DNA of 48,715 nucleotides, taken from positions 1-48,715 of the forward strand of contig CAJQLJ010000048.1 in assembly GCA_905479135.1 (NCBI GenBank), written 5' to 3'. Source of the stretch: an uncultured Campylobacterales bacterium (lineage in GTDB: Bacteria; Campylobacterota; Campylobacteria; Campylobacterales; Arcobacteraceae). Both the position numbers and the translations under genes were made by a program. Shown piece by piece: positions 1 to 48,715 of this stretch. The notes below the pieces were generated by a model. It was not told where the DNA came from and ran no database searches. It saw nothing but the letters and a program-made list of their open reading frames with translations. Positions within the stretch are counted from its first letter, which is position 1. Every line of letters starts with the position of its first letter.

Positions 1-156
1 ATAGTTGATGCAATGGCTGTATTAAATCAGAAAGAAGAACAACACTTAATAGATGAAGTTCAAGCAAACGAAACACATATAAATGATGAAATAAAAAGCT
101 TAAGAGAAGAAATACGTGAATTAAAAGCTTTATTAGAAGATAATTTAAAAAGGTAA
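1..156 (+). CDS. C-terminal fragment of NavAb-type voltage-gated sodium channel
   Basis: The window opens inside this gene; 51 codons remain before TAA. They begin [15 protein letters not shown] and continue as a charged heptad-like helix ending [11 protein letters not shown]. From memory this matches the end of the pore-lining S6 helix, the neck and the C-terminal coiled coil of the Arcobacter butzleri channel NavAb, nearly residue for residue over the first 15 positions. Such channels are homotetramers of six-transmembrane subunits in the inner membrane, and this coiled coil bundles the four C-termini. The voltage sensor and selectivity filter lie outside the window. The Shine-Dalgarno of the next gene overlaps this gene's 3' end, so the two are probably cotranscribed. 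Identity rests on the tail only, but the match is distinctive. Confidence 0.85.
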
Positions 157-160
157 ACTC

Positions 161-1126
161 ATGGAACATGAATCTAGTTATGAAGAAATAATTGTAGAAA
201 AATCAGATAAAACATATGAATTAAAAGATTCATTAAAAACCTATGGAGTACATTATAACTTTGATGAAAAATTTTATTCAAACAGTTCTGCTATTAATGA
301 AAATATACTAGAAGAGTTAAAATGGTTTTTAAAAAATCATAATATCCAATATACTACAAAAAAAGTTATTGAAAAAAAATTAAATTATAAAATTATTACT
401 ATTGATAAAAATAACTTTTTAATAGAACAAGTAAGCAATAACTTAAAATGCTACTATATAAATATTTATATAGGTATGGATGAAAACAAAGTAAATATTT
501 TAGATACTAGAAAGTCATTACATTTAAGTGCAAACCTACCTAAGTTTGAATCAAATGATTATTTATTTGAAGTACTTAAATACTTCTCAATTCATACTGA
601 AAAACTCTATGAAGCAAAATTTGATGAATCAGAGTTATTTACTATTCTTCTAAATATCATTGATACTCATACATTACAAATAAGTTTAGAGCAAAAGCTA
701 CAAAAATTTAAGTTTATGACTATAAAGGACTTGTCTTTAAAAAATAAAGGAGGTTTCTTATGTAATTGTGTTCCTGGGTTTTTCCCAGAAACTGAGTTTA
801 AATTAGTAGGAAATAAAATACTTAGTTCATACACCCAAAACTTTCTTTCTTCTAATCAAGAAAAAAAGATATGGAAATATTTGTATAAAATAGAAAATAG
901 AAAATATATAGGAAATAAAAAAGAACCTACATTATTTGAATTATTTAAAAATGCAAAAATACCTGTTAAGGATTCATCAGGAAATGAATACTTTGGAAGA
1001 ATAAGTGCTATAAAAGAAGTTCGTGGTAAATTAGAAATAAAGATTACAAATGGAATAAATGAAACTCTTGCTCCTAAACTATTTGACAAAGAAGAATTAT
1101 TCGATTTTATTAAAAATTATAGATAA
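161..1126 (+). CDS. Unknown protein encoded directly behind the NavAb-type channel gene
   Basis: A 321-residue protein that I do not recognise. It starts at ATG 161 with an AAAGG Shine-Dalgarno lying inside the end of the channel gene, 4 bases after its stop, so it is probably in the same operon. There is no signal peptide and no obvious membrane helix, so it is likely cytosolic. The sequence is lysine- and asparagine-rich with mixed alpha/beta character. A Cys-x-Cys pair (FLCNCVPGF, about residues 198-206) sits in the middle. The last 80 residues (from about TLFELFKNAKIPV) look like a separate small beta-rich domain. No nucleotide-binding or catalytic motif is visible. Function unknown; the channel linkage is the only contextual clue. 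Confidence 0.75.
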   Translation: MEHESSYEEIIVEKSDKTYELKDSLKTYGVHYNFDEKFYSNSSAINENILEELKWFLKNHNIQYTTKKVIEKKLNYKIITIDKNNFLIEQVSNNLKCYYINIYIGMDENKVNILDTRKSLHLSANLPKFESNDYLFEVLKYFSIHTEKLYEAKFDESELFTILLNIIDTHTLQISLEQKLQKFKFMTIKDLSLKNKGGFLCNCVPGFFPETEFKLVGNKILSSYTQNFLSSNQEKKIWKYLYKIENRKYIGNKKEPTLFELFKNAKIPVKDSSGNEYFGRISAIKEVRGKLEIKITNGINETLAPKLFDKEELFDFIKNYR

Positions 1127-1142
1127 GTAAAAAAGTAAATAT

Positions 1143-1218
1143 TGGCGACCCCAGCAAGATTTGAACTTACGTATCCAGGAGGAAATCCTGGCGTCCTTGG
1201 CCGCTAGACGATGGGGTC
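1143..1218 (-). tRNA. tRNA-Glu(UUC)
   Basis: The reverse complement folds as a tRNA. The 7-bp acceptor stem is GACCCCA/TGGGGTC with discriminator G and an encoded CCA end. The D arm is GTCTAGCGGCCAAGGAC, the anticodon stem CCAGG/CCTGG, and the T arm GTAAG-TTCAAAT-CTTGC. The anticodon loop ATTTCCT places TTC at 34-36, reading Glu codons. Position 37 is then C, which is odd because this position is normally a purine. Downstream on the minus strand is a T-rich stretch (1127-1142) that could end transcription. A -10 element lies just upstream. Campylobacterota generally make Gln-tRNA by transamidation of Glu-tRNA(Gln); gatA is in this window. Confidence 0.9.
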
Positions 1219-1231
1219 AATCAAGCTTTAG

Positions 1232-1237
1232 AGTATA
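1232..1237 (-). promoter_or_regulatory. -10 element of the tRNA-Glu gene
   Basis: On the minus strand TATACT follows a T-rich run (TTTTTTATA) and ends 13 bases before the tRNA 5' end. This fits the Campylobacterota sigma-70 layout of T-rich upstream sequence plus -10 without a clear -35. It would let the tRNA be transcribed independently of the carB cluster upstream. Confidence 0.5.
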
Positions 1238-1255
1238 TAAAAAACTTGTTTGATT

Positions 1256-2551
1256 TTATCTTAAAAAAGTGTCTTTTGTTATCAACATATATTTCTTTTC
1301 TAATGAAGTGTCAAACTTCAAAGAAGCGGATTTTAGTTTTTCATATGAAATATCAGAATTATCATCTTCCCAAATTATTTGTACAAAAGTAATTGTCTTT
1401 CTATCGTGAGCTATTAAATCAATAGAATTATTATTATCCCACCAAGAATCAATTACAATAGGTGTATATTCAAATATATCACTTTGCTTATTTTTGATCC
1501 TTTCTTTTACAAAGATTTTATACGAAGGAAATAATACTTTATTTATAAACTCTTCTTGTATCAAATCACTTATTTTATTTATATTTCCTAATTGTAAGTC
1601 AATAAAATTTGGGTATAAATAAGAAAACCAAAACTTTAAAGTATTATCCTTTATCTCATATCTTCCAAATTTTGATACTTTTTGATTATCCCCTAAAGGA
1701 ATAGTTCTTTTTATAATCATCATATCTATCAGCTTTTGTAAATATCTAGTTAAATGAGTTGATTTGAGCTCTAAAGAACTTGCAATATCTCCAATTTTAG
1801 TATTTCCTTTTGATATTGAATGTAAAATTGAAGAGTAAGTTCCAATATCACTTATTTCATTTTTAAGAATACGAATACCATAATCAAAAAAGTATGAGTC
1901 TTTAGATAAAAAAAGATTTTTAATATTGCTAGATATATTGATTTTAGGATTATAATATGTTATATTTGTTGATATTGTTCCTAAAATAGAATATATATAG
2001 AGCTGTTCTAGCTTATTCATTTGAGGAAATAATTCTTTGCTTTTTCTAAAGCTTAGATACTCAAGATTTATTATCTCATTTGATATGCGTTCTAGGTTAT
2101 TTTTATAAGAATCACTAAAAAGTAATGATGAAGTTACTATTATCTGTATATTTTTATTTTTTAGACTCTTTTTCCAATATTGTATTAAATCTTTTAGGGC
2201 ATTTTTATCAACTTTTATAATATTTTGAAAGTCTTCAAAAACAATCACAAGTTTTTTCTCAATATTTTGTTCATTTAATAGCTCAAGGATGTCCATAAAA
2301 GAACTAAATGATGAAGAGCTTACATCTATATGATTAAAGTGTTTATTAACTATATTGGCCATTTGTGAAAAGAAATGACTAGGTATCATTTCATAATTTG
2401 TAAGATATATGTTTTCTTTATCTTTTATATATTCTTTAACTAAAGATGTTTTTCCAACATTTTTAGAAGCAAAAATAAAGTCTATAGCAGAGTTTGCTCT
2501 ATTAAAACTATTATTTAGACTTTTTAGTTCTTTTTCTCTTTGAAAAAACAT
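1256..2551 (-). CDS. AAA+ ATPase with C-terminal DUF234 (degenerate nuclease-like) domain
   Basis: A 431-residue protein of the archaeal-ATPase/DUF234 type. Residues 1-200 are an ATPase domain: Walker A-like ASKNVGKTS (28-36, first Gly replaced by Ala), Walker B-like LVIVFEDF (101-108) and a sensor strand IIVTSS (137-142). Residues 230-300 resemble a winged helix-turn-helix (TKIGDIASSLELKSTHLTRYL). The rest is DUF234, with its typical FWFSYLYPN (308-315) and SWWDNNNSIDLIA. The PD-(D/E)xK-like core keeps the Asp of IDLIA, but the ExK position reads VQIIW, so nuclease activity is doubtful. It is the last protein gene of the carB cluster, 17 bases after the YrdC-like gene. The biological role of this family is not established. 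A stand-alone DUF234 gene lies at 39666-40544. Confidence 0.8.
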   Translation of the reverse strand: MFFQREKELKSLNNSFNRANSAIDFIFASKNVGKTSLVKEYIKDKENIYLTNYEMIPSHFFSQMANIVNKHFNHIDVSSSSFSSFMDILELLNEQNIEKKLVIVFEDFQNIIKVDKNALKDLIQYWKKSLKNKNIQIIVTSSLLFSDSYKNNLERISNEIINLEYLSFRKSKELFPQMNKLEQLYIYSILGTISTNITYYNPKINISSNIKNLFLSKDSYFFDYGIRILKNEISDIGTYSSILHSISKGNTKIGDIASSLELKSTHLTRYLQKLIDMMIIKRTIPLGDNQKVSKFGRYEIKDNTLKFWFSYLYPNFIDLQLGNINKISDLIQEEFINKVLFPSYKIFVKERIKNKQSDIFEYTPIVIDSWWDNNNSIDLIAHDRKTITFVQIIWEDDNSDISYEKLKSASLKFDTSLEKKYMLITKDTFLR

Positions 2552-2568
2552 ATTTATTCACACTTTCT

Positions 2569-3012
2569 TTATCTAATTTTCTTTTTTTTATCTTTACTTA
2601 GTATATAAATACTTGATGAAATCTTTTCACTAAATCCATCTATTGTATAGACAATAATATCACAACTTTTCAAAGCAAAATCCATTTCAAAGTTTTTTGA
2701 AGTTAAATTTGCTGATGTTGAATATAAATTACTAAACTTAGATATAAAAGAATAAAACTTATCTTCTTTGGGAATAACTCTAAATGACTTTTTATTAGGG
2801 TAAATAAATGTAGTTTTTTTAGAATTTCTAACTCTTTTTCGAAACTTTTTAGGAATTCTAGTATTTTCTTGTAGTGTTTTAAAAGAATCTACTGTGTGAA
2901 GTATTTTTTTTGATTTTGGTCTTTGTTTTACAACAGATAAACTCTCATCACTTGAAGATGAGAATCCAACTGTTGTATCTGTTTGAACTAGATAAACTAG
3001 TGATGAGTCCAT
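2569..3012 (-). CDS. Short Sua5/YciO/YrdC-family protein (possible threonylcarbamoyl-AMP synthase)
   Basis: A 147-residue protein with YrdC-fold landmarks: VQTDTTVGF near the N-terminus (family PTDTVYGL), KQRPKSKK (family KxRP nucleotide/threonine-binding segment), TFIYPNKKSFRVIP (family TLILP...vRiP) and STSANLT with the SxN motif. TsaC/Sua5 enzymes make threonylcarbamoyl-AMP for t6A37 of ANN-decoding tRNAs. This protein is shorter than typical TsaC (about 180-200 residues), because the central part is compressed, but the motifs survive. It ends in a very basic KDKKKKIR tail. It starts 8 bases after carB on the same strand. It could be the sole t6A enzyme or a divergent paralogue; the window cannot settle that. 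Confidence 0.7.
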   Translation of the reverse strand: MDSSLVYLVQTDTTVGFSSSSDESLSVVKQRPKSKKILHTVDSFKTLQENTRIPKKFRKRVRNSKKTTFIYPNKKSFRVIPKEDKFYSFISKFSNLYSTSANLTSKNFEMDFALKSCDIIVYTIDGFSEKISSSIYILSKDKKKKIR

Positions 3013-3020
3013 AAAAAAGT

Positions 3021-6000
3021 TTAGTCGTTCAAGAACTCTTGGATTGATTTAACACCTAATCCATTTTTCTTTTTTAATACTGTAATAGATTCAACACAAG
3101 CAAGAGCAGCTGATGCTGTCGTTACATAAGGAACATTTTCTTTTAATACTGCTCGTCTAATATTTTTACCATCATCTTTTGAAGATTCTTTTCCATCTGA
3201 TGTATTAAATGCTAGTGCAATTTCACCATTTGTAATTGAATCTGTAATATTAGGACGACCTTCAGAAATTTTAAGAACTTTTTCACAAGCAATTCCAGCA
3301 GCTTCAATAGCTTTGTGAGTTCCACCAGTAGCAACTACTGTGAACCCTTCATCTACTAAACCTTTTGCAATTTTTGGAGCAAATTCTTTATCTAAATCAC
3401 ATAATGAAATAAATACTTTTCCGCTTAATGGTAAATCATTTTTAGCAGCACTTTGTGCTTTTGCATATGATTCTCCAAAGCTATCTGAAATACCCATAAC
3501 CTCACCCGTTGATTTCATTTCAGGTGTTAAAATCATATCTGAACCAGATAATTTATTAAATGGGAACACAGCTTCTTTAACAGCTACATGATCTCTTAAA
3601 ATTGGTTTTAATACACCATTTCCTTCCCAAACCAAATCAAAATTATATGAAGATAAAGCATCTCTTAAACTTTCACCCCACATAACACGAGTGGCAACTT
3701 TTGCTAATGGCATACCAGTTGCTTTAGATACAAAAGGAACTGTTCTAGAAGCTCTTGGATTTACTTCAATTAAGTAAATTTGACCCTTATGAATTGCATA
3801 TTGAACATTCATAAGACCAACAACACCTAAGTTTAGAGCCATTGTTTTAGTTTTTGTTTCTAATTCTTTGATTAATTCGTCCGAAATTGAAATTGGAGGT
3901 AATGAACAAGCAGAATCACCTGAGTGAATTCCAGCTTCTTCAATATGCTGCATAATTCCACCAATATAAACTTCTTTACCATCACAAATACAATCAACAT
4001 CTAATTCAACTGCTCTGTCTAGGAATCTATCGATTAATACAGGTGCATCATTTGAAACAGAAACCGCTTCATCCATATATTGTTTTAATTCTGCTGTTGA
4101 ATAAACAATTCTCATTCCTCTTCCACCAAGTACAAATGAAGGACGAACAAGTACTGGGTAGCCTATTCTTTCAGCAATTTCTATAGCTTCTTCAACTTCT
4201 ACTGCTGTACCATTTTCAGGTTGTAATAATCCAGCTTCTTCAACAAATTTTGAGAATTTCTTTCTATCTTCTGCTAAGTCAATAACAGCAGCAGTTGTTC
4301 CTATAATTTTAGCACCTGCATCTGTTAAAGCATTTGCTAATTTTAGTGGAGTTTGTCCACCAAAGTGAACAATAACACCATCTGGTTGTTCTTCTTCAAT
4401 TACTGATCTTACATGTTCAAAGTCAATTGGTTCAAAGTATAAAACATCTGAAGTATCATAATCTGTTGATACTGTTTCAGGATTACAGTTATACATAATA
4501 GTTTTTACACCCATTTCATTTAAAGCAAATGAAGCATGAACACAGCAGTAATCAAACTCAATACCTTGACCGATTCTGTTAGGTCCTCCACCTATAATCA
4601 TAACTTTTTTCTGAAGTGATTCAGGCTTTTGTACTTTTGGTAACTTCGTAATATTTGTAGTTGAATAAAGATATGGAGTTAATGCTTTAAATTCAGCAGC
4701 ACAAGTATCAACTTCATTATATTCTAAGTTTACATCTAAAGTTTTTCTAGCAGCATAAACATCTTCTTCAGTTTTAGAGATTAGTCTTGCAATCATAACA
4801 TCAGAGAAACCATTTGTTTTTGCAGTTCTCATAGCTTCTTCATCACTTAAAATAGATTCAGTCATTGAAGCTTCAATATTATAAATTTCTCTAAATTTAG
4901 TTAAGAACCATGGATCAATTGCACAAAGATCGAAAATCTCTTCATTTGTAAGTCCTTGTCTCATTCCATCCATAACATATAATGCTCTTGAATCATTTGG
5001 TCTTCTAATTTCTTTTTTGATTTTTTCTAAATCACTTGAAATAGAATCAAATCCACAAAGACCAGTTTCAAGTGAGCAAAGTGCTTTTTGCATAGACTCA
5101 TTAAATGTTCTACCCATAGACATAACTTCGCCAACAGATTTCATAGCAGTTGTTAATGTAGAGTTTGCTTTAGGGAATTTTTCAAAAGTAAATCGTGGAA
5201 TTTTTGTAACAACATAATCAATTACTGGTTCAAAAGAAGCTGTTGTACCTGTAATATCATTTTCAATTTCATCTAAAGTAAAACCAACAGCTAATAGCGT
5301 TGCTACTTTCGCAATTGGATAACCAGTCGCTTTTGATGCAAGTGCTGAAGATCTTGAAACTCTAGGGTTCATTTCAATAACGATCATTCTTCCAGTTTTT
5401 GGACAAATTGAGAATTGTACGTTAGATCCACCCGTATCAACACCAATTTCTCTAAGAATTGCAAATGATGCATTTCTCATATCTTGGTATTCTTTATCAG
5501 TTAATGTAAGTGCAGGAGCAACAGTAATACTATCACCTGTATGAACACCCATTGGATCTAAATTTTCAATAGAACATACAATAATACAGTTATCTTTTTT
5601 ATCTCGGATAACTTCCATCTCATATTCTTTCCAACCAAGCATAGATTCCATAATCTCAATTTCGTTAATAGGAGAAGCATCAATACCAGACTCTGCTAAT
5701 GCTTTAAACTCTTCCATATTATATGCAACACCAGAACCCCCACCTGCAAGAGTAAATGAAGCTCTAGAAATTACTGGGAAACCAATATCTTTAGCTACTT
5801 TTATAGCTTCTTCAACAGAATATGCATTAGCACTTTTTGGTAAATCCATACCGATTTTTATCATTGCATCATTAAAAAGTTGTCTTTCTTCACCTTTTTT
5901 AATAGCATCAGGATGAGCTCCAAGGAATTGAATACCTTCAAGCATTCCTTTGTCATACATAGAAGTAGCAACATTAAGTGCTGTTTGTCCACCCATTGTA

Positions 6001-6263
6001 GGAAGTATTGCATCAATATTTTCTTTTTTGATTATTTTAGCAACCATTTCTTCAGTGATTGGTTCTATATAAGTTCTATCTGCAAACTCTGGATCTGTCA
6101 TAATAGTAGCTGGATTGGAATTAATTAATACAACTCTATATCCTAATTCTTTTAAAGTTTTAGTAGCTTGTGTACCTGAATAATCAAACTCACAGGCTTG
6201 ACCAATTACAATAGGACCAGAACCTATTAATAAAATTGATTTTATATCTTCTCTTTTTGGCAT
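3021..6263 (-). CDS. carB: Carbamoyl-phosphate synthase large subunit
   Basis: 1080 residues, the usual length. The protein makes carbamoyl phosphate from bicarbonate, ATP and ammonia delivered by the CarA glutaminase, feeding arginine and pyrimidine synthesis. It has the expected internal duplication: two ATP-grasp halves, each opening with a nucleotide-binding segment ([20 protein letters not shown] at the start; [20 protein letters not shown] in the second half) and containing an EMNPR/EVNPR metal-site motif ([40 protein letters not shown]). The last 140 residues ([20 protein letters not shown] onward) are the MGS-like allosteric domain. A GGGGA Shine-Dalgarno precedes ATG 6263. carA is not in the window. 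The promoter lies in the 74-base gap upstream. Confidence 0.98.
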
Positions 6264-6298
6264 AAAAATTCCCCATATATATTTTTATAAATTTGGAG

Positions 6299-6304
6299 AT
6301 TATA
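6299..6304 (-). promoter_or_regulatory. -10 element of carB
   Basis: A perfect TATAAT on the minus strand, preceded by T-rich sequence and followed by a leader of about 30 bases containing the GGGGA ribosome-binding site. It lies in the gap between the membrane-protein gene and carB, so carB starts its own transcript. Confidence 0.6.
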
Positions 6305-6337
6305 TCCTTAAAGTGCTTAAAATTCGGTTATGTGAAA

Positions 6338-6868
6338 TTAAAACAATTTGTCTTTTAGAAATAAAATACTTACTATAAAGACCATAAAAAGCAGAAGATC
6401 TAAAATAAAATGTTTATTTTCTTTTAGTTGAGTTTTACTTCCAATTAACCCGTGGTACCATTTTTTATTCATTCTCTCATTGACAATTTGAGTTAAGTTT
6501 TCCATCCCCTTATCACTTAAAAAACATGTTTTACCAATGACTTGAATAAGAAGGTATGTCTGAATTAGAACTAATAAAGATAACCAATCATACTGTGTAT
6601 AAAAATATGCATATGAGATCAAAAGTGTTGATACAATACCAAATAAATAAAAAAGTACAACTGTTCTTAGTAAATAGTTTAATTTTCTTCTTTGAAAGAA
6701 AAATTGACTATATGAAAACAGTATTAAAACACTCGTCATTCCACTTGCCTTGTTTTCACCCATATTAATAAATAAGATATAATAAGTTAAAACAATCAAA
6801 GGGATTAATAATAAAGTTGCTACGTACCATTTTATACTTTTATTAAATACTTTTAAATTAAATAGCAT
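6338..6868 (-). CDS. Small integral membrane protein of unknown function
   Basis: 176 residues with hydrophobic segments at about 14-34, 43-60, 67-87, 93-112 and 153-172, so four or five transmembrane helices. Between the last two lies a polar loop with KGMENLTQIVNERMNKKWYHG. No signal peptide, cysteine pair or catalytic motif is visible, and I do not recognise the family. It lies 35 bases downstream of the ThiF-like gene on the same strand, so it may be the last gene of the metX-xseB-thiF run. carB follows with its own promoter. Confidence 0.6.
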   Translation of the reverse strand: MLFNLKVFNKSIKWYVATLLLIPLIVLTYYILFINMGENKASGMTSVLILFSYSQFFFQRRKLNYLLRTVVLFYLFGIVSTLLISYAYFYTQYDWLSLLVLIQTYLLIQVIGKTCFLSDKGMENLTQIVNERMNKKWYHGLIGSKTQLKENKHFILDLLLFMVFIVSILFLKDKLF

Positions 6869-6903
6869 TTTAGAGTTCCTTTTTTTCTTATTATTTTCAG
6901 TAG

Positions 6904-7584
6904 TTAAGAAGTAGGAAGATTAAATCTTTTAGTATCTAAAATACCTTCGCTATCAAAAGATAAATAGTATAAAATATCTTTTTTTACTGGAAGTTTAGTA
7001 AGATATCTAATTGCTAGATTTGCTTGAAGTGAAGCTATGTGCATAACTATTGGGCAGGCAATTCCATTAGGTTTTCTATCATTTATTTGAAATACTGCTT
7101 CATAAGAAGCCTTTTCAAAGAAACAAACTTGACCATGGAACTCTTCAACTGAACCATATATCCAAGGCTGTTTTTTACTCATACAATAATCATTAATTGC
7201 AGCTCGAGTAGGAAGATTATCTGTAGCATCAATAATTAAATCAAATTCTAAACCTCTTTTTGCAAACTCTTCAAAACCTTCAATATAAGCTGTAGCTTTT
7301 GTATATGGACATCTTGATTCAACTAGTTGTTTTAAAACTTCACTTTTAAATCTTCCATCATCTCCAACTTTAAAACCTATTTGTCTATGAATATTATGAA
7401 TACCTACAACATCAAAGTCAACAAAAGCAAACTCCCCTATTCCAGAAGCTCCAAGAGCAATAGCTAGTGAACATCCAAGCCCACCACTTCCTATAATTGC
7501 TACTTTTTTAGCTTGCAAAGAGTCTTGTGTTTCTTCACCCCAAAGTTTTATCTGTCTATTAAAAAATTCATGTGATTCATTCAT
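6904..7584 (-). CDS. ThiF/MoeB/HesA-family adenylyltransferase (E1-like)
   Basis: 226 residues. GSGGLG (32-37) is the ATP-binding loop, followed by ALGASGIGEFAFVDFDVV with the Asp contacting ribose. A central IIDATDNLPTRAAINDYC carries the ATD-N motif, and YGSVEEFHGQVCFFE follows. Members activate the C-terminal Gly-Gly of a sulphur-carrier protein (ThiS, MoaD) by adenylation. The two CxxC zinc sites of full-length MoeB/ThiF are absent, consistent with the short ThiF-like versions of this phylum. No thiS or moaD is adjacent, so the partner is undetermined. It follows xseB by 35 bases and is probably cotranscribed with metX-xseB. Confidence 0.85.
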   Translation of the reverse strand: MNESHEFFNRQIKLWGEETQDSLQAKKVAIIGSGGLGCSLAIALGASGIGEFAFVDFDVVGIHNIHRQIGFKVGDDGRFKSEVLKQLVESRCPYTKATAYIEGFEEFAKRGLEFDLIIDATDNLPTRAAINDYCMSKKQPWIYGSVEEFHGQVCFFEKASYEAVFQINDRKPNGIACPIVMHIASLQANLAIRYLTKLPVKKDILYYLSFDSEGILDTKRFNLPTS

Positions 7585-7619
7585 ATTTTATTCCAAGGTA
7601 TTAGAGTAAAAACCCTAAT

Positions 7620-7820
7620 TTATTTTAGTTTTTCTTGTGTTGAGAAAATAAGCTTTGCTTCATCTAAAAGTTTTTGTGCATCTTCTAGTTCTTTGATACC
7701 TGTTTTATATACTTCAATAGAATCACTTAATGTAATTTGTGGGTTTGATAACTTTTCTAGAAGTTGTTTTGCTTCTACTATTTTATCTTCAAATACTAAT
7801 TTTTCTGTGTCATTACTCAT
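7620..7820 (-). CDS. xseB: Exodeoxyribonuclease VII small subunit
   Basis: 66 residues, the right size. FEDKIVEAKQLLEKL is followed by the family hallmark of short helices ISLSDSIEVYK-like (here ITLSDSIEVYKTGIKELEDAQKLLDEAK). XseB binds the large subunit XseA to form a nuclease that degrades single-stranded DNA from both ends; xseA is not in the window. The gene begins 2 bases after the metX stop, so translation is probably coupled. Confidence 0.9.
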   Translation of the reverse strand: MSNDTEKLVFEDKIVEAKQLLEKLSNPQITLSDSIEVYKTGIKELEDAQKLLDEAKLIFSTQEKLK

Positions 7821-7822
7821 AA

Positions 7823-8929
7823 TTATTTACCTTCTAATATATTTCTTGTGTATTCTGCAAACTTATCAACTTCAACTAAAAAAGAATCATGTCCTGATTT
7901 ACTGTTTATAAGTTTATACGTTACTTGGTCTTCTTTGCCTAGCTTTATCATAATATCTCTTATTTCTTCCATTTCTTCTGGGAAAAATAACATATCATCT
8001 TCAAAAGCTATTAAGTGTAAATTACACTTTAATTTATCAAATGAATCCTCTAATTTATCTTTATTTCTTCCTGCATCAAAGATATTCATTGTTTTACAAA
8101 TATAAAGATAAGACAAAGGATCAAATACCTTTGGAAAACTATAAGCGTTGTATTCTAAGTATCTTTCAACTTCAAATCTACCAAATAGCTCATAAAGTCC
8201 ATCTTTATTAGAGTATTCTCTTCCAAATTTATCATTAAATAAATTTGGACTTAAATATGCTATTAATCCAGCCATTCTACCTATTGCAAGTCCTGGTAAA
8301 CCATTTGCTTCTAAATCTTCTTTTTTATAATGCCCATTATTAAATATAGGATCATGTCTTATAGCTTCTATTGCTATTTTATTTATTGCAATTGCCCATG
8401 GCCTTGTATATGCTGTAGTTGCCATTGCAATTACTTTATCTGTAAATTCTGGATATTCAATAGAATAACAAAGTGCTTGCATTCCACCCATTGAACCACC
8501 AATAACAGCAACTGCTTTTTCAATCCCTAACTTTTTATATAAAGCCATCTGAGCTTTAACAATATCAGATATTGTTAAGATAGGAAACTTAAGTCTATAT
8601 TCTTCTTTTGTAGATGGGTCTATACTCAAAGCATTTGTGGAACCAAATGTACTTCCTAAGTTATTTGAGCATACTACAAAGTACTTTGTCGTATCTACAA
8701 CTTTCCCATCACCAATAAATTTATCCCACCATCCAGGCTTTGCTTCATCACCATATCGACCAGCTGCATGATGCGAACCTGCTAGTGCATGACATATAAC
8801 AATTACATTTGATTTATCTTCGTTTAATTCCCCATATGTTTCATACACAAGCTCATAAGATTCTAGTATTCGTCCACTTTCTAAATGTAAGCGTTCATCA
8901 AATTTCTGGGTTTTTGTTTCTATTTTCAA
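7823..8929 (-). CDS. metX: Homoserine O-acyltransferase (MetX family)
   Basis: 368 residues, alpha/beta-hydrolase fold. CHALAGSHHAAG is the oxyanion-side motif, GGSMGGMQAL carries the nucleophile Ser about 146, and a late Asp (FEDDMLFFP) and His (SGHDSFLVE) complete the triad. The enzyme acylates homoserine, usually with acetyl-CoA in this family, at the first committed step of methionine synthesis. The start is TTG at 8929, preceded by GGAACAAAT. A 4-codon out-of-frame ORF (ATG GAA CAA ATT TGA) overlaps this start. Acetyl versus succinyl specificity cannot be read with certainty from sequence alone. It heads the run metX-xseB-thiF-like. Confidence 0.93.
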   Translation of the reverse strand: MKIETKTQKFDERLHLESGRILESYELVYETYGELNEDKSNVIVICHALAGSHHAAGRYGDEAKPGWWDKFIGDGKVVDTTKYFVVCSNNLGSTFGSTNALSIDPSTKEEYRLKFPILTISDIVKAQMALYKKLGIEKAVAVIGGSMGGMQALCYSIEYPEFTDKVIAMATTAYTRPWAIAINKIAIEAIRHDPIFNNGHYKKEDLEANGLPGLAIGRMAGLIAYLSPNLFNDKFGREYSNKDGLYELFGRFEVERYLEYNAYSFPKVFDPLSYLYICKTMNIFDAGRNKDKLEDSFDKLKCNLHLIAFEDDMLFFPEEMEEIRDIMIKLGKEDQVTYKLINSKSGHDSFLVEVDKFAEYTRNILEGK

Positions 8930-9013
8930 ATTTGTTCCATTATTATTTTATAGATTAATAATATCAAAAGTTAGGATAAGACTTGCTTTTACTCTTAAAC
9001 TGTATCAATAATA

Positions 9014-9463
9014 TTAAGCTTTCTTAATTTCTTCTAAGTCTATTTTCATAATCTCTTGCCATTTATTATCAGGAGACCATTGTTCAAACATTGAAATATT
9101 GATATCATTAAAAGGTGTATTTAAAATATACTTATGATAAAGATACATAAAAGCTGTAACTCTATAGTTTAAAGCACAATGTATCCATACTTTATTTGAT
9201 CCTAAAGCTTGTAAAGTATTTAAAAAAAGTTTTACATCTGAGGGTTTTGGATTTTCAAAATCTACTGGAATATGAAAATAAGCCATTTTTAAATCTGTTA
9301 CTATTTTATCTTCATTTTCTATTGAATTTGAAGCATTATGAAGTGCTAGGTTTATAACTACATCAAAATCATTTTGCGCAATTACTTTAAATTGTTCTTC
9401 TTTTGGTTGTCCTGATGTTGATATTAATTCATTGATTTTTATATAGTTTAATATATTTTCCAT
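9014..9463 (-). CDS. Tyrosine-phosphatase-like (DUF442-related) protein
   Basis: 149 residues. ISTSGQPKEEQF near the N-terminus and VVINLAL in the first strand are typical of the small bacterial dual-specificity-phosphatase-like family. The P-loop reads HCALNYRVTAF (H95, C96, R101). Cys and Arg are separated by four residues, as in DUF442 or rhodanese loops, rather than the five of classical CX5R phosphatases. The general-acid region is probably the FENPKPSD segment at 69-76. Substrate unknown. It is transcribed divergently from hemF and stands alone on its strand. Confidence 0.75.
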   Translation of the reverse strand: MENILNYIKINELISTSGQPKEEQFKVIAQNDFDVVINLALHNASNSIENEDKIVTDLKMAYFHIPVDFENPKPSDVKLFLNTLQALGSNKVWIHCALNYRVTAFMYLYHKYILNTPFNDINISMFEQWSPDNKWQEIMKIDLEEIKKA

Positions 9464-9506
9464 TTATTTCCATTGTTTATTATTTATTTTTAAAATTATA
9501 CTATGA

Positions 9507-9512
9507 TACAAT
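9507..9512 (+). promoter_or_regulatory. Probable -10 element of hemF
   Basis: TACAAT overlapping TATGAT, preceded by an A/T-rich stretch, in the 74-base gap between the divergent phosphatase-like gene and hemF. The leader would be about 20 bases with an AAGG Shine-Dalgarno. Confidence 0.4.
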
Positions 9513-9537
9513 AAGAAAAAATTTAAGGTACATATAA

Positions 9538-10572
9538 ATGACTATGATTATGGCAAAATCAAATGAAGCTATTGATGCTTATAAACTTGTAAGAGGTTTA
9601 CAAGAAAGATTTGTAAACAAACTAAATAACTTAAGTAACACAATAGGTGAAAGCAAAAATTTTGAAGAAGTAACATGGCTAAGAGATGAAGGAATTCATG
9701 GTGGTGGTTCTAGATTTGAAGCAAGAGATAATATTCTTTTTAACACTGCTAGTGTAAATGTATCTCAAGTACATTATGATGAGGATGATACAAAGAGACT
9801 TCAAAGTGCAAGTGCAATCTCGACTATAATTCATCCTAAAAACCCTAATGTTCCATCTATTCATATTCATATTTCTTTAACACAAATAAAAGGAAATGCT
9901 TCATATTGGCGTATAATGGCTGATTTAAATCCAAGTATTGAAAATATAGAAGATAAGAAAGTATTTGTTAAAGCTTTAAAAAATCTTTCTAAAGATACTT
10001 TTGAAGAAGGTATTAAACAAGGTGATAAATACTTTAATATTCCTGATTTAAATAGACATAGAGGTATTTCTCATTTTTATTTAGAAAACTATAAAACATC
10101 AAATATCAAAGAGGATTATGATTTTGCTAATAGTTTTGGTGAGGGAATAATTGATACTTACACAGATATTATTACAAATGCTTTTAATACAAGAAAAAAT
10201 ATTTTAGAAGATGATAAAAAGAAACAACTTAATTATCACACATTATATTTATTTCAAGTATTAACACTAGATAGAGGTACAACTTCAGGACTTTTAATCC
10301 ATAATCAAAATGATGTAGGAATTATGGGTTCACTTCCAACTTTTGTAAATAAAACTTTATTAGAATCATGGCAAGAAAAAGCAACAAAACCACAAGATGA
10401 GTTAGTATCAAATTTAGTAAAATCAATCAGCTATGATGGAAAAGTAGATACAAAAACAAAAGAGAAACTTGCACAAGTAGTTCGAGAACATTATAAAAAG
10501 TATCCAGAAGCATTAAGTATGCAAGCAAGTGGAAATATTGTTCCATCAACTGTATCAAATCATAAAGGTTAA
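9538..10572 (+). CDS. hemF: Coproporphyrinogen III oxidase, oxygen-dependent (HemF-like)
   Basis: 344 residues, a divergent member. It catalyses oxidative decarboxylation of coproporphyrinogen III to protoporphyrinogen IX in haem synthesis, using O2. Family landmarks: EGIHGGGSRF (family GGGxSR), SVNVSQVH, IHPKNPNVPSIHIHIS (family HPxNPxxPxxHxN), NRHRGISHFYLENY (family RGxGGIFFD) and DRGTTSGLL near the C-terminus. The classic WFGGGxDLTPY is altered to YWRIMADLNPS, so the family call is firm but the fit is not textbook. Three ATGs cluster at the start; ATG 9538 has AAGG upstream. The YhcH-like gene starts 2 bases after its stop. Confidence 0.85.
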   Translation: MTMIMAKSNEAIDAYKLVRGLQERFVNKLNNLSNTIGESKNFEEVTWLRDEGIHGGGSRFEARDNILFNTASVNVSQVHYDEDDTKRLQSASAISTIIHPKNPNVPSIHIHISLTQIKGNASYWRIMADLNPSIENIEDKKVFVKALKNLSKDTFEEGIKQGDKYFNIPDLNRHRGISHFYLENYKTSNIKEDYDFANSFGEGIIDTYTDIITNAFNTRKNILEDDKKKQLNYHTLYLFQVLTLDRGTTSGLLIHNQNDVGIMGSLPTFVNKTLLESWQEKATKPQDELVSNLVKSISYDGKVDTKTKEKLAQVVREHYKKYPEALSMQASGNIVPSTVSNHKG

Positions 10573-10574
10573 CA

Positions 10575-11054
10575 ATGGCAATTTTTGGTAGCTTAGAAGA
10601 GCTAAGAGAACAAGTTTCAAATGAAGCTTTCCAGATAGCTTTTGATTATCTAGAAAGTATTACAAATGAATTTTTAGATATTAAAAATGGTGAGTGTATA
10701 AAAGAAACTATAATAGAAGATATTTTTGTTCTAAAACAAGCATATACGACAAAGAATAGAGAAGATTGTTTTTTTGAATCTCACAAAAAATATATAGATA
10801 TACAGTATATGGTAAAAGGTGAAGAGTATATGGATGTTACTGATATAAAGTCTTTAGAGATTCAAAATGAATATGAAGAAAGAACAGATTTCATCAAATA
10901 TAAAGTAAAGGAAGAAGGAACATCAAAACTTCTTATCAAAGAGAAATTCTTAGCTATTTTTTATCCAAGTGATGCACATCAACCATGTATTAAAGTCAAT
11001 AATAATGAGTTAATTTATAAAGCTGTTATAAAGATACCTATCTATTTAGGATAG
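10575..11054 (+). CDS. YhcH/YjgK/YiaL-family cupin-like protein
   Basis: 159 residues of the DUF386 family. Family features are ESHKKYIDIQYMVKGEEYM, where His and Asp belong to the probable metal site, and the late FLAIFYPSDAHQPCIKV, supplying further His and Asp. The fold is a double-stranded beta-helix. Relatives are linked to sialic-acid or other sugar catabolism, but no sugar operon is nearby, so its substrate is open. It starts 2 bases after hemF and is almost certainly translated from the same message. Confidence 0.85.
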   Translation: MAIFGSLEELREQVSNEAFQIAFDYLESITNEFLDIKNGECIKETIIEDIFVLKQAYTTKNREDCFFESHKKYIDIQYMVKGEEYMDVTDIKSLEIQNEYEERTDFIKYKVKEEGTSKLLIKEKFLAIFYPSDAHQPCIKVNNNELIYKAVIKIPIYLG

Positions 11055-11073
11055 TGTTTAATTTTTGAATAAT

Positions 11074-11688
11074 TTAAATCTTCCAATGATTTATTTTTTT
11101 GTGGTTTAAATCTTTTTTTGTATATTCACATAATTGTGGGAAAAAATCTAGAAAATCTTTTTCTAGTTCTTTTATATTTATTTGAACATCATTAAAATAT
11201 TCAGAAGCACTTTCTCTTTTTAGTAAACGCTCAGACAATCTTAAATCCATTCTTTTAAATGAAATATTTAAATCTTCTAAAGTATGATATTTGTTTAATA
11301 AATCTTTATTTATAAGATTATTTACAATATATGATGCATTTTGAGGTAAATACTCTAAACTGTTGCTGGCTTTTAAATAAAAACTTCTTGTAAATTCATC
11401 AAGAGGAATATTTGAATATAAATCCCAGTTTTTTGTAAGAAAATAATCATAAGTCAAGTCAATAATTACAGGTTTTAGTAAACCTTTTTCTCTAAGTCTT
11501 TTTTTACTTAGTTTCACAATATCATGTGAATCAGTATAGCTATCAATTTTTAGATGTGTTTCCATACCTTTTTTTATAAAAATACTTGCATTATCCCAAG
11601 TTCTAGCTTTTAAAGGATCAGCAAGTATATTTCCAATTTTAAAATCTACGTGATCTTCAGATAAAAAAGCATGTGCTAACCAATTCAT
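11074..11688 (-). CDS. AcpH-like (acyl-carrier-protein phosphodiesterase, DUF479) protein
   Basis: 204 residues from ATG 11688, chosen because AAAAGGA lies 5 bases upstream and the product then begins MNWLAHAFLS, the usual start of this family; an in-frame ATG at 11736 lacks support. Family features: NILADPLKARTW, METHLKIDSYTDSHD with the HxxID(x)xxD metal-type pattern, and a central LTYDYFLTKNWDLY. E. coli AcpH removes the 4'-phosphopantetheine arm from acyl carrier protein, though that in vivo role is uncertain. It converges on the hemF-yhcH pair and is a single-gene unit. Confidence 0.8.
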   Translation of the reverse strand: MNWLAHAFLSEDHVDFKIGNILADPLKARTWDNASIFIKKGMETHLKIDSYTDSHDIVKLSKKRLREKGLLKPVIIDLTYDYFLTKNWDLYSNIPLDEFTRSFYLKASNSLEYLPQNASYIVNNLINKDLLNKYHTLEDLNISFKRMDLRLSERLLKRESASEYFNDVQINIKELEKDFLDFFPQLCEYTKKDLNHKKINHWKI

Positions 11689-11763
11689 TAAATTCCTTTT
11701 ATAAAATAACTTTATATTAATAAACTTAAATGACACTAAAACAAATCTTTATACATTATATTA

Positions 11764-11769
11764 TATACT
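11764..11769 (+). promoter_or_regulatory. -10 element of the SocA-like gene
   Basis: TATACT preceded by T/A-rich sequence (ATACATTATATTA), 26 bases before the TTG start at 11796. It is the best -10 in the gap between the divergent AcpH-like and SocA-like genes. Confidence 0.45.
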
Positions 11770-11795
11770 GCGATTACTAATTTAAAGGAATTTAT

Positions 11796-12290
11796 TTGAA
11801 CGTAGATATTACAAAAATAGCTAATGTGATTTTATACATGTTACATAAAAAAGTTGACCATTTAAATGATAAAAAAGTATCAATTATGCTTTTCTTAATG
11901 GAATATAATCATCTAAAATTTTGTGAAAAAAAAATATTCAATGAAGAGTACATTAAAAATTCAAGAAACCCTGAACCAGTACTACTAAGTGAACTTTTTG
12001 ATGTAATTGCAAACAATGAAGATTTAGAAGAAGATGATGAAAGACTTTATTTCATACAAGAACTTTTAGATTATTTAGATATTGAAGTTGTTGAAAGAAA
12101 AAAGTTTGCTGAATTGAAGTTTATTAAAATGGAAGAAGAGTTTGATGAATCAATTTTTAACGAAGATGAATTAAAAACAATTTACAAAATTGTAAGTGAA
12201 CATAAAAGTACTAGCCCTAGAAATATTGCAAATGCCTGTTTTCAAATTGATGATTTAAGAAAAATACAAAATGGTGAAATTATTATTTAA
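11796..12290 (+). CDS. SocA/DUF4065 (Panacea)-like protein
   Basis: 164 residues. The start is TTG 11796, fixed by an AAAGGA Shine-Dalgarno 6 bases upstream. The helical layout resembles the SocA-like family: KIANVILYMLHKK at the N-terminus, a KVSIMLFLMEYNHLKF helix where the family has KLQKLLYYAQ, then a C-terminal DELKTIYKIVSEHKSTSPRNIANACF helix-turn-helix-like part. Panacea-domain proteins often neutralise toxins, or act as ClpXP adaptors (SocA). Here there is no toxin-like partner; a SlyD-like gene follows after 31 bases. The family assignment is from pattern only. Confidence 0.5.
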   Translation: MNVDITKIANVILYMLHKKVDHLNDKKVSIMLFLMEYNHLKFCEKKIFNEEYIKNSRNPEPVLLSELFDVIANNEDLEEDDERLYFIQELLDYLDIEVVERKKFAELKFIKMEEEFDESIFNEDELKTIYKIVSEHKSTSPRNIANACFQIDDLRKIQNGEIII

Positions 12291-12321
12291 ATAAATAATA
12301 AGTAAACAAGTAAGGTAAAAT

Positions 12322-12741
12322 ATGTCAATAAAAGAAAATCAAAATGTTACACTAAATTATGAGTTAAAATTAAACGATGAAATAATTGATAGTAATATGG
12401 ATAAAGATCCTATATCGTTTATATATGGTTCAGGAGAAATAATTAATGGTCTTGAATCAGGAATAAAAAATATGATTGAAGGTGAAACAAAAATCATAAA
12501 AGTAAGTGCAGAAGATGCTTATGGAGAATATGATGAAAAACTTTCTGAAGTTTCTGATATTAATGAATTTGATGGAATCGATCTAGAAATAGGAATGGTT
12601 TTAGAAGCAGAAAATGAAAATAAAGAAATTTTAAGAGCTACTGTAACAGATGTTACTAAAGAGCATGTAACAGTTGATTATAATCATCCATTAGCAGGTT
12701 GTGAATTGGAATTTAAAGTTGTTATTAAATCAATTATTTAA
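12322..12741 (+). CDS. FKBP-type peptidyl-prolyl isomerase (SlyD-like)
   Basis: 139 residues. The FKBP half is recognised from NVTLNYELKLND, FIYGSGEIINGLESGI (family G.g.lipglE.gl.gm) and VSAEDAYGEYDE. The IF chaperone insert of SlyD follows at about 70-120, and the chain returns with NHPLAGCELEFKV. SlyD proteins act as folding helpers with prolyl cis-trans isomerase activity in the cytoplasm. The His/Cys-rich metal-binding tail of E. coli SlyD is missing; the chain stops right after the last strand, so a nickel-delivery role is unlikely. A strong AAGG Shine-Dalgarno precedes the ATG. Confidence 0.9.
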   Translation: MSIKENQNVTLNYELKLNDEIIDSNMDKDPISFIYGSGEIINGLESGIKNMIEGETKIIKVSAEDAYGEYDEKLSEVSDINEFDGIDLEIGMVLEAENENKEILRATVTDVTKEHVTVDYNHPLAGCELEFKVVIKSII

Positions 12742-12794
12742 TATTCTTTGAAAGAAAATAATAATTAAGTACAAATACCTATTTTTAAGTATCA

Positions 12795-12800
12795 TATAGT
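12795..12800 (+). promoter_or_regulatory. -10 element of pheA
   Basis: TATAGT after T-rich sequence (TATTTTTAAGTATCA), 31 bases before the pheA ATG, in the 90-base gap following the SlyD-like gene. Confidence 0.5.
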
Positions 12801-12831
12801 AAAATACACAAAATTTAAATAGGTATCAAAT

Positions 12832-13692
12832 ATGAAAAAACTAACTATTGCATATCAAGGTGTTGATGGAGCTTATTCTCATCTTTCTTGTAAAAATGTA
12901 TTTCCTCAAGCCCAAACAATTGCATGTCAATCTTTCAAAAAAGCTATGTATCTAGTTGAAACGGGATCTGCAAACTTTGCTATGATACCAGTTGAAAACT
13001 CAACTGCAGGAAGAGTTGAAGAAATTTATAGACTAATTCCTAAAATGGAATTAACTATTATTGATGAACATTTTGAACCAATCAAACACTGCTTACTAGG
13101 TGTAAAAGATTCTAGTTTAAAAGATATCAAGTATGTATCCTCTCATCCTCAAGCACTTGCACAATGTCTTGGTAATATCACTAAAATGAATATACAAGCA
13201 ATTGCAAAATTTGATACAGCAGGTGCAGCACAAGAATTAACTCAGATAAAAGATAATACTCACGCTGCTATTGCTTCGAGTTTATCAGCAGAATTATATA
13301 ACCTAAATATATTAGATGATGATTTTGGAGATCATCATGGAAATACAACAAGGTTTCTAATTCTTGGTAAAAATAACAAAATACCTGAATATAATAAAAA
13401 TGAAAAATATATTACATCTTTAGTATTTGAGGTAAGAGATATCCCATCTGCTTTATATAAAGCTTTGGGCGGATTTGCTACAAATGGTATAAACCTTATA
13501 AAACTTGAAAGTTACTCTGTTCCTGGAAGTATGAATGCTAGTCAATTTCATATAGATATTGATGGACATATAAGTGAGAGAAGAATGCAGTTTGCTATTG
13601 AAGAGTTAAAGTTTTTTGCTAAAGATATGAAACAATTAGGTATATATAAAAAAGATTCATATAGAGATATTATGGAAACTTTTAAAAATTAA
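12832..13692 (+). CDS. pheA: Prephenate dehydratase
   Basis: 286 residues. It converts prephenate to phenylpyruvate in phenylalanine synthesis. The catalytic part starts IAYQGVDGAYSHL and contains MIPVENSTAGRVEEIY, and HGNTTRFLIL with the TRF catalytic motif. An ACT regulatory domain follows (about 200-280) with ALYKALGGFATNGINLIKLE (the GALxxxLxxFxxxxINLxKIES pattern) and SY in the ESRP position, suggesting feedback control by Phe. There is no chorismate-mutase domain N-terminal to it, unlike the proteobacterial P-protein; that activity must come from elsewhere. The Rof-like gene follows after 16 bases. Confidence 0.95.
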   Translation: MKKLTIAYQGVDGAYSHLSCKNVFPQAQTIACQSFKKAMYLVETGSANFAMIPVENSTAGRVEEIYRLIPKMELTIIDEHFEPIKHCLLGVKDSSLKDIKYVSSHPQALAQCLGNITKMNIQAIAKFDTAGAAQELTQIKDNTHAAIASSLSAELYNLNILDDDFGDHHGNTTRFLILGKNNKIPEYNKNEKYITSLVFEVRDIPSALYKALGGFATNGINLIKLESYSVPGSMNASQFHIDIDGHISERRMQFAIEELKFFAKDMKQLGIYKKDSYRDIMETFKN

Positions 13693-13708
13693 ATATAAGG
13701 AAAATCAA

Positions 13709-13945
13709 ATGTACAATCCAATATCATGTGAGTTTTTTGATCAATTAAATGTTGCAATGCAAAGAAAAATTCCTTCAACTATTATCTATTTAAAAGATAA
13801 TGAAATTAAAAAAGAAACTATAAAGGGAATCGTTAAAACTATGGAAGTAATAGATGGAATTGAATTTATGGTTTTAGATTCCAATGTGAAAATAAGATTA
13901 GATACTGTTCTTACTTTCAATGGAAAAAGACATAGAGAAGAGTAA
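13709..13945 (+). CDS. Rof-like (Rho-binding antiterminator family) small protein
   Basis: 78 residues. The start YNPISCEFFDQLNVAMQRK and the later IEFMVLDSNVKIRLD and TFNGKRH resemble E. coli Rof (YaeO), which begins with a PINCDDYDNLELAC-type segment and ends with a strand containing LRLDKI. Rof binds the primary RNA site of Rho and inhibits termination. The conserved cysteine and the acidic residue pattern are present. The resemblance is by eye over a short protein, so an Sm-like fold is an inference. AAGGA lies 8 bases before ATG. It is probably cotranscribed with pheA, and it converges with the NYN gene 16 bases away. Confidence 0.6.
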   Translation: MYNPISCEFFDQLNVAMQRKIPSTIIYLKDNEIKKETIKGIVKTMEVIDGIEFMVLDSNVKIRLDTVLTFNGKRHREE

Positions 13946-13961
13946 AACTTATTAAAAACTT

Positions 13962-14684
13962 CTAATCTCTTATTCTTATATAGATATGTACATTATCAGA
14001 ATCATCATTAAATTTTCTTTCATCTATAAGAATATAATTTAAATCTCTGATAAGTTTTCCTAGTTTATCATAGCCATAATTTCTAGGATCAAAAGAAGGA
14101 TGTTTCTTATTTATATAAGCTCCTAAATTTGAAAGTCTTGCCCAACCATCATCTTTGGATACAGCATTAATTGCAGAAATAATAATAGGTCTTAATTTTG
14201 GACTATTAGATTCTTCTACTTCAACTGTATCAGTATCTTTTTTCTCACGTAATATTTCAGTAAATACAAACTTATCACAAGCAGCAATAAATGCATCAGG
14301 AGTCTTTTTTTCACCAAAACCATATACTATTAGACCAGACTCACGAATTCTTGTTGCAAGTCTTGTAAAGTCACTATCTGAAGAAATTAAACAAAATCCA
14401 TCTAAAGAATTTTCATGTAAAATATCCATAGCATCTATGATTAAAGAAGCATCAGTTGCATTTTTACCTTGAGTATAAGAAAACTGTTGAATAGGTTGAA
14501 TAGCATGTGAATTTAAATGCTCTTTCCATTGTTTTAAATTTGGAGTAGTCCAATCACCATACGCTCTTTTTATACTAGCAACTCCAAATTTCGCTACTTC
14601 TGCAAGTAGTTCAGCTACCACTGAAGCTTGTGCATTATCTGCATCAATTAAAACCGCTAATTTCATTGTTTTATTATCTCGCAT
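13962..14684 (-). CDS. NYN-domain (LabA/DUF88) ribonuclease-like protein with OST-HTH/LOTUS domain
   Basis: 240 residues. The NYN/PIN-like domain spans 8-150: LAVLIDADNAQ carries the first metal Asp pair, GKNATDASLIIDAMD the middle acidic residues, and LISSDSDFTRLATRIRESG the last Asp cluster. The set of acidic residues needed for metal-dependent RNase activity looks intact. Residues 165-240 (IISAINAVSKDDGWARLSNLG and PRNYGYDKLGKLI) match the OST-HTH/LOTUS RNA-binding domain usual in this architecture. The ATG at 14684 has AAGGA 5 bases upstream. Substrates of bacterial NYN-LOTUS proteins are not established. A single-gene unit. Confidence 0.88.
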   Translation of the reverse strand: MRDNKTMKLAVLIDADNAQASVVAELLAEVAKFGVASIKRAYGDWTTPNLKQWKEHLNSHAIQPIQQFSYTQGKNATDASLIIDAMDILHENSLDGFCLISSDSDFTRLATRIRESGLIVYGFGEKKTPDAFIAACDKFVFTEILREKKDTDTVEVEESNSPKLRPIIISAINAVSKDDGWARLSNLGAYINKKHPSFDPRNYGYDKLGKLIRDLNYILIDERKFNDDSDNVHIYIRIRD

Positions 14685-14793
14685 TTTTATCCTTATATTC
14701 TATACATATCTTATCTAGTTAAGTGTTAGTTTATACTTCAAAATTAATATTTTAAATGAAAAAGAATTTGATTTATAGGGAAGTAATAAATAA

Positions 14794-14823
14794 TAGAAGT
14801 TGGATAATAAACTCCAACTTCTA
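14794..14823 (-). terminator. Terminator downstream of adk
   Basis: A perfect 11-bp inverted repeat (TAGAAGTTGGA / TCCAACTTCTA) with an 8-base loop, 20 bases after the adk stop. On the minus strand it is followed by TTATTTATTACTT, a T-rich but interrupted tail. Confidence 0.7.
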
Positions 14824-14842
14824 AATTAAGTATTTGTTTTAA

Positions 14843-15487
14843 TTATTTTGAAAGTGCCAAAAACATATCAGCAGTAACTTCATGAACATCTTTAGTACCA
14901 TCAAGTTCTACCATAACACCCATCTTTGTGTAGAAATCAATAAGTGGTGCAGTTTGGTCATGGTATGCCCCTAGTCTACTTTTAACAGTTTCAGCATTAT
15001 CATCTTTTCTAATAATCAATTCACCATCACAGTAATCACATACATCTTCTTTTTTAGATGGATTAAAATCAACATGGAAAGAAGCACCACAAGAAGAACA
15101 AACTCTTCTTCCTGTTATTCTACCAACGATTAGCTCATCAGGAACATTTAATGAAATTACTTTATCTAAAGAAATATTCATTTTAGACATTAAATCGCTT
15201 AAAGCTTCAGCTTGTCCAAGAGTTCTTGGAAAACCATCAAGAATAAAACCTTTTTTACAATCATCTTGTGCTAATCTATCTTTAATAATACCAATAATAG
15301 TCGAATCAGGTACTAACTTACCTGCATCCATAAAATTCTTAGCTTCCATACCCATATCAGTTTTATCTGCAATAGCAGCTCTTAAAATATCACCTGTAGA
15401 TATTTGAGGAATATCATATTTTTCTATTAAAAACTTAGCTTGTGTACCTTTTCCTGCACCAGGAGCTCCAAATACCATTAAATTCAT
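14843..15487 (-). CDS. adk: Adenylate kinase
   Basis: 214 residues from ATG 15487, preferred over an in-frame TTG two codons upstream because AAGGA sits 8 bases before the ATG and only 2 before the TTG. It interconverts ATP + AMP and 2 ADP. The P-loop is GAPGAGKGT (7-15); DGFPRTLGQAE binds AMP; the LID (about 125-160) carries a four-Cys zinc site, CSSC and CDYC. That zinc-stabilised LID is common in Gram-positive enzymes and also occurs in Campylobacterota. Monocistronic, with a hairpin terminator after it and a likely promoter (TACAAT at 15516-15521) before it. Confidence 0.96.
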   Translation of the reverse strand: MNLMVFGAPGAGKGTQAKFLIEKYDIPQISTGDILRAAIADKTDMGMEAKNFMDAGKLVPDSTIIGIIKDRLAQDDCKKGFILDGFPRTLGQAEALSDLMSKMNISLDKVISLNVPDELIVGRITGRRVCSSCGASFHVDFNPSKKEDVCDYCDGELIIRKDDNAETVKSRLGAYHDQTAPLIDFYTKMGVMVELDGTKDVHEVTADMFLALSK

Positions 15488-15515
15488 GTTCAATTTCCTT
15501 GATTTCTTTTTTGTG

Positions 15516-15521
15516 ATTGTA
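15516..15521 (-). promoter_or_regulatory. Probable -10 element of adk
   Basis: On the minus strand TACAAT follows ACTAGTTTTTTTA, a T-run in the place where Campylobacterota promoters carry their T-rich signal. It lies 28 bases upstream of the adk ATG. Confidence 0.4.
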
Positions 15522-15631
15522 TAAAAAAACTAGTTAATTGTACCTAAGAGATAAAAACTACAAAGCCAAATTAAAAAAGTTTGTTTAAAAACCTTTTTGA
15601 TAAACTGTATGAAGATTAAACGGAGTCATTA

Positions 15632-15874
15632 ATGAATGTAAATAAAGAAATAGAACAAATACTTGATAGTATAAGAAAAGTAGCATTTTATGTAGGACAT
15701 GGAAAGTATAATGATTATATGACAACAGATCAAGTTATAAAAATTAAAAAAACTTTAGAACAAATACTTGAAATTGAAAAAGAGTATGAAGAAGCTAATA
15801 CAGATAAAGAAAAAAAGCTTATATACAAACGACTAGAAATATATAAAACTTTTACAATTAAAGATTTTATTTAA
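15632..15874 (+). CDS. Small helical protein of unknown function
   Basis: 80 residues, very charged: IEQILDSIRKVAFYV, then a Lys/Glu-rich helix (KIKKTLEQILEIEKEYEEAN) and a short helical end. There is no signal peptide, membrane helix or cysteine. A GGAG Shine-Dalgarno lies 7 bases before ATG 15632, which supports translation. It converges with guaB and shares a bidirectional hairpin with it. I do not recognise the family; a predominantly alpha-helical, possibly coiled-coil protein is all that can be said. Confidence 0.6.
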   Translation: MNVNKEIEQILDSIRKVAFYVGHGKYNDYMTTDQVIKIKKTLEQILEIEKEYEEANTDKEKKLIYKRLEIYKTFTIKDFI

Positions 15875-15883
15875 GATTCAAAG

Positions 15884-15916
15884 TAGAGTAAAGCGATAAG
15901 AAAACGCTTTACTTTA
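15884..15916. terminator. Bidirectional terminator between the 80-residue gene and guaB
   Basis: AGTAAAGCG pairs perfectly with CGCTTTACT around a 9-base loop, extended by about three more pairs including one wobble. It lies between two converging stop codons (15874 and 15921) and has T-rich sequence on the plus side (TTAACTTTT). Confidence 0.65.
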
Positions 15917-15920
15917 ACTT

Positions 15921-17378
<1,458 letters not shown>

Positions 17379-18740
17379 TTATTTTTTATAATTAATTGCT
17401 TTTTCTAATGACAAAGCACCGTCAAACATAGTTTGTTCATCGTAAGCTTTTCCAATAAATTGAAGACCAACTGGCATTCCATTTTCATCATTATCAACAG
17501 GTAATGAAATTGCAGGTAATCCTGCTAAATTTACCGAAATTGTATATATATCACTTAAATACATTTCTAATGAAGTTTTAAAACTTCCAAACTCTGGAGC
17601 AGTTGTAGGAGCAACCGGAGAAAGAATTAAATCAGCATCAGCAAAAATAGCTTCGTATTCATCTTTGATTAAATGTCTTACCTTTTGGGCTTTTATATAA
17701 TATGCATCATAATAACCAGAACTTAAAACAAAAGAACCTAATAAAATTCTTTTTTGAACTTCATCGCCAAATCCTTGAGATTTAGTTTGAACATACATAT
17801 CTTTTAAACCAGTCTCACCTTTTCTATTTCCATATCTAACACCATCAAATCTTGAAAGATTTGCAGATGCTTCGGCAGTTGCTACAATATAGTAAGAAGA
17901 AAGAATTTTTCCTGTATCTAACATATTTTTATGAATTATTTTATGTCCTGATTCTTCTAATGCTTTAATAGATTTTTCAAAAGCATTTTTAATAGCAGGA
18001 CTAGCTTGCTCTATAAAGTTATCAATAACTGCAATTGTTAATTTTTTATTTGCATCAAGGTTTGGAGTTACTGCTTTATAATCTACATTAGCTGAAGTTG
18101 AATCCATAGGATCATATCCAGAAATAATATCATATAAGATTGCGGCATCTTCTACGTTTTGAGTAATTGGTCCACATTGATCTAAAGATGATGAATATGC
18201 AGTGATACCATATCTTGAAACTCTTCCATAAGTTGGTTTCATTCCAACAACACCACAATAAGCAGCTGGTTGTCTAATACTTCCACCTGTATCAGTTCCT
18301 AAAGCAGCAATAGCAACTCCACCTGCGACTGCAGCTGCAGAACCTCCAGAACTTCCTCCTGGAACTTTATTATTATCAATTGGATTTAAAGTTTTTCCAT
18401 AACAAGAAGATTCAGTTGAACTTCCCATTGCAAATTCGTCCATATTTGCTCTACCAAATGGACTTAAACCTGCTTTTTCTAAGTTATTGATTACAGTTGC
18501 ATTATATGGTGAAATATAACCTTTCAAAATATTGCTAGAACAAGTAATTTCCCAATCTTTAACATTAATATTATCTTTTATAGCAATTGGAATACCAGTA
18601 CCTGAAGTAGAAATATTTGTTGAAGTTAATTGTTCAACATACGCACCAGTTTTGTTTTCTTTAATTTTTGTAGTTAAATTATCTCTTAATTTTTTAATAT
18701 CGTCACTATCTAAATTTAGTGCTTCTTTTAGAGTTATCAA
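17379..18740 (-). CDS. gatA: Glutamyl-tRNA(Gln) amidotransferase subunit A
   Basis: 453 residues of the amidase-signature family. The Ser-cisSer-Lys triad is visible: IAIKDNINV supplies Lys, GGSSGGSAAAVAGG the middle Ser, and GTDTGGSIRQPAAYCG the nucleophile Ser. GatA releases ammonia from glutamine, which GatB uses to convert Glu-tRNA(Gln), and often Asp-tRNA(Asn), to the amide form. gatB and gatC are not in the window. The start is TTG 18740 with AGGAG exactly 6 bases upstream. A TATAAT promoter lies about 22 bases further up. It leads the gatA-guaB pair. Confidence 0.95.
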   Translation of the reverse strand: MITLKEALNLDSDDIKKLRDNLTTKIKENKTGAYVEQLTSTNISTSGTGIPIAIKDNINVKDWEITCSSNILKGYISPYNATVINNLEKAGLSPFGRANMDEFAMGSSTESSCYGKTLNPIDNNKVPGGSSGGSAAAVAGGVAIAALGTDTGGSIRQPAAYCGVVGMKPTYGRVSRYGITAYSSSLDQCGPITQNVEDAAILYDIISGYDPMDSTSANVDYKAVTPNLDANKKLTIAVIDNFIEQASPAIKNAFEKSIKALEESGHKIIHKNMLDTGKILSSYYIVATAEASANLSRFDGVRYGNRKGETGLKDMYVQTKSQGFGDEVQKRILLGSFVLSSGYYDAYYIKAQKVRHLIKDEYEAIFADADLILSPVAPTTAPEFGSFKTSLEMYLSDIYTISVNLAGLPAISLPVDNDENGMPVGLQFIGKAYDEQTMFDGALSLEKAINYKK

Positions 18741-18761
18741 ACACGTCTCCTGTAATTTGTA

Positions 18762-18767
18762 ATTATA
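18762..18767 (-). promoter_or_regulatory. -10 element of gatA-guaB, inside an inverted repeat
   Basis: TATAAT on the minus strand, 21 bases upstream of the TTG start of gatA. It sits within TGTAAT-N13-ATTACA (18751-18775) and a tighter GTAAT-N6-ATTAC (18759-18774). A dyad over a -10 element could be an operator, but A/T-rich dyads are also frequent by chance here. Confidence 0.55.
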
Positions 18768-18886
18768 GTATTACACCCGATTTTATCTAAAAAATGATTA
18801 AGATTTGGTAAAGCAAATATTGATTGAAAATAAAAATAAAAATTTAAGTTTTAAAGTGTTTAATAAGAGAGAATTTTAGGTATAAA

Positions 18887-18913
18887 AAAAGGTAGGAGAA
18901 ACTCCTACCTTTT
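18887..18913 (-). terminator. Terminator of the alpha ribosomal-protein operon
   Basis: AAAAGGTAGGAG / CTCCTACCTTTT, a perfect inverted repeat with a 3-base loop, 20 bases after the rplQ stop. On the minus strand the stem runs into seven T's. The strongest intrinsic terminator in the window. Confidence 0.9.
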
Positions 18914-18932
18914 TAATCAATAAAATTAATTA

Positions 18933-19283
18933 TTATACGAATGAAATGAATGCCATTTGAGTAGCATCACCTCTTCTAATTCTTGTTTTAATTATTGAAG
19001 TGTATCCACCATTTCTTTCATTATACTTTGGTGCAATTTCATTAATGATTTTCTTAGTTGCTTCTTTAGATTGTAATGATGCAAATACTTGTCTATGAGT
19101 ATTTAAATCAGCATTTCTAGAAGTTGTAATTAATCTTTCAATGTATCTTTGTAATTCTTTTGCTTTTGGAACAGTTGTTTCAATCTTTTCTCTTTCAATT
19201 AAAGCTATTGCCATATTTTTTAGCAATGCTTTTCTATGAGAAGAAGTTCTACTTAACTTTCTATATCCGTGCTTATGTCTCAT
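18933..19283 (-). CDS. rplQ: 50S ribosomal protein L17
   Basis: 116 residues, beginning [20 protein letters not shown], the classic L17 N-terminus, followed by [24 protein letters not shown]17 sits near the peptide exit tunnel of the large subunit. Last gene of the alpha operon, 14 bases after rpoA, with AAGGG before its ATG and a strong hairpin terminator behind it. Confidence 0.98.
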
Positions 19284-19297
19284 ATTCTAACCCTTAA

Positions 19298-20296
19298 TTA
19301 TGCTTTAAGTTGCTCTAATTTTCTTCTTAATGCAGAAGCAACATTTTCTGGAAGTGTATCTTCAACTGGGAAACCAAGTGACTCAAGCTTTTCAGCAATT
19401 TCATCATAAGACTTTTTCCCAAGATTTTTGATATTTTTAACTTCAACTTCACTCATAAGTACCAATTCACCTAAGAATTTTAATCCAGCTCTATCTAAAG
19501 AGTTGAATGATCTAGCACTTAAATTTAAGTCATCAATTTTGACAACTAAATCTTTTAGTTCTACTGGTTCTTCGCCTGCATCACTAACTGTTACTTCAGA
19601 TAAATCAAATACTTTATTAAAAACTGACATTTGAGAGTACATAACTGAAACTGCTTCTTTAAAAGCAGATATTGGAGAAATTTGTCCATTTGTTTGTACA
19701 TTAAATACAGCTTTTTCAAAGTTAGGATTATCTTCAACTAACATTTTTTCAATATCGTAAACAACTTTTTTTACTGGAGTAAAGAAAGCATCTACTGGAA
19801 TATAATCTGGTCCAACTATTTCTCTAATATCTTCAGAAGGCATATAACCAATACCTTTTTGAATAATTACAGAAAATGTTAAATTACAATCCGCATTAAT
19901 TGTAGCTAAGTGAACATCAGGAGAAACCACTTCAACTTCAGAGTTGATTAAGTCTTCACCTTTAATTTCTTTTGGTCCATCAAAAGAATATTCAACAACT
20001 ACTTGCTCTGCATCACTATTAATTTTAAACTTAATATTTTTAAGGTTAATAATAAAAATAGCTATATCTTCAAGCATCCCTCTTAACGAGTCAAACTCGT
20101 GAGAAGCTCCTTCGATTTTTACTGCAATTGGTGCGTAACCAACTGAAGAACTTAAAAGAAGTCTTCTTAAAGGGTGTGCCAAAGTTATTGCAAAACCACT
20201 TTCAAATGGATAAGCAGAAATTTTAGCTTCATTATCACTGATAGTTTCGATTTCAACTTCTGTTGGTAAAAACGGTGCATCCGCAAACTTTTTCAT
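19298..20296 (-). CDS. rpoA: RNA polymerase alpha subunit
   Basis: 332 residues. The N-terminal assembly domain has GFAITLAHPLRRLLLSSSVGYA and EFDSLRGMLEDI, which dimerise and seed beta/beta' assembly. After a linker the C-terminal domain (about 250-325) has the helix-hairpin-helix-like VKNIKNLGKKSYDEIAEKL that contacts UP elements and activators. The CTD reads LNLSARSFNSLDRAGLKFL where E. coli has LELTVRSANCLKAE, so the activator-contact surface keeps the same pattern. Fifth gene of the rpmJ-rplQ operon, 16 bases after rpsD. Confidence 0.98.
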   Translation of the reverse strand: MKKFADAPFLPTEVEIETISDNEAKISAYPFESGFAITLAHPLRRLLLSSSVGYAPIAVKIEGASHEFDSLRGMLEDIAIFIINLKNIKFKINSDAEQVVVEYSFDGPKEIKGEDLINSEVEVVSPDVHLATINADCNLTFSVIIQKGIGYMPSEDIREIVGPDYIPVDAFFTPVKKVVYDIEKMLVEDNPNFEKAVFNVQTNGQISPISAFKEAVSVMYSQMSVFNKVFDLSEVTVSDAGEEPVELKDLVVKIDDLNLSARSFNSLDRAGLKFLGELVLMSEVEVKNIKNLGKKSYDEIAEKLESLGFPVEDTLPENVASALRRKLEQLKA

Positions 20297-20312
20297 TGGC
20301 TACCTTTATTTA

Positions 20313-20939
20313 TTACTTAGAATATAACTCTACGATTAATCTTTCTTCAACAGGAATAACTACTTCTTCTCTTGTAGGAACTCTTGTAAAAATACCAAAT
20401 GCTTTTGCTGTATCTACATCTATCCAATCAACAATACCTGTTTGATTAGTTAATTCTAATGCTCTAACAATTTGAGGATTAGTTTTAGATTTTTCTTTAA
20501 CTTCAATTTTTTGACCTGGTTTAACAACGTAAGAAGGAATATCTACTTTCTTTCCGTCAACTAAAATATGTCCATGAGTTGTAAATTGTCTAGCATTTGC
20601 TCTAGTTGTAGCAAATCCCATTCTATAAACAACATTGTCTAATCTTTGCTCAATACTTGTAATTAAGTTAGATCCTGTATTACCTTCTGAAGCAGCAGCT
20701 TTTTTGAAGTATTTTCTAAATTGTTTTTCAGAAACACCATACATAAATTTAGCTTTTTGCTTTTCTCTTAATTGTAATCCATACTCAGAAATTTTAGTTC
20801 TTCTTTGTCCGTGTTGTCCTGGAGCAAATGGTCTTTTTTCTAAAGCAGATTTTCCGTTAAGTCTTCTTTCACCTTTTAATCCAAGGTCTGCATCAAGTCT
20901 TCTCTCGATTTTTTCTACTGGTCCTCTATATCTTGCCAT
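20313..20939 (-). CDS. rpsD: 30S ribosomal protein S4
   Basis: 208 residues. [20 protein letters not shown] and the S4 RNA-binding domain ([20 protein letters not shown], then [20 protein letters not shown]) identify it. The N-terminal four-Cys zinc site of some S4 proteins is absent, so this is the zinc-free form. S4 nucleates 30S assembly and, in E. coli, represses the alpha operon translationally; whether it does so here is unknown. Preceded by AAGGGG. Confidence 0.98.
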
Positions 20940-20949
20940 CTATTGCCCC

Positions 20950-21342
20950 TTACACTCTTCTTCTTTTAGGAGGTCTACAACCATTATGTGGTAATGGTGT
21001 AACATCCTTTAACCATGTAACTCTGATACCTTCAATTGCACCAACAGCTTTAACTGCAGTGTCTCTACCTGAACCAGGTCCTTGAATTTTAATACCAATG
21101 TTTTTTATTCCATGTTCCATAGCTTTAGCTATTGCATCTTCAACAGCAGCTTGTGCAGCAAATGGAGTAGACTTTTTAGAACCTTTAAATCCTAAGTTTC
21201 CAGCACTTGACCAAGCAATAGCATTACCTACGCTGTCAGTAACTGTAACCATAGTGTTGTTGAAAGTAGCCGCAATATGAACGATACCGTCAGCAATATT
21301 CTTTTTTACAACTTTTTTTCTAGTAACTTTTCTTTTTGCCAT
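20950..21342 (-). CDS. rpsK: 30S ribosomal protein S11
   Basis: 130 residues. [38 protein letters not shown] and the C-terminal THD-like [18 protein letters not shown] are diagnostic. It forms the platform of the small subunit near the mRNA exit. It lies in the operon between rpsM (9-base gap) and rpsD (10-base gap) with a good AAGGA site. Confidence 0.98.
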
Positions 21343-21351
21343 TAGTTATCC

Positions 21352-21720
21352 TTACTTCGCTGCTGCGCCAACAGTTTTCTTTTTACCTTTTCTTGTTCGA
21401 GCATTAGTCTTAGTCTTTTGCCCTCTACATGGTAAACCTTTTCTATGTCTTAAACCTCTGTATGAACCAATGTCCATTAATGATTTAATATCCATAGCAA
21501 CTTTTTTTCTAAGATCACCTTCAACTAAATAGTCTTTTTGGATCTCTTGTCTAATTGCTGCAGCTTCATCTTCAGTTAATTCATGAGCTCTTTTATTTCT
21601 ATCAATTCCAACAGCATCTAAAATTAATCTTGAGTTATGTAACCCAATTCCAAAAATATACGTTAAAGCATATTCCATTCTTTTTTTATTTGGTAAATCA
21701 ACACCTGCGATTCTTGCCAT
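21352..21720 (-). CDS. rpsM: 30S ribosomal protein S13
   Basis: 122 residues. It begins [20 protein letters not shown] and ends with the basic tail [20 protein letters not shown] that reaches toward the decoding site. S13 makes the intersubunit bridge with 23S rRNA and L5. It starts 5 bases after the rpmJ stop with AAGGA upstream. Confidence 0.98.
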
Positions 21721-21725
21721 GTGTC

Positions 21726-21839
21726 TTATCCTTGTCTTTGTTTGTGTTTTTTAGTTTCGCAAATCACTCTCACGACACCTCTTCTTTTGACAATTTTACA
21801 TTTGTCACACATCTTCTTTACTGAAGCTCTAACTTTCAT
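21726..21839 (-). CDS. rpmJ: 50S ribosomal protein L36
   Basis: A 37-residue protein: it starts [14 protein letters not shown] and ends [10 protein letters not shown]. Cys11, Cys14, Cys27 and His32 form the zinc ribbon of the C+ type of L36. AGAGGA precedes the ATG at 21839. It is the first gene of the alpha operon here; infA and secY, which often precede it, are absent on this side. Translation of the reverse complement gives an uninterrupted match to the family over its whole length. Confidence 0.97.
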
Positions 21840-21872
21840 AAGTCATCCTCTTTTTTTGTGTATTTGCCAATA

Positions 21873-21908
21873 TCATACAACAGGTATGAACGATAATCTC
21901 GTACATAT
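21873..21908 (-). promoter_or_regulatory. Possible two-state hairpin in the rpmJ operon leader
   Basis: In the minus-strand leader the segment complementary to 21884-21893 can pair with either of two neighbours. With the 5' segment (21899-21908) it forms a 10-position stem with one mismatch, one wobble and a 5-base loop. With the 3' segment (21873-21878) it forms TCATAC-AACAG-GTATGA, a perfect 6-bp stem. The two are mutually exclusive. It lies 35-70 bases upstream of rpmJ. No T-run follows either, so any effect would be on translation or RNA stability. Folding judged by eye only. Confidence 0.3.
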
Positions 21909-22050
21909 CATTCATCCAACTCTTTATAAAACACAAAACATTTTATAAAAACTTCTTTTATGGTTGTAGAAATGGAAAGGGATTATATTTAAGATTTACT
22001 TAAAGCTTGATTAATTAGTTTTATAAAAGCTTATTTAATAGTTCTTGTAG

Positions 22051-22056
22051 TAAAAT
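22051..22056 (+). promoter_or_regulatory. -10 element of the HIT-family gene
   Basis: TAAAAT preceded by GTTCTTGTAG, 38 bases before the ATG at 22094. The surrounding spacing and T-rich upstream sequence resemble the pheA promoter. Confidence 0.4.
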
Positions 22057-22093
22057 ACTTCTTCATATTACAAATAAATTTAAAAGGCTAAAG

Positions 22094-22456
22094 ATGTCAG
22101 AAGTTTATAAAAACTCATTAATTAAAATTGAAATAGAAAATAGTGAAATTCCTTGGCTTAAAATATTTACAAATAAAGAGATAAAAGAGTTTTCACAATG
22201 TGATGATAAAACAAAACTTGAAATATTTAGATGTTTAGATATCATAGAGAAAGAAATGTTATCATATTTTAAACCTACAAAAATAAATATTGCATCATTT
22301 GGAAACTATGTTCCTCATGTACACTTTCATATTATGGCAAGATTTGAAGAGGATTCATATTTTCCAGAACCAATGTGGGGAAAAGTTCAAAGAGACGCAA
22401 AACTTGATTTACCTTCTTTTGAAAAATTTTTTAAAATTATAAAAGATAAATTATAA
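22094..22456 (+). CDS. HIT-family nucleotide-binding protein
   Basis: 120 residues. The histidine triad reads PHVHFHIMAR (His75, 77, 79), the H-x-H-x-H core of nucleotidyl hydrolases and transferases that act on AMP- or dinucleoside-polyphosphate-type substrates. An upstream MLSYFKPTKINIASFGNYV is the usual strand pair before the triad. After the triad the chain has a family-specific DSYFPEPMWGKVQR rather than a second HIT copy. AAAGG lies 7 bases before ATG. A single gene, converging on leuB with a shared terminator hairpin. Substrate unknown. Confidence 0.9.
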   Translation: MSEVYKNSLIKIEIENSEIPWLKIFTNKEIKEFSQCDDKTKLEIFRCLDIIEKEMLSYFKPTKINIASFGNYVPHVHFHIMARFEEDSYFPEPMWGKVQRDAKLDLPSFEKFFKIIKDKL

Positions 22457-22460
22457 AATA

Positions 22461-22485
22461 TTAAGAAAGGAATATCCTTTCTTAA
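22461..22485. terminator. Bidirectional terminator between the HIT gene and leuB
   Basis: TTAAGAAAGG / CCTTTCTTAA, a perfect 10-bp stem with a 5-base loop, placed between two converging stop codons 33 bases apart. Both flanks are T-rich on their own strand. Confidence 0.8.
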
Positions 22486-22489
22486 TTAT

Positions 22490-23557
22490 TTACTTATTTA
22501 TATAATTGGCGATAACATCACCCATTTCTGTTGTAGATAAAACTTCTTTAGCATCAAAAGCACTTAAATCTTTAGTTCTATATCCATCTTTTAATACATT
22601 TCTAATTGCTTTTTCAATCATATCAGCGGCTTTTTCTTCACCTAGAGAGTATCTAAGCATCATAGCAGCACTTTCAATAGTTGCAATAGGATTTGCAATT
22701 CCTTGTCCTGCAATATCAGGTGCTGAACCATGAATTGGTTCATAAACTGCTGTTTTATCTCCTGTTGAAGCACTTGGTAATAATCCAATTGATCCTACAA
22801 CCATTGATGCAGTATCAGATAAAATATCTCCAAAAATATTTCCTGTTACAATAACATCAAATTGTTTTGGGTTTCTTACAAGTTGCATAGCAGCATTATC
22901 AACATACATATGAGTTAATTCAACTTCTGGATAATCTTTTGATAATTCAATCATAGTGTCTCTCCATAATTGAGAAACTTCAAGAACATTAGCTTTATCA
23001 ACTGAACATAATCTTTTATTTCTTTTCATTGCAAATTCAAAAGCTTGTTTACCAATTCTGATAATCTCATCTTTTGTATATACCATAGTGTTGTAAGCTC
23101 TTTGTCCATCATTTGCTCTAGGTTGTCCAAAGTAAATTCCACCAATAAGCTCTCTTACTACCATAATGTCACAACCTTCAATAACTTCAGGTTTTAATGT
23201 TGAAGCATTAACTAATTCATCATATACAATTGCAGGTCTTAAATTTGCATACACGCCAAGCTCTTCTCTGAGTTTTAAAAGTCCAGTTTCCGGTCTTAAT
23301 TCTCTTGGTAGATTGTCCCATTTTTCACCACCAATTGATCCAAATAAACATGCATCAGATGCTAAAACACCAGGTACAGTTTCAGCAGGTAAAGGAACAC
23401 CAGTTTCATCAATAGCTATTCCTCCCATTAAATACTCTTTGTAATCTAATGTAAAATCACAAGCACCAGAAACTGCATCCAATACCTTTATAGCTTCATC
23501 AACAATCTCTGGACCAATTCCATCACCTTTAATGATAGAAATATTATAGTTTTTCAT
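22490..23557 (-). CDS. leuB: 3-isopropylmalate dehydrogenase
   Basis: 355 residues. It oxidatively decarboxylates 3-isopropylmalate in leucine synthesis with NAD. It begins [32 protein letters not shown] is the substrate-specific loop distinguishing it from isocitrate dehydrogenase; [17 protein letters not shown] carries the metal-binding Asp pair; and [20 protein letters not shown] is the cofactor motif. Its start codon abuts the leuD stop, so the two are translationally coupled. leuA and leuC are not in this window. Confidence 0.97.
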
Positions 23558-24061
23558 CTACTTATTTTCCTTTGACATTTCTTCTTTTGCATAATTAATT
23601 AATCCACCACTTGCAATTAATTCTTGCATAAAAGGAGGAATTGGAGTAAATTCATAGTCTTTATTTGTAGTTTCATTAGTAATAACTCCATTATCTAGAT
23701 TAATACTGATTTTTTCACCTTCTTTAATTTCTAAAGATTCTGGAAGTTCAAAAATTGGTAACCCCATATTAAATGCATTTCTGTAAAAAATTCTTGCAAA
23801 AGATGGTGCAACAATAGCAGCAACACCAGCAGCTTTTAAAGCAATAGGAGCATGTTCTCTTGAACTACCACATCCAAAGTTCTCACCTGCTACAATAATA
23901 TCACCTCTTTGTAATTTATTTGGAAATTCTGGATCTGCATCTTCCATTACATACTTAGCCAAATGTTCTGGGTCTGAACTATTTAAATATCTCGCAGCAA
24001 TAATAACATCTGTATCAATATTAGCTCCAAAGTTCCAAACTTTACCTTCAATCTTATTCAT
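23558..24061 (-). CDS. leuD: 3-isopropylmalate dehydratase small subunit
   Basis: 167 residues, the short LeuD type. GKVWNFGANIDTDVIIAARY opens the swivelling domain; GENFGCGSSREHAP and PSFARIFYRNAFNMGLP are the aconitase-family substrate-recognition segments. With LeuC it isomerises 2- to 3-isopropylmalate; the iron-sulphur cluster is on LeuC, encoded elsewhere. AAGGA lies 8 bases before ATG 24061. It is divergent from rpoD. Confidence 0.96.
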   Translation of the reverse strand: MNKIEGKVWNFGANIDTDVIIAARYLNSSDPEHLAKYVMEDADPEFPNKLQRGDIIVAGENFGCGSSREHAPIALKAAGVAAIVAPSFARIFYRNAFNMGLPIFELPESLEIKEGEKISINLDNGVITNETTNKDYEFTPIPPFMQELIASGGLINYAKEEMSKENK

Positions 24062-24192
24062 ATTTTGTATCCTTGTTTCAATAAATTTCTCGATATATTC
24101 TAAGAATTATTTTTTAAAGTTGCATTTTATCTAACAATTTAGTAATTTTTGATTAAATATGAAAAACTAATCATATTTTTATATGTTTTGGG

Positions 24193-24198
24193 TATAAT
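24193..24198 (+). promoter_or_regulatory. -10 element of rpoD
   Basis: TATAAT preceded by TTTTATATGTTTTGGG, the T-rich periodic signal expected upstream of Campylobacterota sigma-70 promoters. It lies 35 bases before ATG 24233, and it also shows that the in-frame ATG at 24149 is upstream of the promoter and not used. Confidence 0.65.
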
Positions 24199-24232
24199 AT
24201 CCATCTATTTAAAAGAGAGGAATCTTCACTAC

Positions 24233-26080
24233 ATGAGCGCAAAAGATTTAAATAAAGCAATAGAACAAACTGTAAAAGAGTACAAAGACTCTATACTAAC
24301 TTATGAAAAAATTATTAAGATCTTTCCTAAAGCACCATCAGGTGCCAATGTAAAAAAACTTTTAGCTTTTATCCAATTATATAATGTAACGATAATTAGT
24401 TCTCAAGAACAAGCAAAAAGAATGAATGCAGAAGAGGCAAAGAAAAGAAAAGAACAAAGAGAAAAACTAATAATGAATGAAGATGAAGTTTATGATCTTC
24501 TGAAAAACAAAGAATTATTAGAATGGTCAAGATCTGACTCTCCTGTTCGAATGTATTTAAGAGAAATGGGACAAATCCCTTTACTTACAAAAGAAGAAGA
24601 AATTGAAATTTCAAAGAAAATTGAAATGGGTGAAGATGTAATTCTTGATGCGATTTGTTATGTACCTTACTTAATAGATTTTATCTTAGAATACAAAGAA
24701 CCTTTAGTAAATAGAGAAAGAAAAGTGAAAGAACTTTTTAGAAACTTTGATGATGAAGATTCAGATGATTCAAGTGATGATTCAGCAGAAGTTGAAGTTG
24801 ATAAAGAAAAAGAAGATGGTAAAAAACAAAAAAAGCTAGATAAAAGAGCTACTACTATTGTTGAAGCATTTAAAATATTAGAAAAAGCCAAAAAAGATTG
24901 GTTGAAATTCTTAAATAAAGAATCTGCTAAATCTGAAGAAGAAACTGATCAAATGCAACATAATCTTGCAATTGCTTTTAAGAAAAGAATTTTAAAAGAA
25001 GCACTATTAGATTTAGGGCCTACATCTAAGCTTATTACAGAAATTGTAAAGGCTATGGAAACAGCACTAAAATCTGATACAGGTTTTGATCATGAATTAA
25101 AAAGACTTGAATATAAACTACCTTTATTTAATGACACTTTATTACAAAATCACCAAAAGATTTTAGATAATATTGTAAATTTAACAAAAGTACAAATTAC
25201 TACAATGGTTCCAGAAGCTACAATGGTTTCTACATATATGGAAATTAAAAAACTTTTCCAAACAGCAGAAGCATCAAAAGATGGTTTTGATTTAGATCCA
25301 GAAGAACTAAAAAATGTTTTAGAGCAAATTAAACGTGGTAAAGACATAACTGATAAATCAAAAACAAGAATGGCAAAATCAAATCTTAGACTTGTTGTAT
25401 CTATTGCAAAAAGATATACAAATAGAGGTTTACCTTTCTTAGATTTAATTCAAGAAGGTAATATTGGTCTTATGAAAGCTGTTGACAAGTTTGAATATAA
25501 AAAGGGATATAAATTTTCTACTTATGCAACGTGGTGGATTAGACAAGCAATTTCAAGAGCAATTGCTGATCAAGCTAGAACAATTAGAATACCAATTCAC
25601 ATGATTGAAACTATTAATAGAATCAATAAAATCATTAGAAAAGGTATTCAAGAAAATGGTAAAGAGCCAGATGTTGATGAGATTTCTAAAGAAGTTGGAT
25701 TACCTGTTGATAAAGTTAAACAAGTAATAAAAATAACAAAAGAACCTGTGTCACTTGAAGCTCCTATTGGTAGTGATGATGATGGTAAATTTGGTGACTT
25801 TGTTCCTGATGAAAAAGCTCCAACACCTGTTGATAATATTATGAAAGAAGATTTACAAGGTCAAATAGACCAAATTTTAGCTCAACTTAATGAAAGAGAA
25901 CAAGCTGTTGTTAGAATGAGATTTGGATTAATGCATGATGCATCTGATAGAACATTAGAAGAGATTGGAAAAGAACTTTCTGTAACACGTGAAAGAGTTA
26001 GACAAATTGAATCAAGTGCTATTAAAAAGTTAAAACATCCAAAAGTAGGTAAAAACCTTAAAAATTACGTAGAAAGTTAA
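24233..26080 (+). CDS. rpoD: Primary sigma factor sigma-70
   Basis: 615 residues from ATG 24233; the longer frame from 24149 would start before the promoter. Region 1.2 is [20 protein letters not shown]. An acidic Asp/Ser/Glu-rich stretch at about 170-205 (24746-24845) lies in the non-conserved region. Region 2 has [20 protein letters not shown] and [20 protein letters not shown] for core and -10 binding. Region 4 has [10 protein letters not shown] and the helix-turn-helix [20 protein letters not shown]. It directs RNA polymerase to housekeeping promoters. The next gene begins 4 bases after its stop and is probably cotranscribed. Confidence 0.97.
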
Positions 26081-26084
26081 TAAA

Positions 26085-26765
26085 ATGAATTTTTTTGAAG
26101 ATTGGGTTGACTTAGATTTAAACCCTGTTATTTCTTTTTCTTCGACTGCGAAAATTTTATATTCAAACAGTGAAGCACAGTTTTTACTAAATAGAATAAA
26201 ACAAAAAGAACTTTATGATCTAACATTAAAGTATGCTCCAAAATCTTTTGGAGCAGAAACATCATATATAGATTTAAATTTACAAAACTATACATTTTAT
26301 GCAATTACTGTAAAGTATGATAATGAAGATGAAATTCATATGAAACTTTATAAAAGTACTATGGCAAAAAAAGAATCAACGCTTAATATAAAAAATATTA
26401 ACAGCACTAATGTTTTTACACTTGTTGATCTAGCAATATCTACAAATAAAATTAAAACTGATACTATTTACAAAAAAAATTATGATCCATCAATACCAGA
26501 GTTTAAATTAGATGCAAGTTCATTTATTAAAACACTTTCTCAATCTTTTGAAGCTTTTAAAGGTTCAACAAATATCGAATGTTCAATTTTACTTAAGATT
26601 GGTGAGTATATAAAGATAGAGGGTAAAAAGTATTCTTTGATTACAGTTGAAATCACATCAAATATAGATGCTGCTAAAGATATCCTACAATTCAAAGAAG
26701 ATAGTTCATTTATTCTAAGTTCTAGCAAAAATAAAATCACTATTGATTTACCTCTAATTATTTAG
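26085..26765 (+). CDS. Unknown protein; possible PAS + degenerate histidine-kinase-ATPase protein behind rpoD
   Basis: 226 residues, no signal peptide or membrane helix. Residues 10-90 have a PAS-like opening (LNPVISFSSTAKILYSNSEA). Residues 138-158 (PEFKLDASSFIKTLSQSFEA) resemble the N-box approach of GHKL kinases, where the family has a D...l...l.NLl.NA pattern, and the C-terminus KNKITIDLPLI resembles the last strand (tf.l.LPl). The phosphorylatable His, the N-box Asn and the DxGxG box are all missing, so it would be catalytically dead. This reading is inference from pattern, not a firm family match. It sits 4 bases after rpoD with only a weak Shine-Dalgarno of its own, suggesting coupling to rpoD translation. 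Confidence 0.6.
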   Translation: MNFFEDWVDLDLNPVISFSSTAKILYSNSEAQFLLNRIKQKELYDLTLKYAPKSFGAETSYIDLNLQNYTFYAITVKYDNEDEIHMKLYKSTMAKKESTLNIKNINSTNVFTLVDLAISTNKIKTDTIYKKNYDPSIPEFKLDASSFIKTLSQSFEAFKGSTNIECSILLKIGEYIKIEGKKYSLITVEITSNIDAAKDILQFKEDSSFILSSSKNKITIDLPLII

Positions 26766-26780
26766 CACATACTTATTATC

Positions 26781-27338
26781 TTATTCAAAGCTTTTGTTTT
26801 TATATAAAAGCTTTGAGGCTAATACTCCAATAGGTACTATTGCTAATCCAATTATAAAAGCTATAGGAAGAAATAATTTATTATTGTTTAAAGCAAAGAA
26901 TCCAAGTATTAAAGTTCCATAACCTAGAACTCTATAAACAGATAAAAAGCCTGTTGCAGAAAAAATAGTATTTTTAAAAGAGTTCTTTTTTACTTTTGAT
27001 TTCTCATCACTTATAATCTCTTTTATTTTTTCAGGTGTTAATTCTTCTTCTGGTATTTCTTCGTATTCTGTATATAAGTCGTATGGATCATCAATCTCAT
27101 CAATTTTATCCCTATCGTTATTCAATTGCTTTGATATTTCTAAATTAGACAATCTTCCTTCGATATTTTTTTTATATGAAAGAAAAGTCCCGATAGTTAT
27201 AAAAAGTGATGAAATAAAAGCAACTTGAGTATTTAATAGCCAAATTGGAGTATTAAATACAATTGCATACAATATTAAACTAAGATCAAAAAAGATGAAA
27301 GCTATAGCAATATTTTTTAAAGATTGATTACTATTCAT
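26781..27338 (-). CDS. Membrane protein of unknown function in the hemL-ppnP-atpZ cluster
   Basis: 185 residues. Two hydrophobic helices lie at about 8-28 and 33-53. A long acidic cytoplasmic linker follows (about 60-115, rich in Asp/Glu, containing YEEIPEEELTPEKIKEIISD), then two more helices at about 128-150 and 155-175. There is no catalytic motif. Its start overlaps the atpZ stop by 8 bases, so it is translated with atpZ. Its last codons form a 10-bp hairpin (26786-26815). Function unknown; it converges with the gene behind rpoD. Confidence 0.7.
   Translation of the reverse strand: MNSNQSLKNIAIAFIFFDLSLILYAIVFNTPIWLLNTQVAFISSLFITIGTFLSYKKNIEGRLSNLEISKQLNNDRDKIDEIDDPYDLYTEYEEIPEEELTPEKIKEIISDEKSKVKKNSFKNTIFSATGFLSVYRVLGYGTLILGFFALNNNKLFLPIAFIIGLAIVPIGVLASKLLYKNKSFE
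26786..26815. terminator. Hairpin at the 3' end of the membrane-protein gene, possible bidirectional terminator
   Basis: CAAAGCTTTT / AAAAGCTTTG, a perfect 10-bp stem with a 10-base loop, between two converging genes. It overlaps the last codons of the minus-strand gene. No clean T-run follows on either strand, so termination strength is uncertain. Confidence 0.35.
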
Positions 27339-27648
27339 CGTTATTTAATTCTTTATCACCATATTTAGCACGGTGAGCATATCGTGGATCATTTTCCATA
27401 CCCTCATATGATTTTTGTGCTCTTTTGTATGCTCGATAAATATTAAGACCCGCAGCACTAATACCCCAAAATATACCAAGCCATAATAACCAGTCAATTT
27501 CAAAAAGTGTTTTTAGTCCATAACCAACACCAAAACCAATGGCAATAGCTACAACCATTGAAATACCTAATGACATATTATCTAAGGCTTCAATTTTATC
27601 TTTATGCTTTGGTGTAATTTTTTCTACTTTTTCTTTTCTATTAGACAT
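27331..27648 (-). CDS. AtpZ/AtpI-family membrane protein
   Basis: 105 residues. Two transmembrane helices at about 27-48 (MSLGISMVVAIAIGFGVGYGL) and 53-70 are joined by a short loop, with a basic N-terminus and a charged C-terminal tail (KRAQKSYEG onward). This is the AtpZ/AtpI two-helix family, whose members help assemble the F1Fo ATP synthase c-ring or move Mg2+ and Ca2+. In this phylum such a gene can lie away from the atp operon, as here. AGGA before its ATG; it overlaps the following gene by 8 bases. Confidence 0.75.
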   Translation of the reverse strand: MSNRKEKVEKITPKHKDKIEALDNMSLGISMVVAIAIGFGVGYGLKTLFEIDWLLWLGIFWGISAAGLNIYRAYKRAQKSYEGMENDPRYAHRAKYGDKELNNDE

Positions 27649-27659
27649 TACTTATCCTG

Positions 27660-27974
27660 TTACTTAATGTAAGAACAAAAATAATCAGTTATTACTTTTA
27701 CTTTAATATCAAAACTAGAATTAGCTTTTACATCAAAAGATGTGTTTTCTGTATAAATACTCCATGTATCTTCACCTGCTAATTTTACTTCAACCTCACC
27801 TGCTAATATTTCCATTAACTCTGCTTCATTTGTTCCAAAGTTATATTCTCCTGGCATCATAATACCCAAAGACTTTTTTGAACCATCAGCATCAGTAAAT
27901 GTTCTACTAGTAACATTTCCATCAAAATAGATATTTGCTTTTTTTACTAAATCTACACTTGTTAATATTTCCAT
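27660..27974 (-). CDS. ppnP: Pyrimidine/purine nucleoside phosphorylase (PpnP, DUF1255)
   Basis: 104 residues, cupin-like. The family pattern is clear: VDLVKKANIYFDGNVTSRTF, KSLGIMMPGEYNFGTNEAEL and ENTSFDVKANSSFDIKV. It phosphorolyses a broad range of nucleosides to base and ribose-1-phosphate. AGGAG lies 7 bases before ATG. It follows hemL by 10 bases and precedes atpZ by 11, so it is cotranscribed with them. Confidence 0.93.
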   Translation of the reverse strand: MEILTSVDLVKKANIYFDGNVTSRTFTDADGSKKSLGIMMPGEYNFGTNEAELMEILAGEVEVKLAGEDTWSIYTENTSFDVKANSSFDIKVKVITDYFCSYIK

Positions 27975-27984
27975 TCTTTATCTC

Positions 27985-29265
27985 CTAAAAATCTTTCATA
28001 ACATCTGATGCCGCAGATATACAAGCATCAATTTCTTCATTTGTAACTACTGTTGACATAAATCCAGCTTCATATTGAGAACAAGCAAAATAAAAACCTT
28101 TTTTTAGCATTTCATGATGAAATTTTGCAAATCTATCAAAATCACATTTCGCTACTTCTTTTATATTTGTAGGTTCTTCTTCACAAAAGAAGAATCCAAA
28201 CATTGAACCTCTAGCATTGACTTGTAAAGGTATATTATTCTCATTTGCAACTCTTTTAAAACCATTCACAAGTCTTAAAGTTTTATCACTCAATTCATTA
28301 TAAATTGATGGATTTGCTTTTAGCTTTCGAAGTGAAGTTAAACCAGCACTCATTGCAACTGGGTTTCCACTTAATGTTCCTGCTTGGTAAACAGTCCCAT
28401 CTGGAGATAAGTGATCCATGATCTTTTTTGAAGATGCAAAAGCACCTACAGGCATTCCTGCACCTATAACTTTTCCAAAAGTTATAATATCTGCTTGAGC
28501 GTCAAGTATTCCAGAAGCACCTGTTAAAGAAACCCTAAATCCAGTCATTACTTCATCATAAATTAATAATGCTCCATTCGCATCACATAACTCTCTACAT
28601 GCTTGTAAAAATTCTTGACTTGCAGGAACTAATCCCATATTTCCAGCTACTGGTTCAATTATAATACATGATATATCATCACTGTCTTCAAAACATTTTT
28701 TTAAGTTTTCAATATTATTGTATTCACAAAGTAATGTATGTTTTGTTAAATCAGCTGGAACGCCAGGAGAACTTGGTGTTCCAAAAGTGGCTAATCCAGA
28801 ACCAGCTTGTACTAATAATGAATCAGAATGTCCATGATAGCATCCTTCAAATTTTAAAATATCATCTTTTCCTGTAACTCCTCGTGCAAGCCTAATTGCA
28901 GACATTACTGCTTCAGTTCCAGAACTTACAAATCTAACCTTATCAATATGGTCAAACATTTCAACAATTTCTTTTGCTAATAGTGTCTCTAATTCAGTTG
29001 GAGCACCAAATGAAAGACCATTTTTAACAGTCTTCATCACTGCTGTTTCAATATCTTTATCACAATGACCAAAAATTAAAGGTCCCCATGATTGAACAAA
29101 ATCTAAATACTTATTACCATCAACATCATACATGTAGGCACCCTCACCTCTTGCAATAAAAGGTGGTGTTCCTCCTACACTTTTAAATGCACGAACCGGA
29201 GAATCAACACCACCTGGTATTACTTCACAAGCTTGTGTATATGCTTTTACTGAATTATCAAACAT
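27985..29265 (-). CDS. hemL: Glutamate-1-semialdehyde 2,1-aminomutase
   Basis: 426 residues, PLP enzyme of the class-III aminotransferase fold. It makes 5-aminolevulinate from glutamate-1-semialdehyde, the C5 route to haem. Landmarks: [16 protein letters not shown] at the N-terminus, [16 protein letters not shown] (PLP phosphate contact), [31 protein letters not shown] and [14 protein letters not shown] with the PLP Lys in GKVIG. It heads the cluster hemL-ppnP-atpZ-membrane protein. Its promoter overlaps that of the divergent TonB-like gene. Confidence 0.97.
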
Positions 29266-29301
29266 TTAATATCCTATTAATTTTATATTAGCGTTATTCT
29301 A

Positions 29302-29308
29302 CTATAAT
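29302..29308. promoter_or_regulatory. Overlapping divergent -10 elements of hemL (-) and the TonB-like gene (+)
   Basis: TATAAT at 29303-29308 on the plus strand lies 6 bases before ATG 29315, so the transcript would start at or next to the ATG. The same bases read TTATAGT on the minus strand, giving a -10 about 37 bases before the hemL ATG. The two polymerases could not bind at once. Both flanks are T-rich on the relevant strand. Confidence 0.5.
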
Positions 29309-29314
29309 CACTTT

Positions 29315-30058
29315 ATGAAACTTATTATATTAGCCTTTTTTATTTCAATATCTTTACATTTATTATTATATACAGATTATCAACTTACAAAAAATAATTT
29401 AACTCTTAATAAAATAGAAGAAAATAAGAAAACCTCTAGTATTACTTTTGTAAAAATTAAAAAAGAGAAAAGAGAAAATAAAGTAATCAATAAAACTGAA
29501 GCTAATGAGTCTAAAGTAAACAGTAAAAAAACTATCACAAAAACAAATATTACAAAAAAAATATCTAAAACACTTAAAAAAGCACCTAAAAAAATAACTT
29601 ATGATAAAAAAAGAATGCCTAAAATAGCTATTAAGAAAAAAATAAAAGCACTAGAAAAAAGAACACTTGAAGATTTTTTGTCTCAAGAAGATCCAGTAGA
29701 CATAAAAATATTAAATCAAATAGAAAAATTGTATGGTAGAGAATTTGAAACATTTACAAAAATACAAAAAGCTTTTATAAAAAAAAATTTTAATAACTTT
29801 CAACAAGTAACACAAAGAGTACTTACACGATTAGGATATCCAAGACTTGCTATAAAGTTGAAAATATCTGGTATAAACATTGTAGAGTTTACATTCCACC
29901 CAAATGGAAATATATCGGATCTTAGAATTACAAATTCTTCAGGCTATAAAATATTTGATGAATATACTCTAAAATTAATAGAAATAGCATATAAAGATTA
30001 TCCGAAACCTAAAACTTCTACAAAACTAAAGTTTCATGTTCAATATAACTTGTATTAA
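29315..30058 (+). CDS. TonB-like protein (TonB C-terminal domain)
   Basis: 247 residues. An N-terminal membrane anchor (IILAFFISISLHLLLY) is followed by a lysine-rich rather than proline-rich periplasmic spacer (about 40-115). The C-terminal domain matches TonB: VTQRVLTRLGYPRLAIKLKI, VEFTFHPNGNISDLRITNSS and FDEYTLKLIEIAYKDYPKP. TonB couples the ExbB-ExbD proton motor to outer-membrane receptors for iron or cobalamin; no exbB, exbD or receptor is nearby, so the client is unknown. A perfect TATAAT ends 6 bases before the ATG and there is no Shine-Dalgarno. An A9 tract (29779-29787) lies in the gene. Confidence 0.85.
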   Translation: MKLIILAFFISISLHLLLYTDYQLTKNNLTLNKIEENKKTSSITFVKIKKEKRENKVINKTEANESKVNSKKTITKTNITKKISKTLKKAPKKITYDKKRMPKIAIKKKIKALEKRTLEDFLSQEDPVDIKILNQIEKLYGREFETFTKIQKAFIKKNFNNFQQVTQRVLTRLGYPRLAIKLKISGINIVEFTFHPNGNISDLRITNSSGYKIFDEYTLKLIEIAYKDYPKPKTSTKLKFHVQYNLY

Positions 30059-30073
30059 TAAAAAAGGAAAAGA

Positions 30074-30550
30074 ATGATAAAAAATAAAAGATTAAATAAA
30101 AAGTTTTTAATATTATTTATATTCATTGGATTGATTATAAGTATTGCTATAAATAATAATTTATTTAAAATAAATATATTAGAGGATTATATAATTAAAA
30201 ATCAAATAAATAGTTTTAAAGATAATTTACCTCTAAAAGTGAACTCATTTAGTGAATTGATGGATGTGAATATTGAAAAAAGAAATATATACTATACATA
30301 CAAATTAAATGACATTGATAAAAAAAATAGTTCTAGTTATAATTTTAAAAAATTTAAATCAAAAGTTCAAAATTCATTATGTGAAGAAGAAGATACATTA
30401 GAATTATTAAAAAAAGATTATATTCTACATTATAAATATATAGATAAAAATACAGAAGAATTAATAACTATTAAAACTAATAAATCTAGTTGTGGTAAAG
30501 ATATATATGACTTAGACATAATTAGAAAACTAATTGAAGAAGGTAATTGA
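30074..30550 (+). CDS. Single-pass envelope protein of unknown function
   Basis: 158 residues. A basic start (MIKNKRLNKK) and one hydrophobic helix at about 11-28 make it a signal-anchor protein with the bulk in the periplasm. Two cysteines only, Cys103 and Cys140, could form a disulphide there. The rest is lysine-rich with IYYTYKLND and YILHYKYIDKN beta-like strands. I do not recognise the family. It begins 15 bases after the TonB-like gene with AAAAGGA, and the next gene starts 3 bases after its stop, so it belongs to the same transcript. Confidence 0.6.
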   Translation: MIKNKRLNKKFLILFIFIGLIISIAINNNLFKINILEDYIIKNQINSFKDNLPLKVNSFSELMDVNIEKRNIYYTYKLNDIDKKNSSSYNFKKFKSKVQNSLCEEEDTLELLKKDYILHYKYIDKNTEELITIKTNKSSCGKDIYDLDIIRKLIEEGN

Positions 30551-30553
30551 TAT

Positions 30554-30997
30554 ATGAATTTAGAACAAATACAAGAAAAGTTAATAAATAATCTCGATTT
30601 TAAAAAAGTCACTGATATATTAGATAAATTAGATGAAAACTATTTAAAAGAAGATTTGATAAATAATATTAAAGGACTAATAAAAATGGCTTATCTTTCA
30701 AGAGAAATGGAAGATATAACTTTTACATCAGGACACTTTATAATAAATAGGTCTTATTATGAAGGAGAAGAAGTTCAATATGATTTAAGTTTTTTACTTG
30801 AAGTAAACTCAAGTTTAAACTATGATTTAGAAAAACCCTTTGAAATAAAAAATAATAATGAAAAAGAACAACTTCTAAAGAAAAAACTTGAAGAATTACT
30901 TTTAATAAATATAAATGCAGATAAAGAACAAAATGACAATTATATTTATGAAGCAAATATTCAAAGAATTGAAAGAATGATTGAAATTCTAGATTAA
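30554..30997 (+). CDS. Unknown soluble protein, third gene of the TonB-like cluster
   Basis: 147 residues, acidic, no signal peptide or membrane helix. The N-terminal half is helical (LEQIQEKLINNLDFKKV, YLKEDLINNIKGLIKMA); the middle has a short beta section (GHFIINRSYYEGEEVQYDLS); the end is a Lys/Glu-rich helix. There are no cysteines and no recognisable motif. The start is close behind the previous stop and lacks a clear Shine-Dalgarno, so translation is probably coupled. Function unknown. Confidence 0.55.
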   Translation: MNLEQIQEKLINNLDFKKVTDILDKLDENYLKEDLINNIKGLIKMAYLSREMEDITFTSGHFIINRSYYEGEEVQYDLSFLLEVNSSLNYDLEKPFEIKNNNEKEQLLKKKLEELLLININADKEQNDNYIYEANIQRIERMIEILD

Positions 30998-31027
30998 ATA
31001 AGATATTAAATAAAAGTTATTAAACTT

Positions 31028-31879
31028 TTATTTAACCGTGGCTAATATTAATTCTCTCAAAGTCTTACATGCAACTGCAGTAGAAGAACCACTCATATCA
31101 TATTTAGGAGAAAGCTCTACAATATCCATACCAACTACATTTTCAAGTTTTGATAAACTTTCAATGATTTTTATCATATCATGAAAATCTATACCACCGG
31201 GTTCTGGTGTACCAGTTCCAGGTAAAACCGATGGATCAAAAACATCTAAATCAATTGTAATGTAAACTGGTTTGTTTTTTAGAAATTCAACTCGTTCATC
31301 TAATGTATTGTATGTAAATTTTTCTAAATGAGAGTGCTTCTTTGCCCACTCAAATTCTTCTTTTAAACCACTTCTTATACAAAATTGATTTAATCTATTA
31401 TCTCCTACTTGATCATAAATTCTTCGTAAAACTGTTGCATGACTCAAAGCCTCGTTCATATACTCATTTCTTAGATCAGTATGTGCATCAAAATGAATAA
31501 TATGCAAATCATCATATTTCTTACTTAATGCTTTAATAGGAGCTAGTGAAACTAAATGCTCTCCTCCTATCATGATTGGAACTTTATTAGCGTCAATAAT
31601 TTTTTGAACATGATTTTGGATTATTCGTAAAACTGCTTTTTTATCTCCATAAGGGAGTTCTAAATCACCAAAATCAAATATATTTAAATCTTCTAAATCT
31701 TTATCTAGATATGGTGAGTAACTTTCAATATACCAAGAATCCTCTCTCATAGCACTTGGTGCAAATCTTGCACCTGGTTTAAAAGATGTAGTACCATCAA
31801 AACCTGCTCCAAATATTACTGCATTTGATTCTTCAAAACTTTTTTCACAAGCTATAAAACAGTTATTTTGTGCTTTCAT
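31028..31879 (-). CDS. speB: Agmatinase (ureohydrolase family)
   Basis: 283 residues. Manganese-site motifs of the arginase/agmatinase family are complete: IGGEHLVSLAP, HFDAHTDLRNEY (DAHxD) and ITIDLDVFDPSVLPGTGTPE (DxDxxDPxxxPGTGTPEPGG). MDIVELSPKYD closes the core. It probably hydrolyses agmatine to putrescine and urea, though formamidase-type relatives share the motifs. It begins 2 bases after the rodA stop with GAGGAG inside the end of rodA, so it is cotranscribed. It converges with the TonB-like cluster 30 bases away. Confidence 0.9.
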   Translation of the reverse strand: MKAQNNCFIACEKSFEESNAVIFGAGFDGTTSFKPGARFAPSAMREDSWYIESYSPYLDKDLEDLNIFDFGDLELPYGDKKAVLRIIQNHVQKIIDANKVPIMIGGEHLVSLAPIKALSKKYDDLHIIHFDAHTDLRNEYMNEALSHATVLRRIYDQVGDNRLNQFCIRSGLKEEFEWAKKHSHLEKFTYNTLDERVEFLKNKPVYITIDLDVFDPSVLPGTGTPEPGGIDFHDMIKIIESLSKLENVVGMDIVELSPKYDMSGSSTAVACKTLRELILATVK

Positions 31880-31881
31880 AC

Positions 31882-32988
31882 TTATAATCTCCTCTCATAA
31901 TTATACAAGTCCATATATCTAAATGCTAATAAATTTTCCAATATAGCAAATATGATAATAAAATTAATAAAAGAACTTCCACCATAAGAAAATAGTGGCA
32001 AAGGAAGTCCAACAACTGGTGCAAAACCTATAACCATTAATATATTTACACTCATATTGAAAAATAACAGTAGCCCCAACCCTGAGGCAAATACACGTAT
32101 GACGTAGTCATCTTTAAAATAATAATTTAAAGTAAGTAAATGTGCTATTAATAATCCATACAAAAAAATAAGACCAATTGCACCTATAAAACCATATCTT
32201 TCAACAAAATATGCGAAAATAAAATCGCTTGTAGCAATTGGAAGAAATTTCAGATGTGTCTGAGTAGCATCTTCACTCAATTTTCCAGTTAAGCCACCAG
32301 ATCCAATTGCAATAATTGATTGCTGAACATGATAACTAGGCTTTTCTGAAATAAAATCGTTTATTCTTTTTTTTTGATAATCTTTTATTAAATATGTATA
32401 AATAAAAGGAGAAGATATCCCAATTACTAAAATAATAGTTGCCCAAATCTTCCAATTTACACCAACTATAAATAAAATCCCATAACCTACAAGTAACAAT
32501 ATAAGTGCAGTACCTAAATCAGGTTCTTTTGCTATTAAAATAAATGGCAATAAAATATAAAAAGAAAAGTATGTAAAATCTGCAAAACCATAACCTTTTT
32601 TTGGTGGTGGCTTGTTATGAATTAAATACCCAAGCATTAGAATATAAATAGGTTTTATAAGTTCCGATGGTTGCATTGTAGTATTTAAAATTGGCAAGGG
32701 AAGCCATCTTTTTGCACCCAATTTTGTTACACCCCAAAATTCTACTGCTAATAGTAGAAAAATTCCTAACCAATATAAAAAAGGAATAAAACGTAATTTT
32801 TTCCTAATAGGTAAAATAAAAACAAATATAAATGCAAAAAAAGAAAGTGTAAAGTATATTAATTGTTTATTTGCTAATATTTCATTAGTTTCACTAATTA
32901 GATGATATGATAAAAATATCAATGGTAAAACAAAAAGTATTAACAAATAGTCAAAATGGGAAATTATTCTCTTATCAAATAAACGCAT
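31882..32988 (-). CDS. rodA: Rod-shape peptidoglycan polymerase RodA (MrdB)
   Basis: 368 residues of the SEDS family with about ten transmembrane helices. VKWLPLPILNTTMQPSE-type segment is seen here as AKRWLPLPILNTTMQPSELI, and the conserved core GVNWKIWATI, AKEPDLGTALILLLVGYGIL (catalytic Asp region) and GLPLPLFSYGGSSFI are present. It polymerises glycan strands for cell elongation with a class-B PBP encoded elsewhere. Its start codon lies one base from the divergent pseudouridine synthase start, so its promoter must lie inside that gene. The same rodA/pseudouridine-synthase neighbourhood is known in C. jejuni. Confidence 0.95.
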   Translation of the reverse strand: MRLFDKRIISHFDYLLILFVLPLIFLSYHLISETNEILANKQLIYFTLSFFAFIFVFILPIRKKLRFIPFLYWLGIFLLLAVEFWGVTKLGAKRWLPLPILNTTMQPSELIKPIYILMLGYLIHNKPPPKKGYGFADFTYFSFYILLPFILIAKEPDLGTALILLLVGYGILFIVGVNWKIWATIILVIGISSPFIYTYLIKDYQKKRINDFISEKPSYHVQQSIIAIGSGGLTGKLSEDATQTHLKFLPIATSDFIFAYFVERYGFIGAIGLIFLYGLLIAHLLTLNYYFKDDYVIRVFASGLGLLLFFNMSVNILMVIGFAPVVGLPLPLFSYGGSSFINFIIIFAILENLLAFRYMDLYNYERRL

Positions 32989-32989
32989 A

Positions 32990-33994
32990 ATGAAAGAGTA
33001 TCTAAAAATGTATAAAAATTTTATTGTTCAAGAAGAAAATAGATTAGATAAATTCTTGGCATCACAAATTGATGCTTCAAGAAACCAAGTAGAACAACTT
33101 ATAAAAAAAGAGTTTGTAAAAGTTGATGGCAAAACTGTAAGCAAAACAGGATTGAAATTAAAAGAGAATCAAGTAATTGAAGTTTATTTTCCAAAAGCAG
33201 AATTTGAAGTTATAAAAGATGAAGCTTTTGTTCAGGAATCTTTATCTGGTAAAGATGTGAAAATAATTTATGAAGATGAGCATATTCTTGTTATAAATAA
33301 ACCTGCAAATCTTACAATACATAATGCTCCAAGTGTAAAAGATGCTACTTTAGTTGATTGGTTAAAATTAAATAAAATCTCTTTATCAACAATTTCAGGA
33401 GAAGAGAGACATGGAATTGTACATAGGTTAGATAAAGGTACAACAGGAGTAATGGTAGTTGCAAAAACAAACGAAGCACACGCTTCACTGTCAGAACAAT
33501 TGCAAGATAAAACAATGGGAAGGTATTATTTAGCTATTACTGATCTAGCTTTAAAAGATGACATCATTATAGATAAACCAATAGGAAGGAATCCTAATAA
33601 TAGGTTAAAAATGTCTATAGAAGAAAATGGTAGAAATGCTAAATCTGCTTTTAAAAAAATTGATATTAGTAATGATGAAAAATATGAACTGATTGCAGCC
33701 AAATTATTCACAGGTAGAACTCATCAGATAAGAGTCCACTTAAGTTCGATAAATAGGCACATACTAGGAGATAATTTATATGGTTTTAAGGGAGATTTAA
33801 ATAAGATAAATAGATTTTATTTACATGCATATAATCTGTATTTGATACATCCTAAGACGGGTATTTTAATGACTTTTAAAGCAGATTTACCAAATGACAT
33901 GAATGAATTTTTAATTAAACATTTTCAAATGGAGAATATACATGACAAGATTGATGCAAACAACATCATTAACAGCTTTACTTCTTTTACTTAG
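32990..33994 (+). CDS. RluA-family 23S rRNA pseudouridine synthase
   Basis: 334 residues. N-terminal S4 RNA-binding domain (about 15-75: RLDKFLASQIDASRNQVEQL), then the RluA catalytic domain with IVHRLDKGTTGVMVVAK (catalytic Asp of HRLDKxTsG) and FTGRTHQIRVHLS. It converts selected uridines of rRNA to pseudouridine; RluD-type targets (helix 69) are most likely from the S4-containing architecture, but the exact site is inference. Two in-frame starts are possible: ATG 32990, adjoining the rodA start, or ATG 33008. Its end overlaps the next gene by 53 bases. C. jejuni has a pseudouridine synthase at the same place beside flpA. Confidence 0.9.
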   Translation: MKEYLKMYKNFIVQEENRLDKFLASQIDASRNQVEQLIKKEFVKVDGKTVSKTGLKLKENQVIEVYFPKAEFEVIKDEAFVQESLSGKDVKIIYEDEHILVINKPANLTIHNAPSVKDATLVDWLKLNKISLSTISGEERHGIVHRLDKGTTGVMVVAKTNEAHASLSEQLQDKTMGRYYLAITDLALKDDIIIDKPIGRNPNNRLKMSIEENGRNAKSAFKKIDISNDEKYELIAAKLFTGRTHQIRVHLSSINRHILGDNLYGFKGDLNKINRFYLHAYNLYLIHPKTGILMTFKADLPNDMNEFLIKHFQMENIHDKIDANNIINSFTSFT

Positions 33995-35225
33995 TGGTTG
34001 TTCAAATTTAAATAATAGTTTAAATGCCCCTATTAAACCAAAAGTTGATGAAACAATTGAAGTTATTGAAAATAATTCACTAAAATCTATTTCTGATATG
34101 ACTGCAATTGCATTTGAATGGAAAAAAGTTGAAGATCCAAGAGTTATTGGATACAACTTTTATAGAGCGCATATGCACAAAGATGGAAGAAGACTTAAGT
34201 TAATTGAATCTGTAGATAATAAATATACTACTCACTTTGTTGATAAAGAACTTGAACCTGGAACAAGATATGTTTATCAAATTTCTTCAAAAGCTGATAA
34301 TGGAATTGAATCAAATACAACAAATGCCTATGTTGCAGAAACACTTCCACGTATAGCTCCAGTAAGTTTTGTACAAGCTTTATCAGATTTACCAAATAGA
34401 ATTAAAATTGTTTGGAGACCACATCCAGATTTGAGAGTTGCATATTATAAAATCGAAAAATTTAATTCTATTCTTAATGAATGGAACACAAAAAAGAAAA
34501 TTGAAGGTAGATTAGAGTCTGAATATATAGATACAGGATTAGATAATAATGAATCTTTTATTTATAGAATTACTGCTTATACATTTGAAGATGTTTCTAC
34601 AAATCCTAGTGAACAAGTTAGTGCTAAAACAAAAGCATTACCTATAAGTGTGACAGAATTAAAAGCTACAAATAATGAACCTAAAAAAATTGCATTAGAA
34701 TGGCAAGCCTCAGCTAATACTGATATCATGAAATATGAAATATATAGAAGCTTAATAAAATCTTTTGGATTTATTAAAATCAAAGAAGTTAATAGTAACA
34801 CTTTAAATTTTGTTGATCAAATAGATGATGATGGTAAAGAGTATTTTTATAAAGTTATTTCAGTTGATAAAGATAATCTTAAAAGTTCATCAAAAGTTGA
34901 TCCTGTAAAAGGAAGAACTTTAAATAAACCAGAAAAACCAACTATTACTTTAGCTCAAATACAAGGAACTAAAGCAATTATAAATTGGAATGCAGGTGAT
35001 AATAGAGCTATCTCATACAATATTTATAAAAAAGCTATGATCAATTTCTTTGAATCTAAAACTGAAAAGTTTACAGATATTAAAGAGTTAAGATTTGAAG
35101 ATAATAATATTGTTGCTGGAGTTGAATATCAATATTCAATTCAAGCAAATGATACGTATGGCTTGATATCTGACAAAACAGATGAAGCTTCACTTATTAT
35201 ACCAAAAATTTCTCTTGAAAAGTAG
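33942..35225 (+). CDS. FlpA-like fibronectin type III lipoprotein
   Basis: 427 residues. The N-terminus is a lipoprotein signal ending LLLLLSGC with the lipidated Cys20. The mature part has repeated fibronectin type III modules, each with an AFEWKKVEDPRVIGYNFYR- or ALEWQASANTDIMKYEIYRS-like strand pair; four such W...Y repeats can be seen (about 60-140, 155-225, 240-325, 330-420). In C. jejuni the protein at this locus, FlpA, binds host fibronectin; host binding here is untested. TGGAGA 6 bases before ATG fixes the start, which lies 53 bases inside the pseudouridine synthase gene. Confidence 0.85.
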   Translation: MTRLMQTTSLTALLLLLSGCSNLNNSLNAPIKPKVDETIEVIENNSLKSISDMTAIAFEWKKVEDPRVIGYNFYRAHMHKDGRRLKLIESVDNKYTTHFVDKELEPGTRYVYQISSKADNGIESNTTNAYVAETLPRIAPVSFVQALSDLPNRIKIVWRPHPDLRVAYYKIEKFNSILNEWNTKKKIEGRLESEYIDTGLDNNESFIYRITAYTFEDVSTNPSEQVSAKTKALPISVTELKATNNEPKKIALEWQASANTDIMKYEIYRSLIKSFGFIKIKEVNSNTLNFVDQIDDDGKEYFYKVISVDKDNLKSSSKVDPVKGRTLNKPEKPTITLAQIQGTKAIINWNAGDNRAISYNIYKKAMINFFESKTEKFTDIKELRFEDNNIVAGVEYQYSIQANDTYGLISDKTDEASLIIPKISLEK

Positions 35226-35234
35226 TTCTAAAAC

Positions 35235-36425
35235 ATGCCTCATATAGTATTTAACAAAACACCATTAATAAATATACCATCTTCAAAAGATGGTGTAACT
35301 TTTACATTTATTGCAAAATCTTACAATTTTACATCAGCCCAAAGAAATACTGAATATAAAATTGCAGTTGAAAATGAAAATAAAGAATTTCTATTAACTT
35401 TAAAAAATAAAGATAATAATCAAATGATAAAAATTGATAAAGTTACTAGAATTGCTCCAATTACTTTAGTAAAAGATGCATTGAATGCTTATACTGAAAC
35501 TATTAATGCTCCTATTGTATTTTCAAATACTAACACGATTAATCAAAAAGCTGAACCTAATAAAGAATATTTAAAAGACATCAATTATTTTGTAGATGAG
35601 TTTCAAACAGATAAAGAAATTCAAATAGAAGTTGGATTTGGTAGTGGTAGACATTTATTACATCAAGCTAAAAAAAATCCTGATATTCAATTTATTGGCC
35701 TTGAAATTCACACACCATCAATTGAACAAGCACTAAAACAAATGAAACTTCAAGATATTAAGAATGTTCTAATTGTAAATTATGATGCAAGACTTTTCAT
35801 GGAATTTATTGATTCAAATAAAGTTGGAAAAATATTTGTTCATTTCCCAGTTCCATGGGATAAGAAACCACATAGAAGAATTTATTCAAATGAATTTATT
35901 AATGAAGCACTAAGAGTATTAAAAGTTGAAGGAACTCTTGAACTTAGAACTGACAGTAGAAAATATTTTGATTATTGTACTGAACTGCTAACAAATCTTC
36001 CAACTGGAAAAATTACAATTGATATAAATAAAGATCTAGAAATTATAAGTAAATATGAAGATAGATGGAGAAAACAAGGTAAAAATATTTATGATGTTGT
36101 TTTATTATCACATAGCGTTGATAAACCTTTAGAAATTCAAAAAGATTTTTCTTTTGATTTTAAAATAAACTATCAAGAAAAGATAAAAGATATCCCAACA
36201 AAGTCAATTGTTGAAAAAGATTTTTTTGTTCATATAGAAGATTTATTTACAATTCTTGATGAAGAAAATTCAGGATTAATACAATTGACAATGGGTAATT
36301 TTGATAGACCTGTTAGTAAATATCTAATTATAAGAAATGGTCAAATTAAATACTATCAAGGAACTCCAATTCCTACAAGTTCGAATATTAAAGCACATAA
36401 CAAATTAAAAGAGATTCTTAACTAA
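35235..36425 (+). CDS. trmB: tRNA (guanine-N7-)-methyltransferase, long Campylobacterota form
   Basis: 396 residues, much longer than the roughly 230 of E. coli TrmB. About 120 residues precede the catalytic domain. The core is IQIEVGFGSGRHLLHQAKKN (SAM-binding GxGxGxH), FIGLEIHTPSIEQAL, KIFVHFPVPWDKKPHRRIYS (family PDPWpKkrH.krR) and LELRTDSRKYFDYC. A further 120-residue C-terminal extension is present. It forms m7G46 in the tRNA variable loop. The ftsE ATG overlaps its stop (TAATG). Confidence 0.93.
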   Translation: MPHIVFNKTPLINIPSSKDGVTFTFIAKSYNFTSAQRNTEYKIAVENENKEFLLTLKNKDNNQMIKIDKVTRIAPITLVKDALNAYTETINAPIVFSNTNTINQKAEPNKEYLKDINYFVDEFQTDKEIQIEVGFGSGRHLLHQAKKNPDIQFIGLEIHTPSIEQALKQMKLQDIKNVLIVNYDARLFMEFIDSNKVGKIFVHFPVPWDKKPHRRIYSNEFINEALRVLKVEGTLELRTDSRKYFDYCTELLTNLPTGKITIDINKDLEIISKYEDRWRKQGKNIYDVVLLSHSVDKPLEIQKDFSFDFKINYQEKIKDIPTKSIVEKDFFVHIEDLFTILDEENSGLIQLTMGNFDRPVSKYLIIRNGQIKYYQGTPIPTSSNIKAHNKLKEILN

Positions 36426-37087
36426 TGCTTGAAGCTAAAAATGTTTATTTATCATATGATGATAACAAATACATTATAAAGAAAGGTAATTTTACTATTA
36501 ACCCAAAAGAATTCATCTTTATTGGTGGAAACTCAGGGAGTGGAAAGTCTACTTTATTAAAATCCTTTTATGGAGAAATTCCATTAAAACATGGAAGTTT
36601 AAAAATTGATGGGCTAGAAGTTTTTGGAATTAAAGGAAAAAAGCTAAGAGTTTTAAGAAAAGATATTGGTGTTATCTTTCAAGATTATAAACTTGTAAAT
36701 GAATATACAATTGAAGAAAATATAATGATACCTCTAAAGATAAATGGCTATTCAAGTGAAATTTCTAAAGATCAAGCAAACAAGTTACTATCTCATGTAA
36801 AACTATCTCATAGAGCAGGATACTATCCAAATGAATTAAGTGGAGGTGAGCAACAAAGAGTTGCAGTAGCTAGGGCTTTAGCCCATAACCCAAAGATTAT
36901 TATAGCTGATGAACCAACTGGAAATCTTGATGATTACTCTGCTGAAGTTATTTGGAATTTATTAAAAGGTGCAAATGAACAACTTGGAATTACAATTGTA
37001 GTTGTAACTCACAGAGTTCCTAAAAATCTAGGGATTAAATTTAGACAATTATCCTTAGAGGATGGTATGATTTATGAAGTTTCTTAA
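36425..37087 (+). CDS. ftsE: Cell-division ABC transporter ATPase FtsE
   Basis: 220 residues. Walker [14 protein letters not shown]-loop [12 protein letters not shown] signature [15 protein letters not shown] and Walker [13 protein letters not shown] are all intact, with the H-loop in VVVTHRVP. With FtsX it forms a divisome complex that signals to periplasmic hydrolase activators. Its start overlaps the trmB stop and its end overlaps ftsX by 14 bases, so the set is translationally coupled. Confidence 0.95.
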
Positions 37088-37892
37088 AAATATACTTGCA
37101 TTTTTAATTCCTCTATGTGCAATGTTACTTACATTTACATTATATTTATTAATAAATAATGTAGTAGAAAATTATAAAAATAAGATTTCAAGAGATTATT
37201 CTATTGTAATAGTTACAAATAATCCACTTATAAAAGAAAATATTGATGAACTTGCAGATATAAAAGTTGAAAGAATTCAAACTTTACCCAAAGAAAAAAT
37301 AATTGATGATATTAAATCAAATTTGTCAAGTACTTCAATTGAGTTACTAAAGAGAAAGCTTCCATATTTTTATCAAATATACTTAGAAGTTTTTCCAACA
37401 ACAAGCGAATTAGAAACTATTAAAGAGACTTTATTAGAAAATAAAAATGTTAGAAGTGTTGAAGTTTTTTATAAAAATCATAATCAAACTTATTTACTAT
37501 TAGTATTATTAAGCAGTATTTCTTTTATATTATTTTTTATCATTACAATTTTTGCGATTATAATAATTGCTAAACAAATAAAACTATGGTTTCATGAACA
37601 TAGTACTAGAATTGCAATATTAAGACTTCATGGTGCATCTGTATTATATAGTGGTTCAGCTGTGTTAAACTATGCAATTCTTAGCTCCTTTTTGGCTTTT
37701 CTAATTGTAGGTATACTTTTATATTATATTTCAAATAATATGGGAATTTTATTTCCAATTGAATTACATGAAATTATTGACGTAGAAATTAATTTAAAAT
37801 ATGAATTATTTAAATTATTTATGTTATCTTTTGCTATTTCTATTTTCACAATACTAGGTGTACTATTAAAGTACAAGATTAATGATGAGTAA
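37074..37892 (+). CDS. ftsX: Cell-division protein FtsX
   Basis: 272 residues. One N-terminal helix (7-27, LIPLCAMLLTFTLYLLI), a periplasmic domain (about 35-135) with the KVERIQTLPKEKIIDDI-type extracellular-domain pattern, then three helices near 142-166, 200-222 and 248-268. In the FtsEX complex the periplasmic loop recruits an EnvC-type activator, and the downstream gene encodes a candidate partner. It overlaps ftsE by 14 and the next gene by 11 bases. Confidence 0.9.
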   Translation: MKFLKNILAFLIPLCAMLLTFTLYLLINNVVENYKNKISRDYSIVIVTNNPLIKENIDELADIKVERIQTLPKEKIIDDIKSNLSSTSIELLKRKLPYFYQIYLEVFPTTSELETIKETLLENKNVRSVEVFYKNHNQTYLLLVLLSSISFILFFIITIFAIIIIAKQIKLWFHEHSTRIAILRLHGASVLYSGSAVLNYAILSSFLAFLIVGILLYYISNNMGILFPIELHEIIDVEINLKYELFKLFMLSFAISIFTILGVLLKYKINDE

Positions 37893-39177
37893 AATAGTAT
37901 TTATACTATTACTTATTTTTAGTAATAGTTATGCCTCAACAAAAGCAATTGAGAATAGAATCAAGAGTAATGAAGATAATTTAAATAAGAGTTTATCAAA
38001 AAAGAAAAAAACATCATTAAAAGTAAGATCTTTAGGAAATAAAATCAACATACAAAATAAAAATATCATTAAACTAGAAAAAAACATTAAAAAAGTAAAC
38101 TCAGATATTAACAAACACCAAAAACTTTTGCAAGAGTCAAAGATTAAACTAGAACAGTTAAAAAATAAATCTCTTAATCTTATAAAAGAAAAAAAAGGTA
38201 ATGAAACACAAATAGTTGATACTATTATCGAAGACTTTTCTACTTCTATAGCACTAAGGTTAGCTTCTAAGAATACTTTAGGGGAACTAATAGATAGTGA
38301 AATCTATACTATACTTTCAGAAAATTCAAAAGATCAAATACTTAAATTAGATAACAATTATGATTTATTAACAAATAATACTAAAAAAAATCAAAAAAAA
38401 ATTAAAAGTATTTCTACTTATATTGAAAAAAGAAAACAAATAAAAAAAACATTAAGCACTCTTAAAAATAAACATTCAAAATCTCTAACTAACTTAGAAG
38501 GTGAACATAAATCTTATCAAAGAGAATTAAAAAAAGTTGTAAATCAACAGGAGTCTTTAAAAAGACTTTTATCTAATTTAAATATTTTAAAAGCAAAAGA
38601 ATTAAGAAAAGAAAAGATAAAAAAATTACTTGCAAAAAAGAACAAAAGTAGAAAAGTAACTGTAAAAAAAACAAATAAAGAAATGAAAATTGAAACAGCT
38701 GCAGTACGAAATCAAAAATATGCTAAAAATTTAAATTTAGATGTAAAAAAAATAGGTTCATCAACTTCTGGAGTTAAAGTAGTTAGATACAGAGGGAAAA
38801 AGACAATAGCACCTCTTAAGTCTTTTAATGTTGTGAAAAAATTTGGTACTTACTATGATCCCATTTATAAGATAAAATTATTCAATGAATCAATTGTATT
38901 AAAAACCAAAAAACCAAAAGCAAAAGTTGTTTCTGTTTTAAATGGAAAGGTTGTATATGCTAAGAAAAACTCAGGAATGCTGCAAAATGTTGTTATAATT
39001 CAACATCTAAATGGTTTACATACAATATATTCTCATTTAGATGAAATTGCTCCTACATTAAGAATTGGTAAATGGATAAAAAAAGGATATGTAGTTGGGC
39101 GTGTAAATAAAAATTTAACTTTTCAAGCAACTAAAAATTCTTCTCATGTAAATCCAAAAGATTTATTTAAAATTTAA
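37882..39177 (+). CDS. EnvC-like murein hydrolase activator (coiled coil + degenerate LytM)
   Basis: 431 residues. Signal peptide (IVFILLLIFSNSYAS), then a long coiled coil over about 20-275, very rich in Lys and Asn, then a LytM/M23 fold from about 310. The M23 catalytic residues are lost. The first zinc His/Asp segment reads KLFNESIVLKT, without the H-G-x-D pattern, and the final HxH region reads ATKNSSHVNPKD with a single His. That is what EnvC and NlpD in E. coli show: they activate amidases rather than cut peptidoglycan. Position directly after ftsX supports the role. It overlaps ftsX by 11 bases. Confidence 0.85.
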   Translation: MMSKIVFILLLIFSNSYASTKAIENRIKSNEDNLNKSLSKKKKTSLKVRSLGNKINIQNKNIIKLEKNIKKVNSDINKHQKLLQESKIKLEQLKNKSLNLIKEKKGNETQIVDTIIEDFSTSIALRLASKNTLGELIDSEIYTILSENSKDQILKLDNNYDLLTNNTKKNQKKIKSISTYIEKRKQIKKTLSTLKNKHSKSLTNLEGEHKSYQRELKKVVNQQESLKRLLSNLNILKAKELRKEKIKKLLAKKNKSRKVTVKKTNKEMKIETAAVRNQKYAKNLNLDVKKIGSSTSGVKVVRYRGKKTIAPLKSFNVVKKFGTYYDPIYKIKLFNESIVLKTKKPKAKVVSVLNGKVVYAKKNSGMLQNVVIIQHLNGLHTIYSHLDEIAPTLRIGKWIKKGYVVGRVNKNLTFQATKNSSHVNPKDLFKI

Positions 39178-39192
39178 GCAAGTAAAAGAAAT

Positions 39193-39639
39193 ATGATACT
39201 ATATATAGATGGAGATGCTTTCCCTAATTTATTGAAACCTATTGTTTTAAGAGCAATTGAAAGATTAGAACTTGAAACTATAGTTATTGCAAATAAAAAA
39301 ATAAATATAGGAAAATCAAAATATATTACCTATATAATTGTAGAAGCTGGTGCAGATGAGGCTGATAATAAAATAGTTGAACTTTTAAAAGAACAAGACT
39401 TGGTAATAACAGCAGACATTCCTCTAGCGGATAGGATAATAACAAAAAAAGCACATGCAATAGATCATAGAGGTGCTTTGTATACAGAAGATAATATAAA
39501 ACAATATCTTGCTTATAGAAATTTAATGCAAGAAATTAGAGATAGTGGAGAAATGACTAAAGGTCCAGCCGCATTTTCAGCTAAAGACTCACAACAATTT
39601 GCAAACTCTCTAAATAAATTTTTGCAGAATATAAAATAA
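39193..39639 (+). CDS. YaiI/YqxD (DUF188) family protein
   Basis: 148 residues. The family signature is visible: YIDGDAFPNLLKPIV (PIN-like Asp), AGADEADNKIVE, LVITADIPLADRIITKKAHAID and the closing MRDSGEMTKGP-like segment (here IRDSGEMTKGPAAFSAKD). The fold is PIN-like with conserved Asp residues, so a metal-dependent nuclease is plausible, but function is not established. It lies 15 bases after the EnvC-like gene on the same strand. Confidence 0.9.
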   Translation: MILYIDGDAFPNLLKPIVLRAIERLELETIVIANKKINIGKSKYITYIIVEAGADEADNKIVELLKEQDLVITADIPLADRIITKKAHAIDHRGALYTEDNIKQYLAYRNLMQEIRDSGEMTKGPAAFSAKDSQQFANSLNKFLQNIK

Positions 39640-39665
39640 CTTACAAATATAAAGGATTTACCATC

Positions 39666-40544
39666 ATTTTAATAGACCAATCAACAAAAAAACAATTTAA
39701 GTCATTTTGTAAAAAAAACAATCCAAAAGACTTAGAAACTGCAATTGAATATTTCACTGTATTTGGTGGACTAAACATCGATATTGATATAACAATTCCT
39801 TTAAAAGATTTAATACAAACAGAGATTTTAGATAAATATAGATATTTAAAAAATCAAATTAATGCAATAACAGGTGGTTATAGTGTAGACCAAGCAGTCT
39901 TAAGTGGTATTGCATTAGGAGATAGAAGAACAAACTCATCTTTCAAAAGAGCGTTTGTAAGCTTTGAAGAGGGAATGAAATGTGTTGAAGGTCTTGCTGA
40001 ACGAGGAATTATTGAGATGGAATCATCTCAACACTTCTTAGTTAATCAAAGAGGAGATAGTAAAATATCAAAAAAACTGCTATTTACTACTCCTTTTTTA
40101 AGATTTTGGTTTGCTTTTGTTTCACCTATTTATAAAGGTATTAAAGAAGGTAATTATAATGAATTTTATAAAAATTACGAAAATAAAAAAGCTGATTTTT
40201 CAGGTTTTGTATTTGAAGAGTTAGCAATGGAATTTTTAAGAGATCTATATGCCGATGATGAGATTAAAAATATTGGTAAATATTGGGATGATAAAAATAA
40301 TATTGATTTAATTGCAAAAACAAAATCTGGCAAAACAATAGCAGCATCATGTAAATATATTAATTCTAAGATCAAAAAAAGTGAATTAAACAACTTAAAA
40401 AGAACTTGTAAAGAAGTTGGATTTGAACCTGATATTTGTATATTATTTACAAAAAAAGGCTTTACAAATGAAATTAAAGCATTGAAAGATGAGACACTCA
40501 GGTTATATACTGCAAAAAGTTTTAAACTGTTACTTGACAAATAA
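39666..40544 (+). CDS. Stand-alone DUF234 protein with no canonical start codon
   Basis: An open frame of 292 residues from ATT 39666. AAGGA (39652-39656) lies 9 bases before ATT 39666 and 6 before an ATC at 39663; no ATG, GTG or TTG occurs in frame until ATG 39975, about 100 codons in. The first 100 residues are protein-like (FKSFCKKNNPKDLETAIEYF, VLSGIALGDRRTNSSFKRAF) and continue smoothly into the rest, so the gene truly starts near the ATT/ATC. The C-terminal half matches DUF234: RFWFAFVSPIYKGI and IGKYWDDKNNIDLIAKTKSG; the nuclease-like core keeps Lys (ASCKY) but lacks the Glu of ExK. There is no ATPase domain. The FkbM gene starts 3 bases after its stop. Confidence 0.75.
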   Translation: MLIDQSTKKQFKSFCKKNNPKDLETAIEYFTVFGGLNIDIDITIPLKDLIQTEILDKYRYLKNQINAITGGYSVDQAVLSGIALGDRRTNSSFKRAFVSFEEGMKCVEGLAERGIIEMESSQHFLVNQRGDSKISKKLLFTTPFLRFWFAFVSPIYKGIKEGNYNEFYKNYENKKADFSGFVFEELAMEFLRDLYADDEIKNIGKYWDDKNNIDLIAKTKSGKTIAASCKYINSKIKKSELNNLKRTCKEVGFEPDICILFTKKGFTNEIKALKDETLRLYTAKSFKLLLDK

Positions 40545-40547
40545 TAT

Positions 40548-41615
40548 ATGCATTTAGTTGAACTTGCATATATAAATGAAAAAGATAAAGAGTTAACAAA
40601 ACTTTTTATTGAATCAAAGAGTATAAAAAAATATATCTTAGGAATAAATAAACTAGGTAAAAGTGTACAAAAATATTTAGAAGTTGATGGAATAATTGAT
40701 GATTTTACAAGGGTTCAAAAGTCAAGAAAAAAAACTGTGCTTCAAATAGAAGAAGTTCCTAAAGATTCTATTATTTTAACAGTTGCGACAGGAAGTCCTC
40801 TTGAAGTAAATATAAAACTAGATGAGTTAGGATACACACATTTTAACTATCTAAGCTTCATTAGATACTCAAAATTAGACTTAGTTTACCCTCCTTTTAT
40901 TATGGACTTCAAAGATGACTTCTTGAAAAATATACATAAATATCAAAAAATATACAATCTATTAAGTGATAAAAAATCGAAAGAAGTTTTTACAAAAGTA
41001 ATAAACTTTAAAATAAGTTTTGATTTAAAATTTATGAAAGGCTTTACAAATAACTTTGATGAACAATATTTTGATAAAGAGTTAATCCCAAATATCAAAG
41101 ATGTCATTTTTATAGATGGAGGAGGATATGTAGGTGATACACTTCCTAATATAATACAAAACTTTCCTGATTATAAAAAGATATATTGCATAGAACCAAA
41201 TGACCTACATATAAAAATTGCGAAAAGAGATTTTGAAGACCAAAAAAATATTGAGTTCATAAATTGTGGTTTAGGAAAAGAAAAAATAGAAATCAATCAA
41301 GCTCAAGAATCACAAGATATTTGTACACATGACTACCAAGCTATAAATATAAACACACTAGATAACTTAATAAAAGAAAAAGTAGACTTTATAAAACTTG
41401 ATATTGAGGGTGCGGAACAAGATGCAATTGTTGGTGCAAAACAAACTATTATAGATAATCATCCAATTTTAGCTATTTGTATCTATCACAAAGCCGAAGA
41501 TTGGTATAAAGTGCCTGAACTAGTACTGGATATTAGAAATGACTATAAGGTCTTTATCCGACATTATATGGAAGGTATTTATGAAACAGTTATGTATTTT
41601 ATACCAAAGAAGTAA
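40548..41615 (+). CDS. FkbM-family methyltransferase
   Basis: 355 residues. The first 160 residues are an unrecognised helical/strand module. The methyltransferase part begins with DVIFIDGGGYVGDTL (SAM-binding motif I), then IYCIEPNDLHIKIAKRDF (acidic residue contacting ribose), INIDTL-like ININTLDNL and VDFIKLDIEGAEQDAI, the hallmark of FkbM enzymes. These add methyl groups to sugars or other small substrates. Only 3 bases separate it from the DUF234 gene, so the two are coupled, although no sugar or polyketide gene is nearby. Substrate unknown. Confidence 0.85.
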   Translation: MHLVELAYINEKDKELTKLFIESKSIKKYILGINKLGKSVQKYLEVDGIIDDFTRVQKSRKKTVLQIEEVPKDSIILTVATGSPLEVNIKLDELGYTHFNYLSFIRYSKLDLVYPPFIMDFKDDFLKNIHKYQKIYNLLSDKKSKEVFTKVINFKISFDLKFMKGFTNNFDEQYFDKELIPNIKDVIFIDGGGYVGDTLPNIIQNFPDYKKIYCIEPNDLHIKIAKRDFEDQKNIEFINCGLGKEKIEINQAQESQDICTHDYQAININTLDNLIKEKVDFIKLDIEGAEQDAIVGAKQTIIDNHPILAICIYHKAEDWYKVPELVLDIRNDYKVFIRHYMEGIYETVMYFIPKK

Positions 41616-41637
41616 AGATTAAAAATCCTTACTTCTA
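41608..41637. terminator. Weak hairpin between the FkbM gene and the ridA-like gene
   Basis: AGAAGTAA-A-GATT pairs with AATC-C-TTACTTCT: an 8-bp stem, one mismatch and 4 more pairs, 4-base loop. It overlaps the FkbM stop and lies between converging genes. The tails are not strongly T-rich. Confidence 0.4.
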
Positions 41638-41649
41638 AAAGAAAGATAA

Positions 41650-42000
41650 CTAGTTTTTTGCAGCAGTTACTATAATCTCAACTAAAGTTTCTACACTCGC
41701 CATATTTGTTTCGACACAAGCTCGTGCAGGTGGATTTTCTTTTGAAACCCATTCATCCCAAACACTATTAAAACCTGCAAAATCTCTATAAATATCTTTT
41801 ACAAATATTTCTACTCTTAAAATATCATGTTTACTAACTTCAACCTGAGCAAGTCGTTCTTCAGCAATTACTAAAACTCTTGCAGCTTGTCCTTTAATAT
41901 CAAGTGTTTTATCATCAGATACAATTCCTGCTAAATATACAGTGTTATTGTGAACTACCGTTCTACTCATTCTTTCATTTACTTGCTTTCTAATAATCAT
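41650..42000 (-). CDS. RidA (YjgF/YER057c/UK114) family protein
   Basis: 116 residues. HNNTVYLAGIVSDDKTLDIKGQ, EERLAQVEVSKHDILRVEIF and PPARACVETNMA are family patterns; the conserved Arg of RACVE that binds the substrate carboxylate is present, so imine/enamine deaminase activity is plausible. Such proteins clear 2-aminoacrylate. It begins 11 bases after the ABC-F gene on the same strand. Confidence 0.92.
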   Translation of the reverse strand: MIIRKQVNERMSRTVVHNNTVYLAGIVSDDKTLDIKGQAARVLVIAEERLAQVEVSKHDILRVEIFVKDIYRDFAGFNSVWDEWVSKENPPARACVETNMASVETLVEIIVTAAKN

Positions 42001-42011
42001 GTTATTTCCTT

Positions 42012-43844
42012 TTATTGTAGCTTTTCTATTTTAGAATTATATTCTTCTAAAATTTCATCTATTTTTAGTTGTTCAACTTCTAAGGCTGCAAATATTTCTT
42101 CAATTTTACTTTGATTGATTTTTACTGTTTTTGAAAGTTCCATAACTTTTGCATTATCTCCTGCATTTGATGCTTGCACAAGTTCATGTTGTTCTGTTTC
42201 TATTAAATCTTCAACTTCCATAATTTCATTTTCATATTTCTCAACTTTTTTCTTTAATGAAGAAGTTAATTTATTTCTCTCTGTAAGAAGTGCTGTTCTT
42301 TTCTTTTTATTTTCTTTTTTATTAACTTTAGGTTTAGACTTAACTTTAACTTCACCCTCTTCTTCTTCCCAACCAATTTTTTCTAAGAACTCATCATATC
42401 TTCCATCAAAATAATCAGCTCCACCTTTTGAGAAGATAACTAACCTATCACATACACGTCTTAATAATTCTTCACTATGTGTAACAACAATACATGAACC
42501 AGGAAAGTTCTCAATAGCTGTTGTTAAAGAGTCAATTGATTCCATATCAAGGTGATTTGTTGGCTCATCTAGAAATAATATATTTACATCTTTTGCTAGT
42601 ATTTTTCCAAGCATTACTCTAGACTTTTCACCACCTGAAAGTAATGATACTTTTTTCTTACTATCGTCACCTGAAAACATCATAGAACCAGAAATTGATC
42701 TAACACTTGATTCTGCTAATTTTACATTTCCTGTTTGGATTTCATCCATTACACTATTTTCTGGATTTAAGTGGTCGATATTTGTTTGTCCAAAGTGTCC
42801 AAAAGTACTAGTTCCATGATAATCAACTTTTCCATTTAATTGTTTAAGTTCACCTGCAATAACATTTAATAAAGTTGACTTACCCTTACCATTTTTTCCA
42901 ATAATTCCTAATGTTTCACCTTTTTTAAGTGTAAAAGAAATATCTTTAAAAAGAATATTATCACTTGAATATCCAAAATTTACATCTTTTACATCTAATA
43001 ATACTTTTGCAGGTGTTTCTTTAAAATTAAAATCAAAATCTAAAGTATTGTCATGAACAATTGAACTTAAATCATCCATTTTATCAAGTTCTTTTTGTTT
43101 TGATTGTGCTTGTGCTGCTGTTGATGCTCTTGCTTTATTTTTAGCAATAAACTCTAAAAGTTCTTTTCTTTTTTTATCTTGAGTTGCTTTTTGTTTTTCG
43201 TGATGTTCATCATTTGAGGCAATTTGTGCATAAAATTTGTGTGTATTTCCAGGTATCACTTCTAGATTTCGTCTTACTAGTCCCATAGTATGTGTAGTAA
43301 CATGATCCATAAAATCTCTATCATGCGTAATAATTATCACTTCTCCCTCAAAACTTTTTAAAAAGGCTTTTAACCATCGTAGTGATAAAATGTCAAGGTA
43401 GTTTGTAGGTTCATCTAGTAGTAACAAGTTTGGTTCAGTTACTAATAATTTAGCAAGGTTAATTCTAATTTGATAACCCCCTGAAAAAGATAATGGATCT
43501 TTGTCTAAATCTTCATCACTAAAACCTAAACCAAATAAAATCTTTTCAACTTTGTAAACATTATACATATCTTCTTCACTTAAAGATAAAGCAGCTTCTT
43601 CTCTTACAGTTTTTTCAGTAAAAACTAAATGCTGTTTTAATGCACCAATCTTATAGTTTTTAGGAATACTAACAACACCTCCATCACTAAATTCTTCTCC
43701 AAGAATTAATTTGAAAATTGTAGATTTTCCACTACCATTTCGTCCAACAAGACCTATTTTGTTACCTTTATTTAATCTAAAGTTTAAATTAGAAAATAGT
43801 TCTTTTTGACCGTAAGCTTTGGATACATTTGTAAGTTCTATCAT
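42012..43844 (-). CDS. ABC-F family ATPase
   Basis: 610 residues, soluble, with two ABC domains and no membrane part. Domain 1: Walker A GRNGSGKST, signature FSGGYQIRINLAKLL, Walker B LLLLDEPTNYLDI. Domain 2: GKNGKGKST, LLSGGEKSRVMLGKIL, ILFLDEPTNHLDM. The interdomain linker (about 215-255) is basic (KKRKELLEFIAKNKARAST) and would reach the P-site tRNA. A Lys/Glu-rich C-terminal coiled coil (about 520-610) follows. ABC-F proteins relieve or gate stalled ribosomes; whether this is a Uup, EttA or other type cannot be read reliably. TATAAT lies 31 bases before its ATG. Confidence 0.92.
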   Translation of the reverse strand: MIELTNVSKAYGQKELFSNLNFRLNKGNKIGLVGRNGSGKSTIFKLILGEEFSDGGVVSIPKNYKIGALKQHLVFTEKTVREEAALSLSEEDMYNVYKVEKILFGLGFSDEDLDKDPLSFSGGYQIRINLAKLLVTEPNLLLLDEPTNYLDILSLRWLKAFLKSFEGEVIIITHDRDFMDHVTTHTMGLVRRNLEVIPGNTHKFYAQIASNDEHHEKQKATQDKKRKELLEFIAKNKARASTAAQAQSKQKELDKMDDLSSIVHDNTLDFDFNFKETPAKVLLDVKDVNFGYSSDNILFKDISFTLKKGETLGIIGKNGKGKSTLLNVIAGELKQLNGKVDYHGTSTFGHFGQTNIDHLNPENSVMDEIQTGNVKLAESSVRSISGSMMFSGDDSKKKVSLLSGGEKSRVMLGKILAKDVNILFLDEPTNHLDMESIDSLTTAIENFPGSCIVVTHSEELLRRVCDRLVIFSKGGADYFDGRYDEFLEKIGWEEEEGEVKVKSKPKVNKKENKKKRTALLTERNKLTSSLKKKVEKYENEIMEVEDLIETEQHELVQASNAGDNAKVMELSKTVKINQSKIEEIFAALEVEQLKIDEILEEYNSKIEKLQ

Positions 43845-43874
43845 ATTACTCTTTTTTATTAATTTATAAATTGG

Positions 43875-43880
43875 ATTATA
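43875..43880 (-). promoter_or_regulatory. -10 element of the ABC-F gene
   Basis: TATAAT on the minus strand, preceded by CCTTATTGCG, 30 bases before ATG 43844. Confidence 0.55.
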
Positions 43881-43989
43881 CGCAATAAGGAGTTATAGCC
43901 TAATTAAATAAGCCTCTTAATTTATAGTTATTTAAATTGTTAATTGAATAAAAAATGAGAAATTTAAAGGGAGATTTATCGAATAAAAT

Positions 43990-44017
43990 CCTAATATATA
44001 ATTTACTATATATTAGG
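43990..44017 (-). terminator. Terminator of dapD
   Basis: CCTAATATATA / TATATATTAGG, a perfect 11-bp stem with a 6-base loop, 23 bases after the dapD stop. On the minus strand it is followed by a T-containing tail (GATTTTATT). Confidence 0.65.
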
Positions 44018-44039
44018 ATAAATATTTTAAAATTAATTA

Positions 44040-45227
44040 CTAATGTAAATCAGCGTTAAGTTTAACTTCTCTAGTTGATCTCATAGCAATAATTTGACCA
44101 TTTACAGAGTTTTGTCTAAAGTGAACACCATTAACACCTAAGAAGTCCATACCTCTCATAAGTGTTTTAATTTCTTTTTCTGGATTAGCTTCTGCAATTG
44201 CTGCAACTGCTTTTTCAGATAATGTGATTTTAGTACCTGGTAAGATAGTCACACCTGCATCTAAAATACAAGAATCACCAATAGCAGTACCAGTACAAGA
44301 ATTTGCACCTAATAATGTATTTTCACCAATAGAAACAGGTACACCATCAGTTCCTGAAAGAACACCTAAAATAGAAGCCCCTCCTCCAACATCAGAACCA
44401 GCACCAACAATTGCAGAAGAAGAAATTCTTCCCTCAACCATAACAGAACCTTCAGTTCCTGCATTGAAGTTAATATAAGAAGCACCAGGCATTACAGTTG
44501 TACCACCAGCTAATTGTGCTCCCATTCTTACTTTTGAAGTTTCTAAAATTCTTGTATTATCAGCAGGAATAACATGAGATAGGAATCGAGGGAATTTATC
44601 TACCATATCAATAGTAGGATATTTACCTGATAATTTTAATAAAATTTCATTAGCTCTTAGCCAATCTAATTCAATTGGTACATTACCAACCCATGCAACA
44701 TTATGAAGTTGTCCAAAAATACCATTTAAATTTAATGATCTTAGTGCTGCTTTACCAGTTGATAAAGCATATAATTTTAAATATGCAGATTCAACTGATT
44801 TCGCATTCTCATCTTCAAAAATGAACACAACTTTATAATCATCTGCTATGAATCCATTTTCAACAGATAATGAAGCAAGTGCTGAAATCACTTGTACATT
44901 TTTATGGTCTTCACCTTTTGCTTCAGAAATATATGGAGTGAATGCTTTAACAGCTTCTTCTAAAAAAATATCAGAAAAGTTACAAACTAATTCAGAATCA
45001 GTAGTATCTATATTTTCACCAGCAATTTTAAGTGCATTTAATAAAACAGCTGCACTTCCGTTATTTTCATTCCAGTTAATTAAAGGATATGTTGCTTGTA
45101 ATATCTTTGAAGAGTCTAGTTGACCTCTGTCTACTTTTGCAATACCAAATCCAATTGGGTTTCTATACCAGTCTTGTGATTGAACATCTTCTATTAGTTG
45201 TTTAAATTCTTCTTTTGTATTTGCCAT
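44040..45227 (-). CDS. dapD: Tetrahydrodipicolinate N-succinyltransferase, long form
   Basis: 395 residues from ATG 45227 (product starts MANTKEEFKQL). GGAG lies 6 bases upstream, and the promoter at 45252-45257 falls inside the 5' extension to ATG 45260, so that longer start is not used. The enzyme transfers succinyl from CoA to tetrahydrodipicolinate in lysine and diaminopimelate synthesis. N-terminal domain about 1-200; then a left-handed beta-helix with hexapeptide repeats (VRMGAQLAGGTTVMPGASYI, GAGSDVGGGASILGVLSG, GENTLLGANSCTGTAIGDSC). It is longer than E. coli DapD (274), as in other Campylobacterota. A single-gene transcript with its own terminator. Confidence 0.93.
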   Translation of the reverse strand: MANTKEEFKQLIEDVQSQDWYRNPIGFGIAKVDRGQLDSSKILQATYPLINWNENNGSAAVLLNALKIAGENIDTTDSELVCNFSDIFLEEAVKAFTPYISEAKGEDHKNVQVISALASLSVENGFIADDYKVVFIFEDENAKSVESAYLKLYALSTGKAALRSLNLNGIFGQLHNVAWVGNVPIELDWLRANEILLKLSGKYPTIDMVDKFPRFLSHVIPADNTRILETSKVRMGAQLAGGTTVMPGASYINFNAGTEGSVMVEGRISSSAIVGAGSDVGGGASILGVLSGTDGVPVSIGENTLLGANSCTGTAIGDSCILDAGVTILPGTKITLSEKAVAAIAEANPEKEIKTLMRGMDFLGVNGVHFRQNSVNGQIIAMRSTREVKLNADLH

Positions 45228-45251
45228 ATAAATCTCCATAATTTTTTGGGG

Positions 45252-45257
45252 ATTATA
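45252..45257 (-). promoter_or_regulatory. -10 element of dapD
   Basis: TATAAT on the minus strand after TTTTAGATTATTG; predicted transcript starts about 18 bases before ATG 45227. Its position excludes the upstream in-frame ATG 45260. Confidence 0.6.
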
Positions 45258-45316
45258 CAATAATCTAAAATAAACTAAGTTTAAATATTTACTACAGAAT
45301 CTAGAAGATATTTAAA

Positions 45317-47164
45317 TTAATAAATAGTATCCATATCAATTGAAGCCATAGGTGATGTAATAGAATGAAGTGATGTAAGTAATGCCTTTATATTTGAAGA
45401 ACGTAGTATGATTTCGTATCTATATTTATTAGCCATTTTAAAAATTGCACATTGTCCAAAACCTACTACTTCTATGTCTTTTTTTTGTTTTAGTAAATTT
45501 ACATAAATATCAAGTTCATCTTTTACTTTTAGGCCATTTGTATGTGAGAAAACAACTTTCGCCATTTTTAAATATGGAGGGTATAATTCTTCTCTGAATT
45601 CGAGCTCTGATTCTAAAAACTCTTGATAATTTGATTCATTCAAATAAAAATCAAAAAAATCTTCATTTTTAGTTTGAATGATTACTTCACCCTCACCCTT
45701 TCTTCCACTTCTCCCTGATATTTGAATGAGTAAAGATAAAGCTCTTTCTCTTGCTTTATAAGAGTTCATATTTAATACTGAATCAATTCCTAAAACAACA
45801 GCTAATTTTACGTTGTGATAGTCATGACCTTTTGAAAGCATTTGAGTTCCAACTAAAATATCTATATCACCTTTATTAAACTCATTTAATAAAGCTTTTA
45901 ATTGTGTGTTTGTTTTTACCTTATCTCTATCAAATCTTTTAACAATTTTATCTTTAAAGATTTCATTTAATTCTTCTTCAATTTGTGCAGTTCCAACTCT
46001 TAAATTATGAATAACACCTGTTTTGCAAGTAGGACAAAATTCAGGTATTTTTTCTGTATAACCACAATAATGACATTTTAGTGTTAAATCATTTTTATGT
46101 AAGCTCATAGAAACAGAACAATAAGGGCATTCAACTGATTTACCACATGTTGTACATATCTGATATTTAAAATTTGCACGTGTGGGTAAGAAAATGATTA
46201 CTTGATTTTTAGATTCTAATGTTTTTGATATTCTATTTAAAACTGTAAGAGATAAACTAGCATCACTATCATCAAAAGTATATGATTTTTTTGTATTATG
46301 ATATGTTTGAGTTAGTCTAATAAATGGCATTTTATGAAATGAAGTTGTAGATACAGTTGCACTTCCTAGAACAAGTTGAATATCAAATTTTTTAGCCATA
46401 TAAATACTTAAATCTTTTGTATGAAACCTAGGCTTTGAGTCACTTTTATAAGATTCATCATGCTCTTCATCTACAACTATCACACCTAGCTTATCAAAGG
46501 GAAGAAACAGTGCAGATCTTGCACCTGCTATTAGTTTTATACTTCCTTCTTGTAAACCTTGAAGTATTTCTTCTTTTTTCTTTTTTGTAATTTTTGAGTG
46601 CCAAATAGCAACACTTTTGTCAAAAACCTTCTCTAGTCTTTTTTGCATTTGAGGAGTTAGTGAAATCTCAGGCATTAATAAAATTGCTTGTCTATTTTCA
46701 TTTAGATGCTTTTCAATTATCTTGATATATATTTCAGTTTTACCAGAGCCTGTATTTGCAAACAACAAAGCTTGCTTCTTATTATTTAAAAACTCATAAG
46801 CTTTTGTTTGTTCATTTGATAAGTTGATATTACAATCAAAAGTTTTGATATATTTTTTATCTTTAATTTGACTATTAAAAGGAATATATACACTTAAAGC
46901 TTCTCCAAGAGAACATACATAGTATTGAGAAACAAAATTTGCAGTTTCAAGCATTTGAGTATCATAATACTCAGAAGTAATATAATCAATAGTTACACAT
47001 TTAAATTCAGGTTTTTCAACCTCTTTTATAATAACAGCATCACTTAAAGTTTTTCTATTACGAAGTTTTACACTTACTTTTGTACCTAATTCTAATTTTG
47101 CTTCACTTTGGTATGTTAGATTATTCAAAGGAGATTTTAATAAAGCTAGTTCATAATAAAACAT
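45317..47164 (-). CDS. priA: Primosomal protein N' (PriA replication-restart helicase)
   Basis: 615 residues, shorter than E. coli PriA (732). The DNA-binding part lies at the N-terminus; helicase motifs follow: Walker A FANTGSGKTEIYIK, DEEHDESYKSDSKP (DEEH box), GSATVSTTSF and QISGRSGRKGEGEV (motif VI). The zinc-binding insert carries four Cys pairs (CTTC, CPYC, CHYC, CPTC). It restarts collapsed forks by loading DnaB. Its ATG overlaps the stop of the pseudopilin gene (TAATG). It is the last gene of the cluster 48462-45317. Confidence 0.95.
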   Translation of the reverse strand: MFYYELALLKSPLNNLTYQSEAKLELGTKVSVKLRNRKTLSDAVIIKEVEKPEFKCVTIDYITSEYYDTQMLETANFVSQYYVCSLGEALSVYIPFNSQIKDKKYIKTFDCNINLSNEQTKAYEFLNNKKQALLFANTGSGKTEIYIKIIEKHLNENRQAILLMPEISLTPQMQKRLEKVFDKSVAIWHSKITKKKKEEILQGLQEGSIKLIAGARSALFLPFDKLGVIVVDEEHDESYKSDSKPRFHTKDLSIYMAKKFDIQLVLGSATVSTTSFHKMPFIRLTQTYHNTKKSYTFDDSDASLSLTVLNRISKTLESKNQVIIFLPTRANFKYQICTTCGKSVECPYCSVSMSLHKNDLTLKCHYCGYTEKIPEFCPTCKTGVIHNLRVGTAQIEEELNEIFKDKIVKRFDRDKVKTNTQLKALLNEFNKGDIDILVGTQMLSKGHDYHNVKLAVVLGIDSVLNMNSYKARERALSLLIQISGRSGRKGEGEVIIQTKNEDFFDFYLNESNYQEFLESELEFREELYPPYLKMAKVVFSHTNGLKVKDELDIYVNLLKQKKDIEVVGFGQCAIFKMANKYRYEIILRSSNIKALLTSLHSITSPMASIDMDTIY

Positions 47165-47598
47165 TATTCTATTTCTTTACATATATCAAAACTACTTTTG
47201 CATTTAAAAGAATTTTCTTCTAATACAAAAATTACTTTTTTACTAGGATTTAAAATATATTCATAAGAATTTGTTGAAGTTTTAATCCATTTTTTAGATT
47301 CATTTATACTAGAACTAGTTGATAGTAAAGAAAAATCTATTATTTTTGTAAATAAAGGTTCATTTTCTTTATCAAATAGTGCAGTATCTAAACTAGTTAT
47401 ATCTGAAGAATTAGCTAATAATATTTGATTTGTTTTAAATTTATTTATACCATTTCTTATAATTGCTAGATTAGATTTAAGCTCTACTAGTGTTGAGTTA
47501 TTTGTTATATCACTAAACTTAGGAATTGCAAAAGTTAAAATTATAGAAATTGTTGTAATAACAATTAATAACTCTAGTAAACTAAAGGCTTTAATCAT
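47164..47598 (-). CDS. Type II secretion/type IV pilus pseudopilin-like protein
   Basis: 144 residues. The N-terminus MIKAFSLLELLIVITTISII is a class III prepilin signal: a short basic leader, then F at +1 and Glu at +5, and a hydrophobic helix. The residue before the predicted cleavage site is Ala, where Gly is usual. The body is compact and has only two Cys (C-terminal CKSSFDIC), a possible disulphide. It needs a prepilin peptidase encoded elsewhere. It sits alone between the ZapA-like gene and priA, overlapping both by one base (TAATG), with no other pilus gene nearby. Confidence 0.8.
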   Translation of the reverse strand: MIKAFSLLELLIVITTISIILTFAIPKFSDITNNSTLVELKSNLAIIRNGINKFKTNQILLANSSDITSLDTALFDKENEPLFTKIIDFSLLSTSSSINESKKWIKTSTNSYEYILNPSKKVIFVLEENSFKCKSSFDICKEIE

Positions 47599-47807
47599 TA
47601 AAATCTTGCTAATTTAGTCGAAATTTGATTGACATCATCTTTAAATGTTGAGTATTCTTGAGTTATTCTAATAAATGCAGCTAATAAATCTTTTGTATCA
47701 TTATTTTTGTTTAAATCTAAAAACTTTGTAAGTTCTTTTTCCATATCAGGAGTGACATTAATAGTGTAAGCCATATTATTTATATGGAAAGTAATATCTC
47801 TATTCAC
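47598..47807 (-). CDS. Small protein, possibly ZapA-like
   Basis: 69 residues. It begins RDITFHINNMAYTINVTPDM, two short beta-strands, then a helix through to the end (DLLAAFIRITQEYSTFKDDV). ZapA-type Z-ring proteins have the same beta-beta-alpha start with the helix coiling with partners, and in gammaproteobacteria they are preceded by a 65-residue coiled-coil protein, like the gene just upstream here. That comparison is suggestive only. It overlaps the coiled-coil gene by 8 bases and the pseudopilin gene by one, so translation is coupled. Confidence 0.5.
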   Translation of the reverse strand: MNRDITFHINNMAYTINVTPDMEKELTKFLDLNKNNDTKDLLAAFIRITQEYSTFKDDVNQISTKLARF

Positions 47808-48000
47808 CTTTTTGTACCTTTATCAGATTTAAACTGTTGTCTATTCGAAGAATCATATCTTGGTTATTTTTTGAAAGTTCTTCATTCTCACTTTGTAATG
47901 AATTAAGCTCTTTGTTTAAAAATTCATTTTCTTGTTTTAATCTTTTATATTCATGTAATAGTTTGTCAATTTTTATATTTAAATTTTCTATTATTTCCAT
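47800..48000 (-). CDS. Small coiled-coil protein
   Basis: 66 residues, all helical: heptads with Leu/Ile at core positions (IENLNIKIDKLLHEYKRL, then NEFLNKELNSLQSENEEL) and no Gly or Pro, so a continuous coiled coil. Size and position directly before a ZapA-like gene resemble the TIGR02449-like coiled-coil partners of ZapA, or ZapB; this is inference. It overlaps the next gene by 8 bases. The weak Shine-Dalgarno suggests it relies on upstream translation or on a low level. Confidence 0.6.
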   Translation of the reverse strand: MEIIENLNIKIDKLLHEYKRLKQENEFLNKELNSLQSENEELSKNNQDMILRIDNSLNLIKVQKGE

Positions 48001-48054
48001 ATTTGCATTCTATCCAAATTTTCCTAGTAAAAAAACTTAAATGAAGAAGTTTTA

Positions 48055-48462
48055 TTATTTTTCTTCATTTATAAAAATATTAGCTACTTGATAAAGCATA
48101 GCAACTGATTTACCCCATTGTGAATAATTATCAATGTCTTTAAAATCAAAACCAAATTTTATTGTAATTTTTTTGATTAAATCTTTTTCATTAATATGAA
48201 AATTATTATCAATGTGAATTAAAATCATTAGTTCTAAAAGAATTATTCTTTGACTTCTTTGCGATTTGTAATCATTTAGATTTTCTTCCAAACAAAATGA
48301 TGCGATATCAAATGAATCAATATTTTCAATTCCCATTTCTACACAATAAGATAAAATTATTTCATCTTCTCTTTCTCCATAACTATTGTCGATTCTTGCT
48401 AAATAATGTGCTAATTGTAAAAATGAAAATTTTTCTCTTGATTCTAATTGCATTAGTAACAT
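48055..48462 (-). CDS. TerB-like helical protein
   Basis: 135 residues, all alpha. Two matching helical pairs: FLQLAHYLARIDNSYGEREDEII and ILLELMILIHIDNNFHINEKDLI. Each has an (D/N)xxxxxxE(E/K)xxI turn, the internal duplication of TerB (tellurite-resistance B)-like domains that bind metal through acidic residues. AAGGGA lies 7 bases before ATG 48462, which fixes the start. No ter operon is present, so a tellurite role is not implied. It is the first gene of the tight minus-strand run to priA. Confidence 0.6.
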   Translation of the reverse strand: MLLMQLESREKFSFLQLAHYLARIDNSYGEREDEIILSYCVEMGIENIDSFDIASFCLEENLNDYKSQRSQRIILLELMILIHIDNNFHINEKDLIKKITIKFGFDFKDIDNYSQWGKSVAMLYQVANIFINEEK

Positions 48463-48572
48463 ATAACTATCCCTTTTTTATTATTTTTTTATATTAAATT
48501 ATGCACCTAAATACATAGCTCTAATTTTATTATTACTGTACACAAAAGTAAAATAAATCTTTACTTTCTATT

Positions 48573-48715
48573 TTAAACTGAAATTATACTTCTACCTTCT
48601 TTTACCCATGAACTTAATAACTCACCTGTAAAATATAGTTTTAAATCGCATGATTCCATAGCATCAACTACATCTAAGTTTTGTGCACATTTTTTGCATG
48701 CTATTACTTCAACAC
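48573..48715 (-). CDS. Partial small protein, DsrE-like C-terminus
   Basis: The right edge cuts this gene; 46 residues remain before TAA. They read VEVIACKKCAQNLDVVDAME and end GELLSSWVKEGRSIISV. A Cys-x-x-Cys pair (ACKKC) lies in a strand-loop typical of DsrE/DsrF-like sulphur-relay proteins, and a C-terminal amphipathic helix and short strand fit that fold. The assignment is based on pattern only; the N-terminal half is outside. It is codirectional with the TerB-like gene but separated by 110 bases. Confidence 0.5.
   Translation of the reverse strand, partial: VEVIACKKCAQNLDVVDAMESCDLKLYFTGELLSSWVKEGRSIISV

Follow-up and report, generated by a model that had tools for sequence, protein, structure and literature searches.

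Translation of a DUF234 gene in a draft Arcobacteraceae genome very probably starts at an AUC codon (position 39663), and comparative sequence analysis indicates that this start belongs to a small set of AUH initiation codons (AUU, AUC or AUA) found across the family. Bacterial AUH starts are considered rarities, with infC and pcnB as examples; our comparisons suggest that they constitute a stable feature of Arcobacteraceae, affecting at least five genes, including ftsK. The sequence comparisons set out below document where the start lies, that it is a non-AUG codon, that it is conserved and has counterparts in other genes, and that the initiator tRNA is standard. The explanation that best joins these data, to which we assign a probability of roughly 70%, combines the AUC 39663 start and the family-wide AUH set with weak initiation by fMet-tRNA and a low protein output.

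The gene lies in a stretch of 48,715 nucleotides (hereafter, the window), contig 48 of a 1.5 Mb draft genome from the family Arcobacteraceae; among named organisms, Poseidonibacter species are closest to it. An initial annotation, made from the window alone, had described a coding frame of about 292 codons with an AAGGA site, followed by ATC 39663, ATT 39666 and no standard start for another 100 codons or so. Direct reading bore this out: the frame is open for 308 codons (39618-40544) and contains no ATG, GTG or TTG until ATG 39975, codon 105; 293 codons separate ATC 39663 from the TAA stop, and the site reads AAAGGA (Table 1).

Table 1. Features of the DUF234 locus in the window, and reference loci of the other genes with AUH starts.
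Feature	Position	Strand	Basis or homologues
yaiI/yqxD (DUF188), upstream gene with ATG start, used as control	39193..39639	+	Pfam DUF188, 1e-47; ends 23 nt before the ATC
Shine-Dalgarno sequence AAAGGA	39651..39656	+	Direct reading; GG core 7 nt ahead of the ATC
Start codon ATC (inferred)	39663..39665	+	AT+N at this alignment position in all 95 orthologues of the family; several have an in-frame stop shortly before it
CDS of DUF234-domain protein, 293 codons plus stop	39663..40544	+	Stop TAA 40542-40544
Second codon ATT	39666-39668	+	Direct reading
Winged-helix (wHTH)-like region, residues ~62-161	39846..40145	+	AlphaFold2 pLDDT 92; Foldseek and VIA-align matches
ATG of codon 105, earliest canonical codon in the frame; encodes an internal Met of the winged-helix region	39975..39977	+	Not the start
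Pfam DUF234 match, residues 149-236	40107..40370	+	PF03008, E=1.8e-15
PD-(D/E)XK nuclease-like fold, residues 180-293	40200..40541	+	VIA-align
ftsK	L225:12795-15002	+	L265-L294, L335-L364
Sensor histidine kinase	L299:4799-5944	+	L416-L445
AEC-type permease	L298:4024-4935	+	L365-L394
Small protein, ~106 aa	L398:1516-1833	+	L395-L410

DUF234 orthologues were present in 97 of the 104 Arcobacteraceae genomes, and 95 family orthologues were aligned for the start column. At the position of ATC 39663 this column holds ATT in 32 orthologues, ATC in 24, ATA in 17 and ATG in 22, i.e., 73 non-AUG codons. The Shine-Dalgarno (SD) sequence of the orthologues is typically AAAGGA or AAAGGC, and among the 47 non-AUG cases of the deduplicated set, 45 have its GG at a distance of 7 nt from the codon. 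An alignment locating the Met of the orthologues had been proposed as a check, and it placed the ATG of the ATG-bearing relatives exactly at the 39663 column, which is occupied by GTG or TTG in two further orthologues (L171, L172). Outside Arcobacteraceae, 16 more orthologues display ATH, and others ATG, GTG or TTG, often at the same place. The gene shows the sequence features of the non-AUG start class, namely a conserved protein start devoid of ATG, GTG and TTG, an AUH codon with an SD at working distance, and relatives that carry a canonical codon at the aligned position. The start column also settles the choice between AUU and AUC that the initial annotation had left: AUC 39663 stands, and AUU 39666 falls, as its column varies freely among relatives (TTA, TTT, AAA or GAT) and is therefore that of an ordinary second codon. 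The same non-ATG arrangement occurs in isolate genomes, e.g., those of Poseidonibacter ostreae and P. lekithochrous (L031, L034), and a sequencing or assembly error was discarded on these grounds. One record titled 'MAG: Helicobacter pylori PMSS1' (L045) bears an Arcobacteraceae-like gene, and its title is probably a mislabel.

Other genes of this kind were searched for by comparing Poseidonibacter genomes over two stretches of 400 kb, comprising 261 + 208 = 469 conserved ORFs, the criterion being coding sequence that precedes the earliest canonical start codon, with an overlap filter against antisense shadow ORFs. Four genes besides DUF234 were found to have an AUH start, coding for FtsK, a sensor histidine kinase, an AEC-type permease and a small HTH-like protein. 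AUH starts would thus amount to ~1% of conserved ORFs in this small sample of two syntenic regions of one genus, which represents a lower bound because genes in which a canonical codon follows shortly after the AUH would escape. The ftsK start is ATA, ATC or ATT, and never AUG, in 30/30 Arcobacteraceae genomes, and it is preceded by AAAGG(C/A) and six bases; AUU or AUC is also found in genomes of five further families of the order (f6, f9, f14, f17 and f19), and family f15 has TTG one codon later. The kinase, with a clear HATPase_c and a weak HisKA match in Pfam, likewise starts with AUH in 30/30 genomes (ATA 19, ATC 8, ATT 3), behind GAGGAG; its leader often reads GAGGAG-TAG-GTT-ATC, with an in-frame stop one codon before the start. 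The AEC-type permease (PF03547) has ATC or ATA in most genomes of the family, ATG in two and GTG in one, and the small protein (~106 aa, HTH-like C-terminus, without a Pfam match) has ATC, ATT or ATA in 11 genomes and GTG in 5. In-frame stops at most four codons upstream of the start were present in 5 orthologues of ftsK, 12 of the AEC permease, 11 of the kinase and 2 of the small gene. Genomes with ATG in DUF234 still carry ATA or ATC in ftsK, and the start is therefore chosen gene by gene. In the open-access papers searched, AUH starts were found described neither for Campylobacterota nor for ftsK.

The evolution of these codons was followed by parsimony on single-gene trees. For DUF234, at least 25 changes were counted at the third base of the start, 4 of them to G and 21 among non-AUG codons, and the first and second bases never change; the corresponding third-base changes were 4 in ftsK (none to G), 7 in the AEC permease (2 to G) and 9 in the kinase (none to G). 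Pooled, changes to G make up ~6 of 40-45, vs 11-16% at four-fold sites of DUF234, ftsK and the AEC permease, so that AUH starts drift to G at about the rate of neutral sites. Since AUG is not avoided among these changes, tolerance rather than selection is indicated for DUF234 and the AEC permease; a complete absence of AUG at the start is limited to ftsK and the kinase. As a separate observation on DUF234 and the AEC permease, C occupies the third position of the start codon far more often (25% in DUF234) than it does four-fold sites (~6%). In a survey of 36 genome triplets, one of 61,358 ancestral AUG starts had turned into AUU (PMC5622118), and the third-base drift of the AUH starts is unlike the behavior of ordinary starts in that survey.

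The sister genome G095 encodes a standard initiator tRNA, as judged from C1:A72 and from the three G-C pairs of its anticodon stem, and an altered initiator tRNA was consequently rejected as an explanation. IF3 was found in 61/61 genomes searched. Arg99 of IF3 is important for discrimination; in the family, an alignment inspected by eye indicates that Tyr75 and Arg131 of the E. coli protein are kept and Arg99 is replaced by Ser. With a standard initiator tRNA and IF3 both present, we infer normal fMet initiation with a mismatch at the third base. In this mechanism, the ordinary fMet-tRNA (CAU) would pair with the A and the U of the AUH codon, the third base being mismatched, and a good, precisely spaced SD would make up for the mismatch. 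In vitro, codon bases 1 and 2 must pair, and IF3 disfavours weak third-base pairs (PMC10158994); the invariance of A and T in the start column agrees with this pairing demand. A weak, IF3-sensitive initiation is a plausible working mode of AUH starts, which under IF3 discrimination would yield a low yet sufficient synthesis of a low-demand protein, and the lineage would keep a small set of genes in the AUH state (DUF234, ftsK, the sensor kinase, the AEC permease and the small HTH-like protein), the low output being either selected or tolerated. A more far-reaching proposal, which we regard as tentative and rather doubtful, is that Campylobacterales harbor an AUH gene class (~1% of genes or more), ftsK included, that acts as a long-lived translational regulon answering to IF3 or initiator-tRNA levels.

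The most serious competing explanation, although an unlikely one in our estimation, is a permissive machinery for which AUH is nearly as good as AUG, so that the third base would be unimportant in this lineage and regulation would not be involved. The neutral rate of change to G in DUF234 (4/25, with 16% in the control), the sharing of AUH starts by five unrelated genes, and the Ser in place of Arg99 in IF3 are all in line with it. However, conserved SD-backed starts comprise 213 ATG, 31 TTG and 11 GTG vs ~5 ATH, and the neighbouring control gene yaiI starts with ATG in 25/25 genomes that carry non-AUG DUF234 starts, from which it follows that AUG is clearly favoured in general; moreover, the replacement of Arg99 by Ser is shared with another IF3 of solved structure and is therefore not special to Arcobacteraceae.

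A start at ATG 39975, or an isoform produced from it, with the upstream conservation due to another cause, is very improbable, even though Met105 is nearly invariant and this ATG would be the choice of standard gene finders. The 104 codons ahead of it are conserved in their amino acids and include invariant residues in the orthologue alignment; between the genomes G093 and G095, substitutions before the first canonical start accumulate at third codon positions (22/9/49 at positions 1/2/3), and 34 of 60 changed codons are synonymous, as in coding sequence. Furthermore, residues 11-105 of the AlphaFold model have pLDDT >90. The suspicion that the first 100 residues are real protein was thereby confirmed, as was the prediction that a start at ATG 39975 would cost a domain: the winged-helix region would be cut in half and six predicted helices lost. 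The SD-like GAGG closest to ATG 39975 ends ~2 nt ahead of it, a spacing that is too small, and several relatives have an SD-spaced ATG at the 39663 column instead.

Equally improbable is a canonical start further upstream with the frame reached by frameshifting or stop read-through, an idea compatible with the short distance from yaiI and with a window frame open back to 39618, but opposed by in-frame stops, by the lack of canonical codons in any frame, by the proximity of promoters, and by an arrangement that is the same in orthologues with and without yaiI upstream. In the deduplicated set, 12 of 47 orthologues have an in-frame stop no more than four codons ahead of the ATH, some of them one codon away, and one or two such stops stand just ahead in close relatives, which places the start no further upstream. 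From -12 to +24, ATG, GTG and TTG are absent in all frames in 38/47 DUF234 and 30/30 ftsK genes, which disfavours frameshifting from a nearby start. Finally, an extended -10 element (TGnTATA[ACG]T) occurs upstream in 36 of 86 DUF234 orthologues vs 0.6 expected, and most -10 hexamers end 18-35 nt before the start codon; so close a promoter implies a short mRNA leader.

Read from AUC 39663, the product matches Pfam DUF234 (PF03008) with 57.6 bits, against a gathering cut-off of 22.5. Structural models predict that the N-terminal part is helical and contains a winged helix, resembling MarR-type and Rio2 wHTH domains in Foldseek and VIA-align comparisons, and that the C-terminus adopts a PD-(D/E)XK-like fold, which gave VIA-align Z scores of 10.4 to AF1548 and of 8-9 to AspBHI, MspJI and Can2/Card1; a PDB sequence search with the family profile gave no match. 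Inspection by eye revealed xCK, with a residue that is not acidic, where the PD-(D/E)XK-like site (window 40320-40370) would usually have E-x-K; this holds for all aligned relatives, and the predicted nuclease may therefore be inactive. Binding of nucleic acid is a probable, still putative, function. Longer DUF234 proteins carry an N-terminal archaeal-type ATPase domain; no Pfam match to such a domain was obtained over the 293 aa, and the protein studied here is a stand-alone short form. The purpose that had been suggested by analogy, i.e., IF3 autoregulation of the infC type, does not apply to this gene, because its product, a wHTH and PD-(D/E)XK-like protein matching DUF234, is not IF3 or any translation factor, the IF3 gene being elsewhere in the genome (G000:C27), and because the start codon of infC in Arcobacteraceae is TTG, preceded by an SD (L195-L224).

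If confirmed, these findings would mean that start-codon rules vary between bacterial lineages, and that gene finders probably shorten proteins with AUH starts; FtsK, when read from its first ATG, GTG or TTG, would lose its first transmembrane stretch. The genes would also provide natural replicates for studying how protein dose is set jointly by IF3, the SD and the start codon.

Among known systems, infC starts with AUU in E. coli and with ATC in Streptomyces, and is repressed by IF3 (PMC5472188); it resembles the DUF234 gene in having an AT-plus-mismatch start behind an SD, and differs in that it feeds back on IF3. The sigR gene of Streptomyces starts with GTC in 32 of 34 cases, is likewise repressed by IF3 and is misannotated in databases (PMC5472188). 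Its non-canonical start is kept genus-wide, as that of DUF234 is kept here; however, sigR involves GTC or GTT in one gene and was demonstrated by experiment, whereas the Arcobacteraceae case is known from sequence comparison. For other AUU starts, the protein is full-length only when AUU is taken as the start (PMC1780047); these are isolated cases without the family-wide conservation displayed in Arcobacteraceae. Lastly, pcnB of E. coli, as cited in that same work (PMC1780047), has an inefficient AUU start that limits its output, and thus offers a parallel of an AUH start in a gene other than that of IF3; pcnB is one gene in enterobacteria, whereas here five or more genes are concerned throughout a family, with AUU, AUC, AUA and AUG interchanging.
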